DNA of 64,000 nucleotides from Flavobacteriaceae bacterium. GTDB taxonomy: Bacteria > Bacteroidota > Bacteroidia > Flavobacteriales > Flavobacteriaceae. Positions 1 through 64,000 of the stretch are shown here, in pieces (position 1 is the first letter of the stretch; every line of letters starts with the position of its first letter). The notes beneath the pieces were generated by a model that had not been told where the DNA came from, made no database searches, and saw nothing but the letters and a program-made list of their open reading frames with translations. The position numbers and the translations under genes are program-made. The stretch is taken from positions 1-64,000 of the forward strand of contig JABXHX010000030.1 in the NCBI GenBank assembly GCA_013373385.1, read 5' to 3'.

Positions 1-245
1 GCATCTACACTTTCTAAGAATAGCAATTGTGCTTGAATTACATTAGCAACTTGGTCATTAATTGCTGTTCCTAAAAAGATAATTCTATCCATCATTAAAC
101 GAGAAAACACATCCATCTGGGTAATATTCATCTGGCGTTCTTCCATAATATATGGTGTTAAACTACTCGTTATTTTACCTAGGTATGTGCTATTTATTCC
201 GTGGTGCTTGGTTGCGTATTTTTCGAATTCTTTTCCGTAATCCAT
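1..245 (-). CDS. clpP: ATP-dependent Clp protease proteolytic subunit, N-terminal part
   Basis: The first 245 bases encode, on the minus strand, the N-terminus of ClpP; the gene runs off the window edge. It is missing from the ORF track because it is truncated. Translation from the ATG at 245 gives MDYGKEFEKYATKHHGINS and then the ClpP core segment with VFSRLMMDRIIFLGTAI, the first strand/helix of the serine protease fold. The catalytic Ser, His and Asp lie beyond the window. ClpP forms the tetradecameric chamber that degrades proteins fed by ClpX-type unfoldases. It lies directly downstream of tig, the common tig-clpP(-clpX) order. A terminator-like hairpin separates it from tig, so it probably also has its own promoter. 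Confidence 0.93.
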   Translation of the reverse strand, partial: MDYGKEFEKYATKHHGINSTYLGKITSSLTPYIMEERQMNITQMDVFSRLMMDRIIFLGTAINDQVANVIQAQLLFLESVD

Positions 246-319
246 CAATGCTTTATTTTAATATTATAGTCTGTAAATATAAGAACTATAAAGTTAATAT
301 TTTGTTACAGTTGGTTACT

Positions 320-352
320 AAAAAAACTCCTTTAAAAAATTAAAGGAGTTTT
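320..352 (-). terminator. Intrinsic terminator after tig
   Basis: A perfect 13-bp stem (323-335 with 340-352) around an AAAA loop carries the core ACTCCTTT/AAAGGAGT. On the minus strand it is followed by a run of seven T, the classic form of a rho-independent terminator for the upstream trigger factor gene. Confidence 0.75.
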
Positions 353-375
353 ATATATCTAGTTAAACAAGATTC

Positions 376-1698
376 TTACTTATAAACTTCTTTAATAAAG
401 TCTTCGTAAGAAACTTCTTTTGTTTTAAATGTGATATTCTCTTTATAGAATGTTAACAATTTATGAGAGATTAATTGCTCTTGTAAACGCTTAGCCTCGT
501 CTTGATTGCTTAAAATTCTACCTGCAATATCATCTAATTCTTTTTCTTCTGGATTCATATTACCAAATTGCGCCATTTGTGTTCTAATAAATCCTTTTGC
601 ATACTCTACCAACTCTGCATAATCTAATTTGATATCGTTATCTTTCATAATCTTTCCTTCGATTAATTGGTAACGTAAGCCTTTTTCAGATTTTGCATAT
701 TCTTCTGCTGCTTCTTCATCTGTCATTGGCTTTTCTCCAGCAGTTGCTAACCATTTTTGTAAAAACTCAGCAGGTAAATCAAATTTTGTATTTTCTACTA
801 AATACTCAGTTACTGCATTTAACAATTGTTGGTCTGCTTGTGTTTGGAATTGTTTTTCTGCGTCTTCTTTAATTTTTTCTCTTAGTTCTGTAACTGTCTT
901 TACATCTCCGTTTGGAAATAATTTATCAAACAACTCTTGATCTAAATCTGCTAACTCAGTTTCAGTAATTTCTTCGATAGTAAAAGTTACAGGAATGTCT
1001 AATCCGTGAGCTTCATCATGAGAAACACCTAAAGCACCTTGTAGCTTGTGATCATCGTTAAATAAGTTTTTTGTTTTTAACTCTAAAGTATCTCCTACTT
1101 TAGCACCAACAAACTTTTTTAGATTTACTTTTCCTTTGATGTCACTTACAGTTATTGTAGCTTTTTTGTTGATTTCTTTCTCTTCGTTTACAAACGTACC
1201 TGTAACATTTGACGTTTCTGCAACAGCATCTACTGCGTTCATTTTTCCGTAACGAGCTTGTAAATTTGCTACTTCTTTATCAATTAAAGCATCATCAGGA
1301 ACAATGTTGTATTGTGTAATTTTTTTCTTTGCAGATAAATCAACATCAAATGCTGGAGCTAATCCTAATTCAAATTCAAAAGAAAAAGCTTCTGCATCCC
1401 AAGAAAAGTCGTCTTGCACTTTAGGTAATGGATTTCCTAAAATATCTAATTTTTCTTCGGTTAAAAACTTGTTTAGTGTTTCTTGTAACAACTTGTTTAC
1501 CTCATCTATCATTACAGATTTACCGTATTGTTTCTTTACCATTCCCATTGGCACATGCCCTTTTCTAAATCCAGGAATATTTGCTTTTTTACGGTAGTCT
1601 TGTAAAACCTGTGTTACTTTTGGCTGATAGTCTTCAGCAACAATATCAACTTTTACAACTGCATTTAATGCATCTACGTTTTCTTTTGTAATATTCAT
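376..1698 (-). CDS. tig: Trigger factor, ribosome-associated chaperone
   Basis: At 440 aa this is close to the usual trigger factor length. The ribosome-docking loop signature GFRKGHVP is at residues 43-50 in the N-terminal domain. A divergent middle FKBP-like region follows (roughly residues 150-240), then a helical C-terminal chaperone domain. The protein binds near the ribosomal exit tunnel (L23) and shields nascent chains. The ATG at 1698 precedes the conserved N-terminal strand. It is the gene upstream of clpP, an arrangement seen in many bacteria, and it has a good Bacteroidota promoter in front and a terminator behind. The PPIase domain shows weak resemblance to active FKBP domains, so isomerase activity is uncertain. 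Confidence 0.95.
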   Translation of the reverse strand: MNITKENVDALNAVVKVDIVAEDYQPKVTQVLQDYRKKANIPGFRKGHVPMGMVKKQYGKSVMIDEVNKLLQETLNKFLTEEKLDILGNPLPKVQDDFSWDAEAFSFEFELGLAPAFDVDLSAKKKITQYNIVPDDALIDKEVANLQARYGKMNAVDAVAETSNVTGTFVNEEKEINKKATITVSDIKGKVNLKKFVGAKVGDTLELKTKNLFNDDHKLQGALGVSHDEAHGLDIPVTFTIEEITETELADLDQELFDKLFPNGDVKTVTELREKIKEDAEKQFQTQADQQLLNAVTEYLVENTKFDLPAEFLQKWLATAGEKPMTDEEAAEEYAKSEKGLRYQLIEGKIMKDNDIKLDYAELVEYAKGFIRTQMAQFGNMNPEEKELDDIAGRILSNQDEAKRLQEQLISHKLLTFYKENITFKTKEVSYEDFIKEVYK

Positions 1699-1727
1699 AA
1701 TATCAAATGATTCTTAAAAATTGGCTG

Positions 1728-1757
1728 CAAAATTAGTGATTTTTACGAACTCTGCAA
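1728..1757 (-). promoter_or_regulatory. Bacteroidota-type promoter of tig
   Basis: On the minus strand TTG (1757-1755), a 19-base spacer and TAATTTTG (1735-1728) match the primary sigma consensus TTG-N17-23-TAnnTTTG. The start codon at 1698 lies about 30 bases downstream. This is one of the best full promoter matches in the window. Confidence 0.6.
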
Positions 1758-1789
1758 AGGTTTAAACACTTCTATTTCAGTGAATTTAA

Positions 1790-2140
1790 TTATTCTTCTT
1801 TTTTGTCTTTCAGCAGTTTAAATAGCATAGATCTAAAAAACGACAATAAAACACTAAAGACCAATGCTGAGAAGAAGCTTGAAACGATAAAGCCACCCAC
1901 TAAATTGGCTGCTAATAAGATGATTACTGCATTAATTACAAATAGAAAGAGCCCTAATGTAACAATGGTTGCGGGTAATGTAAAAAATATTAATAATGGC
2001 CTAACAAACATATTTAAGATAGCTATTACAAAGGCAACCCATATTGCTGTTGATAAGCTAGCTACTTCTACTCCAGGCAAAATTCCTGCTAATGCAAATA
2101 CGGCAAGAGCTGTTAATAAGATTTTTAGTATAAAATTCAT
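1790..2140 (-). CDS. Small membrane protein of the phage-holin-4-2/YvlD-like family
   Basis: The protein is 116 aa and almost entirely hydrophobic, with about four transmembrane segments. It resembles the family annotated as phage holin family 4 superfamily IV or YvlD, including the motif IAILNMFVRPLLIFFTLPAT, typical of these proteins (VxNxxVRPLLxxLTLPxT in the family). Despite the family name there is no phage context here. The function is unknown; relatives are chromosomal inner-membrane proteins. The last residues are charged (LLKDKKEE) and probably cytoplasmic. A candidate TACTTTTG -7 element lies about 30 bases upstream of the ATG. Confidence 0.75.
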   Translation of the reverse strand: MNFILKILLTALAVFALAGILPGVEVASLSTAIWVAFVIAILNMFVRPLLIFFTLPATIVTLGLFLFVINAVIILLAANLVGGFIVSSFFSALVFSVLLSFFRSMLFKLLKDKKEE

Positions 2141-2170
2141 GTCAAATAGTTTAATATGAAATGCTTATAC

Positions 2171-2178
2171 CAAAAGTA
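2171..2178 (-). promoter_or_regulatory. Candidate -7 element upstream of the YvlD-like gene
   Basis: TACTTTTG on the minus strand matches TAnnTTTG and lies about 30 bases before the ATG at 2140. No convincing -33 TTG is present at the expected distance. Confidence 0.35.
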
Positions 2179-2263
2179 GACCAAACATTTTTTTCTGCTA
2201 AAACGACAGTTTTACCGATTTGAAATCAGCTAAAATTGTCAGTAAAAAATGTAGATTGATTTT

Positions 2264-3025
2264 TTATGAAGCTACTTTTGCTCTAATTTTTCTAATATTT
2301 TTCATTCTATTCCAAGCAATCTTATGACGTTGTTTGTAAACCCATAAACTCCCTAAATCTAATAAAAAGTAAAAAAGGCTAATTCCACTTGGCGGATTGG
2401 CGCTCTTAAGAAATGAAAAAGTATCGTAAGCTGTTTCTGGCCAAAACCAACATCCGTAGTTGGTTCCAATAATTTCTAAAAATGCTACTACAATATACAT
2501 ACTTAGGTAGAACAATCTTTCTCTTGGTTTATTTCTCAGTAAAAACACAACCAATAAAGACATTATAAATCCAAAGACATCTCCTGCAAAAATTAAAAAC
2601 AGTGTTGCATAAACCAATATAAAAACTGTAAAAACTTTTTCTAAGAGCTTTCTATATTTTTTTACTATAGACTCTTTGCAAAAATAAATGGTGGCTACTA
2701 AAACCAATGCATGACCTGGTGGCACATAATGCGGTATGTTTCCCAGTCTGTATGTATACATCCCTAATCCTATAGAAAATAAATATTCGCCAATTACCCC
2801 AATTATTACTGCATATAGCATCTGACTCTTGTACCTAGAGGTAACTCTAGAGTAGACAATTACAAAGCCTATTAACATAAAAAATGTTGAGATGTGTTGG
2901 TTGTGTGGCAGCACATCTGTCATATAAGTGCTGTCAAAAAAAAGACCAAAAACAATGAATAGGAATAGGTATCCTATGGTGCTAAAAAACGACTGAAATA
3001 ATTGCGCTAAACTTTGTAAATTCAT
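2264..3025 (-). CDS. Unknown polytopic membrane protein
   Basis: The product is 253 aa with about seven hydrophobic segments and a basic C-terminal tail (RMKNIRKIRAKVAS). I do not recognise a characterised family. Notable polar motifs are GNIPHYVPPGHALV near residue 95 and GCWFWPETAYD followed by ANPPSGIS around residues 190-210. They look like conserved loop or in-membrane sites, possibly an active site, because His, Trp, Pro and Asn cluster there. It stands between two genes or operons with its own ATG. Downstream lies the YvlD-like gene in the same direction, 123 bases away, so cotranscription is not clear. No function is proposed. Confidence 0.6.
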   Translation of the reverse strand: MNLQSLAQLFQSFFSTIGYLFLFIVFGLFFDSTYMTDVLPHNQHISTFFMLIGFVIVYSRVTSRYKSQMLYAVIIGVIGEYLFSIGLGMYTYRLGNIPHYVPPGHALVLVATIYFCKESIVKKYRKLLEKVFTVFILVYATLFLIFAGDVFGFIMSLLVVFLLRNKPRERLFYLSMYIVVAFLEIIGTNYGCWFWPETAYDTFSFLKSANPPSGISLFYFLLDLGSLWVYKQRHKIAWNRMKNIRKIRAKVAS

Positions 3026-3053
3026 ATTGGCGAAAATACATACAATTTACAAT

Positions 3054-3079
3054 AAAAAAAAGCGGATATTTCTATCCGC
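3054..3079 (-). terminator. Intrinsic terminator of the barrel/GLPGLI operon
   Basis: On the minus strand a GCGGATA stem, a GAAA loop and TATCCGC are followed by eight T. The hairpin lies about 25 bases after the stop of the outer-membrane barrel gene. Confidence 0.8.
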
Positions 3080-3104
3080 CAATCAATCAATAAAAACTAA
3101 AAAT

Positions 3105-5822
3105 CTACAAGTTATATTTTATGGTAAACACTGTAAATCTTGGTTGTATTACGTAGGTAGATGAACTGTTAAAAATGGCATTGGTACTATCTCTATTTAA
3201 AGATGCCGTATTTAATGCATTGGTTACCTCTAAAGAATACTCCCATTTACTATCTTTCTTCTGATAAGTAAGATCTAAATCTAAGAAGCTATAGTTGTTT
3301 AATGTTTGTGTTTCGTTTTTGTAGTTATTATAAGTGTACCTAGAAGTAAATGTAAAGTTCTTTAAAAACAATACATCTAGATTTAAATATGGACTATGTG
3401 TATAAAATTTATTTGCATTTCCTCCTTGGTTGTAATCGTTGACAGTAACCCTATATCCAAAATCAAAATTTGGCGCAATTCTAAAATTAGAGCTAATTCC
3501 GGTTGAGTATGTCTGAGAAAAACTTCTTGCATCTCTTTCTTCTTCTACTCTAACTGGCGGTGTATTAGGGTTGTTGTCTGTATCTCTAAAAGAGACTATT
3601 GTGTTGGTTGATTTTGATAATGATAAATTCATTCCCAAGCTCCCTTTTATCTTTCCTATAGTCTTCTGTAAATTGGCATTACCTGTTAAAGATTCGTTTG
3701 GAAATGCTGTATTTGTAGATGATGAAACCTGCTCTACCCCTCCATTAATTGGCAAAATACTACCCGTTACTGAGTTGATACGTTTGTTATAATTAATAAA
3801 AGCAAATACATTGGTATAATTAAACATATTAAAACTAAAATAGTTTAGGTTTAAATTATGCGAATACGAGCTCTCTAAGTTTCTATTACCCGAATACAAT
3901 CTGTTGTAATTATTAAACACATACCCAGCTGCAACACTATTTATATCTGTAAAGTTTACCATTTGCCTGTATGACAAGCGTAGGGTTTCTGATTTTTTTA
4001 ACTGTAGTTTTACAGATGCATTTGGTAATAACTTTGTGAAATTATCGTCTCTTACACTTCCTAATTGAGTGTTTTTTGCAGAATAAGAATGCAGTGTAAA
4101 TCCTTGGTCAAAAGTAAAAATACCTGTGATAAATTTATAATTTACACCCACATATAAATCGTTAAAAGAATAATCAACATCGTTTATTGTTGAAGGTGTT
4201 GTAATTGCATTTTCTGCACTGTTTAAAGTTTCAAATACACTTGAATTAAATTTCTGATTACTTGATGTTAACCCAGCATTAAAATTGATATTACTTTTAG
4301 AATTTATAACATAGTAGTAATCTAATTTTGCATCAAATTTATTTGTCTTAACACGTTTATTTTGAGAAACATCATATGGATTTCCATTACTTGGCGTAGT
4401 TAAGGTCAACAAATTTGCAAACGATAATTGTTGTAGCTTCGCATTGTAAAAAGGATCTTCGTCTTGCCATAAATGTTGTGCACTAAATGCAAAAATATTT
4501 TTATCGTTTAATGTATAATAGTAATTTAAATTTTGATTTACAGAAAACGGATTTTGAGATTGTGCTTGCGAAATACTTCCTGGTATCTGAGACGAAGTAA
4601 ACAATTGATTTTCTTTTTGATTAGAAACTTTAGAAAAAATATCGTAATCAAAATGATTGTTTGCGTTTGGTTTATAACTAGAACTTAATTTAAACAAACC
4701 TAGATTTGAATCTTGTGTTGAATTGCTGGTGGTTGTTTCTGTAACACCATTGTTAATATAATTTCTTGTACTTCCTTGTTCTAGCTCTGTTTTGGTACCA
4801 GAATAGATTGCAAATCCACTTATGTCCCAAGTTTTTTTAGGAGAATAGCTAAAGTTTGCAGCTGCAAATTTGGCTTCAATCTCTTTGGCTCTGTTGTTTT
4901 GCATGGTTAAAAAACCAATATCTGAGGATGCTACATTAAACCCTGTTCCAGAATTTCCTCCAGGTCTAAATCCGCCAGTAAACCTAAAATAATCTCTACG
5001 AGTAAATGGCATTTTACCTATATTATTTAAATCTGTCAATAAATTTATACTGTATTTTGGACTGTAATAAAATAGTTTTGGATGTGCCAAGTACCTATTA
5101 TCGCCTCCAACACCAGCAGTAATTTCTCCGAACCAAAAATTCTTCTTACCCTCTTTTAACTTGATATTTATCGCTAAGTTATCTGAATTGTCTTGTACTC
5201 CTTTAAGTTGATTTACCTCACTAAAGTTCTTTAAAACTTGTACTTTATCAATGGCATTTGCGGGGATATTTTGTGTAGCAACTTTTGTATCACCATCAAA
5301 AAAATCTTTTCCTTCTACCATTATTTTTCCAACACTTTTCCCTTCAACTTTAATTTCTCCATCAGAATTTACCTCAACACCTGGCAATCTTTTTAGTACA
5401 TCTCCTAATTTTTTTTCGGTTCCAGCTTTAAAAGAATCGGCGTCATATACCAGCGTATCTCCTTTAATTGACACAGGTATTTTGTAGGTAATGTTTACTT
5501 CATCTAGAGTTGCATCTTCTTTTAAACTAATATCCTTAACAATATCTTTCTCTTTAGTTTCAAGTAACACATCTGATGTTTTATACCCTATAAAACTTGC
5601 TTTAATACTATAGCTTGCATTTAATTTTAGCGTTAACTTATATCTACCTTTAGCGTCTGTAAATCCGTAAGAATCTAAGGCATTGGTTTTTTTGTTTAAA
5701 GCGATAACATTAGCCATCTCAAGCGGATTTCCAATACTATCTTTTATTACTCCGGTTACTTTAACTTGGGCATAAGTAACCCCTACAACCAACAACATGA
5801 TTGCTAATACATATTTTTTCAT
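3105..5822 (-). CDS. TonB-dependent-receptor-like outer membrane beta-barrel protein
   Basis: At 905 aa this has a signal peptide (MKKYVLAIMLLVVGVTYAQ). A carboxypeptidase-regulatory-like domain follows (about residues 20-100; GVIKDSIGNPLEMANVIALN), then a plug-like domain (about 115-225; LKRLPGVEVNSDGEIKVEGK) and a long C-terminal barrel ending in an aromatic-rich strand (FTVFTIKYNL). This matches the outer membrane beta-barrel (OMP_b-brl_3) group related to SusC/TonB-dependent receptors; the substrate cannot be predicted. It is the last gene of an operon with two GLPGLI proteins, 104 bases after the nearer one, divergent from a two-component system. A 7-bp inverted repeat lies in its leader. 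The association suggests an envelope function controlled by the adjacent kinase/regulator (inference). Confidence 0.88.
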   Translation of the reverse strand: MKKYVLAIMLLVVGVTYAQVKVTGVIKDSIGNPLEMANVIALNKKTNALDSYGFTDAKGRYKLTLKLNASYSIKASFIGYKTSDVLLETKEKDIVKDISLKEDATLDEVNITYKIPVSIKGDTLVYDADSFKAGTEKKLGDVLKRLPGVEVNSDGEIKVEGKSVGKIMVEGKDFFDGDTKVATQNIPANAIDKVQVLKNFSEVNQLKGVQDNSDNLAINIKLKEGKKNFWFGEITAGVGGDNRYLAHPKLFYYSPKYSINLLTDLNNIGKMPFTRRDYFRFTGGFRPGGNSGTGFNVASSDIGFLTMQNNRAKEIEAKFAAANFSYSPKKTWDISGFAIYSGTKTELEQGSTRNYINNGVTETTTSNSTQDSNLGLFKLSSSYKPNANNHFDYDIFSKVSNQKENQLFTSSQIPGSISQAQSQNPFSVNQNLNYYYTLNDKNIFAFSAQHLWQDEDPFYNAKLQQLSFANLLTLTTPSNGNPYDVSQNKRVKTNKFDAKLDYYYVINSKSNINFNAGLTSSNQKFNSSVFETLNSAENAITTPSTINDVDYSFNDLYVGVNYKFITGIFTFDQGFTLHSYSAKNTQLGSVRDDNFTKLLPNASVKLQLKKSETLRLSYRQMVNFTDINSVAAGYVFNNYNRLYSGNRNLESSYSHNLNLNYFSFNMFNYTNVFAFINYNKRINSVTGSILPINGGVEQVSSSTNTAFPNESLTGNANLQKTIGKIKGSLGMNLSLSKSTNTIVSFRDTDNNPNTPPVRVEEERDARSFSQTYSTGISSNFRIAPNFDFGYRVTVNDYNQGGNANKFYTHSPYLNLDVLFLKNFTFTSRYTYNNYKNETQTLNNYSFLDLDLTYQKKDSKWEYSLEVTNALNTASLNRDSTNAIFNSSSTYVIQPRFTVFTIKYNL

Positions 5823-5840
5823 CTGTTAAATTTTATTATT

Positions 5841-5859
5841 TTACATCGGTAAGATGTAA
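5841..5859. repeat. Inverted repeat in the leader of the barrel gene
   Basis: TTACATC and GATGTAA flank a GGTAA loop, 19 to 37 bases before the start codon of the barrel gene. It could be a small mRNA hairpin or a protein site. There is no T run, so it is not a terminator. Confidence 0.35.
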
Positions 5860-5926
5860 TTTGCCATTAAATATTTTGGTTATTATCTAAATTTGTTATG
5901 GCACATTTAAATGTATTGTTTTTGTT

Positions 5927-6748
5927 TTAGCCTCTGCCTCCTCTACCACCACGACGACCTCTAAATTGTTCTCTCATTTCATCCATCTTTTTCTTTACAA
6001 TTTTTGTGTACTCTTCTCTTGTTACTTCTTTACCCCTTTTCGGCTTTTTGATTGTTATTTTTTCTTTCGGATTTAGGGTAATCTCTGTACATAAAACAGT
6101 AGTTCTATCTGCATTGATTTCTAAAATTAAGCCTGGCAACCCCCAATATTCTGCTGGGCCTTGACTCACTGGAATTTGCGGAGTATACCAAGCTGTAACT
6201 ATCATTTTTTTAGGTTTCTCTTCTTTTTTATCGTCACTATTATTTCTACTAGATCTACGTCCAAAACCTGCAAAGCTTAATGCCGACACCTCTTTTTCTA
6301 AAGTTGCCTTATAACAGATGTAATTTCCTATTTTTTTTGTATCTCCACTCAACTTCCAAGCTGGCTTAGTACCATTTTCAGAAATCAAAAATTTCTTTCC
6401 AAAAAACTCTGTTTCTTCTAAAACAACAGCATCTTTGATGTTTTTATACCTTGTACCACCCGTAAAACTCATCATTCCAAATCTACTTGACCTGCCTCCT
6501 GGCGCACCAAGTTTTTCATCTTCTTTGTAGGTTGACTCTGTTTGATTGAAGTATAATGTATATGTTTTCTCTAACATGTTTTTCATTCTTTGCTGAATGC
6601 GTTTTTTTTGTTCTTCTGACAATTGCCTACCGCCAAAATTCATGTCCATCGTTGTTTTAGACATATACACAGCTTTTCCTTGAAAATTGGATTGGGAATT
6701 TGCAGTTACAGTTAACAACGTAACCAACAAAACAAATAGTGACTTCAT
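5927..6748 (-). CDS. GLPGLI family protein (first of two)
   Basis: This 273-aa exported protein has a signal peptide (MKSLFVLLVTLLTVTANSQ) and the family-defining motif WGLPGLILEI near residue 205, followed by a typical lysine-rich segment (NPKEKITIKKPKRGKE). The C-terminus is Gly/Arg rich (RGRRGGRGGRG). GLPGLI proteins are Bacteroidota-specific, presumably periplasmic or surface-exposed, and have no assigned biochemical role. The gene is the middle member of a GLPGLI-GLPGLI-barrel operon on the minus strand and is clearly paralogous to its upstream neighbour, with shared residue blocks such as NFQGKAVYM/SFQGKAIYK and AWYTPQI. The pair looks like a tandem duplication with divergence. A hairpin with a 24-base loop separates the two. 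Confidence 0.9.
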   Translation of the reverse strand: MKSLFVLLVTLLTVTANSQSNFQGKAVYMSKTTMDMNFGGRQLSEEQKKRIQQRMKNMLEKTYTLYFNQTESTYKEDEKLGAPGGRSSRFGMMSFTGGTRYKNIKDAVVLEETEFFGKKFLISENGTKPAWKLSGDTKKIGNYICYKATLEKEVSALSFAGFGRRSSRNNSDDKKEEKPKKMIVTAWYTPQIPVSQGPAEYWGLPGLILEINADRTTVLCTEITLNPKEKITIKKPKRGKEVTREEYTKIVKKKMDEMREQFRGRRGGRGGRG

Positions 6749-6753
6749 AAGAT

Positions 6754-6795
6754 ATTAAGGTTTAATTTTCTGTTTAGACTTTTAATAACCTTAAT
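6754..6795. repeat. Inverted repeat between the two GLPGLI genes
   Basis: ATTAAGGTT (6754-6762) and AACCTTAAT (6787-6795) form a 9-bp stem with a 24-base loop in the short gap between the paralogues. Without a T run it is more likely an mRNA processing or stability element, or chance, than a terminator. Confidence 0.3.
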
Positions 6796-6802
6796 AGTTT
6801 AA

Positions 6803-7645
6803 TTAACCTCCAATACGAATCTCTACATTATTGCCTTTACTATTTCTTCTAGTTCTAAACCTTTCCATCATTTCCTTACTTTTCTTTCTCATTATTTCTT
6901 CGTATTTAGCCTGTGTTACTTTTTTCCCTTTAGTAGGTTCTTTGATTTTTATTTTCTCTTTTGGATTTAACACTATTTCAGAACAAATAATAGTCTCATT
7001 TCCTTCTTTCACCTCCAATATTAATCCAGGTAACCCATGATAATGTCTTGGTCCATTACTTACAGATATTTGAGGCGTATACCATGCTGTTGTCACAACA
7101 TCTACTTTTTGTTTTTTCTCTTTCAATTCACCATCTTCAACAGTCATTGTAGTTCTGTCTTCTTGCCTAGTATAGGTGGCTTTATAACAAGTATATACAC
7201 CAATATTTTTTGTTTCGCTTGTTAATTTCCAATCAAGTTTTGGCAACTTGTCTTTTATTAAAAAGTCTTTCCCCATAATTTCTGTTTTATTTGCAAAACG
7301 GTTTTCTTTAGTATTTTTATAATACACATCATTACCGCCACCATCACCAACAACTTGCACCATAACATTCATTCCATTTGCTGGTCTTACTTTTGGCTGA
7401 TTTAAACTTTTATCAATTTTATAAATAGAGGATACTTTATCAAAAGTTAGAATAAATGTTTTTTGAAATTGCTTTGCAATCATTGCTCTCATTTGTGCTT
7501 TTCTTTCATCACTCATTGTATTTTCATTACCATCTAATTTTAAATCCATTTTTCTACTGGTTTTGTAAATGGCTTTTCCTTGAAAGCTTTGTGCTGTTAT
7601 TGTTGTTGCAATAAGTAGACTTAAAATTGTAAGTGTTTTTTTCAT
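6803..7645 (-). CDS. GLPGLI family protein (second of two, promoter-proximal)
   Basis: I place the start at the ATG at 7645, not at the ORF-track start 7693, because it gives a clean signal peptide (MKKTLTILSLLIATTITAQ); the product is then 280 aa. The motif HGLPGLILEV lies near residue 215, preceded by the shared AWYTPQISVSNGP. A Lys-rich stretch (NPKEKIKIKEPTKGKK) follows, and the end is a basic, low-complexity tail. The region before the motif contains ENRFANKTEIMGKDFLIKD, also found in its paralogue. It is the first gene of the minus-strand operon and faces the histidine kinase gene across a 117-base divergent region carrying three GTTAAC boxes. The molecular function is unknown; a secreted envelope role is inferred. 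Confidence 0.9.
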   Translation of the reverse strand: MKKTLTILSLLIATTITAQSFQGKAIYKTSRKMDLKLDGNENTMSDERKAQMRAMIAKQFQKTFILTFDKVSSIYKIDKSLNQPKVRPANGMNVMVQVVGDGGGNDVYYKNTKENRFANKTEIMGKDFLIKDKLPKLDWKLTSETKNIGVYTCYKATYTRQEDRTTMTVEDGELKEKKQKVDVVTTAWYTPQISVSNGPRHYHGLPGLILEVKEGNETIICSEIVLNPKEKIKIKEPTKGKKVTQAKYEEIMRKKSKEMMERFRTRRNSKGNNVEIRIGG

Positions 7646-7667
7646 TTTAGTATTATTTAAGATGTGA

Positions 7668-7675
7668 CAAATATG
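7668..7675 (-). promoter_or_regulatory. Candidate -7 element of the GLPGLI operon
   Basis: CATATTTG on the minus strand differs from TAnnTTTG at one position and lies 22 bases before the proposed ATG at 7645. The first GTTAAC box begins about 22 bases upstream of it, the distance expected for a -33 region or activator site. Confidence 0.3.
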
Positions 7676-7697
7676 AAAATTGTAACCAAACATATGC

Positions 7698-7723
7698 GTT
7701 AACTAGTGTTAACGTGTGTTAAC
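7698..7723. promoter_or_regulatory. Three GTTAAC boxes at 10-bp spacing (candidate response-regulator operator)
   Basis: GTTAAC occurs at 7698-7703, 7708-7713 and 7718-7723, that is, three identical hexamers one helical turn apart. They lie in the divergent gap between the GLPGLI operon and the histidine kinase gene. OmpR/PhoB-type regulators, the class encoded by the second gene of the pair, typically bind direct repeats with 10-11 bp periodicity. That this is their autoregulatory site is inference. Confidence 0.55.
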
Positions 7724-7762
7724 CGACCTTTTTTATTGATTTGATCTACGTACCTTTGAAGC

Positions 7763-9316
7763 ATGAATTCTAAAAAATATCGTTGGCTTTTATACGCAAT
7801 TACCTTAACAATTGTAGCTACTATTGCAGTTCAGGTGTATTGGAATTATAATAACTACTTACAGAATAAACAACGAGTTAGCAACGAAATTCAACTAAGT
7901 CTCGACAATGCTATTGAAGAATATTTTGCGAGTTTGATAAAAAAAGATTTTAACACAATTATTAAAACAGAAACCATTACTCAAGATTCTACTTATACAA
8001 CTGATAAAAAAATATTTAGAAAAAAAACATCGAGTAATAATAAAGATACAGCAATACGTATTATTAAGCGTAGTACTGAAAATAAAAATCACAATCATAC
8101 ATTGCCTCGATTTTTATCAGATATAGAGATTCTAAAAAAAGGCACTTCTGATAGCATTAAGTTGATTGATAACTTAAAGACCATCTATATTTCTGTAAGT
8201 CATGATGCTATCAACTATAAAAAGTTAGATTCGTTGGTAAAGAATCAATTAAAAACTAGAAATATAAATAAAGCCTACAAAGGTATTGTCCATTCTAAAA
8301 ATGGGCTAAATGTTTTTAATAGTGCAATAAAATTTGAATGGTCTAAAGACAGTGTTCTTACTGACAGCATTCCTAAAAAGATTAGCTTTAAATGGAGTGA
8401 CAACACAAGTGACAATTTTGAAAAATTTGACTTAAAAAATGTACGTTTTGATTGGAAAAATGTAAGTTCAAAATCTACTTTTTTAAAAGATAACGAACAA
8501 TTTAAACTACTATACAGCGACACTTCTTTTGAAGCTTTAAAAAGAAGCTCTACTGGTATTCTATTATCATTAATACTATCTTTAGCTATTATTTCTTGCC
8601 TCTTTTATTTGTTAAGAATTATCAATCAACAAAAACAATTAGCAGAGATTAAAAACGATTTAATTAGCAATATTACACACGAATTTAAAACACCTATTGC
8701 AACTGTATCTACCGCTATAGAAGCTATTGAAAATTTTAACGCTATAGACAATAAAGAAAAAACTAAAAAATACTTATCAATTTCTAATACACAGTTAAAG
8801 AAACTACATCAAATGGTCGAAAAATTGTTAGAAACTGCCACACTAGATAGTGAAAAGTTATTGCTACAAAAAGAAAAAATAAATGTTGTACAATTAACAA
8901 AAAAAGCATCCTTAAAAGATGAATTTTTAACTACAAAAAAGAACATTCAATTTAATGCCAGCAAAGAAATTATCATTGCCAATGTAGACCCTTTTCATTT
9001 TGAAAATGCTATTAGCAACCTTGTAGATAATGCTATAAAATATGGTGGAGAGACTATTGAAATTCAAATTAGCACCTTACTAAACAATCTTGAAATAACT
9101 GTTGCAGACAACGGAAAAGAAATAGAAAAAAATCAACGAGAAAAGATTTTTGATAAGTTTTACAGAGTACCCAAAGGGAATACGCACAATGTAAAAGGCT
9201 TCGGAATTGGATTGTATTATACTAAAAAAATAATTGAAAAACACGGTGGAGAAATCCGTTTAATTCCTAGTACCACAAATACAATTTTTAAAATTACATT
9301 ACCAAAAATAGTATGA
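7763..9316 (+). CDS. Sensor histidine kinase
   Basis: The 517-aa membrane kinase has one TM helix near residues 9-27, a periplasmic sensor domain of roughly 235 residues without a recognised fold, a second TM near 268-288, and a cytoplasmic kinase core. The HisKA phosphoacceptor motif is NITHEFKTP (His near residue 305), the N box ISNLVDNAIKYGG, the F box FDKFYR and the G2 box GFGIGL. The G1 box reads VADNGKEI, where the usual third Gly of DxGxG is Glu, an oddity. The stop overlaps the ATG of the response regulator by 4 bases (ATGA), indicating translational coupling. It is divergent from the GLPGLI/barrel operon, its likely target. It resembles the RprX-type kinases of Bacteroidota in layout. 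Confidence 0.92.
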   Translation: MNSKKYRWLLYAITLTIVATIAVQVYWNYNNYLQNKQRVSNEIQLSLDNAIEEYFASLIKKDFNTIIKTETITQDSTYTTDKKIFRKKTSSNNKDTAIRIIKRSTENKNHNHTLPRFLSDIEILKKGTSDSIKLIDNLKTIYISVSHDAINYKKLDSLVKNQLKTRNINKAYKGIVHSKNGLNVFNSAIKFEWSKDSVLTDSIPKKISFKWSDNTSDNFEKFDLKNVRFDWKNVSSKSTFLKDNEQFKLLYSDTSFEALKRSSTGILLSLILSLAIISCLFYLLRIINQQKQLAEIKNDLISNITHEFKTPIATVSTAIEAIENFNAIDNKEKTKKYLSISNTQLKKLHQMVEKLLETATLDSEKLLLQKEKINVVQLTKKASLKDEFLTTKKNIQFNASKEIIIANVDPFHFENAISNLVDNAIKYGGETIEIQISTLLNNLEITVADNGKEIEKNQREKIFDKFYRVPKGNTHNVKGFGIGLYYTKKIIEKHGGEIRLIPSTTNTIFKITLPKIV

Positions 9317-9993
9317 GTAAAAAAATAAAAATTGTTCTAGCAGAAGACGAACCTAGTTTGGCTCAAATTGTAAAAGAGAGTTTAGAGACGAGAAACTTTG
9401 AAGTCTTTTTAGCTAAAGATGGTGAAATTGCTTATGATTTTTACCAGAAAGTAAATCCAAATATTTTGGTTTTAGATGTTATGATGCCAATTAAAGATGG
9501 CTTTACATTAGCCAAAGAAATCAGAAAAGAAAACAAAACCATTCCAATTATCTTTTTAACAGCAAAATCGCAAACCAAAGATGTGTTAGCGGGGTTTAAT
9601 CACGGAGGTAATGACTATTTAAAAAAGCCTTTTTCTATGGAAGAACTTATTGTAAGAATCAATGCCTTACTTGACAGAACTACACTGAAACAAAGCAACT
9701 CTAACATACCTATTGGCAAGTATACCTTTAATTACACCAAGCAATTATTAATAGTTAACAATGCTTCTATTGCACTTACTCATAGAGAATCTGAATTGCT
9801 CTTTCTATTATCTCAGAACAAAAACGAAATTTCTGATCGGACCTATATTCTTAAAAAAATTTGGGGAGATGATGATTTCTTTAATGCACGAAGTATGGAT
9901 GTTTTTATTACCAAGCTTAGAAAAAAACTACATCAAGACAATAACATTCAAATAGTGAATGTTAGAGGATATGGATATAAATTGATTTGCTAA
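9313..9993 (+). CDS. OmpR/PhoB-family response regulator
   Basis: The product is 226 aa with an N-terminal receiver domain (acidic pair in LAEDEPS, phospho-acceptor Asp in VLDVMMP near residue 55, conserved Lys in KKPFS near 105) and a C-terminal winged-helix trans_reg_C domain (about 130-226, ending VRGYGYKLIC). It is cotranscribed with, and overlaps by 4 bases, the upstream kinase, its presumed phosphodonor. The DNA target is most plausibly the three GTTAAC boxes upstream of the kinase and the GLPGLI operon (inference from spacing and class). The layout resembles RprY-type regulators. Confidence 0.93.
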   Translation: MSKKIKIVLAEDEPSLAQIVKESLETRNFEVFLAKDGEIAYDFYQKVNPNILVLDVMMPIKDGFTLAKEIRKENKTIPIIFLTAKSQTKDVLAGFNHGGNDYLKKPFSMEELIVRINALLDRTTLKQSNSNIPIGKYTFNYTKQLLIVNNASIALTHRESELLFLLSQNKNEISDRTYILKKIWGDDDFFNARSMDVFITKLRKKLHQDNNIQIVNVRGYGYKLIC

Positions 9994-10064
9994 TTGCATG
10001 GTTAGTTCTAAAAATTGCTTAACTTTATCAGCCCTTTTCAAAAACTATTTAGAAATACATAACT

Positions 10065-10679
10065 ATGCATGTAGCTATTGCAGGAAATATCGGCGCTGGT
10101 AAAACTACACTTACCAAGCTATTAGCAAAACATTACAATTGGAAACCTCATTATGAATCTGTTGAAGAAAATCCGTATTTAGATGATTTTTATGCAGAAA
10201 TGGAACGTTGGTCTTTTAACCTTCAAGTTTTTTTCTTAAACAGCAGATTTAGACAAATATTAGAACTCAGAGAATCAGGCAAAAAAATAATTCAGGATAG
10301 AACTATTTATGAAGATGCACATATTTTTGCTCCGAATTTACATGCCATGGGTTTAATGACCAACAGAGATTTTCAAAACTACAGTTCTTTATTTGAATTG
10401 ATGGAAAACTTGGTTACGCCACCAGATTTGTTAATTTATTTGCGTTCTAGCATTCCCAATTTAGTAGGTCAAATTCACAAAAGAGGAAGAGACTACGAAA
10501 ACTCTATAAGTATTGATTATTTAAGTAGATTAAACGAGCGCTATGAAGCTTGGATATCTACTTACACAAAAGGCAAACTATTAATTATTGATGTTGACAA
10601 CTTAGATTTTGTAGACAATCAAGAAGATTTAGGCTATATTATTGACAGAATAGATGCGCAAATAAATGGGTTGTTCTAA
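10065..10679 (+). CDS. Deoxynucleoside kinase
   Basis: This 204-aa protein belongs to the deoxyadenosine/deoxyguanosine kinase-like (dNK) family. The P-loop GNIGAGKTTL is at residues 6-15, the substrate-site segment ESVEENPYLDDFY near 32-44, and the catalytic/substrate-binding motif DRTIYEDAHIFA near 85-96, with an Arg-containing lid (RSSIPNLVGQIHKRGRDYE). It phosphorylates deoxynucleosides to 5'-monophosphates for salvage, in the cytoplasm. It is transcribed alone after the response regulator gene (71 bases away), and a strong bidirectional terminator follows. Substrate preference (dA, dG or dC) cannot be set from sequence. Confidence 0.9.
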   Translation: MHVAIAGNIGAGKTTLTKLLAKHYNWKPHYESVEENPYLDDFYAEMERWSFNLQVFFLNSRFRQILELRESGKKIIQDRTIYEDAHIFAPNLHAMGLMTNRDFQNYSSLFELMENLVTPPDLLIYLRSSIPNLVGQIHKRGRDYENSISIDYLSRLNERYEAWISTYTKGKLLIIDVDNLDFVDNQEDLGYIIDRIDAQINGLF

Positions 10680-10683
10680 AATA

Positions 10684-10716
10684 CAAAAGCTCATTTAATA
10701 ATTAAATGAGCTTTAC
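10684..10716. terminator. Bidirectional terminator between dNK and a minus-strand gene
   Basis: A 13-bp perfect stem, AAAGCTCATTTAA (10686-10698) with TTAAATGAGCTTT (10702-10714), has a 3-base loop and lies between convergent genes. T runs on each side are short, but the stem is strong. Confidence 0.7.
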
Positions 10717-10745
10717 AAATAATAATAGACGTTCCCCTTAATCTA

Positions 10746-11045
10746 TTACAATCTTAATAATTTATAGATTTCAAAATCTAAAATCCTATTTTCTTTTTCT
10801 TTAGATGTTATTCTTATATGAAATAATGTTAATGTAAAAAATGAAGTCATCAACAAACAAACTAACACTAGTTGATTAAAATTTTCTGTATAACCAATTC
10901 TACTATAAAAAGTAAAAAATGCCGTAATTATAAAGAGTATCATAAAAACGAGACTCATAGATTTATATAAAGAAATCTTTTGTGAATTATCTCTCAACCG
11001 ATTTTGCAAACTTTTAAATTTTTCTTCTCTACTATTTAAATCCAT
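10746..11045 (-). CDS. Small membrane protein of unknown function
   Basis: The ORF track starts at a TTG (11054); the ATG at 11045 (MDLNSREEKFKSLQNRL) is preferred and gives 99 aa. A charged N-terminal helix with coiled-coil character (about residues 5-30) is followed by two transmembrane segments (about 33-52 and 60-82) and a charged C-terminal tail. No family is recognised. It is a single gene facing the dNK gene across a terminator, with the MscS-like operon upstream on the same strand about 100 bases away. It may be a lineage-specific gene. Confidence 0.55.
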   Translation of the reverse strand: MDLNSREEKFKSLQNRLRDNSQKISLYKSMSLVFMILFIITAFFTFYSRIGYTENFNQLVLVCLLMTSFFTLTLFHIRITSKEKENRILDFEIYKLLRL

Positions 11046-11146
11046 TTTATGCAAACTATTGTTCTTTATTTTTTAAGACACTTCTATTTTTAAAAAGTCA
11101 CATTTAATTTTTATTGTAAGACACAAAACCATTTTTTACCTTACTT

Positions 11147-11941
11147 TTATTCTTCAATTATTACAATTTCATCAGCTATTTCTTTTACTGGCAAGACTAC
11201 TTTCCCTTTAGCAGTTTGTATTACAACGCAAATATTATCTATAGAAATTATAACACCTTCTATTTCTTTAACTTTTATTCTTTGTCCTATTTCAAAGTTT
11301 TTTCTTGAGTAGTAACCAAAAAGCAATCTTTTTATTACGTCTCTAGAACCTAAACCAAAAGCTATGGCAAACGATAGTAATATCGAACCTATAATTAAGG
11401 TTAAGTTACTCTTTAAAATACTTGTATCTATTCCGGCCTGATCTAATGCTGATATTGAAATAAAAACAACAATTAAATAAAAAGCAATATTTGCTACTAA
11501 ATTCCCACCTGTTATCTCAAGTGATTTAAACATTGATTGAATTGCTTTTTTACTTAGAGTCCCCACATATATTCCTGCAACAAAAATTAATAAAGATGTA
11601 AGCAATCTTGGCAAATAGGCTATAAAACTTCCTATTCCTTCAGAAACCATGTTCAACCCAAATACATCAGATCCAATTAAAATAAATATTAAAACCAATA
11701 ACCATTTTAATACACTTAAAATAACATTGGTTAATACAATATTTATGGTAGTATTTCCAAAAATTTCTGTTTTACTTAATTTTTTAGACCATTCATCAAT
11801 CTTGGTTTTATTCAATGCTTTTCTTACAATATACAGTAACACTTTAATAAAAATCCAGGCCAAAATTACAAATCCAATAAACCCAAATACTTTTGGTAAA
11901 CCAGATAAAATTTTCGTCCAAATATCTTCTAAAGATGACAT
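11147..11941 (-). CDS. MscS-like mechanosensitive channel family protein, short
   Basis: From the ATG at 11941 (MSSLEDIW) the protein is 264 aa; an in-frame ATG at 11974 is an alternative. Five hydrophobic segments include the conserved TM-helix repeat of this family (LLTSLLIFVAGIYVGTLSKKAI). A small beta domain (IGQRIKVKEIEGVIISI) ends the protein. The C-terminal alpha/beta domain of canonical MscS is missing, so gating may differ. Such proteins release solutes upon osmotic down-shock. It is the third gene of an operon starting with an ECF sigma factor and a 65-aa protein. The context suggests a stress-linked envelope role (inference). Confidence 0.8.
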   Translation of the reverse strand: MSSLEDIWTKILSGLPKVFGFIGFVILAWIFIKVLLYIVRKALNKTKIDEWSKKLSKTEIFGNTTINIVLTNVILSVLKWLLVLIFILIGSDVFGLNMVSEGIGSFIAYLPRLLTSLLIFVAGIYVGTLSKKAIQSMFKSLEITGGNLVANIAFYLIVVFISISALDQAGIDTSILKSNLTLIIGSILLSFAIAFGLGSRDVIKRLLFGYYSRKNFEIGQRIKVKEIEGVIISIDNICVVIQTAKGKVVLPVKEIADEIVIIEE

Positions 11942-11990
11942 AATGTCGATTTTCAAAATTAGTAATGCGTTCATAATAGTTTGATTTAAG

Positions 11991-12188
11991 TTATTTCTTC
12001 TTTGGTTTTTTGTCTTCCTTTTCTTCTCTCAAAGTTAACAAAGAACCCATTGTATTCGGGTATTTTACAACGAATAAATCTGCCATATCTATAGCAAGTT
12101 TTATTTTAGCAACATCTCCTAGGACTTTCTCCTTAAGTACTTTTGGCACTTCTTGATGTTCTAATATTTTCTTAAATGGATTCTCCAT
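11991..12188 (-). CDS. 65-aa protein between sigma factor and MscS-like gene
   Basis: This small cytoplasmic protein has no TM helix or signal: a helical N-terminal part (MENPFKKILEHQEVPKVLKEK), a middle helix containing LAIDMADLFVVKYP and a highly basic tail (EEKEDKKPKKK). It starts one base after the sigma factor stop codon, so translation is probably coupled. I recognise no domain. Its position immediately behind an ECF sigma gene is where anti-sigma factors often lie, but it lacks the usual ZAS/HHCC motif and membrane anchor. A regulatory role is only a possibility. Confidence 0.65.
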   Translation of the reverse strand: MENPFKKILEHQEVPKVLKEKVLGDVAKIKLAIDMADLFVVKYPNTMGSLLTLREEKEDKKPKKK

Positions 12189-12189
12189 A

Positions 12190-12762
12190 TTATAATTCGT
12201 TATACACGTTAACCACTTTTTCTTTTGCTCTTTTTAATCGCATTTTAACTGCGCTTTCTCCTATTTCTAATACATCTGAAATATCTTTGATAGATAATTC
12301 ATCTTGATATTTCATCAATAGAATCATCTTATCATTTGGCTCAATAATAGATAATGCTTTGGCCAACTTATCTGATTTTAACTCAAATAATGCTGCATCA
12401 TCTATTTCTTCAAACTCTTCATCATCTTTTATTTGATCTGTAACAACAGTCTTCTTTTCTTTCTTTTTGTACGAATCTCTTTGAACATAATTCACACAAA
12501 AATTATACGTAAAAGAATACAACCAGGTAGAAAATTTAGACTTCCCTTTAAAAGTTCTCAATTTTACAAACAGTCTAACAAAGACATCATGCGTTAAATC
12601 TTGTGCTTCTTCTTTATTTTTTGCAAACCCATAACATTTATTATAAACCACAGAAATATATCTGTCATACAAAACAGCAAACAAATGTGTATTATTTGTT
12701 GCTACTATTTTGCTAACAAGCTCTTCGTCACTTATGGTTTTTATATTTATAGATTCACTCAA
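12190..12762 (-). CDS. ECF-type sigma-70 family RNA polymerase sigma factor, TTG start
   Basis: The 190-aa protein has sigma region 2 (DRYISVVYNKCYGFAKNKEEAQDLTHDVFVRLF, with the core-binding DxxxDxF-like HDVFVRLF, and FSTWLYSFTYN for -10 recognition) and region 4 (DKMILLMKYQDELSIKDISDVLEIGESAVKMRLKRAKEKV). The start is TTG at 12762: an in-frame stop lies two codons upstream and no ATG occurs before mid-protein, so a weak start is required. A charged linker (DQIKDDEEFEEIDDAA) separates the regions. It is the first gene of the sigma/65-aa/MscS-like operon and is divergent from rpoD across 211 bases. Target genes are unknown; a self-regulated envelope or osmotic stress regulon is plausible. Confidence 0.9.
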   Translation of the reverse strand: MSESINIKTISDEELVSKIVATNNTHLFAVLYDRYISVVYNKCYGFAKNKEEAQDLTHDVFVRLFVKLRTFKGKSKFSTWLYSFTYNFCVNYVQRDSYKKKEKKTVVTDQIKDDEEFEEIDDAALFELKSDKLAKALSIIEPNDKMILLMKYQDELSIKDISDVLEIGESAVKMRLKRAKEKVVNVYNEL

Positions 12763-12869
12763 TGTAAATCAGCAAATTAAATTTGATTAGTATTAATCTT
12801 TTGACACAATTTTATCGTTGAAGTCACTTTTTCACCAACTTAAATTTAGCATTTATTTCTCTAAAAAAG

Positions 12870-12877
12870 TAGATTTG
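12870..12877 (+). promoter_or_regulatory. Candidate -7 element of rpoD
   Basis: TAGATTTG is an exact TAnnTTTG match about 97 bases before the rpoD ATG, leaving a fairly long leader. No -33 TTG at proper spacing is seen. Confidence 0.35.
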
Positions 12878-12973
12878 AGAATTTTTATCACTCCTTTTTG
12901 TAACATTTACTGAAAAGTTTACGTATAAGTAAATGTAGAGTATTAATAATCGTTTAAAAATCAAATTTATTAG

Positions 12974-13837
12974 ATGAGACAACTTAAAATTACCAAGCAG
13001 GTTACCAATAGAGAAACTGCATCGTTAGACAAATATTTACAAGAGATAGGAAAGGTAGATTTAATTACTGCCGATGAAGAAGTAGAATTAGCTCAACGTA
13101 TAAAAGCAGGAGATCAGGTAGCTTTAGAAAAGTTAACAAAAGCAAACTTGCGTTTTGTGGTTTCTGTAGCAAAACAATATCAAAATCAAGGATTAACACT
13201 TCCAGATTTAATTAACGAAGGTAATTTAGGATTGATAAAAGCAGCTAAACGTTTTGATGAAACACGTGGATTTAAATTTATCTCGTACGCTGTATGGTGG
13301 ATTCGTCAATCAATTTTACAAGCATTGGCAGAACAATCTAGAATTGTACGTTTGCCATTAAATAAAATTGGTTCTATTAACAAGATTAATAAAATGTATG
13401 CTTTCTTAGAGCAAGAAAATGAGCGCCCACCAAGTGCAGAAGAGATTGCTAAGAAATTAGACATGACTGTTAACGATGTAAAAGAGTCTATGAAAAACTC
13501 AGGTCGTCATGTATCTATGGATGCGCCTTTAATTGAAGGAGAAGATTCTAATTTATACGATGTCTTAAACTCAGGAGAATCTCCAAACCCTGATAAATCT
13601 TTATTACACGAATCTTTACGCGTAGAAATTTCTAGAGCTTTAGAAACCTTAACTCCGAGAGAAGCTGATGTGGTAAAATTATACTTTGGTTTAGGAGAAC
13701 ACCAACCAATGACTTTAGAAGAAATTGGCGAAACATTTGATTTAACTCGCGAGCGTGTACGTCAGATTAAAGAAAAAGCAATTCGTAGATTAAAGCATAC
13801 ATCTAGAAGTAAAATCTTAATGACATATTTAGGATAG
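12974..13837 (+). CDS. rpoD: Primary RNA polymerase sigma factor RpoD/SigA
   Basis: The 287-aa primary sigma factor is of the short type usual in Bacteroidota, lacking region 1.1. Region 1.2 is [18 protein letters not shown], region 2 carries [25 protein letters not shown] and the -10 recognition helix [10 protein letters not shown], and region 4.2 carries the helix-turn-helix [27 protein letters not shown]. It directs RNA polymerase to TTG/TAnnTTTG promoters such as those seen in this window. The gene stands alone, divergent from an ECF sigma operon, and ends in a strong terminator. Confidence 0.96.
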
Positions 13838-13888
13838 TTGCTTTAATTAGCACACTTACTTCTAAACACAAATGTTAATTACATTATA

Positions 13889-13922
13889 AAAACTCTCGAA
13901 ATTATTTCGAGAGTTTTCTTTT
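13889..13922 (+). terminator. Intrinsic terminator after rpoD
   Basis: The 13-bp stem AAAACTCTCGAAA/TTTCGAGAGTTTT (13889-13901, 13905-13917) has a 3-base loop and is followed by a T-rich tract. Confidence 0.85.
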
Positions 13923-13929
13923 ATATGAG

Positions 13930-13937
13930 TATTTTTG
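13930..13937 (+). promoter_or_regulatory. Candidate -7 element of rpe
   Basis: TATTTTTG matches TAnnTTTG, 22 bases before the rpe ATG and just after the rpoD terminator, so rpe probably has its own transcription start here. No clear -33 element. Confidence 0.4.
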
Positions 13938-13959
13938 CCTAAACATTACAACTAAAATT

Positions 13960-14610
13960 ATGACTAAACTAATTGCTCCTTCTATGCTTGCAGCAGATTT
14001 CGGAAACTTGCAACGCGATACAGAAATGGTTAATAACAGCAAAGCCGACTGGTTTCATATTGACGTTATGGATGGTCATTTTGTACCGAACATTTCTTAC
14101 GGAATGCCAGTGATACAAGCCATCAAAAAACATGCGACCAAACCATTAGATGTACATTTAATGATTGAAAAACCTGAACGTTATATCGAAGAATTTGCCA
14201 AAGTTGGAGCAAACATTATTACAGTACATTACGAGTCTACTGTGCATCTACACAGAACCTTAACTCAGATAGAAAACGCTGGTTGTAAAGCCGGAGTTGT
14301 ATTAAATTTAACGACACCTGTTTCTGTACTAGAAGATATTTTACCGAAATGTTATATGGTATTATTAATGTCTATCAACCCTGGATTTGGAGGACAAAAA
14401 TTTGAAGATATTACGTATAACAAAATTAAAAAACTGCGTAAAATGATTGATGAGAGAGGTTTAGACACTCTTATAGAAATTGATGGTGGCGTTACTGATA
14501 AGAACATCAAGCAATTAGAAGAAGCTGGCGCAAATGTGTTTGTTGCCGGAAGCCATGTTTTCAAAAGTAACAACCCAACGGAAACCATAGCAAATTTAAA
14601 AAGTTTATAA
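13960..14610 (+). CDS. rpe: Ribulose-phosphate 3-epimerase
   Basis: The 216-aa TIM-barrel enzyme interconverts D-ribulose 5-phosphate and D-xylulose 5-phosphate in the pentose phosphate pathway. Signature segments are APSMLAADFG at the N-terminus, HIDVMDGHFVPN (metal/catalytic His and Asp near residues 33-45), LMSINPGFGGQKF (phosphate loop) and IEIDGGV (second catalytic Asp). The length is standard. It is a single gene with its own candidate promoter and a perfect palindromic terminator downstream shared with the convergent CBS gene. Confidence 0.96.
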   Translation: MTKLIAPSMLAADFGNLQRDTEMVNNSKADWFHIDVMDGHFVPNISYGMPVIQAIKKHATKPLDVHLMIEKPERYIEEFAKVGANIITVHYESTVHLHRTLTQIENAGCKAGVVLNLTTPVSVLEDILPKCYMVLLMSINPGFGGQKFEDITYNKIKKLRKMIDERGLDTLIEIDGGVTDKNIKQLEEAGANVFVAGSHVFKSNNPTETIANLKSL

Positions 14611-14640
14611 AAAGACCGAAGCAATTGCTTCGGTCTTTTC
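14611..14640. terminator. Bidirectional terminator between rpe and the CBS gene
   Basis: A 28-base perfect palindrome, AAAGACCGAAGCAA followed by its complement, folds into a hairpin with a small loop and ends in TTTTC on the plus strand. It immediately follows the rpe stop codon and lies between convergent genes. Confidence 0.85.
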
Positions 14641-14656
14641 CCTTTCACAACATTTA

Positions 14657-15076
14657 TTAGTATTGCTCTAATAAATAATTTAATAAATCTGTAGTAGTTA
14701 CTATACCAACCAGCTTAGTATTATCTACAACAGGCAGTGCATGAAACTCATTTTTTGCCAGCACTTCTGCCACTTCTTTAATTGTCTGGGTAGAAGATAC
14801 AGAAACAATATTTTTTACCATTACTTGCTCAATACTTAACATATTGTATACTGCTGTATCTACATCTCTTTCATCATTACCATAAGCATCAACAAAACTT
14901 ACACGTAATAAATCTGTTAAGCTTAACATCCCTATAATATCATCTCCTGACACCACTGGAATATGACGAATACTATTTTCAGTAAACAGTTTTTCTGCTT
15001 CTACTAAATTGTTAGATAAATTAACAGTAATTAAGTCTGTAGACATTATTTTTGATACTAACTCTCTTCTTTTCAT
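14657..15076 (-). CDS. CBS-domain pair protein
   Basis: The 139-aa protein consists of two CBS domains: about residues 8-65 (IMSTDLITVNLSNNLVEAEKLF, IRHIPVVSGDDIIGMLSLTDLLR) and 75-139 (VMVKNIVSVSSTQTIKEVAEVL, FHALPVVDNTKLVGIVTTTDLL). CBS pairs form Bateman modules that bind adenosine nucleotides or related ligands and control partner proteins. As a stand-alone protein with no catalytic domain it is presumably a nucleotide- or redox-state sensor; the partner is unknown. It is a single gene, convergent with rpe. Confidence 0.92.
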   Translation of the reverse strand: MKRRELVSKIMSTDLITVNLSNNLVEAEKLFTENSIRHIPVVSGDDIIGMLSLTDLLRVSFVDAYGNDERDVDTAVYNMLSIEQVMVKNIVSVSSTQTIKEVAEVLAKNEFHALPVVDNTKLVGIVTTTDLLNYLLEQY

Positions 15077-15163
15077 TACTAATTGCTTTTAAATTCTACT
15101 ACGAATTTCTAACAAAAAAACAGTAACCTATATGATAAAAATCAGTATTTAAAAACCATATAA

Positions 15164-15192
15164 TTGGTAATTTATTGCAGTCTTTATTTTTG
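15164..15192 (+). promoter_or_regulatory. Promoter of the NTF2-like gene
   Basis: TTG (15164-15166), an 18-base spacer and TATTTTTG (15185-15192) fit the Bacteroidota consensus, with the ATG 36 bases downstream. Confidence 0.5.
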
Positions 15193-15228
15193 AATAAATA
15201 GATTATATTCGTAGAAACTATCAATATT

Positions 15229-15735
15229 ATGAAACATTTTCTTTTGCCCCTTTTTGTTGTACTTATTAGTTTTTCTGGTTCTACCCAGAATAAAGACAAC
15301 AGAAAATATGACGAAATACTAGAACAGGTATGGAAACCTTTTAAAAAATCATTCGACAATAAAGATTACAAAACCTTCAACAAGCTTCATACAGATGACA
15401 TTCTAAGAATTAATAGCTGGGGAATTAAAAAAGGAGAAGTGTATAAAAATGGGATTAAAAAAAGTTACCAAAAAACTTCAAAGAGAACTAGAACTATAGA
15501 GTTTTGGATAGAACAAAGTGTATTTTCTGAAACAATAGCACACCAAATTGGTTACTACGCTGTAACATATAAAGAACCAAATAAGAAAGATAAAACTACC
15601 TATGCTCAGTTTCAAGTTACATTACTTAAAATAAATGGTCATTGGAAAATATCTCAAGATTTTGACACTGAACTAGTAGGTGGAAAAAAAGTTGATGCTT
15701 CTTTTGTAAAGAATCTTAAGAAGTTAGAGTTATAA
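15229..15735 (+). CDS. Secreted NTF2-like (DUF4440-type) protein
   Basis: The 168-aa protein has a signal peptide (MKHFLLPLFVVLISFSGSTQ) and an NTF2/SnoaL-like alpha+beta fold. A helix carries VWKPFKKSFDNKDYKTFNKLHTDD, and the final strand pair is FQVTLLKINGHWKISQDFD, the pattern that ends DUF4440 domains. Such domains form small ligand-binding or catalytic cones; no catalytic residues can be named here. It probably acts in the periplasm. It is a lone gene with a good promoter; no terminator was found before the convergent tRNA gene. Confidence 0.65.
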   Translation: MKHFLLPLFVVLISFSGSTQNKDNRKYDEILEQVWKPFKKSFDNKDYKTFNKLHTDDILRINSWGIKKGEVYKNGIKKSYQKTSKRTRTIEFWIEQSVFSETIAHQIGYYAVTYKEPNKKDKTTYAQFQVTLLKINGHWKISQDFDTELVGGKKVDASFVKNLKKLEL

Positions 15736-15830
15736 AATACTACAAAATTAACTCTACTCTTTTATTCCTTCACAAAAAAGAAAACCAGCATACAATTCAA
15801 ATAAACTTGATTATATACTGGTCTTTATTG

Positions 15831-15904
15831 TGACTCCGGCAGGATTCAAACCTGCAACCCTCAGAGCCGAAATCTGATATTCTATTCAGTTGAACTACGG
15901 AGCC
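15831..15904 (-). tRNA. tRNA-Arg (anticodon TCG)
   Basis: The minus strand folds into a cloverleaf. The acceptor is GGCTCCG/CGGAGTC with one G-T pair, the anticodon stem TCAGA/TCTGA encloses the loop TTTCGGC (anticodon TCG, reading CGA and possibly other CGN codons), and the T arm is GCAGG-TTTGAAT-CCTGC. The 3' CCA is not encoded after the discriminator A, so it must be added post-transcriptionally. The gene is about 70 bases upstream of the next minus-strand feature boundary and is absent from the ORF track. Confidence 0.95.
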
Positions 15905-15921
15905 TTTTAAGATAGATTATC

Positions 15922-16371
15922 TTATCCTAAATTTTTCTTAACTAAGGTAGAAATGGTTTTTCCATCTGCCTGCCCTGCTAATTGTTTAGAAACAATTCCC
16001 ATTACTTTTCCCATATCTTTCATACTTGTTGCACCAACTTGCGCTATAGTAGCAACTACAACTTTTTCTATTTCTTCTTCAGATAATGCTTCTGGTAAAA
16101 ATTGCTCTATCACTGCTGCTTCTGCTATTTCTGGTTCCGCTAAATCTTGTCTCCCTTGTTGTATAAAAACAGTAGCACTGTCTTTACGTTGCTTTACTTG
16201 TTTTTGTAAGATTTTCATTTCTTGATCTTCTGTCAACGCATTGGCCGCACCATTTTCTGTTTTTGCTAATAAAATGGCAGATTTTACAGATCGTAAAGCT
16301 TGTAAAGCAACTGTGTCTTTAGATTTCATGGCTGCTTTTAGTTGTTCCATTATTAATTTTTCTAAACTCAT
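15922..16371 (-). CDS. yqeY: GatB/YqeY domain protein
   Basis: The 149-aa protein matches YqeY: MSLEKLIMEQLKAAMKSKDTVALQALRSVKSAI at the N-terminus and VGATSMKDMGKVMGIVSKQLAGQADGKTISTLVKKNL at the C-terminus, a domain homologous to the tail of GatB. The GatB tail helps the amidotransferase engage tRNA. Free-standing YqeY is thought to be tRNA- or translation-related, but its role is unproven. A TATCTTTG promoter element and the ftsZ terminator lie between it and ftsZ, so it is transcribed separately from the dcw cluster. Confidence 0.92.
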   Translation of the reverse strand: MSLEKLIMEQLKAAMKSKDTVALQALRSVKSAILLAKTENGAANALTEDQEMKILQKQVKQRKDSATVFIQQGRQDLAEPEIAEAAVIEQFLPEALSEEEIEKVVVATIAQVGATSMKDMGKVMGIVSKQLAGQADGKTISTLVKKNLG

Positions 16372-16390
16372 TTTTTATTTTTTAGAAATG

Positions 16391-16398
16391 CAAAGATA
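16391..16398 (-). promoter_or_regulatory. Candidate -7 element of yqeY
   Basis: TATCTTTG on the minus strand matches TAnnTTTG, about 20 bases before the ATG and just after the ftsZ terminator hairpin. Confidence 0.45.
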
Positions 16399-16403
16399 CA
16401 CAT

Positions 16404-16434
16404 AAAAAAAATTCCTAATTACTTAGGAATTTTT
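16404..16434 (-). terminator. Terminator of the dcw cluster, after ftsZ
   Basis: A 12-bp stem (16407-16418 with 16423-16434; AAAAATTCCTAA and its complement) has a 4-base loop, followed on the minus strand by a run of T. It marks the end of the division/cell wall operon. Confidence 0.8.
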
Positions 16435-16473
16435 AAATCAAACTGAATAATTCAATAATTAGTATTACATAAG

Positions 16474-18381
16474 TTAATCTACATTATCGTGTAAAAATGA
16501 GTTGTTTGAGCGCAACTGAATATCATCATTTGCATCTGTACTTAAGGTGGTTTTTGATTTGCTTAAATCTGAGTTTACCTCATCTAAATCTACTCCCATT
16601 CTTTTATAGGCAGGCTGACGCTCAATATCATCAATGTTTTTATTTACATGATCTGTAAATTTATAATTGAATCCTTTCATTTTTTGTCTTCTCAATTCTG
16701 CAGTTTTTTCTAGCTCTGCAATTGTTAAACTCAACGGAGAAACCTCTTCAGAAATGGTCTCTATATCTTCAACTTTTTGAGTTGGTGTTGTTTTAACCGT
16801 AAATGCTAGCTCTTCTTCAACTACTTCTTTTTCCTCGTTTATTTTAGAGCTCTTTGCAATAGTTGGCTCTACATCAAAATCTTCTAAAACGAATCTCTTT
16901 TCAACTACTTTTTCATCTTCAGCAACAATTTCTACAGCATCGTTAACAACAATATCATTTGCATCTTCTATTGACAAATCAAAATGTACTTTCTTTTCTT
17001 CTGACACTGGCTTAATTTCTTCATAGCTATTTAACGGTAAATCAAAAAGTAACTCTGCTGCTAGCTGGACTGGTTCTTCTACAATTTCATCTTCAATAGT
17101 TGGCGCAACATTAGTTATAATAAAATCATCTTCAGAAATTAGTTCAGGCTCAATTTCATCATATACAACATTGATATTATTGATAAAATCTGTTGTTGGT
17201 ATTAGATTATTAGTTATTGTTTCTGCTTCGTCATCTTCGTCTAAAACATGTACTATTTTAGCATTAGTCTTTTGCAAAGGTGCTGAATTAATTTCTGATG
17301 ATTTTTTAACCGATCCGTCAGAAAAATCATAGCTAGCTTTTTGTTCATCTTCTAAAGTATGAATGATTTTCTTTACCTCTGTATTGGTAATATTACTTTG
17401 TTGGTCGGCAGCAAAACCAGTTGCAACAATGGTAACAGAAATAGCATCTCCTAACTCTTGATCTTCTCCAATACCCATAATAATATTAGCCTCATAACCT
17501 GCTTCAATTTGGATATAGTCATTAATTTCTCCTATTTCATCTAATGTTACTTCATCAGAACCAGATACAATTAACAGCAATACATTTTTAGCTCCTGTAA
17601 TTTTATTGTCATTTAACAACGGAGAATCTAATGCTTTAATAATTGCATTTTTAGCTCTATTAACTCCAGATTCTTTTGCAGAACCCATAATTGCCGTTCC
17701 GCTATTAGACAATACGGTTTTGGCATCGTGCAAATCTATATTTTGCTTGTAATGATGTGTTATTACTTCTGCAATACCTCTTGCTGCGGTAGACAAAACT
17801 TCATCTGCCTTAGAAAAACCAGCTTTAAACCCTAAATTACCGTATACTTCTCTAAGTTTATTATTGTTAATAACAATTAACGAATCTACATTTCCGCGTA
17901 ACGTATCGATTCCAATTTGAGCTTGTTTTGAGCGCATTCTTCCTTCAAATTGAAACGGCATGGTTACAATACCAACAGTTAAAATATCCATGTCTTTGGC
18001 TATTTTAGCTATAATTGGAGCAGCACCTGTACCGGTACCACCACCCATACCTGCGGTAATAAACACCATTTTGGTATGTGTACTTAGCATCTGTTGAATT
18101 TCTCCAATACTTTCTTGGGCTGCTTTTTCTCCAATTTCTGGATTAGCACCCGCACCAAGACCAGAAGTTAAATTGGCTCCTAACTGAATTTTGTTAGGAA
18201 CACCACTATTTTCTAGGGCTTGTGCGTCTGTATTACAGATTACAAAATCTACACCTCTAATGTCTTGATGAAACATGTGGTTAACTGCATTACTACCTCC
18301 ACCACCAACACCAATTACTTTGATAGCATTTGATTGTGATTTTGGCATTTCGAATACAATGCCATCTAATTCTTCGCTCAT
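16474..18381 (-). CDS. ftsZ: Cell division protein FtsZ
   Basis: The tubulin-like GTPase polymerises into the division ring. The N-terminal GTPase domain occupies about residues 15-330, with GVGGGGSNAVNHM and the tubulin signature GGGTGTGAAP near residue 110, and RMRSKQAQIGIDTLRGNVD further on. At 635 aa it is far longer than the roughly 380-aa E. coli protein. The extra length is a Glu/Asp/Val-rich linker (about 350-560) that is probably disordered. The C-terminal block MKGFNYKFTDHVNKNIDDIERQPAYKR, and the final LRSNNSFLHDN, are the expected Bacteroidota-type C-terminal peptides for partner binding. It is the last gene of the dcw cluster, 37 bases after ftsA. Confidence 0.97.
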   Translation of the reverse strand: MSEELDGIVFEMPKSQSNAIKVIGVGGGGSNAVNHMFHQDIRGVDFVICNTDAQALENSGVPNKIQLGANLTSGLGAGANPEIGEKAAQESIGEIQQMLSTHTKMVFITAGMGGGTGTGAAPIIAKIAKDMDILTVGIVTMPFQFEGRMRSKQAQIGIDTLRGNVDSLIVINNNKLREVYGNLGFKAGFSKADEVLSTAARGIAEVITHHYKQNIDLHDAKTVLSNSGTAIMGSAKESGVNRAKNAIIKALDSPLLNDNKITGAKNVLLLIVSGSDEVTLDEIGEINDYIQIEAGYEANIIMGIGEDQELGDAISVTIVATGFAADQQSNITNTEVKKIIHTLEDEQKASYDFSDGSVKKSSEINSAPLQKTNAKIVHVLDEDDEAETITNNLIPTTDFINNINVVYDEIEPELISEDDFIITNVAPTIEDEIVEEPVQLAAELLFDLPLNSYEEIKPVSEEKKVHFDLSIEDANDIVVNDAVEIVAEDEKVVEKRFVLEDFDVEPTIAKSSKINEEKEVVEEELAFTVKTTPTQKVEDIETISEEVSPLSLTIAELEKTAELRRQKMKGFNYKFTDHVNKNIDDIERQPAYKRMGVDLDEVNSDLSKSKTTLSTDANDDIQLRSNNSFLHDNVD

Positions 18382-18418
18382 AATTACTCTTCTATTTTAT
18401 AGGGTTCTTTTTTATTTT

Positions 18419-19750
18419 TTATTCTGCGTTGTCTAAAAATTCTTTGAATTGCTCTGTGAATTTCTCGAAAAAAGATTTTCTCTTTTTTGTTGGTTTCTTT
18501 TTCTCTGCTGCTGGTTCTTCTTCAGTAACTTCATCTGCAGGTTCATTTTCTAGTGGCTGTGGAATTTCTGTTAATTCTTGCTGTTTCCCTTCTTTTTCTA
18601 AACCTTCCATTAACAAACCAACGGCTGTTGCAAAAGACGGGCTTGATAATGCATCGTCAGAATCTCCAGCTAAATGCTCATTTGGGTAGCCAATTCTAGC
18701 ATCCATGCCAGTTATATATTCTACTAACTGACGTAAATGTTTTAATTGAGAACCTCCTCCTGTCAATACAATTCCTGCTATTAGTTTTCCTTTAACAGTT
18801 TCGTGTCCATAATTTTTAATTTCTAAATACACATGCTCAATAATTTCTTGTACTCTGGCATGGATAATTTTAGAAAGGTTTTTTAGTGTGATTTCTTTTG
18901 GCTCTCTACCTCTCAATCCTGGAATTGATACAATTTCTGTTTCTTTATTTTCTCCTGGCCAAGCAGAACCAAATTTTATTTTTAACAGTTCTGCCTGTTT
19001 TTCTATGATTGAACAACCTTCTTTGATATCTTCTGTAATCACATTTCCACCAAATGGGATAACTGCTGTATGACGAATAATTCCATCTTTAAAGATGGCT
19101 AAATCTGTAGTTCCGCCTCCAATATCAATCAAAGCTACACCGGCTTCTTTTTCTTCTTGGCTTAGTACTGATGCCGCAGAAGCTAAAGGTTCTAAAGTGA
19201 TATCAGACAAATCTAACCCTGCACTTTTAACACATCTTCCTATATTTCTTATTGATGAAACTTGTCCAACAACTACATGAAAATTAGCTTCTAATCTTCC
19301 GCCGTACATTCCTATCGGTTCTTTGATTTCTCCTTGGCTATCTACCTTAAATTCTTGTGGCAAAACATGAATTATTTCTTCACCAGGCAACATCACTAAT
19401 TTATGCACTTGATTTACCAAATTGTCTATATCGTGCTCATCTATTACTTCGTCTGCATTAGGTCTAGTAATATAGTCGCTGTGGTGTAAGCTTCTGATGT
19501 GTTGCCCTGCAATACCAACTACTACATTGTTTATTTTTTGACCCGAAACATTTTCTGCCTCATCAACTGCTTGCTGAATAGATTGTATGGTTTGTGTAAT
19601 ATTACTAACTACACCTCTTTTTACTCCTAAACTCTTTGCTTTACCAATACCTAAAACTTCTAATTTTCCGTATTCGTTCTTTTTACCAATCATGGCAACA
19701 ATCTTGGTAGTACCAATATCTAAACCTACTGATATTTTATTGTTTTCCAT
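18419..19750 (-). CDS. ftsA: Cell division protein FtsA
   Basis: At 443 aa, this actin-like ATPase tethers FtsZ filaments to the membrane. Phosphate-1 motif SVGLDIGTTKIVAMIG is at the N-terminus; the SHS2/1C-domain insert, phosphate-2 motif LIDIGGGTTDLAIF (about residue 205) and adenosine motif GIVLTGGGSQLKHL (about 330) follow. The C-terminus has a charged linker (EEEPAAEKKKPTKKRK) and a final amphipathic helix (SFFEKFTEQFKEFLDNAE), the membrane-targeting sequence. It lies between ftsQ and ftsZ as usual, with small gaps that indicate cotranscription. Confidence 0.96.
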   Translation of the reverse strand: MENNKISVGLDIGTTKIVAMIGKKNEYGKLEVLGIGKAKSLGVKRGVVSNITQTIQSIQQAVDEAENVSGQKINNVVVGIAGQHIRSLHHSDYITRPNADEVIDEHDIDNLVNQVHKLVMLPGEEIIHVLPQEFKVDSQGEIKEPIGMYGGRLEANFHVVVGQVSSIRNIGRCVKSAGLDLSDITLEPLASAASVLSQEEKEAGVALIDIGGGTTDLAIFKDGIIRHTAVIPFGGNVITEDIKEGCSIIEKQAELLKIKFGSAWPGENKETEIVSIPGLRGREPKEITLKNLSKIIHARVQEIIEHVYLEIKNYGHETVKGKLIAGIVLTGGGSQLKHLRQLVEYITGMDARIGYPNEHLAGDSDDALSSPSFATAVGLLMEGLEKEGKQQELTEIPQPLENEPADEVTEEEPAAEKKKPTKKRKSFFEKFTEQFKEFLDNAE

Positions 19751-19756
19751 CTTGCT

Positions 19757-20476
19757 TTATTTTGCACACACAACTTGATTGTGATATTTTAAATTTATTG
19801 TCTTATACTGCTCAATTGTTTTATCAACATAAGCTTTGTTATAAAAAGCTTTCAACTTTTTGAATTTAATGTTCATTTCTTTTAATGTTCCAAATTCAAT
19901 TTTATATTGTCCACTTCTCACACTTAAAATAAACTCATCATTCTGCGTTTTATGTATTCCAATAATCTCTTTTTTTAAAAAATTATCGGTTAAAATTACA
20001 TTGACAAAACGTGTAATTTCTTTTAAATTTTCTTTGTTTATTTTCCCTGTTACCAGAATTACTCTTGCAGAATAATTCTCTGACAATGGTACTACTACCC
20101 CTTGTTTATCAACATAGTATGACGAGTTATTTGTATTAACTCTAGCTACTGGCGTACGCTGCTTTACTATGGTTTTTAAAACCCCATCGATTGTAAAAAA
20201 AACTGTGGCTTGTTCTATATAGGGATTAGATTGCACAGTTTGCTCTAAACTTTGTAAATCTATAACAGATTTTGGTTGGTTTTTAACTGTAACATTATTT
20301 TGTATTAACAATTTATTAACCATAGTTTGAGTTAAAAAAAAGTTGTTTCCCTCTTTAAATTCTATTTCAATTTTCTTTACTCTTTTACTATAATTTTTTG
20401 CGGTAGAAAAACTATATAAAAAAGCTACAGTTATTAATAACACTATAGAAGTAAGATATGTTACTGCTTTTTTCAT
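19757..20476 (-). CDS. ftsQ: Cell division protein FtsQ/DivIB
   Basis: The 239-aa bitopic membrane protein has a short cytoplasmic N-terminus, one TM helix (about residues 5-24) and a POTRA-like periplasmic domain. It contains the segment LEQTVQSNPYIEQATVFFTIDGVLKTIVKQRTPVARV, typical of FtsQ (NPxIxxAxVxxxxPxxLxIxVxExxPVA), then the beta domain with YYVDKQGVVVPL. FtsQ links early and late divisome proteins (FtsB/FtsL). Its position between murC and ftsA is standard. The start directly abuts the murC stop. Confidence 0.93.
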   Translation of the reverse strand: MKKAVTYLTSIVLLITVAFLYSFSTAKNYSKRVKKIEIEFKEGNNFFLTQTMVNKLLIQNNVTVKNQPKSVIDLQSLEQTVQSNPYIEQATVFFTIDGVLKTIVKQRTPVARVNTNNSSYYVDKQGVVVPLSENYSARVILVTGKINKENLKEITRFVNVILTDNFLKKEIIGIHKTQNDEFILSVRSGQYKIEFGTLKEMNIKFKKLKAFYNKAYVDKTIEQYKTINLKYHNQVVCAK

Positions 20477-21823
20477 TTAGTTAATTAGTTTAGATTTTAA
20501 AGTATTTACCACATTACCTACCATATTTCCAATATCTCCTGCCCCAAGCATAACTACTATTTTTGCCGAGGCCTTTTCTATTTCTTTTACCAATTGATTT
20601 TCTGCAACCAATTTTTTATTTTTTTGAGTGATTTTATCTAACAACCATGTTGAGTTTACACCATGTATGGGTGTTTCTCTGGCTGGATAAATATCTAGTA
20701 ACAAAACTTCATCAAACTTAGAAAGTGTAGACGCAAAATCGTCTGCAAAATCTTTGGTTCTACTAAATAAATGCGGTTGAAAAATTACCAGTACTTTTTC
20801 TTCAGGATACATTTCTCTAACCGATTTTTCTACTGCATTAATTTCTGTTGGATGATGCGCATAATCATCTATCAATACTAAATTCGGAGTATTTATTTTA
20901 TACGAAAATCTTCGTTGCACTCCTTTAAATGTACTTAATTGTTGTTTTATTGTTTCTAGCGGAACACCAAATTCATTTGCCATTGCCAAAGCCGCTAACG
21001 CATTCATTATATTGTGTTTACCTGGTAAATAAAAAACGATGTCTTTTATAGTTTCTGTGGGTGTTTGCACATCAAAAACATAGTTTCCTTTGTTAATTTT
21101 TAAGTTGTATGCCTTATAATCAGCTGTTTCATTGATTGCATAAGTCAACCCTTTTATAGGCAGTCCTTTGGCTACAATTAGCGTATCAGACACCTTGGCA
21201 GCAAACTCATTAAAAGATTCTACCAATGCATCATGCGCTCCATAAATATCTAAATGATCTGCATCCATAGAAGTAATACATGCAATATTGGGTGACAATT
21301 GTAAAAAAGAGCGATCAAACTCGTCTGCTTCTACAACCGACACATTATCTTCTCCTAAGATTAAATTAGAGTTGTAATTTTCTGCAATTCCACCTAAAAA
21401 AGAAGTTGCTTTTACAGGTTGCATGATGTGCCCTAAGATAGATGAAGTGGTTGTTTTTCCATGAGTGCCTGCAACCGCTAGGCAGGTTGTATTTTTAGTA
21501 ATAACTCCTAAAATTTCTGCTCTTTTTAACACCGTAAAGTTAGCTTTTACCAAATAGTTAAACTCTAGGTGATCTTTAGGAATTGCTGGTGTATACACCA
21601 CCAATGTTTTTTTGGTGTCTAAAAATGAAATTGGAATGTTTTTAACCGCATCTTCAAAATGAATAGCGATACCTAATTCTTGCAACGAATCTGTAATGTT
21701 AGTCTGAGTTTTATCATAGCCCGCAACATTTTTTCCATTCGCAGCAAAATAACGCGCCAACGCACTCATACCAATCCCTCCGATTCCTATAAAATAAATA
21801 TTATGTATTACATTTAAATTCAC
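20477..21823 (-). CDS. murC: UDP-N-acetylmuramate--L-alanine ligase, GTG start
   Basis: At 448 aa, this first amino-acid-adding Mur ligase joins L-Ala to UDP-MurNAc, using ATP in the cytoplasm. The N-terminal Rossmann motif is [18 protein letters not shown], the ATP P-loop [11 protein letters not shown] near residue 120, and the C-terminal domain holds [11 protein letters not shown] and [14 protein letters not shown]. The start codon is GTG at 21823 ([11 protein letters not shown]); it overlaps the murG stop in a GTGA arrangement, so translation is likely coupled. No ATG alternative precedes the Rossmann motif. Confidence 0.95.
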
Positions 21824-22914
21824 TTTCTTACTAATTTTTCTATTTCATTTACAATCTGACTCGTTGCATTTGGCAGCGCCAACTCTTTTATATTTTCTGA
21901 TAAACTTTCTTGTTTTCCTTTGTCTTTTAACAAGGTTTCAAAAACTATCGGAAATGTTTCTAACTCACTTTCTTGAACTAAAATCGCTGCATGTTTATCG
22001 GCTATTGATTTTGCATTTTTTGTTTGATGGTCTTCAGCAACATTGGGAGACGGAATAAAGATGGTTGGTTTACCAACGATACATAATTCTGATGCTGAAC
22101 TTGCACCTGCCCTGGAAATGATGAAATCTGCTGCTGCATACGCCAAATCCATTCTGCTTAAAAACTGATGTACTTGCACATTAGGTGACTCATTGTATTT
22201 TTCATATTCATCAACATACAGTTTTCCGCATTGCCAAATAAGCTGAACATTTTGTAATTGAAAAAACGCTATTTGACTTTCTATTAACTGATTTATTTTT
22301 CTTGCCCCTAAACTTCCTCCTAAAATCAATACGGTTTTTTTACTTTTATCTAGCTTGAAATAGCTGATGGCTTCAGCTGTTTTATTGTGAATTGATAATA
22401 AATCTTGACGTACTGGATTACCTGTTTTTACAATTTTAGCTATCGGAAAAAATCGTTCTAAATTGTCATAAGCCACACAAATTTTGTCTGCTTTTTTAGC
22501 TAATAATTTATTGGTGATCCCTGGATATGAATTTTGCTCTTGAATCAGCGTCGGAATTCCTCTTCTACTTGCTACAAGCAAGGTTGGTCCACTTGCAAAG
22601 CCTCCTGTACCTATCACTACATCTGGTTTAAATTTTCTAATGATAGTACTTGCTTTAAAAAGACTACTGAGAAGTTTAAACGGAAAAGAAAGATTTTTTG
22701 CTGTTATTTTTCTTTGGATTCCTGAAATCCATAAGCCTTTTATTTCATAACCAGCTTGAGGCACTTTCTCCATTTCCATTTTATCTTTTGCACCAACAAA
22801 CAAAAATGTTGCATCTGGATATCGCAACTTTAATTCATTTGCAATCGCAATCGCCGGATAAATATGTCCGCCTGTTCCACCACCACTTATCAATATGTTA
22901 ACCGGTTGCTTCAT
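21820..22914 (-). CDS. murG: Undecaprenyldiphospho-muramoylpentapeptide beta-N-acetylglucosaminyltransferase
   Basis: The 364-aa GT28 glycosyltransferase converts lipid I to lipid II at the cytoplasmic membrane face. The signature loops are [19 protein letters not shown] at the N-terminus and [31 protein letters not shown], with the C-terminal donor-binding segment [25 protein letters not shown]. It overlaps murC by 4 bases and follows ftsW by 30 bases, as expected for the dcw order. Confidence 0.97.
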
Positions 22915-22944
22915 AGAGTCTTTGTTCTTTTTAGATTGTTCTTT

Positions 22945-24135
22945 TTAATCCAATGTTTCATGTAAAATATCTAAAGGATTATCATCTAAAATTGTTTCTT
23001 CTGTTTCGTCTTTGGTAGCGCTTACACTAAGTATCATACCAAGTGCAAAACACGTCATCCAAATAGAGGTTCCTCCACTACTTATCAGTGGTAATGTTTG
23101 TCCGGTTACAGGAAATAAATTACTGGCAACCGCCATGTTTATCATAGCTTGAAAAATAATTGGAATTCCAACTCCAATAACCAACAATGTTGCAAAAATT
23201 GTATTTGCTTTTTTTGCTGCGATTAATATTCTAAAGAGCAATAAAAAGTAAATAAAGATGACTGAAAATGCACCTACCAATCCAAATTCTTCTACAATAA
23301 TTGCATAAATAAAATCTGATGAAGATTGTGGTAAAAAGTTTTTTTGCACACTTTTTCCCGGGCCTTTCCCTGTTAATCCACCAGTAGCAATAGCAATCTT
23401 TGCTTTGGTTACTTGATAACCTTCTTCTAAATTACCTTTAGAAAAGTTTTCTATTCTACTTTGCCAAGTAGAAACACGGTTTGGCATAGCATCGGGAAAT
23501 GCTTTTGCCGTTAATATAAATAAGGTCAATACTAAAGCGCTAGCTCCTAAAATGTATCCAATATATTTTAATGGATATCCACCAATAAACCCAAGTAACA
23601 CTACCATAAAGAAGATGATAGCTGTGGTAGAAAAATTTGCTGGTAATATAAGCATCAGAATGATTCCTACTGGTAACCATAGCTGCCATAAACTTTCTTT
23701 AAATGCTATTTTTTTTTCTTTATTTTTTGCCAAATACCTAGCTACATATACCATAACAATTACTCCTGCTAAGGTTGATGTTTGAAAACCTACACCTACA
23801 AAAGGAATACGAATCCATCTACTTGCGTTGGCTCCACCAATGGTGGTTCCTTGAGAAAGTGTATATATTAATAAGATAACAACTACTGGTAACATAAGCA
23901 CAGAACCACCACTAAAATATCTGTACGGAATTTTATGTACACCATAAATAATAATAAAGCCCATAATTAATAAAACCATATGCTTTATTAGGTATCCAAA
24001 AGTTGAACCCGAGCCTACAACATATACTAAGTTTGTACTAGCACTATACACTGGCATAAATGAAAATACCGCAAGTACTGCAACGATTGCCCAAATGGTC
24101 TTATCGCCTTTGATATGTTTAAATAGGTGTTGCAT
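22945..24135 (-). CDS. ftsW: FtsW, SEDS-family peptidoglycan glycosyltransferase
   Basis: At 396 aa with about ten TM helices, this belongs to the FtsW/RodA/SpoVE (SEDS) family. Characteristic segments are GGANASRWIRIPFVGVGFQTSTLAG, the loop with GLTGKGPGKSVQKNFLPQSSSDFIYAIIVEEFGLVG and the signature SNLFPVTGQTLPLISSGGTSIW near residue 350. With FtsI it polymerises septal peptidoglycan. The gene stands between murD and murG. The cytoplasmic C-tail is acidic (ATKDETEETILDDNPLD). Confidence 0.96.
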   Translation of the reverse strand: MQHLFKHIKGDKTIWAIVAVLAVFSFMPVYSASTNLVYVVGSGSTFGYLIKHMVLLIMGFIIIYGVHKIPYRYFSGGSVLMLPVVVILLIYTLSQGTTIGGANASRWIRIPFVGVGFQTSTLAGVIVMVYVARYLAKNKEKKIAFKESLWQLWLPVGIILMLILPANFSTTAIIFFMVVLLGFIGGYPLKYIGYILGASALVLTLFILTAKAFPDAMPNRVSTWQSRIENFSKGNLEEGYQVTKAKIAIATGGLTGKGPGKSVQKNFLPQSSSDFIYAIIVEEFGLVGAFSVIFIYFLLLFRILIAAKKANTIFATLLVIGVGIPIIFQAMINMAVASNLFPVTGQTLPLISSGGTSIWMTCFALGMILSVSATKDETEETILDDNPLDILHETLD

Positions 24136-24138
24136 ATA

Positions 24139-25476
24139 TTATAAGATTGCTCTTACTGCTTTTTTAAATTGTCTACCTCTGTCTTCGTAGTTATCAAATA
24201 AATCGAAGCTTGCACATGCAGGAGACAACAATACATTATCACCTTCTACTGCCAATTTTGCTGCTACTTTAACAGCTTCTTCTGCACCTGCTGTTTCTAC
24301 AATTACTTCTACCACGTTTTGAAATGTTTCAATAATTTTTTTGCTATCTACCCCTAAGCAAACAATAGCTTTTACTTTTTCTCTTACCAGAGGCATCAAA
24401 TCGTGATAGTCATTTCCTTTATCAACTCCACCAACAATCCAAACTGTTGGATTGCTCATACACTCTAATGCATAAAATGTAGCATTTACATTGGTTGCTT
24501 TAGAATCGTTAATATATTGCACACCTTTTACTTTTTGCACATTTTCTAAACGATGTTCTGCGCCTTCAAAATTTGAAAGACTTTCTTTTATGGTTTGCTT
24601 CCTTACTTTAAGCAATTGGGCTGCCATAGCAGATGCCATGGCATTTTTTACATTGTGCTTACCTTGTATTGTTAAATTTGATAGTGGCATATTAAACTGT
24701 TCTGTATTAATTTTTATATGTATTTTATTCTCTTTTATAAATGCTCCAAATTCTAATTCTTTTTCTGCTGAAAAGGGAAGAAGTTGTGCTTCTGTTGTAT
24801 TTTTTTGCAACCAATCTACTGATGCCGTATCGTCTGCATCGTAAATCAGATAATCTTTCGCTGTTTGATTTTTTGTTATTCTAAATTTTGATTGGACATA
24901 GTTGTTAAAGTCGTATTCATATCTATCTAAATGATCTGGCGTTATATTGGTAATAATTGCAATATGTGGACTAAATTTTTCAATTCCGTCTAACTGAAAA
25001 CTACTTAATTCAAGTACATACGTGTTGTATTCTTGCTGTGCTACTTGCTGCGCAAAACTATCGCCAATATTACCTGCTACACCTACATTTAACTTTGCTT
25101 GTTTTAACACGTGGTGCGTCAACAACGTAGTGGTTGTTTTACCATTTGAACCCGTGACACCTACAATGGTTGCGTTGGTAAATTGACTAGCAAATTCAAT
25201 CTCAGAAATTACAGGAATGCGTAAGCTTTTTAGTTTTTGCACAAGGGCTACTTTCTCTGGAATTCCTGGGCTTTTCATCACCACGTCTGCATTTAAAATG
25301 TTAGCTTCTGTATGATAATTTTCTTCAAATGCTATCTCATTATGTAAAAGAACTTCTTTGTATTTTTGAGCAATACTTCCTTTATCAGAAACAAATACTT
25401 CGTAGTTTTTTTGTTTCGCCAAGATTGCAGTTCCTACACCGCTTTCTCCTCCTCCTAACACAACAATTTTTTTCAT
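24139..25476 (-). CDS. murD: UDP-N-acetylmuramoylalanine--D-glutamate ligase
   Basis: At 445 aa, this adds D-Glu to UDP-MurNAc-L-Ala. The N-terminal domain begins MKKIVVLGGGESGVGTAILAK, the P-loop is GVTGSNGKTTTTLLTHHVL near residue 108, and the central domain carries ITNITPDHLDRY. The C-terminal domain has INDSKATNVNATFYAL and LLSPACASFDLFDNYEDRG, both hallmarks of MurD. It is flanked by mraY and ftsW with gaps of 1 and 3 bases, so the operon is tight. Confidence 0.97.
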   Translation of the reverse strand: MKKIVVLGGGESGVGTAILAKQKNYEVFVSDKGSIAQKYKEVLLHNEIAFEENYHTEANILNADVVMKSPGIPEKVALVQKLKSLRIPVISEIEFASQFTNATIVGVTGSNGKTTTTLLTHHVLKQAKLNVGVAGNIGDSFAQQVAQQEYNTYVLELSSFQLDGIEKFSPHIAIITNITPDHLDRYEYDFNNYVQSKFRITKNQTAKDYLIYDADDTASVDWLQKNTTEAQLLPFSAEKELEFGAFIKENKIHIKINTEQFNMPLSNLTIQGKHNVKNAMASAMAAQLLKVRKQTIKESLSNFEGAEHRLENVQKVKGVQYINDSKATNVNATFYALECMSNPTVWIVGGVDKGNDYHDLMPLVREKVKAIVCLGVDSKKIIETFQNVVEVIVETAGAEEAVKVAAKLAVEGDNVLLSPACASFDLFDNYEDRGRQFKKAVRAIL

Positions 25477-25477
25477 G

Positions 25478-26704
25478 CTATCTCATTTTCAATGTTGCTA
25501 TTGTAAACACCGCTAACAAGATTCCGACTATCCAAAATCTCACTACAATTTTACTTTCGTGATATCCAGATTTTTGATAGTGGTGATGTAACGGCGACAT
25601 TTTAAATATGCGTCTACCTTCACCAAATTTTTTCCGTGTATATTTAAAATATCCTACTTGTAACATTACCGATAGGTTTTCAACAACAAAAATTCCAGCC
25701 AAAACAACCAACAACAATTCCTTTCTAATTGCTATAGCAATAACTGCTATAATTCCGCCAATTGTCAAACTACCAGTATCTCCCATAAATACTTGAGCTG
25801 GATATGTGTTGTACCAAAGAAACCCTATCAACGCACCTGCAAATGCTAAAATGTACACCGTCATTTCTCCTGAATTTGGGATGTACATTACATCTAAATA
25901 ATCTGCAAAAATGATATTACCAGAAACCCAGGCAAACACCCCTAGTGTGACCACTATTATTGCCGAAGAACCTGCTGCTAAACCGTCAATTCCGTCAGTT
26001 AAATTAGCTCCGTTAGAAACCCCTGTCACAATAAAAACCACAATAAAAATAAAAACTACCCATGCGTACTTTTTATAACCCTTACCTAAAAAGGTTAATG
26101 CTTTAGAATAATCTAATTCGTTATTTTTAAAAAAAGGAATGGTTGTTTTTGTAGACTTAACTGCTTTATCAAACACTTTCTTTTTTCCGTTTTGTTGCAC
26201 AATTTGTTGCTCAACTGGCAATTGCTCTTTAATGGTTACTTCTGGGTGGAAGTAAAGCATTGAGCCAACGATTAATCCTAATCCAACTTGGCCCAATACT
26301 TTGAACTTGCCACTTAACCCCCCTTTATCTTTTTTAAACACCTTTATATAATCGTCTAAAAAGCCAATAAAACCCATCCAAACGGTTGTAATTAACAATA
26401 TAATGATGTAAATATTTTCTAATTTTGAAAGAAGAATTACCGGAATTAAAGTTGCCAGAATAATAATGATTCCGCCCATTGTTGGAGTTCCCGATTTTTG
26501 AGCTTGACCTTCTAAACCAAGATCTCTTACGGTTTCTCCTACTTGTTGTTTCCTTAAAAAGTTAATAATTCTTTTTCCGTAAATGCTAGATATCAATAAA
26601 GAAACAATGAATGCCATTGCTGCACGAAACGTGATAAACTGAAACAAACTTGCTCCAGGTAAATTAAATTGGTTCTCTAAATATTCGAATAAATAATATA
26701 GCAT
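25478..26704 (-). CDS. mraY: Phospho-N-acetylmuramoyl-pentapeptide transferase
   Basis: At 408 aa this is longer than typical MraY (about 360 aa). The extra stretch is a hydrophilic loop of about 60 residues (around 180-235; [20 protein letters not shown]) inserted after the GKFKVLGQ segment, as in other Bacteroidota. Family motifs include GTPTMGG, the catalytic acidic [19 protein letters not shown] and [11 protein letters not shown] near the C-terminal half. It is an inner-membrane enzyme with about ten TM helices, and transfers phospho-MurNAc-pentapeptide to undecaprenyl phosphate to make lipid I. Confidence 0.96.
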
Positions 26705-26709
26705 TCTTC

Positions 26710-28173
26710 TTATTTGTTTAATTGATTAAAACATGCTGTTACAACTTCTAAATCATCAAAATGAAATCGTTCTCCATTTATTTCTTGATAATTCTCATGT
26801 CCTTTTCCTGCAATCAAAATCACATCTCCGCTTTCAGATAGTTTGCACGCTGTTTTAATAGCTTGCTTTCTATCTACAATAGCTAATGTTTTGCCAATAT
26901 TCTCTTTTGCAACGCCAATCTCCATTTCGTCAATAATTGTCTGCGCATCTTCTGTTCTTGGGTTGTCTGAAGTAAAAATTGCTTGATTGCTTAACTGAGA
27001 AGCAATCATGGCCATCTTTGGTCTTTTACTTTTATCTCTATCACCTCCACAACCAACAACCGTAATTATTTTTTCTGTTGATTGTTTGATGTCTGTAATG
27101 GTTTCTAATACATTTTTTAAAGCATCTGGCGTATGGGCATAATCTACAATTGCTATAATGCCTGATTTTGAAATTGCATACTGAAACCTACCACTAACAC
27201 TTTCTAGTTCACTCACTAAACGCAAGACTTCCATATGCTCTAATCCGCAGGTATCTGCTACACCTACTATTGCCAGTAAATTATAAGCATTAAACGTTCC
27301 AATTAATTTTGACCATACTTCTACTCCGTTAACAGTCAACAATGTGCCCGACATACTCTTCTCTAAAACCCTTCCTTTGTAATCTGCCAAGGTTTTTAGC
27401 GCATAGGTTTTTTTGGATGCTTTTGTATTCTGTAGCATCACATTTCCGTTTTTATCATCTACATTTACCAAAGCAAAAGCCGATGCTGGTAATGAATCAA
27501 AAAATGCTTTTTTTACATCTCTATACGCCGCAAATGAATTGTGGTAATCTAAATGATCATGCGATAGATTTGTAAACACACCACCTTCAAAACACAATCC
27601 ATGTGTTCTTTTTTGATGGATTCCATGTGAGCTTACCTCCATAAAACAATAAGTTACTCCTGCATCAACCATTTGCTTTAGATACGAATTGATGGTAACA
27701 GAATCTGGCGTTGTATGTGTAGTAGTATATTCTTGCGTATTTACCAGTATTTTCACCGTTGATAACAAGCCTACTTTATGCCCTGCCTTTTTAAACAATT
27801 GATATAATAATGAAGCAATGGTGGTTTTTCCGTTAGTACCTGTAACTCCGATAAGCTTTAATTTTGACGACGGAACATCAAAGAAATTTGATGCCATTAT
27901 TGCCAATGCACTATTCGAATCTTTTACCACAACATAGGTAACAGCATCTACCAATTGCACAGGTAAATCTTCGCAAACTATACTTGTAGCACCTAAAGAA
28001 ATGGCCTTTTCTATAAATAAATGCCCGTTTACAGTAACGCCTTTTTGCGCAACAAAACAATCTCCTTGCTGTATTTTCCTAGAATCAAACTGAATAGCAT
28101 TTACAGAAACATCCGTATTCCCTACAATGTGTTCTAGCGAAACTTTATACAATATGTCTTTTAAATTCTTCAA
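26710..28173 (-). CDS. murE: UDP-MurNAc-L-Ala-D-Glu--meso-diaminopimelate ligase, TTG start
   Basis: At 487 aa, this adds the third residue of the stem peptide. The P-loop is [15 protein letters not shown] near residue 108, and the DNPR motif (TSDNPRTED, near residue 400) marks specificity for meso-diaminopimelate, so this organism should have DAP-type peptidoglycan. The N-terminal UDP-binding domain starts after [11 protein letters not shown]. The start codon is TTG at 28173; there is no ATG in the preceding gap of five bases after the ftsI stop. It is the fifth gene of the cluster. Confidence 0.96.
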
Positions 28174-28178
28174 CAGCT

Positions 28179-30200
28179 TTACATTAATTTTAAAAGAATT
28201 ACATCTCCTTTTTTAAAAGAAGCTCCCTTTCTTATAGATTGTTTTTCCACTTTCCCTGCTCCTTCAAACTTTACTCTCATACCTAAGTTTTCTAGTAGCG
28301 AAACTGCATCCATACCAGACATACCTTTTACATCTGGAACTGCTTTTGTTTCTTTTTGTAACTTTTTATAATAGGCTTGATAATTTTTATCTATTGTTTC
28401 TACTGGTGGATTATCTGTTACTTGCTGCACATCAAACGGTGTTGTTGTATAAATTTTTTGAGCAATTTCTTTAAACACTGGTGCTGCAACGGTTGCTCCG
28501 TAATAACCTTTCTTTTTATTTGGTTCGTGTATCACAACTATACAAGAATACTTTGGTTTATCAGCCGGAAAAAATCCTGCAAATGATGCTACATATAGTT
28601 GATTGGAATAATGTCCTTTTATTACATTTCCTTCCTTGTCTGTGGTTTTATCTACCCACTTTTTTGCAGTTCCTGTTTTACCTGCCATTGAAAAATATGG
28701 AGAATAGATGTTATCTGCTGTTCCTTTTTTCACAACATTTTCCATTACTTTTCTTATCTTTTTTATCGTCTCCTGACTTGCAATTCTTTCTTTTAAAATT
28801 ACCCTTTCAAATACTTTTTCTGTTTTGTTTTGTACACGCAGCTCTTTAACAAACCTTGGTTTTATCATTCGTCCATCATTTGCTACAGCATTATAAAAAG
28901 TTAGCATTTGTAATGGTGTCATAGAAACTCCATAACCCCATGCCATCCATTCTAGTGAAATTTTATTCCACGGATTTCTTTTATTTCCTGGATAAGGAAT
29001 AAACGGCGTTCCTTCTCCTTTAATTTGTAGGCCTAATTTTTTATCTAAGCCAAAAGCTTTCATTTTGCTGATGAATTTCAGCGGATTCTTATCATAATGC
29101 TTACGAATAAGTTTCACAATTCCAACATTAGAAGAGACTTCAAAAACTCTTGCTGCCGATATTTTCCCATAACCACCTCTATGCGAATCTTCTACCTTAC
29201 TACCATGCAACCATAAAATTCCTTTTTCTGTATCCACTACCGTTGCTGTATCTATGACTTTATCATCTATTGCTGCCATTAAACTTGCTAGTTTAAATGT
29301 TGAGCCAGGTTCGTGCGATTCCCATACTGCATAATTTCTTTTTTCATAATATTTACCATTAGATGTTCTACCTAAATTAGCAATAGCTTTAATCTCTCCT
29401 GTAGCAGTTTCCATCACAATGGCACAACCGTGCTCTGCTTCAAAATATTCCATTTGACGCAACAAAGCATGATGGGTTATATCTTGGAAATTTACATCTA
29501 TAGTTGTGATGACATCTTTACCATTTATGGGTTCTTTTTCATTGACATCATTAATGGGTTTCCACTGTCCTTTTGCAATTTTTTGTTTCAATCTCCATCC
29601 ATTTTCTCCTTCTAAATATGCAGCAAAAGCTCCCTCAATCCCTGCTCCACCTCTATAATCATCATATCCAATTGTTCTTTCTGCAATTTTTCCAATGGGC
29701 TTTACTCGTACTGTTTTTTGCTCGGTTATAAATCCGCCTTTATAAGGACCGAGTTTAAAAATCGGAAATTGCTTAATCTTCATATAATCATTGTATCCCA
29801 AATTTCTTGCTATTAACAAATAACGATTCTTACGTTTGCGAGCATTACGCAATAGTTGTTGATAATAGGATGTAGGCTTTCCTAACAAACCTGACAAAGA
29901 CCTAGAAAGTGCTGTTACATTTTTCTCAAAAACAGCACTCTTTACCGCTACCAAATCCATTCTAATAGTATACTTATACATAGAAGTTGCTAACAAGTTG
30001 CCGTCTGCTGCGTATACATTTCCTCTGTTAGAAAAAATAGTATCGTATTTAATTGTTTGTTTTTTAGATTGCTTTCTATATTCATCTCCTTGGACATATT
30101 GTATATTTATTATTCGCACTACAATGACCAAGAAAAAAAGCGTCATTAAAGCAGTGACTATATATAGTTTGTTTAATATGCTCTTTTTTATGGTTGCCAA
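28179..30200 (-). CDS. ftsI: FtsI, penicillin-binding protein 2/3-type transpeptidase with PASTA domain, TTG start
   Basis: At 673 aa, this has an N-terminal TM helix (about 12-32), a PBP dimerisation domain (about 55-220), a transpeptidase domain with SxxK in EPGSTFKLAS (nucleophilic Ser near residue 302), SxN in VSSNVGIV and KTG in AGKTGTAKK, and a C-terminal PASTA domain (about 610-673; VPDVKGMSGMDAVSLLENLG). It cross-links septal peptidoglycan in the periplasm with FtsW. The start is TTG at 30200, because no ATG occurs before the TM helix. PASTA on FtsI is usual in Bacteroidota and Firmicutes-type PBPs, not in E. coli. Confidence 0.95.
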   Translation of the reverse strand: MATIKKSILNKLYIVTALMTLFFLVIVVRIINIQYVQGDEYRKQSKKQTIKYDTIFSNRGNVYAADGNLLATSMYKYTIRMDLVAVKSAVFEKNVTALSRSLSGLLGKPTSYYQQLLRNARKRKNRYLLIARNLGYNDYMKIKQFPIFKLGPYKGGFITEQKTVRVKPIGKIAERTIGYDDYRGGAGIEGAFAAYLEGENGWRLKQKIAKGQWKPINDVNEKEPINGKDVITTIDVNFQDITHHALLRQMEYFEAEHGCAIVMETATGEIKAIANLGRTSNGKYYEKRNYAVWESHEPGSTFKLASLMAAIDDKVIDTATVVDTEKGILWLHGSKVEDSHRGGYGKISAARVFEVSSNVGIVKLIRKHYDKNPLKFISKMKAFGLDKKLGLQIKGEGTPFIPYPGNKRNPWNKISLEWMAWGYGVSMTPLQMLTFYNAVANDGRMIKPRFVKELRVQNKTEKVFERVILKERIASQETIKKIRKVMENVVKKGTADNIYSPYFSMAGKTGTAKKWVDKTTDKEGNVIKGHYSNQLYVASFAGFFPADKPKYSCIVVIHEPNKKKGYYGATVAAPVFKEIAQKIYTTTPFDVQQVTDNPPVETIDKNYQAYYKKLQKETKAVPDVKGMSGMDAVSLLENLGMRVKFEGAGKVEKQSIRKGASFKKGDVILLKLM

Positions 30201-30205
30201 GACGA

Positions 30206-30532
30206 TTACTTTTTTGTGATAATTTTTATTTTTTGAGGAGATGAATTTGAAGGTAAGACTCCTCGTTTCTCTACCTTTTCTCTAATATTGGATTCCATTT
30301 TCATCCGCATCAAAAAGGTTCCTGTATCAACATATTCTGCTTCTAATTCTCGTTTCTTTTTATTCAACGCCGCAATTTCTATTACTTTACTATCTACCCT
30401 ATGCGCACTAGAAATCATAAACAACAATAAGACAACTACAAAAAAGATGATACGCCAGTTTTTAAATGACGACGCATCTGTTAAAAAGCTTCCTCTTAAA
30501 ATATCGTATATGTTTCTTTTTACTCTTGGCAA
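30206..30532 (-). CDS. FtsL-like division protein, TTG start
   Basis: The 108-aa bitopic protein has a cytoplasmic N-terminus (MPRVKRNIYDILRGSFLTDASSFKNW), one TM helix (about 28-47) and a periplasmic coiled-coil-like helix (IEIAALNKKKRELEAEYVDTGTFLMRMKMES). The position between rsmH and ftsI, and the topology, identify it as FtsL, here of the Bacteroidota type with low sequence similarity to E. coli FtsL. The start is TTG at 30532, three bases after the rsmH stop; in frame only one codon separates it from an upstream stop, so no ATG is possible. Confidence 0.85.
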   Translation of the reverse strand: MPRVKRNIYDILRGSFLTDASSFKNWRIIFFVVVLLLFMISSAHRVDSKVIEIAALNKKKRELEAEYVDTGTFLMRMKMESNIREKVEKRGVLPSNSSPQKIKIITKK

Positions 30533-30535
30533 TGT

Positions 30536-31435
30536 CTATTTATTTAAAGTTGCTACTCTCAATTTTGCACTTCTAGCTCTATTATTATTTTTTATTTCTG
30601 CAGGTGTTGGTATTATTAATTTTCCAACTTTTTTTAACGGCACATTAATATTTCCGTAAAAATCTTTTTCTGGCTCTCCACTAAACAATCCTGTTCTTAT
30701 AAATCTTTTTACCAATCTATCTTCTAAAGAATGATACGAGATGACACTCAATCTACCGTCTTCATTTAACAACTCTGGTATCTGGCTTAAAAATTCTTTC
30801 AACACTTCTAACTCTTGATTGACTTCTATTCTAATTGCCTGATAAATCTGAGCCAATATTTTATGTTCTTTTGCTTTCGGTAAATGCCTTTGCAAAACTT
30901 CTTTTAACTGAAAACTTGTTTCTATGTTGCTTACTAACCTTGCGTTAACAATATCTTTAGCCAAAGCTCTAGCATTTCTTAATTCTCCATATAAAAAAAG
31001 AATATCCGCTAATTGTTCTTCTTCATATTCATTCACTACATTCTTTGCAGACAATACCGCTTTTTGATCCATTCGCATATCTAAATCTGCATCAAAACGA
31101 GTAGAAAAACCTCTTTCTGCTGCATCAAATTGATGCGATGAGACACCCAAATCTGCCAAAACCCCATCCACTTTTTTTACTCTATAGAACTTTAAAAACC
31201 TTGAGATATATCTAAAGTTTTCCGCTATTAGCACAAACCTCTCGTCATCAATTTTATTTTGCTGTGCATCTGGATCTTGATCAAACGCAAACAGTCTTCC
31301 TTCTTTTCCCAATCGACTTAATATTTCTCGAGAATGACCACCTCCACCAAAAGTTACATCTACATATACCCCATCTGGTTTTATAGATAAAGCATCAACG
31401 CTCTCATACAACAATACTGGATTATGATAACTCAT
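30536..31435 (-). CDS. rsmH: 16S rRNA (cytosine(1402)-N(4))-methyltransferase
   Basis: At 299 aa, this SAM-dependent methyltransferase modifies C1402 of 16S rRNA in the decoding centre. The N-terminus begins MSYHNPVLLYESVDAL, followed by the SAM motif VDVTFGGGGHSREIL, the acidic AFDQDPDA, LADLGVSSHQFD and the C-terminal ISYHSLEDRLVKRF. Standard in the dcw cluster after mraZ. It overlaps the mraZ end by 14 bases, and starts with ATG unlike mraZ and ftsL on either side. Confidence 0.97.
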   Translation of the reverse strand: MSYHNPVLLYESVDALSIKPDGVYVDVTFGGGGHSREILSRLGKEGRLFAFDQDPDAQQNKIDDERFVLIAENFRYISRFLKFYRVKKVDGVLADLGVSSHQFDAAERGFSTRFDADLDMRMDQKAVLSAKNVVNEYEEEQLADILFLYGELRNARALAKDIVNARLVSNIETSFQLKEVLQRHLPKAKEHKILAQIYQAIRIEVNQELEVLKEFLSQIPELLNEDGRLSVISYHSLEDRLVKRFIRTGLFSGEPEKDFYGNINVPLKKVGKLIIPTPAEIKNNNRARSAKLRVATLNK

Positions 31436-31889
31436 CCGCTTCTGTATTACCCATTACCTCTTCTGCTAATTCAGCAAAATCTAGCGCCGCATCATCAATG
31501 GCTTTTTCATAGTTATCCTTATCCCAAATCTCAATAATATTTACAGCAGACGACAATACTATTTGCTTTTGAATTCCTGCAAACTGACATAAATCCTTAG
31601 GAATCAACAATCTTCCAGAAGCATCTAACTCCACCACTTTTACCCCTGCAGTAAACCTCCTAATAAAATCGTTGTTCTTTTTAACAAAACGATTTAGCTT
31701 GTTAATCTTAGCCATCATCAAATTCCATTCTTGCATAGGATACAACTCTAAACAAGGCTGAAAAACAGCTCTCTTCACAACAAACCCTTCTGACACAACT
31801 GGCAGCAATTGCTTCTTTAAAGCTGACGAAAACATCACCCTTCCTTTAGCATCTGCCTTACACTCGTATGTTCCAATTAAGTTTATCAA
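31422..31889 (-). CDS. mraZ: Transcriptional regulator MraZ, TTG start
   Basis: The 155-aa protein has two AbrB/SpoVT-like MraZ domains, both with a DxxGR motif: about residues 1-60 (GTYECKADAKGRVMF) and 75-130 (VVELDASGRLLIPKDLC). MraZ binds tandem short boxes upstream of its own gene and controls the dcw cluster. The start is TTG at 31889; the four codons upstream lack ATG and then a stop occurs. Three tandem 10-bp repeats and a -7 box lie upstream, so autoregulation is well supported. Confidence 0.95.
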   Translation of the reverse strand: MINLIGTYECKADAKGRVMFSSALKKQLLPVVSEGFVVKRAVFQPCLELYPMQEWNLMMAKINKLNRFVKKNNDFIRRFTAGVKVVELDASGRLLIPKDLCQFAGIQKQIVLSSAVNIIEIWDKDNYEKAIDDAALDFAELAEEVMGNTEADELS

Positions 31890-31917
31890 ACTACTTATTT
31901 CTTATTGCTGTGATTTT

Positions 31918-31925
31918 CAAAAATA
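31918..31925 (-). promoter_or_regulatory. -7 element of the mraZ/dcw promoter
   Basis: TATTTTTG on the minus strand matches TAnnTTTG about 29 bases before the mraZ TTG start. The three MraZ boxes lie directly upstream, where -33 contacts are expected, so bound MraZ would occlude the promoter. Confidence 0.55.
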
Positions 31926-31930
31926 TAAAA

Positions 31931-31960
31931 TTTTTACCACTTTTTACCACTTTTTACCAC
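31931..31960 (-). promoter_or_regulatory. MraZ operator: three tandem 10-bp boxes
   Basis: Three perfect copies of TTTTTACCAC on the plus strand (GTGGTAAAAA on the minus) are set in a row without gaps. Read as AAAGTGGTAA units, they fit the AAAGTG(T/G)N3 repeats known as MraZ sites in mycoplasmas and the 10-bp periodic TGGGN boxes of E. coli. They are 42-71 bases upstream of the mraZ start. Confidence 0.8.
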
Positions 31961-32063
31961 ATTGTTAATAAAATTTTACTTTTTGGATAAAATGTTGATT
32001 ACACAACAGATACCACCATTACAGAAGAAAAAACTAAGAAATGCATATGTCCTAAAAAAAAAC

Positions 32064-32071
32064 TACATTTG
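32064..32071 (+). promoter_or_regulatory. Candidate -7 element of the hydrolase-engB-rluA operon
   Basis: TACATTTG matches TAnnTTTG 24 bases before the ATG of the hydrolase gene, in the region divergent from mraZ. No clear -33 element. Confidence 0.45.
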
Positions 32072-32095
32072 CCATGAAGTGAAATCAACTAAAAA

Positions 32096-32860
32096 ATGAC
32101 AAAAAACTTAACTAAGGAAGGTAAATTTACCTATGCTGAAGCTGGAGAAGGACAACCAATAGTTATTTTACACGGTTTAATGGGAGCTTTGAGTAATTTT
32201 GACGATACATTTAATCATTTTTCAAAAAATGGATACAAAGTATTGATACCTGAACTGCCTTTATACAAGCTACCTTTACTGAAAACAAATGTTAAGAACT
32301 TAGCTAAATTCTTAAATGATTTTATTGAATATAAACAGCTAAAAAAAGTTGTTTTAGTTGGTAATTCTCTAGGCGGTCATATTGCATTGTACTTTACAAA
32401 ACATTTCCCAGAAAAAGTTAAAGCCTTGGTACTTACCGGAAGCTCTGGATTGTACGAAAACTCAATGGGAGATAGTTACCCAAAAAGAGGTGACAGAAAT
32501 TATGTTACTCAAAAAGCAAGAGATGTTTTCTACGATCCTGCAATAGCAACAGAAGAACTGATAGATGATATTTATGTGGTAATTAACGACCGAAGTTCTT
32601 TAATTAGAACTCTTTCAATTGCTAAAAGCGCTATTAGACATAATATGGCTAAGGATCTACCAAAAATAAACCTACCAACCTGTTTAATCTGGGGAAAACA
32701 AGATAAAGTAACTCCGCCTGAAGTAGCTGAAGATTTCCATAGATTATTACCAGACTCTGATTTATTTTGGATTGACAAATGTGGTCATGCTGCCATGATG
32801 GAAAGACCTGAAGAATTTAACACAGTTCTTGAAAAATGGCTAAGCTCTAGAAATATCTAA
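32096..32860 (+). CDS. Alpha/beta hydrolase
   Basis: At 254 aa it has the full alpha/beta-hydrolase set: oxyanion-hole HGLMG near residue 27, nucleophile elbow GNSLGGH (Ser near residue 86), acid in WGKQDKVTP (Asp near 203) and His in CGHAAMMERP (near 230). No signal peptide, so cytoplasmic. The substrate is unknown; similar proteins hydrolyse small esters or C-C bonds. It heads an operon-like run of seven genes; engB begins five bases after its stop. Confidence 0.9.
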   Translation: MTKNLTKEGKFTYAEAGEGQPIVILHGLMGALSNFDDTFNHFSKNGYKVLIPELPLYKLPLLKTNVKNLAKFLNDFIEYKQLKKVVLVGNSLGGHIALYFTKHFPEKVKALVLTGSSGLYENSMGDSYPKRGDRNYVTQKARDVFYDPAIATEELIDDIYVVINDRSSLIRTLSIAKSAIRHNMAKDLPKINLPTCLIWGKQDKVTPPEVAEDFHRLLPDSDLFWIDKCGHAAMMERPEEFNTVLEKWLSSRNI

Positions 32861-32865
32861 AACCA

Positions 32866-33477
32866 ATGAAAATCCATTCTGCTGAGTTTGTAATGAGTAA
32901 CAGTAATGTTACAAAAGCACCTAAAGACCATATTCCTGAATACGCGTTTATTGGAAGATCAAATGTTGGGAAATCCTCTTTAATAAATATGCTGATGGAA
33001 CGCAAAGATTTGGCAAAGACATCTGGAAAACCCGGAAAGACACAATTAATAAATCATTTTAAAATAAATAACTCTTGGTTTTTGGTTGATTTACCTGGTT
33101 ATGGTTATGCTCAAGTATCTAAAAAGAAGAGGGTTATTTTTCAATATTTTATTGAAAACTACTTTAAAGAAAGAGAGCAACTGGTATGCACCTTTGTGTT
33201 AATTGACTCAAGACATGATCCTCAAAAAATTGACTTAGAGTTTATGCGGTTTTTAGGCGAAAACCAAATTCCGTTTTGTATTGTTTTTACAAAGGCAGAC
33301 AAATTAAGTAGCTCAAAACTAAATAAGCAAATTACTTCTTATAAAAAGAAATTACTACAACACTGGGAAAGTTTACCTCAAACATTTACTACATCTTCAA
33401 CTTCTAAATTGGGTAGAGAAGAGTTTTTAAATTTTATTGCCACTATAAATGAAGATGTTGCAGACAATTTTAATTAA
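32866..33477 (+). CDS. engB: Ribosome biogenesis GTPase EngB/YihA/YsxC
   Basis: At 203 aa, this small GTPase is needed for assembly of the 50S subunit. The G motifs are visible: G1 GRSNVGKSSL near residue 30, G2 region TSGKPGKTQLINHF, G3 DLPGYGYAQVS near 75, and G4 TKADKL near 145. Length is typical. It is the second gene of the plus-strand run, between the hydrolase and an RluA-type enzyme, each five bases apart, so cotranslation or tight coupling is likely. Confidence 0.96.
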   Translation: MKIHSAEFVMSNSNVTKAPKDHIPEYAFIGRSNVGKSSLINMLMERKDLAKTSGKPGKTQLINHFKINNSWFLVDLPGYGYAQVSKKKRVIFQYFIENYFKEREQLVCTFVLIDSRHDPQKIDLEFMRFLGENQIPFCIVFTKADKLSSSKLNKQITSYKKKLLQHWESLPQTFTTSSTSKLGREEFLNFIATINEDVADNFN

Positions 33478-33482
33478 TTAGC

Positions 33483-34169
33483 ATGCGCTCAACTAAAAAT
33501 AATTTACAAGTATTATTTGAAGATAATCACCTAATTATTGTAAATAAACGTGCTGGCGACATTACTCAAGGAGACAAAACTGGAGATAAACCTCTTAGTG
33601 AAGTTGTAAAAGAATACATAAAAGAAAAATACAACAAACCTGGCAATGTATATTTAGGTGTTGTACATCGATTGGATAGACCTACAAGTGGAATTATCAT
33701 TTTTGCAAGAACCTCTAAAGCTTTAGAAAGACTGAATAAAATGTTACGTGATAAAACAATTAAAAAAACCTATTGGGCTATTGTAAAAAACCAACCTAAA
33801 AAAGAAAAAGAAACGCTAATTAATTACTTAAAAAAGAATCCTAAAAACAACAAATCAACAGCATTTAACAAAGAAATAGACGGTAGTAAAAAGGCAATTT
33901 TACATTATAATCTTATTAAAAAACTAGATAACTATTCGTTATTAGAAATTGATTTAGAAACTGGCAGACACCATCAAATCAGATGTCAATTAGCTAACAT
34001 TGGATTACCCTTAAAAGGTGATTTAAAATATGGATTTAACAGAAGTAATAAAGATGGAAGCATTCATTTACATGCAAGAAAGATTAGCTTCATTCACCCT
34101 GTAAGTAAAGAAGAAATTAACATCATCGCTCCAGTTCCAGAAGATGTTATTTGGAATGCCTGTTCATAA
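33483..34169 (+). CDS. RluA-family RNA pseudouridine synthase
   Basis: At 228 aa, this belongs to the RluA/RluC/RluD pseudouridine synthases. The catalytic Asp lies in VHRLDRPTSGIIIFARTS (near residue 64), and the C-terminal part has LETGRHHQIRCQLANIGLPLKGDLKYG. No S4 domain precedes the catalytic domain, so it is a short RluA-like form. It modifies uridines in tRNA or rRNA; which site cannot be told. Grouped with engB, it suggests a ribosome/RNA maturation pair. Confidence 0.92.
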   Translation: MRSTKNNLQVLFEDNHLIIVNKRAGDITQGDKTGDKPLSEVVKEYIKEKYNKPGNVYLGVVHRLDRPTSGIIIFARTSKALERLNKMLRDKTIKKTYWAIVKNQPKKEKETLINYLKKNPKNNKSTAFNKEIDGSKKAILHYNLIKKLDNYSLLEIDLETGRHHQIRCQLANIGLPLKGDLKYGFNRSNKDGSIHLHARKISFIHPVSKEEINIIAPVPEDVIWNACS

Positions 34170-34201
34170 TTTCGTATATTTAGGCTCAACTCATTCAATA
34201 C

Positions 34202-35233
34202 ATGAAAAGCCTAAAGTTTTTAACTGTTTTACTATTACCAATTAGTGTATATATTGCATTTACATTTAATGGCTTTCTTACGTTTTTACCATTACTATTA
34301 TTTTTTGGAGTTGTACCCGTTTTAGAATTTTTCTTCACTCCTACTTCAGGAAACTTTAATAAAGAACAAGAAAAAATTGAGAAAGAGAATAAAATGTATA
34401 CCTACATTTTATACTTAATGATTCCTATTCAAATTTATTTTCTATTCTTCTTTTTTGAAGTAATTCAAGAACTAAATTTAACTTATGCTGAATTGACAGG
34501 AAGAATTATTGGTATGGGATTAATGTGTGGGACCTTAGGAATTAATATTGGTCATGAATTAGGACATCGTAATAATAGGTTTGATGAGTTTTTAGGAGAA
34601 ATCTTGTTGCTTTCATCGTTAGATACTCATTTTTTACCTTATCATAATGCAGGTCATCATTTAAATGTTGCCACACCAAACGATGCCGCTACTGCTAGAA
34701 AAAATGAATGGATTTACACATTTTGGATTCGTTCACATTTTACTAGTTATATGCAAGCATGGCAGTTAGAAAATAAACGAATGAAGCTTTCTAATAGAAG
34801 TTGGTTTCATATACAAAATAGAATGCTTATCTATACACTAGCTAACATTATATTATTAGTTTCCATTGTATATTTCTACAATACATTTGTGCTAGTTTGC
34901 TTTTTAGTTGCTGCAATAATTGGAATTTTATTACTAGAAAGTGTAAATTATATAGAACATTACGGACTATTAAGAAAGAAAAACGAAAATGGAAGATACG
35001 AAAAGGTAAAAAGAACACATTCTTGGAATTCTGATCATGTAATTGGAAAATTAATGTTGTTTAATTTATCACGTCATTCAGATCATCATTACCATGGCAG
35101 TAAACATTATCAACTATTAAAATCATTGCCAGAAAGTCCACAAATGCCAACTGGTTATCCAGGTATGGTTATTGCTGCTTTAATTCCGCCGTTATGGTTT
35201 TCTATAATGAATAAAAAACTTGAAGAAATCTAA
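34202..35233 (+). CDS. Alkane 1-monooxygenase-like membrane di-iron enzyme
   Basis: At 343 aa with about six TM segments, this has the histidine clusters of the AlkB/XylM-type membrane non-haem di-iron family: HELGHR, HNAGHH, and HSDHHYHG near residue 300, plus NYIEHYGL. The family hydroxylates terminal carbons of alkanes or alkyl groups, receiving electrons from rubredoxin-like partners (none encoded nearby). It is followed after three bases by an aldehyde dehydrogenase, which fits oxidation of an alcohol/aldehyde product. Substrate is unknown, because Bacteroidota homologues are rarely tested. Confidence 0.85.
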   Translation: MKSLKFLTVLLLPISVYIAFTFNGFLTFLPLLLFFGVVPVLEFFFTPTSGNFNKEQEKIEKENKMYTYILYLMIPIQIYFLFFFFEVIQELNLTYAELTGRIIGMGLMCGTLGINIGHELGHRNNRFDEFLGEILLLSSLDTHFLPYHNAGHHLNVATPNDAATARKNEWIYTFWIRSHFTSYMQAWQLENKRMKLSNRSWFHIQNRMLIYTLANIILLVSIVYFYNTFVLVCFLVAAIIGILLLESVNYIEHYGLLRKKNENGRYEKVKRTHSWNSDHVIGKLMLFNLSRHSDHHYHGSKHYQLLKSLPESPQMPTGYPGMVIAALIPPLWFSIMNKKLEEI

Positions 35234-35236
35234 TAC

Positions 35237-36613
35237 ATGGATATCAAACAAATTGTAAAAACTCAGAAAGAATACTTTGCAGATCAGCACACAAAAGATT
35301 TTTCTAAAAGAAAAAAACTCCTTAAAAACTTACTCTCAGAACTCTTAAAAAGAGAAAAAGAAATTGTAGATGCGCTGTATGCTGATTTTAAAAAATCTGA
35401 ATACGAATCTGTAATGACAGAAACTTCTATTGTAATTTCTGAACTTAAAAGAACCATTAAAAAGTTAAAGGTTTGGGCTAAACCTCAAGCAGTAATGCCA
35501 GTAGTTTTAAATTTTCCGTCAACAAGCAAAATTTATAAGGAACCCTATGGTAATGTATTAGTAATTTCTCCATGGAACTACCCTTACCAATTGGCTTTAG
35601 TGCCTTTAATTGGGGCCATTGCAGCTGGGAACACAGTTGTTTTAAAACCATCAGAATTAACTCCAAACACCAGTAAAATTACTAAGGAAATTTTAGAATC
35701 TGTATTTAATAAAGAATTGGTTACGGTTGTAGAAGGCGGAGTAGAAACAGCAACGAAATTATTAGCTCAACGTTGGGATTATATTTTCTTTACAGGGAGC
35801 GTTAATGTTGGTAAAATTGTTGCAACAGCAGCAGCCAAATATTTAACACCAGTTACTTTAGAACTTGGTGGTAAAAGTCCTTGTATTGTAGATGATACTG
35901 CAAATATAAAACTAGCAGCCAGAAGAATAGTTTGGGGTAAATTTATTAATGGAGGTCAAACTTGTATTGCTCCAGATTATTTATTGATTCACACATCAGT
36001 AAAGGATAGATTTGTTAACTGTTTTAAAGCTGAAATCACGAAAGCATACGGAGAAAATCCAGAAAAATCGACAGACTTTCCAAGAATTATCAATCAACGT
36101 AATTTTGAACGTCTTTCGTTAATGTTAGAAAATGAAAACTTTTTAGTTGGTGGTAACACAAACAAAGAGGACAATTATATTTCGCCAACCTTAATTGACG
36201 AACCAAGTTTAGATAGTGAAGTAATGAAAGGTGAGATTTTTGGCCCTATTTTTCCAGTGATTTCTTATGAAACTGAAAATGATTTACACAAAATAATGAG
36301 TAAATATGATAAGCCTTTGGCTTTGTATGTATTTACAGGTAAAAATAGTTTTGCAAAAAAAATCATTTCAATCTATTCTTTTGGTGGTGGAACTATCAAT
36401 GATACTACGGTGCATTTTGCAAATCATCATATGCCTTTTGGTGGTGTTGGAGAAAGTGGTATTGGTAGTTATCATGGAAAACAAACATTTGATATTTTTT
36501 GTCATAAAAAAGGAATTACCAAAAGATATAATTGGCTAGATATTCCCGTAAGATACGCACCATACAAAGGCAAATTAAAAACACTAAAGACCTTTATGAG
36601 GTTATTTTCTTAA
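35237..36613 (+). CDS. Aldehyde dehydrogenase family protein
   Basis: At 458 aa, this is a class-3-like (ALDH3-type, fatty aldehyde) dehydrogenase. It contains ISPWNYPYQLALVPLIGAIAAGNTVVLKPSE, the NAD-binding FFTGSVNVGK, the general base Glu in LELGGKSPC, the catalytic Cys in GGQTCIAPDY (near residue 240) and the FGGGTINDTTVHFANHHMPFGGVGESGIGSYHG segment typical of ALDH3. The C-terminal tail is hydrophobic/basic. It oxidises aldehydes to acids with NAD(P)+, and lies right behind the AlkB-like gene, suggesting sequential reactions. Confidence 0.93.
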   Translation: MDIKQIVKTQKEYFADQHTKDFSKRKKLLKNLLSELLKREKEIVDALYADFKKSEYESVMTETSIVISELKRTIKKLKVWAKPQAVMPVVLNFPSTSKIYKEPYGNVLVISPWNYPYQLALVPLIGAIAAGNTVVLKPSELTPNTSKITKEILESVFNKELVTVVEGGVETATKLLAQRWDYIFFTGSVNVGKIVATAAAKYLTPVTLELGGKSPCIVDDTANIKLAARRIVWGKFINGGQTCIAPDYLLIHTSVKDRFVNCFKAEITKAYGENPEKSTDFPRIINQRNFERLSLMLENENFLVGGNTNKEDNYISPTLIDEPSLDSEVMKGEIFGPIFPVISYETENDLHKIMSKYDKPLALYVFTGKNSFAKKIISIYSFGGGTINDTTVHFANHHMPFGGVGESGIGSYHGKQTFDIFCHKKGITKRYNWLDIPVRYAPYKGKLKTLKTFMRLFS

Positions 36614-36615
36614 AT

Positions 36616-37353
36616 ATGAGTACAGAAAAAACAGTTTCAGAAGCAATACATTATAGACGTTCTGTAAGAATATATGACCCTGAAAAACCAATAGAAACTT
36701 CTTTGGTTAAAAAGTGTATAGAACAAGCAAGTTTAGCTCCTAATAGTAGCAATATGCAATTGTGGGAGTTTTACCATATTACCACAAAAGATATTATCGA
36801 TAAAATAGCTCCGCTGTGTTTCAATCAAAATGCAGCAAAAACTGCTCAACAATTGGTAGTTTTTGTGGTTCGAAAAGATTTATGGAAAAAAAGAGCAAAG
36901 TCAAATCTTGCTTATTTAGATTCAGCTTTTGGTACTAACACTCCAAAATCTGAACAAACCGGACGAGAAAAAATGGCTCGCAACTACTATGGAAAAGTAA
37001 TTCCGTTTGCATATGGTGATTTTTTGGGTATTCTCGGTTGGATCAAATATCTAATTGTAGTGATTACTGGATTCTTTAGACCTATTTATAGAGAAGTTAG
37101 AGAAAAAGATATGCGTATTGTAGCTCACAAATCAGCAGGTTTAGCAGCTCAAAATTTTATGCTAAGTATGGCTGCTATTGGCTATGATACTTGCCCTATG
37201 GAAGGTTCTGACACCTGGAAAGTAAAACGTGTTTTAGGCCTACCATATGGTGCAGAAATAAACATGATTGTTTCTTGCGGAATACGATCTGAAAAAGGTG
37301 TTTATGGAGAACGTTTTAGAATACCGTTTGAAGAAGTGTATAAAGAGGTTTAG
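36616..37353 (+). CDS. Nitroreductase family protein
   Basis: The ORF track begins within the ALDH gene; I choose the ATG at 36616 (MSTEKTVSEAIHYRRSVR), two bases after the ALDH stop, giving 245 aa. The flavin-binding motif RRSVRIYDPEKPIE is at the N-terminus, and the C-terminal half has AQNFMLSMAAIGYDTCPMEG and the loop after GLPYGAEINMIVSCGIR. These FMN enzymes reduce nitro groups, quinones or other acceptors with NAD(P)H. The physiological substrate is unknown. The hydrophobic stretch FLGILGWIKYLIVVITGFFRP in the middle is unusual and may be a membrane-associated helix. Confidence 0.88.
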   Translation: MSTEKTVSEAIHYRRSVRIYDPEKPIETSLVKKCIEQASLAPNSSNMQLWEFYHITTKDIIDKIAPLCFNQNAAKTAQQLVVFVVRKDLWKKRAKSNLAYLDSAFGTNTPKSEQTGREKMARNYYGKVIPFAYGDFLGILGWIKYLIVVITGFFRPIYREVREKDMRIVAHKSAGLAAQNFMLSMAAIGYDTCPMEGSDTWKVKRVLGLPYGAEINMIVSCGIRSEKGVYGERFRIPFEEVYKEV

Positions 37354-37355
37354 TT

Positions 37356-37580
37356 ATGAGTTTTAACCAAAATAAATTTCACATTATAAATGAATTAAAA
37401 CAAGCTTCAGATTTCAAAAAGGATTTAGCATTACAAAGAGTTGTTAAAGTAATTGAAAAAACTAACAATTCTAAAGAATTAAAAAAAGAAAGAAGTTTAA
37501 TAAATAGAATTAGTATTGACGGAGTTTTAGAATGGAAAAATATTAATAAAATCCTTCAATTTATTGAAAACAACATCTAA
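37356..37580 (+). CDS. Small protein of unknown function
   Basis: The 74-aa, highly charged and predicted helical protein (MSFNQNKFHIINELKQASDF) begins two bases after the nitroreductase stop, so it is probably the last gene of the operon. No domain, signal or TM is seen. The arrangement and codon use resemble its neighbours, so it is likely a real gene. A nine-base gap separates it from the convergent penicillin acylase gene and no terminator is seen between them. Confidence 0.6.
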   Translation: MSFNQNKFHIINELKQASDFKKDLALQRVVKVIEKTNNSKELKKERSLINRISIDGVLEWKNINKILQFIENNI

Positions 37581-37589
37581 GTATTCTAT

Positions 37590-39971
37590 TTACTTCTTCA
37601 CCTTAAACACCAACTTATTTTTAGACGCTTCAATTTCTTTTTGATTTAACTTCATTTTCACAAACTCACCATCAACATATTTTTGTGCTTGGTCATCGTA
37701 ATGCGGACTAAATACATTTCCAGATTGTCCGGTAGGTAAAATCCCTAGACTATTTTCTATATCAGAGAAATCAATAACTCTTCTTGTTGATGGTCCAGCA
37801 GTAATTTTATAAACTCCAGTACTATCTAAATTAAAAATCTGATTATTGATTACTTCGTTTCCTCCTATTGTTTTAAAAGGGCCAACATTAAAATATTTAC
37901 GTAACGTTGGGTTTCTTCCAAAAGCATGATTGTACTCAACTGAAATCACTCTGTCCCAAGTCCAACCTTCAACATTTTCACCTAATTGATTCCCTAAAAA
38001 AGCAATTGCATTTTTAAAAGATGTAGTTATAATGTCTTGTCTTGTTTCTTTTTTATCTGTTGTTTTTACATTATCCCACCAAACTGACTCTTCTCTTACA
38101 ACCTGTTCTGCTAAAGCTTTATCTTGATATGGTGTATTAATAAACTGCTTAAAACTCGCTCCCATTTCATCTTTATAAGTTGCTACCAACACTTCATAAA
38201 TAAATCGATTATAAATGGTTGGCGCTACTTCTTTTTTACCATAATAACCATTCCACTTTTCTATAATATCTAAGCTCATTCTTTCACTGGCAGTTAATAT
38301 AGATTTATCAATTCCAGTAGATAAATTTTTAATAATAGTTGATGTACTGGCAGAAGTAACATCGTAAATCATTTTAGCAACATCTTCTTTTGCAAAATCA
38401 TTTTTAGCTTCGAGTAAACTTACAATTCTTTTAGCTCTATCTTCTGGCAAATAATACCCTGGATACAAGCCTCCCTTAATAGAATCTGGTTGATTATTTG
38501 CAGAGTACACATAATTTATACTTGGATTAATGGCCTGTGGATTCTCATCAAAATCAAAATATTCTAAAATTTCATCTTTACCAGATGTTCCGTCTAAGAC
38601 CAATTTGGTATTAACCCCTTCTCTATATTTATACAACTGTCCAGAAGCAAACCAAGCTATATTGTTTTTAGCATCTCCATACATAATATTTAATCCTGGC
38701 GCATGCAATTTACTTGCCGCATCTCTAAATTCAACTAATGATTTTGAATGCGACATCTGATAAGAAAGCTCAAGTAATTCGTTATTTAATTTTGTATAAA
38801 TCCATTGCATTGCCATAGGCTTTTCATCTTTTAAATGCTGAATAATAGTATTCATGATTGGGCCATGCTTCGTTACTTTTATTTGATATACAGAATCTTT
38901 TTCATCTTTAATTTTAATTCTCTTTTCTATAATCTCATATTTTTCAAATCCATTTACTGTTTCATATTCATTTGGATTGTTAGGGTTTTCTTTTTCAAAA
39001 TAAAACTCAATATCATCATTTTCAAACATCGTCATTCCATAAGCAAATTCTCTATTATGTCCTAGCAATGGAAACGGAGATAATGCCAAACTATATCCAT
39101 ACAATTCGTAATCTGGAGTTTTTACATGAGATTGATACCACACAGAAGGCTGTGCAAAACCTATATGTGGGTCATTTGCAAAAATAACTCTTCCTTTTTT
39201 TGTTTTTTCTGGCCCTAACACCCAAGAATTACTTCCAATAAATGGAGAAATAGGTAAATCTTTATATAAAGTGTTTATTGCTGATGCAACTTTTGCTGTT
39301 AAAATTGGATTCTTTTCATTTTTAATCAATTCTGTATTGGGAATATTAGACAAACTAATTTCATTAAAATAAGCAGCTCCAAGTTTTTCTTTTACTTCAG
39401 TTAACATTGGGTCTGTTTTATGAGCCGCAGCAAAACTAAAAGCCATATACCCATACACATTGTAAATATCTTTTAAGGTGTATTTTTCTTTCTCTACTCC
39501 AACTAACAGAAACTCAACTGGTGTTGGTCCATTTTCCATAAACTGATTGATTCCATCTAAATAAGCAATTGCTAATTTATATGCTTGCGAGTTTTTATCT
39601 AAATTCTTTATTGTTTTTGCAGAGGCTTCTTCAATTCCTAAACCTGAGAAAAACACATCCGTTTTTATAGCATCTTTTCCAAAAATCTCTGACAATCTTC
39701 CAGCAGCTAATCTTCTAATTAATTCCATTTGCCACAATCTATCCTGGGCATGTACATAACCTAAAGCGGTAAAGGCATCATGCTGATTTTGTGCATTAAT
39801 ATGTGGTACGCCAACCTCATCATAATATACGGTTACCTCTTCTGAAATATTTGCTAAGTCTAATTCACCATTATATGTTGGATGCAATGATCTACTATAC
39901 AGCCATATACCAACAACTATCAATATCACCAACACAACAATAACTTTTAGAATTTTCTTAACAAGTTTCAT
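37590..39971 (-). CDS. Penicillin acylase family protein (Ntn hydrolase)
   Basis: The ATG at 39971 (MKLVKKILKVIVVLVILIVVG) is preferred over the longer ORF start, giving 793 aa with an N-terminal TM or signal anchor. An alpha-chain (HINAQNQHDAFTALGYVHAQDRLWQME) is followed by the nucleophile region FIGSNSWVLGPEKTKKG, where Ser near residue 246 would become the N-terminal residue of the beta-chain after autocatalytic cleavage. Asn and other Ntn residues lie later (e.g. AFGRNPTLRK). The family hydrolyses amides, including quorum-signal N-acyl-homoserine lactones or beta-lactams; substrate unknown. It is a single gene, probably periplasmic. Confidence 0.88.
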   Translation of the reverse strand: MKLVKKILKVIVVLVILIVVGIWLYSRSLHPTYNGELDLANISEEVTVYYDEVGVPHINAQNQHDAFTALGYVHAQDRLWQMELIRRLAAGRLSEIFGKDAIKTDVFFSGLGIEEASAKTIKNLDKNSQAYKLAIAYLDGINQFMENGPTPVEFLLVGVEKEKYTLKDIYNVYGYMAFSFAAAHKTDPMLTEVKEKLGAAYFNEISLSNIPNTELIKNEKNPILTAKVASAINTLYKDLPISPFIGSNSWVLGPEKTKKGRVIFANDPHIGFAQPSVWYQSHVKTPDYELYGYSLALSPFPLLGHNREFAYGMTMFENDDIEFYFEKENPNNPNEYETVNGFEKYEIIEKRIKIKDEKDSVYQIKVTKHGPIMNTIIQHLKDEKPMAMQWIYTKLNNELLELSYQMSHSKSLVEFRDAASKLHAPGLNIMYGDAKNNIAWFASGQLYKYREGVNTKLVLDGTSGKDEILEYFDFDENPQAINPSINYVYSANNQPDSIKGGLYPGYYLPEDRAKRIVSLLEAKNDFAKEDVAKMIYDVTSASTSTIIKNLSTGIDKSILTASERMSLDIIEKWNGYYGKKEVAPTIYNRFIYEVLVATYKDEMGASFKQFINTPYQDKALAEQVVREESVWWDNVKTTDKKETRQDIITTSFKNAIAFLGNQLGENVEGWTWDRVISVEYNHAFGRNPTLRKYFNVGPFKTIGGNEVINNQIFNLDSTGVYKITAGPSTRRVIDFSDIENSLGILPTGQSGNVFSPHYDDQAQKYVDGEFVKMKLNQKEIEASKNKLVFKVKK

Positions 39972-40040
39972 GAATATACTTTTGAATTTTCTCAAAGATA
40001 ACAGAAAAAGCATACAATAATGAAACTAATTATACCCAGA

Positions 40041-40056
40041 TAAATTTGTACTTTTG
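40041..40056 (+). promoter_or_regulatory. Candidate -7 elements of the DegT aminotransferase gene
   Basis: Two adjacent matches to TAnnTTTG, TAAATTTG (40041) and TACTTTTG (40049), lie 19-27 bases before the ATG at 40076. No -33 TTG at proper spacing is seen. Confidence 0.4.
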
Positions 40057-40075
40057 TCAGACAAAAATTCACACC

Positions 40076-41203
40076 ATGAAAAAAATTCAAATGGTTGACT
40101 TACCAGGTCAATACAAACACATTAAAGAAACTGTAGATGCATCTATTCAAGAAGTATTAAATTCTGCTGCGTACATTAACGGTCCTTTTGTTAAAGAGTT
40201 TCAAGCTGACTTAGAAAAATACTTAGACGTAAAACACGTAATTCCATGTGCAAACGGTACGGATGCATTGCAAATAGCAATGATGGGATTAGGTTTAGAA
40301 CAAGGTGATGAAGTGATAACTGCAGATTTTACTTTTGCTGCAACTGTTGAAGTAATTGGTTTATTAAAACTAACTCCTGTTTTAGTAGATGTTGAGCCAG
40401 ATACTTTTAATATGGACATTGAAGCTCTAAAAAAAGCAATCACTCCAAAAACTAAAGCAATAGTTCCTGTACATTTGTTTGGGCAATGTGCAAATATGGA
40501 AGCTGTTTTAGAGGTAGCAAAAGAACATAATTTATTTGTAATTGAAGATAATGCTCAAGCTATTGGAGCTGATTATACGTTTTCTGATGGCACTACCAAA
40601 AAATCTGGTACTATGGGGAATGTAGGAACTACTTCTTTTTTCCCTTCTAAAAACTTAGGATGCTATGGTGATGGTGGAGCTATTTTTACCAATGATGATG
40701 AATTAGCACACATTATTAGAGGAATGGTAAACCACGGTATGTACAAACGTTATTATCATGATGTAATTGGAGTGAATTCTAGATTAGACTCTATTCAAGC
40801 AGCTGTATTAAAAACAAAATTACCTTTATTAGATAGTTATTGTGATGCTCGTAGAAAAGCAGCAGAATATTACAACAATGCATTTGCATCTAATCCAAAT
40901 ATTATTACACCTATAACAAGTGATTTTTCTACACATGTTTTTCATCAGTATACTTTAAAGATTACAAATGGAAAACGTAATGATTTACATCAACATTTAT
41001 TAGACAATAATATCCCGAATGCAATTTATTATCCAGTTCCATTACATGCGCAAAAAGCCTATCAAGATGAGCGTTATAATGAAGATGATTTTACAGTAAC
41101 TAACGAGTTAATTGAAACTGTAATTTCATTACCTATGCATACCGAATTAGATGAAGAGCAGTTAGCATTTATCACTAAAACTGTGAATGATTTTGTAGGA
41201 TAA
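40076..41203 (+). CDS. DegT/DnrJ/EryC1/StrS family aminotransferase
   Basis: The ATG at 40076 (MKKIQMVDLPGQY) is preferred to the ORF-track start and gives 375 aa. The protein has the N-terminal PLP fold, the PLP-anchoring segment FFPSKNLGCYGDGGAIFT with the Schiff-base Lys near residue 190, GTDALQIAMMGL, VDVEPDTFNM and a C-terminal HVFHQYTLKI. These enzymes aminate UDP-linked keto-sugars or related substrates. The substrate is unknown because no nucleotide-sugar genes are adjacent. It is transcribed alone and ends in a strong terminator. Confidence 0.9.
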   Translation: MKKIQMVDLPGQYKHIKETVDASIQEVLNSAAYINGPFVKEFQADLEKYLDVKHVIPCANGTDALQIAMMGLGLEQGDEVITADFTFAATVEVIGLLKLTPVLVDVEPDTFNMDIEALKKAITPKTKAIVPVHLFGQCANMEAVLEVAKEHNLFVIEDNAQAIGADYTFSDGTTKKSGTMGNVGTTSFFPSKNLGCYGDGGAIFTNDDELAHIIRGMVNHGMYKRYYHDVIGVNSRLDSIQAAVLKTKLPLLDSYCDARRKAAEYYNNAFASNPNIITPITSDFSTHVFHQYTLKITNGKRNDLHQHLLDNNIPNAIYYPVPLHAQKAYQDERYNEDDFTVTNELIETVISLPMHTELDEEQLAFITKTVNDFVG

Positions 41204-41223
41204 AATTCTTCCACATAATTTAT

Positions 41224-41250
41224 AAGCCGTTCAGTTGAACGGCTTTTTTT
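41224..41250 (+). terminator. Intrinsic terminator after the DegT gene
   Basis: The 10-bp stem AAGCCGTTCA/TGAACGGCTT with a tiny loop is followed by a run of T. It starts about 20 bases after the stop codon. Confidence 0.85.
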
Positions 41251-41263
41251 ATAAATCAATTCT

Positions 41264-41292
41264 TGGTTTAATTATTATAAATGATATATTCG
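41264..41292 (+). promoter_or_regulatory. Candidate promoter of the small lipoprotein gene
   Basis: TTG (41264), an 18-base spacer and TATATTCG (41285-41292, one mismatch to TAnnTTTG) precede the ATG at 41322 by 30 bases. Confidence 0.4.
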
Positions 41293-41321
41293 CGAATTAA
41301 TTCATAAAAAACCTTATAACT

Positions 41322-41555
41322 ATGAAAAAATTAAACAAACAAATTGCTGTCATCCTTGCAACAATTATGTTAACAATGTCTAGTTGTGCCACTGTTTTTG
41401 GAGGAAAAGTTACCGCTTATCAAAAAACAAAACCTTTACCAGGGCAACAACAGAGAGAAGTAAGAGTTGTTGCATTAATTGCAGATATTATCTTGTTTTG
41501 GCCTGGGTTAATTGTCGATTTTGCAACTGGCGCAATATACAAGCCTAAAAAATAG
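41322..41555 (+). CDS. Small lipoprotein of unknown function
   Basis: The 77-aa protein has a lipoprotein signal with lipobox LTMSSC (lipidated Cys near residue 22). The mature part has a hydrophobic segment (VVALIADIILFWPGLIVDFATGAIYKP) that resembles the end of small YceK-like/flavobacterial lipoproteins. No known function. It is a single gene between two strong terminators, probably an envelope component. Confidence 0.65.
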   Translation: MKKLNKQIAVILATIMLTMSSCATVFGGKVTAYQKTKPLPGQQQREVRVVALIADIILFWPGLIVDFATGAIYKPKK

Positions 41556-41561
41556 AATTAT

Positions 41562-41593
41562 AAAAAAGCCGCTCAATTGAGCGGCTTTTTTCT
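41562..41593. terminator. Bidirectional terminator between the lipoprotein gene and fabD
   Basis: A 30-base perfect palindrome, AAAAAAGCCGCTCAA and its complement, ends in T on both strands and lies between convergent genes. Confidence 0.9.
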
Positions 41594-41608
41594 TAGTTAA
41601 AAACATTA

Positions 41609-42496
41609 CTATGCTTCAAAACTAGCTCCGCTTGCCGAAACGCTTCTGTCAATTTTACGCATCAATCCTTGTAATACTTTACCAGGACCAACTTCTACAA
41701 ATTCTGTTCCTCCATCAGCAATCATAGATTGCACACACTGTGTCCATTTTACTGGCGCTGTTAATTGCGCAATTAAATTTTCTTTAATTTCTTCTGGATT
41801 TGTAACCGCTTTCGCAGGTACATTTTGATATACTGGACAAGTAGGCTCGTTAAAGGTAGTTGCTTCAATTGCTGCTGCTAATTCTTCTCTAGCTGGCTCC
41901 ATCATTGGAGAATGGAAAGCTCCACCAACAGGTAATAACAAGGCTCTTCTTGCTCCTTTTTCTGTTAAAACTTCACAAGCTTTTTCAACAGCAGGAACTT
42001 CTCCTGAAATTACTAATTGCCCTGGACAATTATAATTAGCTGCTACCACTACTCCGTCAATAGATTCACAAACTTCTTCTACTACATTATCTTCCAACCC
42101 TAAAACTGCCGCCATTGTAGATGGTACTATTTCACATGCTTTTTGCATCGCCAATGCTCTTTTAGAAACTAATTTTAATCCATCTTCAAAAGACAATACA
42201 CCATTAGCAACTAAAGCAGATAATTCACCCAAAGAATGACCTGCAACCATTTCTGGCTGAAAAGAATCACCTAACACTTTTGCTAAAATTACTGAATGTA
42301 AAAAGATAGCTGGCTGCGTAACTTTAGTTTGTTTTAATTCTTCTGCTGTTCCTTCAAACATCACATCAGTGATACTAAACCCTAATATTTCATTCGCTTT
42401 TTCAAATAAGTCTTGAGCAACAGGAGAATTCTCGTACAAATCCAATCCCATTCCTGTAAACTGCGCCCCTTGACCAGGAAAAATATATGCTTTCAT
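41609..42496 (-). CDS. fabD: Malonyl-CoA-ACP transacylase
   Basis: The ATG at 42496 (MKAYIFPGQGAQFTGMG) is right; the ORF-track start is too long. At 295 aa this transfers malonyl from CoA to acyl carrier protein in fatty acid synthesis. The catalytic GHSLGE (Ser near residue 90), VVAANYNCPGQLVISG and the His region GAFHSPMM are present, as is FVEVGPGKVLQGLM. It stands alone; no other fab genes adjoin. A promoter with TTG and TATGTTTG precedes it. Confidence 0.95.
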   Translation of the reverse strand: MKAYIFPGQGAQFTGMGLDLYENSPVAQDLFEKANEILGFSITDVMFEGTAEELKQTKVTQPAIFLHSVILAKVLGDSFQPEMVAGHSLGELSALVANGVLSFEDGLKLVSKRALAMQKACEIVPSTMAAVLGLEDNVVEEVCESIDGVVVAANYNCPGQLVISGEVPAVEKACEVLTEKGARRALLLPVGGAFHSPMMEPAREELAAAIEATTFNEPTCPVYQNVPAKAVTNPEEIKENLIAQLTAPVKWTQCVQSMIADGGTEFVEVGPGKVLQGLMRKIDRSVSASGASFEA

Positions 42497-42527
42497 TTTG
42501 ATTAATTTTCTTAATTGTTTGTAGGTG

Positions 42528-42554
42528 CAAACATACAAATTTTTAAAATCACAA
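42528..42554 (-). promoter_or_regulatory. Promoter of fabD
   Basis: TTG (minus, 42554-42552), a 16-base spacer and TATGTTTG (42535-42528) lie about 32 bases before the fabD ATG. Confidence 0.5.
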
Positions 42555-42574
42555 GAAATCACTAACTTCGTTAT

Positions 42575-43261
42575 ATGACAGTCAACCAAAAATCATCTGC
42601 TCAGTTAATCTACTTAATCTTAGCTGCACTATTTATTGCCTCATTAGTTACCTCTAACTTAATCTTTCAAAAGTTTTTTTATTGGGAACCTTTTGGAATT
42701 TATCGCTTTGAAATTTCTGTTGGTATTTTACCTTATCCAATTACGTTTTTAATTACTGATATTTTATCTGAGATTTACGGAAAGGAAAAGGCAAATCAGG
42801 TAGTGGTTGCGGGTATTTTTGCTTCTTTTTTTTCTATGTTAATTATTTTGGTTGCTGATTATGCTCCTGCAATTGATAACTCGCCAATAGACAATCAGGT
42901 TTTTTCTAGAGTTTTTGGACTATCACCTTTGGCCGTATTAGCTTCAATGTTGGCTTACTTAGCAGCACAATTTATTGACATCCGTATTTTTCATTTTTGG
43001 AAAAGAAAAACAAATGGAAAACATTTATGGTTACGAAATAACTTCTCAACCTTTTCTTCTCAGTTTATAGACACTTTCACTGTATTGTTTTTATTGTGTT
43101 CTTTTGAAGTATTACCATGGAGTATTTTTGGAGGATTGTTATTAAGCGGATTTTTATTTAAGGTAATTATTGCAGCTCTAGATACTCCAATTTTATACTT
43201 ACTAGTTTACGTATTTAGGAAAAAATTCGACTTGAAAGTTGGTGAAGAAATTAGGGATTAA
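42575..43261 (+). CDS. Queuosine precursor transporter-like (YhhQ/VUT family) protein
   Basis: At 228 aa with about six TM helices, this has family segments: FYWEPFGIYRFEISVGILPYPITFLITDILSEIYGKEKANQVV near the N-terminus, and LWLRNNFSTFSSQFIDTFTVLFLLCSF and GGLLLSGFLFKVIIAALDTPILY. YhhQ imports preQ0/preQ1 or queuine for queuosine biosynthesis. It is divergent from fabD with a short gap; a TAACTTCG -7-like element only five bases from the ATG hints at a leaderless transcript. Confidence 0.88.
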   Translation: MTVNQKSSAQLIYLILAALFIASLVTSNLIFQKFFYWEPFGIYRFEISVGILPYPITFLITDILSEIYGKEKANQVVVAGIFASFFSMLIILVADYAPAIDNSPIDNQVFSRVFGLSPLAVLASMLAYLAAQFIDIRIFHFWKRKTNGKHLWLRNNFSTFSSQFIDTFTVLFLLCSFEVLPWSIFGGLLLSGFLFKVIIAALDTPILYLLVYVFRKKFDLKVGEEIRD

Positions 43262-43330
43262 TTTTTTAACAAATTCTTTGTAAACAATCAATAACTAACA
43301 CGTCTAAACTTTCATTAAAAAACAATTTAG

Positions 43331-44041
43331 ATGAAAACAATATTTTCTTTAAGCTTCTTATTTTTATTTATTACAGCTATTAATGCACAAACTGAAAACT
43401 ATCATTCATTATTGCAAAAACATGTTGATAAAAAAGGAAATGTAAACTACAAAAGTTTTAAAACAGATGAATCTAAACTAGGTGAATATATTACTTATTT
43501 ACAAAAAACCTCACCTCAAAAAGATTGGTCAGATAATAAAACAAAAGCTTTTTGGATTAATGCTTACAATGCCTATACATTGAAACTCATTTTAGACAAT
43601 TTTCCTATAAAAAGCATTACAAAAATTAAGAAAAGAGGAAAAGATGCGTGGAGTATTCCTTTTGCAAATGTTGGTGGTAAAAATTATACCTTAAATCAAA
43701 TTGAGCATGAAATCTTACGTAAAGATTTTGATGACCCAAGAATACATGTTGGCGTAAACTGTGCTTCGGGATCATGTCCGTTATTATCAAATATTGCATT
43801 TACAGAAAAAAATATAGATTCTGAATTAGAAAGATTAATGAAACTATTTATTAATGACCCTAACAGGAATAGAATTACCGCTAAAAAAGTATACTTATCT
43901 AGAATCTTTGAGTGGTATAAAGGAGATTTTATTAAAAATGGTTCTTTAATAGATTATTTAAACAAATATTCTACTACAAAAATCAATAAAAAAGCCAAGG
44001 TAAGATATCTTGAGTATGATTGGAATTTAAATGGTAAATAG
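43331..44041 (+). CDS. DUF547 family exported protein
   Basis: At 236 aa it has a signal peptide (MKTIFSLSFLFLFITAINAQ) and the DUF547 signature segments KAFWINAYNAYTLKLILDNFP, IEHEILRKDFDDPRIHVGVNCASGSCPLL. DUF547 has a papain-like Cys-His arrangement but no established biochemical activity. It precedes the arsenosugar genes by 32 bases and may belong to the same transcription unit. Whether it acts in the pathway is unknown. Confidence 0.8.
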   Translation: MKTIFSLSFLFLFITAINAQTENYHSLLQKHVDKKGNVNYKSFKTDESKLGEYITYLQKTSPQKDWSDNKTKAFWINAYNAYTLKLILDNFPIKSITKIKKRGKDAWSIPFANVGGKNYTLNQIEHEILRKDFDDPRIHVGVNCASGSCPLLSNIAFTEKNIDSELERLMKLFINDPNRNRITAKKVYLSRIFEWYKGDFIKNGSLIDYLNKYSTTKINKKAKVRYLEYDWNLNGK

Positions 44042-44073
44042 TATCTTTATTTTTTAAGATTAATAGAACGCAA

Positions 44074-44409
44074 ATGTCAAAAACATATTACGATCCGGCT
44101 GATTTAAGAAAGTTTGGAAAGATTACAGAATGGAGTGAAGAACTTGGTAACAAGTTCTTTGATTATTACGGAAAAGTATTTGAAGAAGGTGCTTTATCTG
44201 CCAGAGAGAAATCATTAATTGCATTAGCTGTTGCGCATACAGAACAATGCCCATATTGTATTGACGCTTATACAAAGGATGGTTTACAACGCGGAATTAC
44301 CAAAGAAGAAATGATGGAAGCAGTACATGTTGGTGCAGCAATTAAAAGCGGTGCCACATTGGTACACGGTGTACAAATGATGAATAAAGTCAATAAATTA
44401 GAAATGTAA
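44074..44409 (+). CDS. Arsenosugar-cluster AhpD/carboxymuconolactone-decarboxylase-like protein
   Basis: At 111 aa, this is an AhpD-like fold with the conserved CxxC motif EQCPYCIDAYTKDGL. It fits the peroxidase-like protein associated with arsenosugar biosynthesis (a TIGRFAM-defined subgroup). It lies 77 bases upstream of the radical SAM arsS. AhpD-like proteins use the CxxC for thiol redox chemistry, so it may keep arsenic intermediates or thiols reduced (inference). No signal peptide, so cytoplasmic. Confidence 0.85.
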   Translation: MSKTYYDPADLRKFGKITEWSEELGNKFFDYYGKVFEEGALSAREKSLIALAVAHTEQCPYCIDAYTKDGLQRGITKEEMMEAVHVGAAIKSGATLVHGVQMMNKVNKLEM

Positions 44410-44486
44410 GTAGAGAACCAATTTTTTACAAAATTGTGTGAATCGATTATTCCAACGAAAGTTAGAATCTCATTTTAAATAAAAAT

Positions 44487-45539
44487 ATGCCTAAAAAATC
44501 ACTTTTAGCTAGAAACAACGATTTAGCAAATACACAACATCAATTAGAAATTCTATCAAACGGAATTTTTAAAGATGAGTTACCTACGTTTGCTAACAAA
44601 ATAAAAGAAAGCAATCAATTTCCTCTACGTCCAAAAAAGTTAGAAATTTTACAAATCAACTTAGGGTATATGTGTAATCAAGTTTGTGCACATTGTCATG
44701 TTGATGCTGGTCCAGACAGAAAAGAAATCATGACAATTGAAACCATGAACCAATGTTTGGATGTGATTAAAAAAACAGAGGCGCATACCTTAGATTTAAC
44801 TGGTGGAGCACCAGAAATGAATCCAAATTTTCGTTGGTTTGTAGAAGAAGCTTCTAAAGCTGGAATTAAGGACTTTATCGTTCGATCAAACCTTACAATT
44901 ATTCGTGCAAATAAAAAATATTACGATTTACCTGAATTCTTTAAAAAACACAATGTGCATGTAGTTTCTTCCATGCCTCACTGGACAAGAGGAAAAACAG
45001 ACAAACAACGTGGTGATGGTGTTTTTGACAAATCGATAAAAGCTTTGCAAATGCTAAATGAAGTTGGTTATGGTGTAGAAGGAACTAATCTTAAATTGGA
45101 TTTAGTTTACAATCCTTCAGGAGCTTTTTTACCAGGAGATCAACAAGGGCTGGAAAACGATTTCAAGAAAGCTTTAAAAGAAGATTTTAATATTGACTTT
45201 AATAGCCTGTTTGCAATAACCAATTTACCAATTAGTCGATTTTTAGATTATTTAATTGCTTCAGAAAATTATGAAGATTATATGTATGCCTTGGTAGAAG
45301 CATACAACCCAATGGCAGTTGAAAATGTAATGTGTACCAATACTATTTCTGTGAGTTGGGATGGTTGGTTGTACGATTGTGATTTCAATCAAATGCTGAA
45401 TCTAAAGGTGAATGCTAAAGTGAAACATATTTCTGAATACAATGAAGAAATTTTACAAAACAGAAATATCATCATCAATCAACATTGTTACGGATGTACA
45501 GCTGGAGCAGGAAGTAGTTGTCAAGGAGTTGTAGCATAA
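44487..45539 (+). CDS. arsS: Arsenosugar biosynthesis radical SAM protein ArsS
   Basis: At 350 aa, this radical SAM protein has the 4Fe-4S motif CNQVCAHC (near residue 58-65), the SAM-binding DLTGGAPEM, and a C-terminal Cys-rich region (HCYGCTAGAGSSC). This is the family of ArsS, which adds a 5'-deoxyadenosyl group to dimethylarsenite, producing a dimethylarsinoyl nucleoside (established for cyanobacterial and other ArsS). Its neighbours, ArsM and a purine-nucleoside phosphorylase, fit this. It is a cytoplasmic enzyme. Confidence 0.9.
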   Translation: MPKKSLLARNNDLANTQHQLEILSNGIFKDELPTFANKIKESNQFPLRPKKLEILQINLGYMCNQVCAHCHVDAGPDRKEIMTIETMNQCLDVIKKTEAHTLDLTGGAPEMNPNFRWFVEEASKAGIKDFIVRSNLTIIRANKKYYDLPEFFKKHNVHVVSSMPHWTRGKTDKQRGDGVFDKSIKALQMLNEVGYGVEGTNLKLDLVYNPSGAFLPGDQQGLENDFKKALKEDFNIDFNSLFAITNLPISRFLDYLIASENYEDYMYALVEAYNPMAVENVMCTNTISVSWDGWLYDCDFNQMLNLKVNAKVKHISEYNEEILQNRNIIINQHCYGCTAGAGSSCQGVVA

Positions 45540-45543
45540 ATTA

Positions 45544-45570
45544 ATGTCGTATTGAGCATAGTCAAGATAT
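45544..45570 (+). repeat. Diverged copy of a flavobacterial intergenic repeat
   Basis: TGTCGTATTGAGCATAGTCAAGAT between arsS and the rhodanese gene resembles TGTCATTTTGAGCGGAGTCGAGAAATC at 48600, sharing most positions. These look like remnants of a family of short dispersed intergenic sequences. Confidence 0.4.
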
Positions 45571-45578
45571 TACTAAAA

Positions 45579-46100
45579 ATGAAAAAAATTATTTACATAT
45601 TCATTTTCCTTTTTTCACTTTCTGTAAGTGGGCAAAAATCGTTGACAAAACTATTAAAGAAATACAATACTGAAAGTGTTCCGTATGCATCTGTTAAACA
45701 AGTAAATAATTTATTAAAAATATCTTTAGACTCCGCTCAAGGTGACAATGTTATTTTATTAGATGCAAGAGAACTCAAAGAATATAAGGTTAGTCATATT
45801 AAGAATGCAATTCACGTAGGCTATGATGAGTTTAATTTAAAAGAAACAACCTCAAAACTAAAAGATAAGAATGCTACCATTGTTGTGTATTGCTCAGTTG
45901 GTATTCGATCTGAAGACATTGCAGAGAAATTACAAAAAGCTGGCTATACAAATGTGTACAATTTATTTGGCGGAATTTTCGAATGGAAAAACAAAGAAAA
46001 TACAGTGGTAGATTCAAAAAACAATCCAACAGAACAAGTACATACCTTTAGCAAAGCATGGAGTACATGGTTAAAAAAAGGAGTTAAGATTTATGAGTAA
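45579..46100 (+). CDS. Secreted rhodanese-like protein in the arsenosugar cluster
   Basis: The ATG at 45579 (MKKIIYIFIFLFSLSVSGQ) gives a signal peptide; the ORF-track start at 45552 is a TTG. The product is 173 aa with a rhodanese domain: DARELKEYKVSHIKNAIHV, the active-site loop VVYCSVGIRSEDIAEKL with Cys near residue 107, and NVYNLFGGIFEWKN. Rhodaneses carry persulfide sulfur. Its last 8 bases overlap the following glycosyltransferase gene, so coupling is close. Its role in arsenosugar formation is not obvious because it would be exported. Confidence 0.88.
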   Translation: MKKIIYIFIFLFSLSVSGQKSLTKLLKKYNTESVPYASVKQVNNLLKISLDSAQGDNVILLDARELKEYKVSHIKNAIHVGYDEFNLKETTSKLKDKNATIVVYCSVGIRSEDIAEKLQKAGYTNVYNLFGGIFEWKNKENTVVDSKNNPTEQVHTFSKAWSTWLKKGVKIYE

Positions 46101-46725
46101 AAATTTATTAATCGTCTTTGTAAAAAACATCATCCTAGGCAAAGTAAAAACACGTTTAGCCAAAACCATTGGAGATGTTGGTGCCTTTAATATTTATTAC
46201 GAGTTGTTTTCTATTACTGAAAAAGCATCACAAGAAGTTGATGTTGATAGGCATATTTATTTTTCTGATGTTATCATTCCGTCAAAATGGGAAAACGATG
46301 AAAAGTTTGTTCAGGAAGGAAATGATTTAGGAGAAAAAATGCAACATGCTTTTCAGCATGGGTTTAATCAAGGATATGAAAATATTATTTTAATTGGTTC
46401 TGATTTACCTAATATCTCAAAAGAAATTATTGATAATGGCTTTGAAAAATTAAATACTCATAATATTGTATTTGGACCAGCAGAAGATGGTGGCTATTAT
46501 TTAATCGGCATGTCCAACATGAATACTTCAATTTTCGAAAACAAACCTTGGAGTCAATCAGAATTATTAGAGGTAACTTTGAATCAGTTAAAGGAGCAAA
46601 AAGAATCTGTTGGATTGATAGAAACCTTAAATGACATTGATACTTTTGAAGATTTAATCGCTTCCGATTTTTATAAAAACAATCCTAAGATTCAACAAAT
46701 TATACAACAAACCAACCCAGCATAA
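46093..46725 (+). CDS. TIGR04282 family arsenosugar biosynthesis glycosyltransferase-like protein
   Basis: At 210 aa it has a CofC/GT-A-like nucleotidyltransferase/glycosyltransferase core: VKNIILGKVKTRLAKTIGD at the N-terminus, LIGSDLPNISKEI and FGPAEDGGYYLIGMS. This matches the TIGR04282 family repeatedly found with ArsM and ArsS. It presumably transfers or activates the sugar moiety in arsenosugar assembly. The ATG overlaps the rhodanese stop by 8 bases, and the purine-nucleoside phosphorylase begins directly after its stop. Confidence 0.85.
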   Translation: MSKNLLIVFVKNIILGKVKTRLAKTIGDVGAFNIYYELFSITEKASQEVDVDRHIYFSDVIIPSKWENDEKFVQEGNDLGEKMQHAFQHGFNQGYENIILIGSDLPNISKEIIDNGFEKLNTHNIVFGPAEDGGYYLIGMSNMNTSIFENKPWSQSELLEVTLNQLKEQKESVGLIETLNDIDTFEDLIASDFYKNNPKIQQIIQQTNPA

Positions 46726-47547
46726 ATGAAAAAACAGGCAGCACTTAAAGAAACAATAGAGTACTTAAAAGCAAACGGAATTACAGCTCCTGAAATCGGA
46801 ATTGTTTTAGGAACAGGATTAGGAAAACTAGTAGATGAAATTCAAATCGAAAAAGAGATTCCGTATGCAGATATCCCTAATTTCCCTCAAGCTACTGTTG
46901 AGTTTCATTCTGGTAAAATTATTTACGGAACACTATCTGGCAAAAAAGTAATTGTAATGTCTGGTCGTTTTCATGTGTACGAAGGATACAATCTTTGGGA
47001 AGTAACATATGGAATTAGAGCTATGCATGGATTAGGAATTCAACATTTATTAATTTCTAATGCTGCAGGTGCTATTAATTTAAGTTATAAAAAAGGAGAT
47101 TTAATGCTTATTGAAGATCACATTAATCTACAAGGAAGCTCACCATTAGCTTTTAAAGGTGCTAACCAATTCGGAAATATTTTTGCAGATATGCTAGAAC
47201 CCTATTCAAAAAAAATCAATGCTCTGATGAAAGCTATTGCTATACAAAACGACATACAATTGCATGAAGGTGTATATGCCAGCGTAGTTGGGCCGCAATT
47301 AGAAACAAGAGCAGAATATAGAATGCTACAAATTTTAGAGACAGATGCTGTGGGGATGAGTACAGTTCCAGAAGTGATTGTAGCAAAACAACTAGGATTG
47401 CCTTGTGCGGCGATTTCGGTACTCACAGACGAATGTGATCCAAAAAATTTACAACCTGTAGACATTGCAGAAATTATTACTGTTGCTGGAGAAGCCGAAC
47501 CAAAAATGATAACATTATTTAAAGAAATTATCAGATTATTAGATTAG
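46726..47547 (+). CDS. Purine-nucleoside phosphorylase
   Basis: At 273 aa this is a trimeric class I PNP. Signature segments are IGIVLGTGLGKL, the phosphate-site His in EFHSGKIIYG and RFHVYEGYNLWEV, LLISNAAGAINLSYKKGD, the purine site VVGPQLETRAEYRML and AVGMSTVPEVIVA. In this context it probably cleaves adenine from the deoxyadenosyl-arsenic intermediate made by ArsS, giving an arsenic-containing ribose 1-phosphate (inference from pathway models). It could also serve ordinary purine salvage. It starts immediately after the stop of the upstream gene. Confidence 0.93.
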   Translation: MKKQAALKETIEYLKANGITAPEIGIVLGTGLGKLVDEIQIEKEIPYADIPNFPQATVEFHSGKIIYGTLSGKKVIVMSGRFHVYEGYNLWEVTYGIRAMHGLGIQHLLISNAAGAINLSYKKGDLMLIEDHINLQGSSPLAFKGANQFGNIFADMLEPYSKKINALMKAIAIQNDIQLHEGVYASVVGPQLETRAEYRMLQILETDAVGMSTVPEVIVAKQLGLPCAAISVLTDECDPKNLQPVDIAEIITVAGEAEPKMITLFKEIIRLLD

Positions 47548-47555
47548 TTGGCTTT

Positions 47556-47580
47556 TTAGATTGTTAGAAAACCAATCTAA
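47556..47580. repeat. Inverted repeat between PNP and arsM
   Basis: TTAGATTG (47556-47563) and CAATCTAA (47573-47580) form an 8-bp stem with a 9-base loop. There is no T run directly after it, so termination is unlikely; it could be a partial attenuator or mRNA element. Confidence 0.3.
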
Positions 47581-47625
47581 AAATCTAAAAGCGAAACGTT
47601 CTAAGAATCTACAAATCCATAGAAA

Positions 47626-48594
47626 ATGAGTTACCTAGAAACCACACACAATGTATATAAAGAAGCAGCCTTAACACCAGATGTTGGATTATGCTGTACT
47701 ACAAATCCGATTTGGGAATTACCAGGATTAAAAATTCCACGAATTATGCAAGAAATGAACTACGGATGTGGTTCAACCGTACACGCACGTGATTTAACCA
47801 ACAATCCAACAATATTATATGTAGGTGTTGGCGGTGGTATGGAATTATTACAATTCTCATACTTCAACAGACAAAAAGGTGGTGTCATTGGTTTGGATGT
47901 GGTTGATGAAATGTTAGAAGCATCACGTAAAAACTTTAAAGTAGCTGAAGAGCAAAACGATTGGTTTAAATCTGATTTTGTCGATTTACGAAAAGGAGAT
48001 GCTATGAATTTACCTGTGGAAGACAACTCTATAGATGTGGCCGCTCAAAACTGCTTGTTTAATATTTTTAAAGAAGACGATTTGCAAAAAGCCATTGCAG
48101 AAATGTATCGTGTGTTAAAACCTCATGGTCGTTTAGTAATGAGCGATCCTACTTGTGAGCAACCTATGAATGATGAATTACGTAACGACGAACGTTTGCG
48201 TGCTTTGTGTTTGTCTGGAAGTTTACCAATTGCTGACTATGTAAAAGCATTGACAGATGCTGGTTTTGGAACCATTGAAATTAGAGCTAGAAAACCATAC
48301 AGAATATTAGATCCGAAGAATTACCCAACGGATGAATTGATTTACATTGAATCTATTGAAGTAGCAGCCATTAAAGATCCAATGCCTGCAGACGGACCTT
48401 GTGTTTTTACAGGAAAAGCTGCGATTTATTTTGGTGATGAAGATTATTTTGATGACAATGCAGGGCACGTTTTACTAAAAAATCAACCCTTAGCAATTTG
48501 TGATAAAACTGCAGGAGCACTACAAGCCTTAGGAAGGGATGATATTTTCTTTTCTCCCTCTACTTTTCATTATGATGGTGGTGGGTGTTGCTAG
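47626..48594 (+). CDS. arsM: Arsenosugar biosynthesis arsenite methyltransferase ArsM
   Basis: At 322 aa it has the SAM motif LYVGVGGGMELLQFS near residue 64 and LPVEDNSIDVAAQNCLFN, with LCCTTNPIWELPGLKIPRI at the N-terminus and a late pair of Cys in the final GGGCC. ArsM methylates arsenite stepwise to dimethylarsenic, using SAM. The cysteines are candidates for binding As(III). The N- and C-terminal Cys pairs differ from standalone ArsM proteins, as in the cluster-associated subgroup. It is the last gene of the arsenosugar set; a strong hairpin follows. Confidence 0.88.
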   Translation: MSYLETTHNVYKEAALTPDVGLCCTTNPIWELPGLKIPRIMQEMNYGCGSTVHARDLTNNPTILYVGVGGGMELLQFSYFNRQKGGVIGLDVVDEMLEASRKNFKVAEEQNDWFKSDFVDLRKGDAMNLPVEDNSIDVAAQNCLFNIFKEDDLQKAIAEMYRVLKPHGRLVMSDPTCEQPMNDELRNDERLRALCLSGSLPIADYVKALTDAGFGTIEIRARKPYRILDPKNYPTDELIYIESIEVAAIKDPMPADGPCVFTGKAAIYFGDEDYFDDNAGHVLLKNQPLAICDKTAGALQALGRDDIFFSPSTFHYDGGGCC

Positions 48595-48599
48595 TTGTA

Positions 48600-48630
48600 T
48601 GTCATTTTGAGCGGAGTCGAGAAATCTTTT
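48600..48630 (+). repeat. Flavobacterial short intergenic repeat copy
   Basis: TGTCATTTTGAGCGGAGTCGAGAAATC follows arsM. It resembles a widespread intergenic motif of Flavobacteriia (TCATTTCGAGCG.AGTCGAGAAAT, from memory) and the diverged copy at 45544. Confidence 0.45.
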
Positions 48631-48642
48631 AAAAAGAAATTA

Positions 48643-48683
48643 AAAAAACGTTTATTTCATTAACTTTGAAATAAACGTTTTTT
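48643..48683 (+). terminator. Strong hairpin after arsM abutting the SRA-HNH start
   Basis: A 17-bp perfect stem (48643-48659 with 48667-48683), ending in six T, has a 7-base loop and looks like the terminator of arsM. It ends only three bases before the ATG of the next gene, and its loop and right arm contain TAACTTTG, a -7-like element. Confidence 0.75.
48661..48668 (+). promoter_or_regulatory. Candidate -7 element of the SRA-HNH gene inside the hairpin
   Basis: TAACTTTG matches TAnnTTTG and lies 18 bases before the ATG at 48687, in the loop/right arm of the terminator. Transcription from here would produce an RNA lacking the left arm, escaping termination. Confidence 0.4.
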
Positions 48684-48686
48684 GTT

Positions 48687-49568
48687 ATGAAAAGAATATT
48701 TGGAGAAATTGAAGGCTTTAAAGAAGGTCACCAATTTAATAATAGAATGGAAATTTCGATTTCAGGAATTCATAGACCTCCACAAGCTGGAATAAGTGGA
48801 AGTCAGAATGAAGGTGCAGATTCAATTGTAATTTCAGGAGGTTATGAGGATGACAAAGATTTTGGAAATGAAATAATTTACACCGGACATGGTGGAAGAA
48901 GTAATGAAACTGGAAAACAAGTTGCTGATCAACAATTAACACGACAAAATTTAGCTCTTGCCAAAAGTTGTTTAGAAGGATTACCTATAAGAGTTATTCG
49001 AGGCAGACATAAAGGCTCAAAATTTGGGCCAGATGAAGGATATAGATATGACGGACTATATTTAATAGAAAAGTATTGGAAAAAGAAAGGAAAAAGTGGT
49101 TACTATGTTTTTCTTTTTAAACTTATCAAAATAGAAAAAAGCATTTCTAACATTCAAAATATTGTAGAAGAATCTCCTGAAGAATATCAAACAAAAAGAG
49201 TTTCAACTCAAGTACAAAGAATAATAAGAAACACTCAGTTAAGTAGAAAAATAAAAGACCTTTATAATTATAAATGTCAAATTTGTAATACAAGAATTGA
49301 AACTTCATCAGGTTATTATGCTGAAGCAGCACATATTAAACCATTAGGCTCTCCTCATAACGGACCAGATGTAATTGAGAATTTACTGTGTCTTTGTCCA
49401 AATCATCATGTAATGTTTGATTTTGGTGGTTTCTCAATTTTACCAAACTTAGATATTATTGGAATTGAGGGAGGTTTAACAGTACACAAAAAGCACAAAA
49501 TTTCAATTGACTATCTCAGCTATCATTTTGAACATTTTTATGACGAAAGAAATAAAAAAGATTTCTAA
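48687..49568 (+). CDS. SRA-YDG/HNH modification-dependent endonuclease
   Basis: At 293 aa, an N-terminal SRA (YDG) domain (about residues 3-150; FGEIEGFKEGHQF, GRSNETGKQVADQQLTRQNLALAKS, GYRYDGLYLIEKYW) is joined to a C-terminal HNH nuclease (about 185-265; CQICNTRIETSSG, AAHIKPLGSPHNGPD, LLCLCPNHHVMFD). The SRA domain reads modified cytosine (5mC/5hmC) and the HNH domain cuts nearby; such fusions act as type IV-like restriction enzymes against modified DNA. No methyltransferase or other defence gene adjoins it. It has a hairpin just upstream, and its stop overlaps that of the convergent Omp85-like gene. Confidence 0.9.
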   Translation: MKRIFGEIEGFKEGHQFNNRMEISISGIHRPPQAGISGSQNEGADSIVISGGYEDDKDFGNEIIYTGHGGRSNETGKQVADQQLTRQNLALAKSCLEGLPIRVIRGRHKGSKFGPDEGYRYDGLYLIEKYWKKKGKSGYYVFLFKLIKIEKSISNIQNIVEESPEEYQTKRVSTQVQRIIRNTQLSRKIKDLYNYKCQICNTRIETSSGYYAEAAHIKPLGSPHNGPDVIENLLCLCPNHHVMFDFGGFSILPNLDIIGIEGGLTVHKKHKISIDYLSYHFEHFYDERNKKDF

Positions 49569-50824
49569 AAATACTGTCCAATTCCAAAAACTAATCCTTT
49601 AGATTTTCCATTGGTAAGCTCCACCCCATAATCAATTCTAAAAATGGCGTTGAATACTTTTTTATTGATTATACGCAAACCCAATCCGCTAAATACTTTT
49701 TGATTTTCACTTTTTGTAAAATCACTGAATTCACCTCCAGGCTTACGCCATGTACCAGCATCTAAAAACACATTACTTTGCAGTACATAGCTTCCTTTTT
49801 CTAATAATGTATGTCTGTATTCTGTATTGTACACAATGCTTCCTGTACCTCTATCAACCAAAATACCTACCCCACGTAAATTTACATTATTATCTAGTGC
49901 AAAAGGCGCAAACGGACTTTTATTGTTGGTAGATAATCCTATACGTAATCTGTTTGCCCAATTACCTTTTTTCCAAAGTCTCCTGAAATAAAAAAAATCG
50001 TTCCAAGCAACAAAAAACTCATCTTGAAAATTATTTTTAGAAGTAATCATCTGAGTATATAATTCGTTTTTAAATCCGTCTATATACTGGTAGTGATAGG
50101 TTAAATTATTGTAACCATACACAAACTTAAACATAGTTTTGTTGATGTCTAATTCTTGTGGAATAGAAGGCGACGTGGTGCCACTTACATAATTGTATTT
50201 TTCTTTAAAAAAGTTTACTCCAAAAGCTAGCTTATTTTTAAAGTTAAGTTGATATAACAGTAAGGTTTCTAAAGCAATGTTTTGATATTTATAATTTGCA
50301 GAGCCACTATCAAAATACAAAGGCTCTTCACTTACCCAATTTTGATGATTTACTGCCAACCCTAATTTATTTGAAAACAAAAATGGTGCGCTAAAATTTA
50401 TACCATAAGAATGATAACCATTGTTTTGATAAAAACCTCCGAGTGTTATATTCCTTCCTAAGAAATTGTAATCGTATAAACCTACTTTATAGGCAAATTT
50501 CTTATTGGTTGTTGTCCAAATACTAACAGACGGAATCAGCGTTCTATTTTCTTCTATCTTAAAAACTACATGATACTGCTGTGCTTGAACTTGAATTACA
50601 TGATAATTCGCATACGAAACTGCGGGTAATTCTTTTAGTCTTTTAATGTCTTTATGCAATACAACTGAATCTAAATAAGTATTTGCTTTTGTTAACAAAA
50701 AAGAGGTTAATACTGCTGCTTTAGTTTTTGTGTTTCCTTTGATAATTACTTGCTTTACCACTCTTTCTTGCCCTATTATTTGAGCAGAAAAAAAGAGGCA
50801 AAAAAACACTACTACTAATCTCAT
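49565..50824 (-). CDS. Short BamA/Omp85-like outer membrane protein with one POTRA domain
   Basis: The ATG at 50824 (MRLVVVFFCLFFSAQIIGQ) is chosen, since the track start is TTG inside the previous gene; this gives 419 aa with a signal peptide. One POTRA-like domain (about 20-95; VVKQVIIKGNTKTKAAVLTSFLL, with VVFKIEENRT) is followed by a beta-barrel (about 100-419) with GLGLRIINKKVFNAIFRIDYGVEL and a final strand GLVFGIGQYF ending in Phe. Canonical BamA has five POTRA domains, so this is a mini-Omp85. It probably inserts or transports proteins or lipids at the outer membrane. It is downstream of a lipoprotein and a universal stress protein. Confidence 0.8.
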   Translation of the reverse strand: MRLVVVFFCLFFSAQIIGQERVVKQVIIKGNTKTKAAVLTSFLLTKANTYLDSVVLHKDIKRLKELPAVSYANYHVIQVQAQQYHVVFKIEENRTLIPSVSIWTTTNKKFAYKVGLYDYNFLGRNITLGGFYQNNGYHSYGINFSAPFLFSNKLGLAVNHQNWVSEEPLYFDSGSANYKYQNIALETLLLYQLNFKNKLAFGVNFFKEKYNYVSGTTSPSIPQELDINKTMFKFVYGYNNLTYHYQYIDGFKNELYTQMITSKNNFQDEFFVAWNDFFYFRRLWKKGNWANRLRIGLSTNNKSPFAPFALDNNVNLRGVGILVDRGTGSIVYNTEYRHTLLEKGSYVLQSNVFLDAGTWRKPGGEFSDFTKSENQKVFSGLGLRIINKKVFNAIFRIDYGVELTNGKSKGLVFGIGQYF

Positions 50825-50825
50825 T

Positions 50826-51572
50826 TTATTGTGCAATAAAGCGTTTAAAAATTACTAGATTTACCCAATTATCTAAACTCACTCCCATCATTGTAAAATA
50901 ATAAGCTACGTCTTTTTGTAAAACGGGTGGCTTAGTCGTTGTAATATTTAGTACCACATTATCTAACACATAGTATTGAAACCATTTATCATAAGTGTAG
51001 GTACCAGATAAAAGCTTATTTTTTTCATCAGAAATGACTTGAAAATAGATTGCGTTTTCTTTATGCACTCCATCGTCCCAGTTAAATTTTGGAGTAGTAC
51101 CTGAATTATTAACAACATAACTCACATTCACTTTATCATTCCATTCTGTTGGCTTTGTTTGATGTTTTAATCTAATAGGATTCGATTTATGCAGTTTACC
51201 GTTTGTTTTATATGTAAGCATGCCCCAAACTTCTTTGGCATCATTTCTAATAAACCGTTGTAAGTAACCATCAAAAACACCTTCTTTAGGCAAGATTTTC
51301 TTGGTATATAAAGAAAAATCTTTTTCATTTACCTGTGTGCTTTCTGTTTCAAAGTATTGAATTTCGGTTGCTCCTTTTATTGGATAAAAAAATATGTACG
51401 AAATTGTAGTATTAAACTCATCACTGGCCGCACAAGCAATAACTTCATCTTGTTGCAATCCTAAATTAAGATTCAAATATTCTTGCAGATTATTAGGGTT
51501 AGGTGCTACTTTTTCTTTTGTACAAGAAAACAATACAAGTACAAACAAAACAAGTACAAAATTCTTCTTCAT
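50826..51572 (-). CDS. Lipoprotein of unknown function, partner of the Omp85-like protein
   Basis: The 248-aa protein has a lipoprotein signal with lipobox VLFSC (Cys near residue 17). The mature protein is beta-rich, with a repetitive Tyr/Trp pattern such as GTYTYDKWFQYYVLDNVVLNI; no domain is recognised. It sits one to two bases before the Omp85-like gene and six bases after a universal stress protein, so the three form an operon. It could be an accessory lipoprotein of the barrel (inference by analogy with BamBCDE), but nothing in its sequence proves that. Confidence 0.65.
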   Translation of the reverse strand: MKKNFVLVLFVLVLFSCTKEKVAPNPNNLQEYLNLNLGLQQDEVIACAASDEFNTTISYIFFYPIKGATEIQYFETESTQVNEKDFSLYTKKILPKEGVFDGYLQRFIRNDAKEVWGMLTYKTNGKLHKSNPIRLKHQTKPTEWNDKVNVSYVVNNSGTTPKFNWDDGVHKENAIYFQVISDEKNKLLSGTYTYDKWFQYYVLDNVVLNITTTKPPVLQKDVAYYFTMMGVSLDNWVNLVIFKRFIAQ

Positions 51573-51578
51573 AAACTA

Positions 51579-52412
51579 CTACATTTTAAATGCAATCACA
51601 GGTAATAGTGCATGGTTAGTAACGTCTTCAGAAACGCTACCGCTAAAGAAATGTGTCAACCCTTTTTTACCTCTAGTAATCACTGCAATTAAGTCGCTTC
51701 CTACTACATTGCAAAAGTTTAAGATTCCTTTTTCTACAGTATAATCTGCGATATAATGAATTGAATTTAATCGGTCTAAATTACCTTCTGCTTTTAATAG
51801 AAAGTGTGCTACTTTATTTTCTATTTCTGTAGAACTTTGAAAGTCTCCGTAGGGAGTGTTTACATGTACTATATGAATTTTATCTGCAAAGTTGCTCAAG
51901 AAATTCATTACACGTTGATAACCCTCTATAGCTTCTTCAGAAAAATCGGTAGCAAAAACTACATCTTCAAAATGAACATCTTCTTGCTCTTGCTTTACAA
52001 CCAACACTGGCACATTTGAGTTTCTTACTACCTTTTCTGTATTTGAACCTAAAAACAACTCTTTCATTCCGCTTGCACCATGAGAACCCATTACAATTAA
52101 ATCTGCATTGTATTCTTCTGCAACATTATTTACTTCTTTAAATGCAATATAATGTTTAACTATTGGGGTTACTTTTACAGCTTCTAAATACGGTTTCTTT
52201 AAAAAGTTTTTAAAGTTTTTTTCTGCCAATTTTAGATAGAACAACGTAGTTTCTTGTTGTTGCAGAGTGCTTTCAGAAATAGATGCAGCACCGATTTCTA
52301 ACATATGTAATACCAAAATTTCTGCTTGGTGTTTTTTTGCAATACTCGCTGCTGCCTTTAAAGCATATTCTGAATGTTCTGAAAAATCTACTGGAACAAT
52401 TATTTTTTTCAT
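51579..52412 (-). CDS. Universal stress protein, tandem UspA domains
   Basis: At 277 aa there are two UspA domains (about 1-140 and 150-277). The first starts MKKIIVPVDFSEHSEYALKAA and carries the ATP-binding signature GSHGASGMKELFLGSNTEKVV; the second carries VVFATDFSEEAIEG and RGKKGLTHFFSGSVSEDV, a more degenerate nucleotide loop. Such tandem proteins act in stress survival, often ATP-binding and dimeric within one chain. It heads an operon with a lipoprotein and an Omp85-like protein, an unusual grouping. A TAACTTTG promoter element lies upstream. Confidence 0.92.
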   Translation of the reverse strand: MKKIIVPVDFSEHSEYALKAAASIAKKHQAEILVLHMLEIGAASISESTLQQQETTLFYLKLAEKNFKNFLKKPYLEAVKVTPIVKHYIAFKEVNNVAEEYNADLIVMGSHGASGMKELFLGSNTEKVVRNSNVPVLVVKQEQEDVHFEDVVFATDFSEEAIEGYQRVMNFLSNFADKIHIVHVNTPYGDFQSSTEIENKVAHFLLKAEGNLDRLNSIHYIADYTVEKGILNFCNVVGSDLIAVITRGKKGLTHFFSGSVSEDVTNHALLPVIAFKM

Positions 52413-52435
52413 GATTTTTAATTTTTAACTATACT

Positions 52436-52443
52436 CAAAGTTA
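52436..52443 (-). promoter_or_regulatory. Candidate -7 element of the universal stress protein operon
   Basis: TAACTTTG on the minus strand matches TAnnTTTG and lies 24 bases before the ATG at 52412. A small palindrome (TTCTTTTTAAAAGAA) lies just upstream, which might end the GH113 transcript. Confidence 0.45.
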
Positions 52444-52481
52444 GTGTTTAATTCTTTTAAAAAGAACGATATTTATCATGT

Positions 52482-53486
52482 TTAGTATTTACCATACAAC
52501 TCTTTTAACAACTTTTCTGCAGGTTTGTTTTGTGGTGTAAACCTATTGTTGTTGATTCCGCCAACATTTTTATGGTTGTGAAACCATTTCCAAATAAATC
52601 CGCCAGCAAACCATTTTTCGTTCCAAAATTGATTGTATATAGCTTGAGTAGCATTTTTTTGAGCTTGATGATTTACACTACCTTCTATCCTATTTGATTC
52701 CCAAGGCTTTTTACCGTTATAGTCAACACTTCTATAACCGTACTCTGTAAATAAAATAGGCTTATGATACTTTTCTTGAATCTTTTTTATGGTTATTTTA
52801 TGAGGTTGCCAACCAGCCTCAAAATCTGCAACTGTTGGTGTTTTTTTATCACTTAAAGGAAAATAGGCATCTACACCAATATAATCTAGCAAATCCCAAA
52901 AAGGAACTCTTTTAAACTCATCCCAATTCGCAGCATAGGTCAATTTTCCTTTATAAATTGTTTTTATTTTTTTTATTAATTGCTTCCAGTATTTAGGTCT
53001 ATGAATTACAAACTTCTCTAGTTCTGTACCAATGCAAAGAATTTCTGCTTTTATTTGCTGGGCAACTGCTGCATAATCTAGTATAAATTTTTCATACGAT
53101 TCTTCTAGCACTTTCCAATCTTCTTCAGAATCCATTTTAATAAAACCCGTATAAATACCTCTAGAAACCCACACTTGTGGTTTTATCATAATTTTTACGC
53201 TACTCTTCTTAAATGCTGTGGCGTAATGCACCAACCCATCTTTTGTTTCTCCAAACCATTGCCGTTTAGAATTGTAATGAATTTTAGGAGTTTTAATATC
53301 TCTAATAAAACCAAAAGGCATCAAAGCAACATAGCTTGCATTAACAGCTAATACGGGTTGTATATTTTTTGAGTCTATTTTAGAATGCGATGCTACAAAG
53401 CTAATTCCGTTTATTTTCTTAGTCTGCGAAACACAAGAAAAACAAACGGAAAGCAAGCCTATTAATAGTAAATTTTTAGTTTTCAC
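52482..53486 (-). CDS. Glycoside hydrolase family 113-like lipoprotein, GTG start
   Basis: At 334 aa this has a lipoprotein signal (MKTKNLLLIGLLSVCFSC). The TIM-barrel domain resembles GH113 (beta-mannanase family): catalytic acid/base Glu in LCIGTELEKFV near residue 155, nucleophile Glu in ILFTEYGYRSVDYN near residue 250, and IGVDAYFPLSDKK. The start is GTG at 53486 (no ATG before an in-frame stop). It follows an outer-membrane barrel gene by 22 bases. Substrate is a beta-1,4-mannan or related glycan by family inference only. Confidence 0.8.
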   Translation of the reverse strand: MKTKNLLLIGLLSVCFSCVSQTKKINGISFVASHSKIDSKNIQPVLAVNASYVALMPFGFIRDIKTPKIHYNSKRQWFGETKDGLVHYATAFKKSSVKIMIKPQVWVSRGIYTGFIKMDSEEDWKVLEESYEKFILDYAAVAQQIKAEILCIGTELEKFVIHRPKYWKQLIKKIKTIYKGKLTYAANWDEFKRVPFWDLLDYIGVDAYFPLSDKKTPTVADFEAGWQPHKITIKKIQEKYHKPILFTEYGYRSVDYNGKKPWESNRIEGSVNHQAQKNATQAIYNQFWNEKWFAGGFIWKWFHNHKNVGGINNNRFTPQNKPAEKLLKELYGKY

Positions 53487-53508
53487 GGCCTCTAAAATAG
53501 CCTTTTTT

Positions 53509-54369
53509 TTAAAACAATAACCTCAAACCAATGTTAAAAGTTTGACCTAAGCCATTGTCTGTACCTCTAACAAAATTGGTATAAATAGTCTCTAAGTTTA
53601 ATGTTGATGTTAATTGATATTTACCTCCAAAGCCAAGTGCTGTATAGTCTTGCGTAAAGTTTCCAAAACGCTGTGAATGTTGTACCAACCCTAAAATGGT
53701 AGATTTAGAACTCGGAAAATAACTTAGAAAAACTCCTGGAGTAAATACCACTGTATTGTTTGCAAAACTTGCTTTACTTCCAAAATTATATTCAGTATTT
53801 AACTCTGCAAATAATTGCCACTGGCTATTGAATGAGTAATCGTAAAACAATCTATTCTGAAAAGCCCAAGCTGTTTGATCTAAAAAGACACCGTTCTCTG
53901 TCTCATTTTTTACCAACGGAATGTGAATTGCTGTCTGAATAGAGAAGTTTCCAATATTTTTAAAAGGTTGAAATTTTATTGCCGGAGCAATCGATGTAAT
54001 CCCTTTTCTTTCTGTAGCCGGATCGTCTTTAAAGCTAAAAACCGATAAAGCTTGTCGCCCCCCTTTTGTATTCGATCTATATTCTATGATAGCTCCAATG
54101 TTTACTCTATTATTTTCTGATATCCCTGTAAAAGCTTCTATACTTGATGTAAAATAATTCTCTCTTGCTTTAGAGGTTTTTGCGCCACTACTATTGGCAA
54201 ATTTAGTTTCTGTATACAAGTTATTAAACCATTTAATATCCCATTGACCTTGATTTAACAATTTTGAAGGTGTATAGGTTTGGATATTACTTTTATCTTC
54301 ATCTTGTGCATTCACAATAAAGGTACTTGCTATAAAAGCAAAAAGTAGAATAGAAATTTTATGTTTCAT
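53509..54369 (-). CDS. Outer-membrane beta-barrel protein of unknown function
   Basis: At 286 aa it has a signal peptide (MKHKISILLFAFIASTFIVNAQ) and the alternating pattern of a small beta-barrel, ending in a terminal strand with aromatic residue (FNIGLRLLF). Internal hints are WDIKWFNNLYTETKF and FGGKYQLTSTLNLETIYTNFVRGTDNGLG. No named family is certain; it resembles the transporter/phenol-degradation meta-pathway type barrel (weak). It forms a pair with the GH113-like lipoprotein, suggesting a surface glycan function (inference). Confidence 0.65.
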   Translation of the reverse strand: MKHKISILLFAFIASTFIVNAQDEDKSNIQTYTPSKLLNQGQWDIKWFNNLYTETKFANSSGAKTSKARENYFTSSIEAFTGISENNRVNIGAIIEYRSNTKGGRQALSVFSFKDDPATERKGITSIAPAIKFQPFKNIGNFSIQTAIHIPLVKNETENGVFLDQTAWAFQNRLFYDYSFNSQWQLFAELNTEYNFGSKASFANNTVVFTPGVFLSYFPSSKSTILGLVQHSQRFGNFTQDYTALGFGGKYQLTSTLNLETIYTNFVRGTDNGLGQTFNIGLRLLF

Positions 54370-54477
54370 TTTGTTTATATTTTTAGAATTACGTGGTAAG
54401 TCGAGTAATTCAAAAAATGATTACAGAAAAATAGAATTATCAATTATTAATAATCATTCTAAATTAGAGTCTAAGTT

Positions 54478-54485
54478 TAAGTTTG
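54478..54485 (+). promoter_or_regulatory. Candidate -7 element of the oxidoreductase/glycosyltransferase operon
   Basis: TAAGTTTG matches TAnnTTTG and lies 40 bases before the ATG at 54526. No -33 TTG at proper spacing is found. Confidence 0.4.
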
Positions 54486-54525
54486 TAACTTTCCTCTCGA
54501 CAGAATAGCCATCAACAATTAATTT

Positions 54526-55869
54526 ATGGAACATATTGTTATTATAGGAAACGGAATCTCTGGAGTTACAGCTGCTAGGCATATCAGAAAAAATTCTGAT
54601 GTAGAAATCACTATAGTTTCTGCAGAAACCGATTATTTCTTTTCTAGAACTGCATTGATGTATGTCTATATGGGACATATGAAGTTTGAACACACGCAAC
54701 CTTACGAACCTTGGTTTTGGAAAAAAAACAACATCAATCTTAAAAAAGGATTAGTTACTAAAATTCATACAGATGCAACTAAAATTGAGTTTCACAATGG
54801 TGAGCAACTAACTTATGACAAGCTCATTATAGCAACTGGCTCAAAGCCTAATAAGTTTGGATGGCCTGGTCAAGACCTTAATGGCGTTATGGGCATGTAT
54901 CATAAACAAGATTTAGAAAACTTAGAAAAATTTGCACCAAATAATACAGTTTGTAAACGTGCTGTAATTGTTGGCGGAGGATTGATTGGTATTGAGCTTG
55001 CAGAAATGTTACACAGCAGAAATATACCTGTAACATTTTTAGTACGTGAAGAAAGTTTTTGGAATGCTGTATTACCTGCACAAGAATCTGCCATGATTAA
55101 TAAAGAAATTACAGACAATCATATTGATTTGCGTTTGGGCACCAACTTAAAAGAAATAAAAGCCGATGCTATTGGCAATGTAAAATCTGTTGTAATTGCA
55201 GAAACTGGCGAAGAAATTGAATGCAATGTAGTTGGACTTACTGCTGGAGTATCACCAAATATTGATTTCTTAAAAGAGTCTGGAATTGAAATCGGTCGAG
55301 GTGTAAAAGTAAATCGGTATTTAGAAACCAATATTAAAAACATTTATGCCATTGGCGATTGTGCAGAACAACACGAAGCTATTGACCAAAGAAGACCTAT
55401 TGAAGCAGTTTGGTATACTGGTAGAATGATGGGAGAAACTGTGGCACAAACTATTTGTGGTAACAAAACAGCGTACAAACCAGGACACTGGTTTAACTCA
55501 GCAAAATTTATAGATATAGAATATCAAACCTACGGTTGGGTCTGGGCGCAGCCCAAAGAAAACGAAGCTCGTTTTTATTGGGAACACAGTAGTGGTAAAA
55601 AATGCATTCATATTAGTTATGATAAAAATACACATAGGTTTATTGGCATCAATACTTTTGGAATTAGAATGCGACACGAATTTTTTAATAATGCGCTAAA
55701 TAAAAAACTATCGGTTGATGAGGTATTAGAACATTTAGCTGATGCAAATTTCGATCCTGAATTCTATAAATTACATGAATCTGAAATTATCGCAAAATTT
55801 AATCAAGAAAACAGTACAAACATCCAGCTTAAAAAGAAAAGTTGGAAACGAATTTTTAGCCTACAATAG
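54526..55869 (+). CDS. FAD-dependent NAD(P)H oxidoreductase
   Basis: At 447 aa it has the FAD-binding GxGxxG motif HIVIIGNGISGVTAARHI at the N-terminus, the second Rossmann motif AVIVGGGLIGIELAEML near residue 150 and the FAD-binding IYAIGDCAEQHEA near 280. A long C-terminal domain follows (FYWEHSSGKKCIHISYD). It is related to nitrite reductase-like/NAD(P)H:rubredoxin-type oxidoreductases. Two bases separate it from the gene for a membrane 4Fe-4S protein, suggesting an electron transfer pair (inference). Its electron acceptor is unknown. Confidence 0.88.
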   Translation: MEHIVIIGNGISGVTAARHIRKNSDVEITIVSAETDYFFSRTALMYVYMGHMKFEHTQPYEPWFWKKNNINLKKGLVTKIHTDATKIEFHNGEQLTYDKLIIATGSKPNKFGWPGQDLNGVMGMYHKQDLENLEKFAPNNTVCKRAVIVGGGLIGIELAEMLHSRNIPVTFLVREESFWNAVLPAQESAMINKEITDNHIDLRLGTNLKEIKADAIGNVKSVVIAETGEEIECNVVGLTAGVSPNIDFLKESGIEIGRGVKVNRYLETNIKNIYAIGDCAEQHEAIDQRRPIEAVWYTGRMMGETVAQTICGNKTAYKPGHWFNSAKFIDIEYQTYGWVWAQPKENEARFYWEHSSGKKCIHISYDKNTHRFIGINTFGIRMRHEFFNNALNKKLSVDEVLEHLADANFDPEFYKLHESEIIAKFNQENSTNIQLKKKSWKRIFSLQ

Positions 55870-55871
55870 AT

Positions 55872-57494
55872 ATGAAAGCAATAAAAAATATAGGATTAGT
55901 TGTTTTTATAACAGGTCTAATCATTTTTACAGGAAGCATTTTTACTGGTTCTTTTAACCTAAATGAAGCAGAACTAGACAATTTTATCAGTAGTAAAAAC
56001 TATAAAAACGAACTGATAAAAGAAGAGCTAAAAAAAGCAATTGTAACCTCAGAACCTCTAAGTATTTTTGAGTTTTCTAGTAAAGTTAGAAATGCATATG
56101 CAATTTCTAACAAGTATTATGACGACTTAATTGCCAAATACGACGCAGAAAAAAACTGGGATAAAAAAGGAGCACAATACCAATATAAAATTTATGGAAA
56201 ACCACATACACTTAGTTTTGAATTAGCCAAAATTGCGGGTAAAGGCTCAATAAAAGAGAATCCTAATTTATTTTGGTGGTTGACTTTTGGATTAGGAATT
56301 GTAGGTGCACTATTGTTTATACTACCAAACTATATTTTATTGGGTAATGCTGGTATAAAAAACAATGGTATCTATTTAGAATCAAGTACCAACAGAGGGT
56401 TAATTGCTTGGTTGGTGTTAATTTATCTAGTTGGTTTTTATCTACTCCTCTACTTTATGCCAGATTATGTGGTAAATTGGACTTTTATTTTTGACCCAAT
56501 TAGTAAAGCCTTAAATGGAGGTTTAGCTTCGCAATGGTTTGTATACGGGTTCTTATATTGTGTTATTATGTTAGTTATGGCAATCAGAATGTATATCAAA
56601 TACAGACATAACAAATACCAAATTATCAGAACCACTTCTGTATTATTTTTTCAAATTGTATTTGCGTTTTTAATTCCAGAAATCATGACAAGTTTAAACA
56701 TGCCTGGCTATGATTTTAAGAACGCTTTTCCGCTAGATTACGATTTCTTTTTTGAATGGAATTTAGATAGTTTACGAAGTAGCGGAGCCGTTGGTTTATT
56801 TATTTTGGCTTGGGGAATCCTATTAACCCTTGTTATTGTACCAGTAATGGTGTACTTCTTTGGCAAACGTTGGTATTGTTCTTGGGTATGTGGCTGTGGC
56901 GGATTAGCTGAGACACTTGGTGACCCATATAGACAACACTCAAATAAAACGCTAAAAGCATGGAAACTAGAACGCTGGTTAATTCATTCAGTACTTGTGT
57001 TTTCTTTGATAATGACTGTAGTAACTTTATATTGCTACTTTACAGGAACGAATTCTTTTCTAGGAATCAATTCTCAATGGATAAAAGACACATATAGCTT
57101 CTTAATTGGGGCATGGTTTGCTGGAGTTATCGGCACAGGGTTTTATCCAATTTTTGGAAATCGCGTTTGGTGTCGTTTTGGTTGCCCGTTAGCCGCTTAT
57201 ATGGGAATTGTACAGCGTTTCAAATCTCGTTTTAGAATTACCACTAATGGCGGGCAGTGTATTTCTTGTGGAAACTGTTCAACCTATTGCGAGCAAGGGA
57301 TTGATGTTAGAGCTTATGCACAAAAAGGAGAAAATATTGTAAGAGCAAGTTGTGTGGGTTGTGGTATCTGTTCGGCAGTTTGCCCTCGTGGTGTTCTAAA
57401 ACTAGAAAATGGCCCTGAAAAGGGACGTATCAATCCTACAGAAGTTTTATTAGGAAATGATGTTGACTTAATGAAACTTATAAATAACAACTAA
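55872..57494 (+). CDS. Membrane 4Fe-4S protein (NapH/CcoG-like)
   Basis: At 540 aa: an N-terminal TM helix, a soluble periplasmic region of about 110 residues, then about seven TM helices, with CSWVCGCGGLAETLGDP and CRFGCPLAAYMG in the NapH-like core. Two 4Fe-4S clusters are near the C-terminus (CISCGNCSTYCEQGID and CVGCGICSAVCPRG). This layout is that of NapH/NosR/RdxA-type quinol- or ferredoxin-linked electron carriers. It pairs with the preceding FAD oxidoreductase gene. The redox partner and substrate are not identifiable. Confidence 0.87.
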   Translation: MKAIKNIGLVVFITGLIIFTGSIFTGSFNLNEAELDNFISSKNYKNELIKEELKKAIVTSEPLSIFEFSSKVRNAYAISNKYYDDLIAKYDAEKNWDKKGAQYQYKIYGKPHTLSFELAKIAGKGSIKENPNLFWWLTFGLGIVGALLFILPNYILLGNAGIKNNGIYLESSTNRGLIAWLVLIYLVGFYLLLYFMPDYVVNWTFIFDPISKALNGGLASQWFVYGFLYCVIMLVMAIRMYIKYRHNKYQIIRTTSVLFFQIVFAFLIPEIMTSLNMPGYDFKNAFPLDYDFFFEWNLDSLRSSGAVGLFILAWGILLTLVIVPVMVYFFGKRWYCSWVCGCGGLAETLGDPYRQHSNKTLKAWKLERWLIHSVLVFSLIMTVVTLYCYFTGTNSFLGINSQWIKDTYSFLIGAWFAGVIGTGFYPIFGNRVWCRFGCPLAAYMGIVQRFKSRFRITTNGGQCISCGNCSTYCEQGIDVRAYAQKGENIVRASCVGCGICSAVCPRGVLKLENGPEKGRINPTEVLLGNDVDLMKLINNN

Positions 57495-57973
57495 TGTATC
57501 GATACACTTTACTTGTACTTATTTTATTGTATAGCAGCAATGCATTGTGTCAAAAAAAATACCATAAAAAGTATTATAAAAATGGACAACTAAAAGTTGA
57601 GGGCTGGCTACAAAACAATCAAAAAAACGGTTATTGGAAATTCTATTTTAAAAATGGTCAGTTAAAAAAAGAAGGGCATTTTTTAAACAATACAAAAACA
57701 AAATATTGGTATTTTTACCGCAAAGACGGAAGCAAAAAAGAGGAAGGTCATTTTTTAAATGACAAAAAGAATAGTTGGTGGCTGTTTTACACTAACAACG
57801 GAGAAGTAAATCACAAATGTCAATTAAAAGATAACCAAAAAAACGGCTATTGCTTGCGTTATCAAAGCAAAAAATTAATCAAAATTGAAAAATTCCTAAA
57901 AGGAAACAAAATAAAAGAATGGACAGACTTGCAATCTTTTAAAAAAGAAAATAACCTGTCTGACTTATACTAA
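57494..57973 (+). CDS. MORN/YwqK-like repeat protein
   Basis: At 159 aa it has a signal peptide (MYRYTLLVLILLYSSNALCQ) and about five tandem repeats of the YwqK/MORN type, e.g. YYKNGQLKVEGWLQNNQKNG, YFKNGQLKKEGHFLNN, YRKDGSKKEEGHFLND and YTNNGEVNHKCQLKDN. YwqK is often labelled an antitoxin of a toxin-antitoxin system, but no toxin gene is adjacent and the signal peptide argues against it. Repeats of this kind bind lipid or act as scaffolds. It overlaps the gene before and abuts the one after by a single base. Confidence 0.8.
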   Translation: MYRYTLLVLILLYSSNALCQKKYHKKYYKNGQLKVEGWLQNNQKNGYWKFYFKNGQLKKEGHFLNNTKTKYWYFYRKDGSKKEEGHFLNDKKNSWWLFYTNNGEVNHKCQLKDNQKNGYCLRYQSKKLIKIEKFLKGNKIKEWTDLQSFKKENNLSDLY

Positions 57974-58681
57974 ATGAGCCAATTAATCAAAGTAATTATC
58001 CCAGCGTATAACGAGCAAGATTCTATTGCCAATGTTATCAATGACATCCCTACAATTGTAGAAGAAATTATTGTAGTTAGCAATAATTCTACCGATAATA
58101 CAGAAGTAAATGCTAAAAACGCGGGTGCAACCGTATTAACAGAAAACAAAAAAGGATATGGTTATGCATGTTTAAAAGGGATGAAGTATATCGCTTCAAC
58201 AGCACAAAAAAATCCTGCTGAAAAACCAACGATTGTTGTTTTTTTAGATGGTGATTATTCTGATTATCCTGAACAGCTGACAGAAATTGTAGCTCCAATC
58301 ATAGAAAATGATATCGATTTTGTAATTGGTGCACGTATAAAACGACTACGAGAACATGGCGCTATGACTCCACAACAAGTTTTTGGAAATTGGTTAGCAA
58401 CAAGTTTGATGAAGTTATTTTTTAAAGCAACATTTACAGACTTGGGTCCATTTAGAGCCATTAAATATGACAAGTTATTAGCTTTACAGATGGAAGACAA
58501 AACCTACGGATGGACGGTAGAAATGCAATTAAAAGCATTGAAACAAAAACTAAGCTATGTAGAGATACCTATGAAATACAGAAACAGAATTGGTGTTTCT
58601 AAAGTTTCTGGAACTGTAAAAGGAAGTATAATGGCTGGTGTCAAAATTTTAGGTTGGATATTTAAATACAGTTTTAAGTAA
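57974..58681 (+). CDS. Family 2 glycosyltransferase (polyprenyl-phosphate sugar synthase-like)
   Basis: At 235 aa it has the GT2 motifs VIIPAYNEQDSIANVI at the N-terminus, the DxD-like VFLDGDYSDYP near residue 92, and GPFRAIKYDKLLAL and YGWTVEMQLKAL. Without TM helices it resembles DPM1-type enzymes that make polyprenyl-phosphate mannose or glucose. Its neighbour is a GT-C protein that would use such a lipid-linked sugar. It overlaps the following gene by one base (TAATG). Confidence 0.88.
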   Translation: MSQLIKVIIPAYNEQDSIANVINDIPTIVEEIIVVSNNSTDNTEVNAKNAGATVLTENKKGYGYACLKGMKYIASTAQKNPAEKPTIVVFLDGDYSDYPEQLTEIVAPIIENDIDFVIGARIKRLREHGAMTPQQVFGNWLATSLMKLFFKATFTDLGPFRAIKYDKLLALQMEDKTYGWTVEMQLKALKQKLSYVEIPMKYRNRIGVSKVSGTVKGSIMAGVKILGWIFKYSFK

Positions 58682-60171
58682 TGGTTGCAGAATACATCAT
58701 CATCATCATTTATTCTCTAGCATTAGTGCTTATTTTTATGTATGCACTGGCGCAGTTAAACCTGTTGATTAATTATTTACAAGCGCAAAACAAAAAAGAT
58801 ACTTGCCAAAAATTTGATCTTACAAACCCAGCAGAAACACCTTTTATAACCATACAGCTACCAGTATATAATGAATTGTATGTAATGGAGCGATTACTCA
58901 ATAATATTGTGAATGTTGAGTATCCGAAAGACAAATTAGAAATTCAGGTTTTAGATGATTCTACAGACGAATCTGTAAATGCTACAAAAACACTTATCAC
59001 CGAATTACAAAAAAGCGGAATAAATATTCAGCATATTAGAAGGACCAATAGAAATGGCTTTAAAGCTGGCGCCTTAAAAGAAGGATTAGAAAAAGCAAAA
59101 GGAGAATTTATTGCTATTTTTGACGCCGATTTTTTACCAAAAAAAGATTGGCTTTTAAAAACTGTCCCTTATTTTAAAAATCAAGAAATTGGTGTTGTGC
59201 AAACGCGCTGGGGACATATCAACAGAAATTATTCTACACTTACAAAAATTCAAGCATTTGCCTTAGATGCACATTTTACTTTAGAGCAAGTAGGCAGAAA
59301 TAGCAAAGGTCATTTTATTAATTTTAATGGTACAGCTGGTATTTGGCGCAAAGCCTGTATTTACGATGCAGGGAATTGGGAAGGCGACACCTTAACCGAA
59401 GATTTAGATTTAAGCTATAGAGCACAACTTAAAAAGTGGAAGTTTAAATACCTCGAAGATGTTGAAACTCCAGCAGAATTACCTGTTATAATCAGCGCAG
59501 CAAGATCACAACAATTTCGGTGGAATAAAGGAGGGGCTGAAAACTTTCAAAAAATGGCAAAACGAGTTATTTTCAATAAAGATTTAGCTGTAAAATCAAA
59601 AGTACATGGACTACTCCATTTATTAAATAGCACCATGTTTTTAAATGTACTAATAGTTGGTGTGTTAAGCATACCCATGTTGTATATTAAAAACAACAAC
59701 CCAATGCTTAAAAATTATTTTTATATGATGAGTTTTTTTGTCATCAGCTCCATTATATTTTTTATTTGTTATTGGTTTATGTATCGTAAAATTTATGGTG
59801 GTGGGTTAAAAAACTTCTTTAAATATATCAGTGCATTTTTTACTTTTTTTTCAATTGCAATGGGATTTTCTTTACACAATACCATTGCAGTAATTGAAGG
59901 TCATTTTGGTAAAAAAAGTGAATTTGTACGAACACCAAAGTTTAATATTAAAACTCTAAAAGACAGTTGGAAAAACAACAAATACATTCATAAAAAACCA
60001 TCTATACATGTGGTATTAGAAGGCATACTTGTTCTGTATTTTGCATTTGGTATGTACAGTGCATTTGTAGTTGGCAATGAAGGTGGTGATTTTGGACTTT
60101 TCCCTTTTCATTTAATGCTATTTTCGGGGTTTGGCTACGTATTTTTTAAATCTGTTTTTTCTAAAGCCTAA
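58681..60171 (+). CDS. Membrane family 2 glycosyltransferase (cellulose synthase-like)
   Basis: At 496 aa, an N-terminal TM helix (about 5-25) is followed by a GT2 domain with IQLPVYNELYVMERLL, VLDDSTDESVNA, IFDADFLP (DxD), the acid motif TLTEDLDLSYRA and the QxxRW-like QQFRWNKGG near residue 280. About four C-terminal TM helices follow. This is the processive-type architecture of cellulose/hyaluronan synthase relatives, though product is unknown. It is between the DPM1-like and GT-C genes with one-base overlaps on both sides, so the three act together. Confidence 0.88.
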   Translation: MVAEYIIIIIYSLALVLIFMYALAQLNLLINYLQAQNKKDTCQKFDLTNPAETPFITIQLPVYNELYVMERLLNNIVNVEYPKDKLEIQVLDDSTDESVNATKTLITELQKSGINIQHIRRTNRNGFKAGALKEGLEKAKGEFIAIFDADFLPKKDWLLKTVPYFKNQEIGVVQTRWGHINRNYSTLTKIQAFALDAHFTLEQVGRNSKGHFINFNGTAGIWRKACIYDAGNWEGDTLTEDLDLSYRAQLKKWKFKYLEDVETPAELPVIISAARSQQFRWNKGGAENFQKMAKRVIFNKDLAVKSKVHGLLHLLNSTMFLNVLIVGVLSIPMLYIKNNNPMLKNYFYMMSFFVISSIIFFICYWFMYRKIYGGGLKNFFKYISAFFTFFSIAMGFSLHNTIAVIEGHFGKKSEFVRTPKFNIKTLKDSWKNNKYIHKKPSIHVVLEGILVLYFAFGMYSAFVVGNEGGDFGLFPFHLMLFSGFGYVFFKSVFSKA

Positions 60172-61529
60172 TGTCTTTTATAAAAGAAAATAGCATAAAA
60201 TATTTGGTAATTGTCACCACTATTATCCTCTATTTTTTATTTGCTTATCAACTAGAGCGCACACAATTTGTAAACTTACTTGTTTTATATGCTTGTTTGT
60301 TTGCTTCCTACTTTTACCTTTTAAAAAAGAACAATAACGAATTTAAATTTCTAGTAGGAATTGCTGTTTTATATAGACTCGTTTTTTTATTTGCCATTCC
60401 TAATTTGTCACAAGATTTTTATCGATTTATTTGGGATGGGCGATTAATTTTTGAAGGCTTAAACCCTTACCTATATCTACCAGAAGATTTTATCAATCAA
60501 CAACAGTTTCCAGTAAACCAAGCACAAGAATTATACACAAGTATGGGTGCATTAAACGGGAGTCATTTTACCAACTACCCTCCTATAAACCAATTATGCT
60601 TCTTTATAGCTGCTGTTCTTGCAAACAAAAGTATTATGGGCGCAGTTATTGTAATGCGACTCCTCATTATTTTTGCTGATATTGGTATTATCTATTTTGG
60701 CAAAAAAATACTTACTCAACTAAAGCTACCAACCGGTGCTATTTTTTTATATGCATTAAATCCGTTTATTATTATTGAACTAACAGGTAATTTACATTTT
60801 GAACCTGTGATGTTATTTTTCTTAGTCTGGTCTATTTATTTACTTCTAAAAAAGCAACAGCTTTGGGCAGCAGCTGTATTTGCATTATCCATATCCGTTA
60901 AGTTAATTCCATTACTATTTTTACCCTTATTTTTTCAATGGTTTGTAAAAAATGAACATGCGTTTAAAAAAGGAATTGCAACATTAGCTGCTTTTTATGG
61001 AGTTGTTTTAGCTGTAACCCTACTTCTATTTTTACCTTTTTATACTCCTGAACTCATTGCTAATTACTCCAATTCAGTAGGATTATGGTTTAGAAATTTT
61101 GAATTCAACGCCAGCTTTTACTACATTTTTAGAGAGATCGGATATGTATTTAGAGGCTATAACGAAATAGCAATTATTGGTAAAATAATGCCCGCTATGA
61201 CTATCCTTTTTTTGGGGTGGATTACTCTTTTTAGAAAAAATAAACAACCCAAACAATTGCTTACTGCAATGCTATTCGGTATTTCTTTTTATTATTTTAC
61301 CACCACCACAATGCACCCTTGGTATTTAGCCACCCTTATTTTACTAACTACTTTTACACGGTATAGATTCCCTATAATTTGGAGTGTGGCAATAGTGCTC
61401 AGCTATCAAGCTTACGCAAATACACCTTGGCAAGAAAACCTATGGTTGGTGGCTATTGAATATGTTATAATGTACAGTTTTTTAATTTGGGAGATAACTA
61501 ACAAAAAACGCTCCATATTACTTTTATAA
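60171..61529 (+). CDS. GT-C mannosyltransferase-like membrane protein
   Basis: At 452 aa with about eleven TM helices, the loop after the second TM pair reads LSQDFYRFIWDGRLIFEGLNPYLY, an acidic GT-C-like catalytic site (D..R..WDGR) similar to polyprenyl-phosphate-mannose-dependent transferases. Later loops include NGSHFTNYPPINQL and LNPFIIIELTGNLHFEPVMLFF. The upstream DPM1-like GT2 could supply the donor. The gene starts with overlap TAATG and ends the operon; a terminator follows. Acceptor is unknown. Confidence 0.75.
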   Translation: MSFIKENSIKYLVIVTTIILYFLFAYQLERTQFVNLLVLYACLFASYFYLLKKNNNEFKFLVGIAVLYRLVFLFAIPNLSQDFYRFIWDGRLIFEGLNPYLYLPEDFINQQQFPVNQAQELYTSMGALNGSHFTNYPPINQLCFFIAAVLANKSIMGAVIVMRLLIIFADIGIIYFGKKILTQLKLPTGAIFLYALNPFIIIELTGNLHFEPVMLFFLVWSIYLLLKKQQLWAAAVFALSISVKLIPLLFLPLFFQWFVKNEHAFKKGIATLAAFYGVVLAVTLLLFLPFYTPELIANYSNSVGLWFRNFEFNASFYYIFREIGYVFRGYNEIAIIGKIMPAMTILFLGWITLFRKNKQPKQLLTAMLFGISFYYFTTTTMHPWYLATLILLTTFTRYRFPIIWSVAIVLSYQAYANTPWQENLWLVAIEYVIMYSFLIWEITNKKRSILLL

Positions 61530-61573
61530 AAAGAACGAATGTTTATTTGAACAACATATATTGTTCTTTTTTT
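61528..61573 (+). terminator. Terminator after the glycosyltransferase operon
   Basis: GAACAA/TTGTTC (61549-61554 with 61561-61566) around CATATA is followed by seven T; a competing stem AAAAAGAAC/GTTCTTTTT (61528-61536, 61563-61571) overlaps it. Either gives a terminator directly after the stop codon. Confidence 0.55.
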
Positions 61574-61600
61574 GTACTTTAGAGCTTCATTTTATTTCTT

Positions 61601-62638
61601 ATGAAGCGACTTACAATTAAAGACATTGCCAATCATTTTAACGTATCTATTTCTACCGTTTCTAAAGCGTTGAATGACAGCTATGAAATAAGTGTAAGTA
61701 CCAAAGAAAAAATTCAGCGTTTTGCAAAAGAAAACAATTACAAACCTAACTTTAATGCGTTAAGTTTAAAGAGTAGAAAAACAAAAACAATTGGAATCAT
61801 CATTCCCAATATGTTAAACTATTTTTTTGCGCAAGTATTTAAAGGAGTAGAAAAAGTAGCCAACAAAAGAGGCTACAAAATAATCTCTTGTATTTCTAAC
61901 GAATCGTACGAAAAAGAAAAAGAAACGCTAGAAATGTTATCAAATGGTAGTATTGACGGGGTAATAGTTTCTATTGCAGAAGAAACAGAATTACAAAACA
62001 ACTTTAGTCATTTTGAAAATTGTATTGCTGCAGGAATCCCAATTGTTATGTTTGATAGAGTTGCTGAACGCATCAATTGTGATAAAGTAATTACTAACGA
62101 TTTTGATGGTGCAGTAAATGCAGTACAACACTTGGTAAAAACAGGATTTAAAAACATTGCATTTATATCTACAATAAGCAACTTACAAATTGGTCGTTTA
62201 AGACATCAAGGCTATCTTAAAGGCTTAGAAAAAGAAAATATTGCTATTAGAGAAGACTTTATCATCAATATAAAAGAAGACGATTACAAAGAATATGAAA
62301 ATGTACTAACGCCTATTTTTGCTCAAAAAGATATTGACGCAGTGATTACTACAGATGAGTCTTCTGCCATTGCTGCAATGAAAGTAGCCATTAGAAAAGG
62401 ACATACAGTACCAGATAACTTTTCGGTCATTGCTTTTTCTAACGGAATTTTAGCTAGGCATTCTAGTCCAAAAATGACAACAGTAAGTCAGCACGGAGAA
62501 CAAATGGGTGCTACTGCTGCAGAAAAACTAATTGACAAATTAGAAAATAATAACGATACTCATAACGAAACCTTTATTATTAAAACAGATATCGTTGAGC
62601 GAAAATCTACTAAATCTTACATGGTAGTTCACAATTAA
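61601..62638 (+). CDS. LacI-family transcriptional regulator
   Basis: At 345 aa it has an N-terminal LacI-type HTH (MKRLTIKDIANHFNVSISTVSKALN, hinge helix region with NYKPNFNALSLKSRKT) and a periplasmic-binding-protein-like effector domain (TIGIIIPNMLNYFFAQVFKGVEKVA to VIAFSNGILARHSSP, VVSQHGEQMGATAAEKL). Such regulators respond to sugars or sugar phosphates. The target genes are not adjacent on this strand except the preceding glycosyltransferase operon, which seems unlinked. Its stop codon abuts that of the convergent DUF2797 gene. Confidence 0.95.
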   Translation: MKRLTIKDIANHFNVSISTVSKALNDSYEISVSTKEKIQRFAKENNYKPNFNALSLKSRKTKTIGIIIPNMLNYFFAQVFKGVEKVANKRGYKIISCISNESYEKEKETLEMLSNGSIDGVIVSIAEETELQNNFSHFENCIAAGIPIVMFDRVAERINCDKVITNDFDGAVNAVQHLVKTGFKNIAFISTISNLQIGRLRHQGYLKGLEKENIAIREDFIINIKEDDYKEYENVLTPIFAQKDIDAVITTDESSAIAAMKVAIRKGHTVPDNFSVIAFSNGILARHSSPKMTTVSQHGEQMGATAAEKLIDKLENNNDTHNETFIIKTDIVERKSTKSYMVVHN

Positions 62639-63436
62639 TTAAGCTAGTATATTTAACTCAACTACCAAACCTTCATTGGCTCTTATATTAAAAACAGTTT
62701 CGTCTTCAAAAATTAAATACTGCCCTTTAATACCTACCAATATTCCTGTATAAGATTTCTCTTTTACTAAATTTAAACTTTTAGGTTTTTCTGGATATTT
62801 GTTCACAGGAAAATTCAACTGAGTTTCTTTATTATTTTCAATAAAATATTCTTGTACTTCCTTTGGAATATAAGTACGAAGACGCTCTTGCCAAGCTTGT
62901 AGGTTTTCATCTTCAATATCATTCTTTAACATTTTGCGCCAATTGGTTTTGTCTGCCACATGCGCTTTTAACGCTACCTCTGTAATTCCTGCCAAATATC
63001 TATTAGGCACCTCTACAATTTCAATAGCTTCGTGTGCACCTTGATCAATCCAACGTGTAGGAACTTGTTGCTTTCTGGTAACTCCAACTTTTACATTACT
63101 TGAATTTGCCAAATACACAATATGAGGTTGTAATTGCACTTGCTTTTCGTAAGCTAAATCTCTATCCTCAATACCTAAATGTGCTGTACTTAACTCAGGC
63201 CTCATAATCCAATCTCCAGCATTGGGTGTTTCAAAAAAACAACTCTTACAATAGCCTTGTCTGTAAATAGTTTTCTCTAAATGACAATGCAAACATTTAT
63301 ATTTTTTAAAAGAAATTTCAATAGTTTTATCTATTAACTGATTCATATTCAAGAAATCAGTATCCATTTCTAAATAATACTGAATGGTTTCTAAATGTTC
63401 TGTTGGCATTTTTTTTAACACGCCTTGATATTTCAT
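62639..63436 (-). CDS. DUF2797 domain protein
   Basis: At 265 aa it has a zinc-ribbon-like Cys cluster near the N-terminus (KCLHCHLEKTIYRQGYCKSCFF) and the conserved segment IVYLANSSNVKVGVTRKQQVPTRWIDQGAHEAIEI, which resembles a GIY-YIG-like core (YLANS...KVGVT...R). The C-terminus has ILVGIKGQYLIFEDETVFNIR. The family is conserved in Bacteroidota and elsewhere without known function; a nucleic-acid role is possible. It has a TAAGTTTG promoter element about 40 bases upstream. Confidence 0.85.
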   Translation of the reverse strand: MKYQGVLKKMPTEHLETIQYYLEMDTDFLNMNQLIDKTIEISFKKYKCLHCHLEKTIYRQGYCKSCFFETPNAGDWIMRPELSTAHLGIEDRDLAYEKQVQLQPHIVYLANSSNVKVGVTRKQQVPTRWIDQGAHEAIEIVEVPNRYLAGITEVALKAHVADKTNWRKMLKNDIEDENLQAWQERLRTYIPKEVQEYFIENNKETQLNFPVNKYPEKPKSLNLVKEKSYTGILVGIKGQYLIFEDETVFNIRANEGLVVELNILA

Positions 63437-63476
63437 AAAAAGAATTTAGTATTTTTAACTCGTTGTGAATAGCTAA

Positions 63477-63484
63477 CAAACTTA
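63477..63484 (-). promoter_or_regulatory. Candidate -7 element of the DUF2797 gene
   Basis: TAAGTTTG on the minus strand matches TAnnTTTG, about 40 bases before the ATG at 63436. No proper -33 element. Confidence 0.35.
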
Positions 63485-63535
63485 CTATAAAAAAGCAAGT
63501 ATTCAGAATTTTAATTTAAAAATGCAGCAAACTTT

Positions 63536-64000
63536 ATGTCTTTTCCTTTAGTAAATTCAATCATTTCTTGGTTTTTAAAAAAGCGTAAGCATCAAATAGA
63601 ATTATTTTTAAAATACCCACTAGATGTACAGCAAGAGCTGCTTTTTAAATTACTAAATACAGCAAAAAATACTGAGTTTGGAAAGCAATACTCTTTTTCT
63701 AAATTAAAAAATTACACTGATTTTGCAACAACAGTACCTATACAAAAATACGAAAGCATTGAGCCTTTAATAGAACGTTGCAGAAAAGGAGAACAGAACT
63801 TATTCTGGCCAACAACCATAAAATGGTTTGCCAAATCTAGCGGAACCACCAATGCAAAAAGTAAATTTATTCCAGTTAGTGATGAAGCCATAGAATATTG
63901 CCACCTAAAAGCTGGTAAAGACATGCTTTGCCTTTACATTAACAATAATGAAGACACACAGTTATTTGTTGGAAAAGGATTGCGCCTTGGAGGTAGCTCT
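63536..64000 (+). CDS. GH3 auxin-responsive promoter family protein, N-terminal part
   Basis: The coding frame from the ATG at 63536 runs open to the window end (155 codons) and is not in the ORF track. MSFPLVNSIISWFLKKRKHQ is followed by LLNTAKNTEFGKQYSF, VPIQKYESIEPLIERCRKGEQNLFWP and the nucleotide-binding KWFAKSSGTTNAKSKFIPVS, all characteristic of GH3-type acyl-adenylate-forming enzymes. Plant GH3 proteins conjugate amino acids to hormones; bacterial members have unknown acyl substrates. The C-terminal portion is outside the window. Short gap and divergence from the DUF2797 gene. Confidence 0.9.
   Translation, partial: MSFPLVNSIISWFLKKRKHQIELFLKYPLDVQQELLFKLLNTAKNTEFGKQYSFSKLKNYTDFATTVPIQKYESIEPLIERCRKGEQNLFWPTTIKWFAKSSGTTNAKSKFIPVSDEAIEYCHLKAGKDMLCLYINNNEDTQLFVGKGLRLGGSS

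Follow-up and report, generated by a model that had tools for sequence, protein, structure and literature searches.

How the initiation of replication is coupled to cell division in bacteria is an open question, and the region upstream of mraZ in a 64,000-nucleotide stretch of Flavobacteriaceae DNA (contig JABXHX010000030.1, positions 1 to 64,000; the whole stretch analysed is here called the window) raises it at a single locus. The sequence before this dcw operon carries an array of MraZ boxes and, beside it, a DnaA-box-like 9-mer (Table 1), and it is asked here what would control such a promoter. The source genome is Polaribacter (Flavobacteriaceae), and its near relatives by MraZ are Polaribacter (96 % identity).

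Table 1. Features of the mraZ promoter region and neighbouring genes, in window coordinates
Feature	Position	Strand	Basis or remark
Mur ligase (murE position)	26710..28173	-	Domain search
PBP transpeptidase with PASTA domain (ftsI-like)	28179..30200	-	Domain search
FtsL-like (FtsL_2)	30206..30532	-	PF19579
rsmH/mraW	30536..31435	-	PF01795
mraZ, 155 aa, TTG start	31422..31889	-	PF02381, 1.1e-25
Predicted transcription start (+1)	31913	-	Inferred from -7 at -12 to -5 (PMC9723704)
Bacteroidota sigma-A -7 element TATTTTTG (TAnnTTTG)	31918..31925	-	Sequence; 5 bp after box 3
MraZ box 3, GTGGTAAAAA	31931..31940	-	Sequence and family profile
MraZ box 2, GTGGTAAAAA	31941..31950	-	At the usual place of the -33 TTG (17-23 nt before -7)
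MraZ box 1, GTGGTAAAAA	31951..31960	-	Sequence and family profile positions 0-9
DnaA-box-like 9-mer TTATTAACA	31963..31971	-	At about -58 to -50, with 2 bp between it and box 1
Alpha/beta hydrolase, divergent	32096..32860	+	206-bp intergenic region common with mraZ

The MraZ box array and the -7 promoter

Read on the minus strand, the locus has the order TTATTAACAAT-GTGGTAAAAA-GTGGTAAAAA-GTGGTAAAAA-TTTTA-TATTTTTG, the three GTGGTAAAAA copies being exact and contiguous. The initial annotation had described three exact, gap-free copies just upstream of a -7 element, and both the copies and their location are confirmed by the sequence; with the window modelled as a first-order Markov chain, approximately 7e-12 such exact triplets are expected, and no other exact triple 10-mer was found in the window. 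Single exact GTGGTAAAAA 10-mers are also present at positions 23328, 43674, and 55592 of the window, therefore what distinguishes the locus is the tandem array alone. Across the whole source genome (2.94 Mb, 98 contigs) the triplet occurs once: GTGG-N6-GTGG-N6-GTGG with at most one mismatch has one match, the array locus itself, and a GTGGTAAAAA doublet, with up to three mismatches allowed, has no matches at other places in the genome beyond weak ones at noise level. The search for additional MraZ boxes that had been proposed thus produced no extra MraZ targets, and the triplet, previously presented as notable in itself, is not exceptional, because Flavobacteriaceae normally have an array of three boxes.

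Conservation was assessed in mraZ upstream regions from a family sample of approximately one genome for each genus, a class-wide sample, and 80 named records. Three boxes scored above threshold in 122 of 123 family loci, against 4 of 123 in the reversed-sequence control; the GTGG core is 95-100 % conserved in each box of the family profile, and the geometry of the array before mraZ is fixed across the family. Nineteen genomes had no MraZ match, and rsmH was located in 15 of them, none of which has GTGG-N6-GTGG within 1500 bp upstream of rsmH (0/15). The MraZ-less genomes without the array include one closed Flavobacteriaceae genome. This loss of the array together with mraZ, and its uniqueness in the genome, speak strongly for MraZ as the cognate factor, and the assignment of the array as an MraZ operator is well supported by these comparisons.

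Flavobacterial sigma-A promoters have TAnnTTTG at -12 to -5 (PMC9723704), and by the transcription start rule of that study the array here spans about -47 to -18, which includes the -33 area. In the family, 121 of 122 loci have a TAnnTTT -7 at 4-6 bp past box 3. Among the 121 family mraZ promoters in which a -7 could be recognised, none has TTG at 17-23 nt upstream of it, whereas the HU promoter of the same family has TTG-N19-TAAATTTG in 12 out of 12 loci examined; the absence of the -33 is therefore a property of the mraZ promoter rather than an artefact of the method. Based on its absence from all 121 promoters, it is considered that the array replaces the -33 element. Compared with the Flavobacterium sigma-A promoters (PMC9723704), TAnnTTTG is the same, but there is no -33 TTG and that region is filled by the MraZ array.

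The remaining points of the initial annotation can be set against these data. It had matched the repeats to the known MraZ site pattern, and this agrees with GTGG-core tandem repeats at a 10-bp period upstream of mraZ that are conserved in the family and lost with MraZ. The lack of a visible -33 TTG extends from this locus to all 121 promoters of the family in which a -7 is recognised, and the coverage of the -33 area follows from the flavobacterial start rule. Its interpretation, in which MraZ would bind the array and repress, is supported in part and is incomplete, as the DnaA-box-like 9-mer beside the array was overlooked, and with it the likely regulatory logic changes.

A DnaA-box-like 9-mer beside the array

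The classical DnaA box is TTWTNCACA. TTATTAACA misses it by one mismatch, A for C at position 6, and the 9-mer varies at the same two positions as the classical box (W at 3, N at 5). Of 122 Flavobacteriaceae loci, 112 have the form TTWTNMACA with 2-3 bp between its end and box 1 (offset -11 or -12), and it has the same offsets in 44 of 65 other loci of the class; among the named relatives it is at -11, 2 bp before box 1, in 75 out of 79, and offsets other than -11 and -12 are rare. The 9-mer and array combined as one pattern gave 71 matches in 71 of 396 class genomes, one per genome, against 1 in the reversed control, with the match in the source genome at 31947-31971 on the minus strand (G000:C83). 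Within the 9-mer profile, position 6 is A in 96 % and position 8 is C in 82 %. Canonical DnaA boxes occupy the orthologous site in a few relatives, either as TTATCCACA (L073, G449) or TTATTCACA (G661), or inverted, as TGTGGATAA (L182) or TGTGGAAAA (L017, L221, L222). Where the upstream neighbour gene or its orientation differs, the 9-mer stays 2-3 bp from the array. It is classed, by sequence, as DnaA-box-like and non-canonical, and the factor predicted to bind it is quite probably DnaA.

Other identities were considered for the 9-mer. A fourth, degenerate MraZ box was rejected: aligned at the 10-bp period, the 9-mer does not match GTGGTAAAAA, and it persists in loci whose box 1 has degenerated (L205, L225, L230). 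Likewise, a part in the divergent promoter was rejected because the 9-mer is kept with different neighbours. Some Polaribacter have lost the 9-mer and kept three MraZ boxes (L040 from G029, L240, and L241), and there is none beside the array in the loci of family f4 (L014, L015, L030, L032, L037); it is therefore not indispensable.

Recurrence at hupB, dnaB, and a candidate oriC

Pairs of TTATNMACA were sought in 24 mostly closed genomes, with gene names taken from translated frames. Upstream of hupB (HU; after fmt), pairs of TTATYAACA with starts 20 bp apart were present in 12 loci (L321, L323, L326, L331, L340, L344, L345, L387, L428-L430, L432); their distance from TTG-N19-TAAATTTG does not vary. 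Seven loci have pairs upstream of dnaB (after accA), spaced by 20 bp with one at 21 bp (L322, L324, L327, L330, L334, L335, L431); these mix canonical TTATCCACA or TTATTCACA with TTATYAACA, and the CACA and AACA forms interchange between genomes. From the start of the proximal predicted DnaA box to the -7 there are 57 nt in the HU promoter and 46-47 nt in the mraZ promoter; the two differ by one helical turn, so that, relative to polymerase, DnaA would lie on the same helical face in both. This phasing favours activation by DnaA, although it is only suggestive.

In a phylum member (G030, L342), TTATCAACA and TTATCCACA are intermixed immediately before dnaA. The DnaA of Polaribacter retains Asp-His in its recognition helix and has Ala at the position of E. 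coli Thr435, a position among the possible sources of altered DnaA box preference (PMC5043019). Upstream of dnaA in the source genome, at approximately 80 bp, there is a single canonical box, TTATTCACA, in reverse (L318:2938-2947), for which autoregulation is possible.

For G029, a closed genome of the same genus as the window, GC skew was determined by coarse sampling and then over a contiguous 410 kb. The cumulative minimum is at approximately 865 kb, and beside rpiB there is an 800-bp intergenic region of 82 % AT (G029:C1:862785-863590) with four TTATYAACA at 862.8-863.3 kb. Across the rpiB intergenic regions of 21 family genomes, 39 TTATYAACA were counted against about 2.7 expected, approximately 15-fold. 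Coarse GC skew in G353 does not place the origin at rpiB, so an oriC beside rpiB is likely rather than proven; in Flavobacteriaceae it would be a region of 500-1000 bp, about 80 % AT, and enriched in TTATYAACA. The corresponding region of the source genome is upstream of rpiB on C77 (L390). Other candidates were not retained: the sole exact pair of TTATCAACA in the source genome (L317) is intragenic, an origin beside dnaA in Polaribacter is not supported by the one TTATTCACA there without a cluster, and a cluster in G331 (L329) was dropped because its flanks are unclear. Three tandem TTATYAACA with a 12-bp period are present in G308 (L388; G308:C1:3873311-3873343), in a stretch without a noted open frame.

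A proposed composite promoter for dcw and its alternatives

The evidence at the sequence level consists of the array, its conservation and co-loss with mraZ, the replaced -33, the 9-mer at fixed spacing, and the recurrence of the 9-mer at HU, dnaB, and the likely oriC. With a probability of about 0.7, the locus is read as a composite promoter of DnaA box, MraZ array, and -7 element, in which MraZ would occlude polymerase and DnaA would modulate dcw. The predicted element is rigid: a DnaA box is separated by 2-3 bp from three MraZ boxes with a 10-bp period, and these by 4-6 bp from TAnnTTTG. The array would be the autoregulatory operator of the dcw operon; a 10-bp period should put the three GTGG cores on one DNA face, so one MraZ oligomer could fill all of them, and MraZ lying over about -47 to -18 would block sigma-A polymerase. 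As mraZ is the first gene of the operon, MraZ would limit its own synthesis. Lacking the -33 TTG, the promoter is probably weak alone or in need of help. DnaA, at about -54 and bordering the MraZ array, is a likely modulator that could either assist polymerase or act as a competitor of MraZ, and perhaps it activates dcw transcription; if it acts on the mraZ promoter, dcw transcription would track DnaA activity. Extended to much of the class, a dcw promoter without -33 that is set by DnaA as a helper at about -54 and by MraZ over the -33 can be proposed only tentatively.

MraZ alone might be relevant, with the 9-mer an AT-rich UP-like or structural element that aids polymerase; its position at about -54, the nearby A-tracts (-16 to -13 from box 1), and the AT-rich genomes would suit this. 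Such an element is nevertheless unlikely, given the sequence specificity at positions 6 and 8, the loci in which canonical DnaA boxes replace the 9-mer or it is inverted, and the pairs before dnaB and HU with the cluster at the likely oriC. Another regulator, with a site resembling that of DnaA, could explain why the commonest form, TTATYAACA, differs from TTATNCACA at position 6, but is quite unlikely given that the CACA form and the AACA form replace one another at orthologous sites (dnaB, oriC-like, and mraZ) and that TTATCAACA is found among TTATCCACA before dnaA in G030; the Ala of Polaribacter DnaA offers a possible altered preference instead (PMC5043019).

There is very little to commend the 9-mer serving the divergent alpha/beta hydrolase-engB operon instead of mraZ: the hydrolase is divergent from mraZ in 80 of 80 near relatives, but the 9-mer remains 2-3 bp from the array despite other upstream genes or orientations. 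It is also not likely that the array is other than purely repressive, either with MraZ as an activator here or with the GTGG of box 2 as the -33 element. In favour, the family lacks the -33 TTG and box 2 is at its place; against this, some class members keep just two clear boxes, and E. coli MraZ represses its own operon (Eraso 2014, cited in PMC8475190).

Returning to the composite promoter, its MraZ operator alone is of a known type and the combination is a new arrangement. In the E. coli dcw operator, as here, the cores are of the GTGG type and are repeated three times in tandem with a 10-bp period; unlike it, the present locus has a Bacteroidota -7, an array upstream that replaces the -33, A-rich spacers, and the adjoining DnaA-box-like 9-mer. 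MraZ operators are established in E. coli and Mollicutes (PMC8475190), and the E. coli boxes are likewise autoregulatory and upstream of dcw (Eraso 2014). The Mollicutes site has direct repeats AAAGTG[T/G] (Fisunov 2016, cited in PMC8475190) in the same register before mraZ, and AAAAAGTGG here includes AAAGTG; the M. genitalium site is the sole chromosomal occurrence, as the array is in the source genome. The Mollicutes promoter is of another type, and the account of it in PMC8475190 reports no DnaA site. DnaA acts at division-gene promoters in B. subtilis (ftsL) and Caulobacter (ftsZ), and Caulobacter dnaB is preceded by predicted DnaA boxes (PMC8203912), but that review describes no fixed pairing with an MraZ array, and mraZ, Bacteroidota, and Flavobacterium are unmentioned in it. 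No MraZ or DnaA sites in Bacteroidota were found in the open-access literature, which is weak evidence as subscription papers were outside its scope.

The fixed family-wide arrangement suggests a direct link between chromosome copying and cell division. A predicted DnaA-box-like site at fixed spacing from an MraZ operator in approximately 100 genera could be tested by point mutation; if the link is real, division-gene transcription would be tied directly to the replication initiator, and there would be a small DnaA regulon of dcw plus dnaB and HU. For this large, poorly studied family, the DnaA-box variant TTATYAACA, an oriC beside rpiB, and such a regulon are proposed.

Other arrangements were noted in the samples. 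All nine sampled genomes of family f24 are without an MraZ match (G027, G059, G086, G101, G105, G113, G136, G144, G232). Other phylum members (f23; L013, L018-L021, L025, L027, L029, L031, L035) have a TTGACA/TACATT-like promoter in which GTGGGG boxes begin directly after the -10, so that the MraZ array is downstream of the promoter core, not upstream. The f4 loci listed above have a -7-like TTATTTTG inside the box array (GTGGGAAAAA-GTGTTATTTT-GTG).
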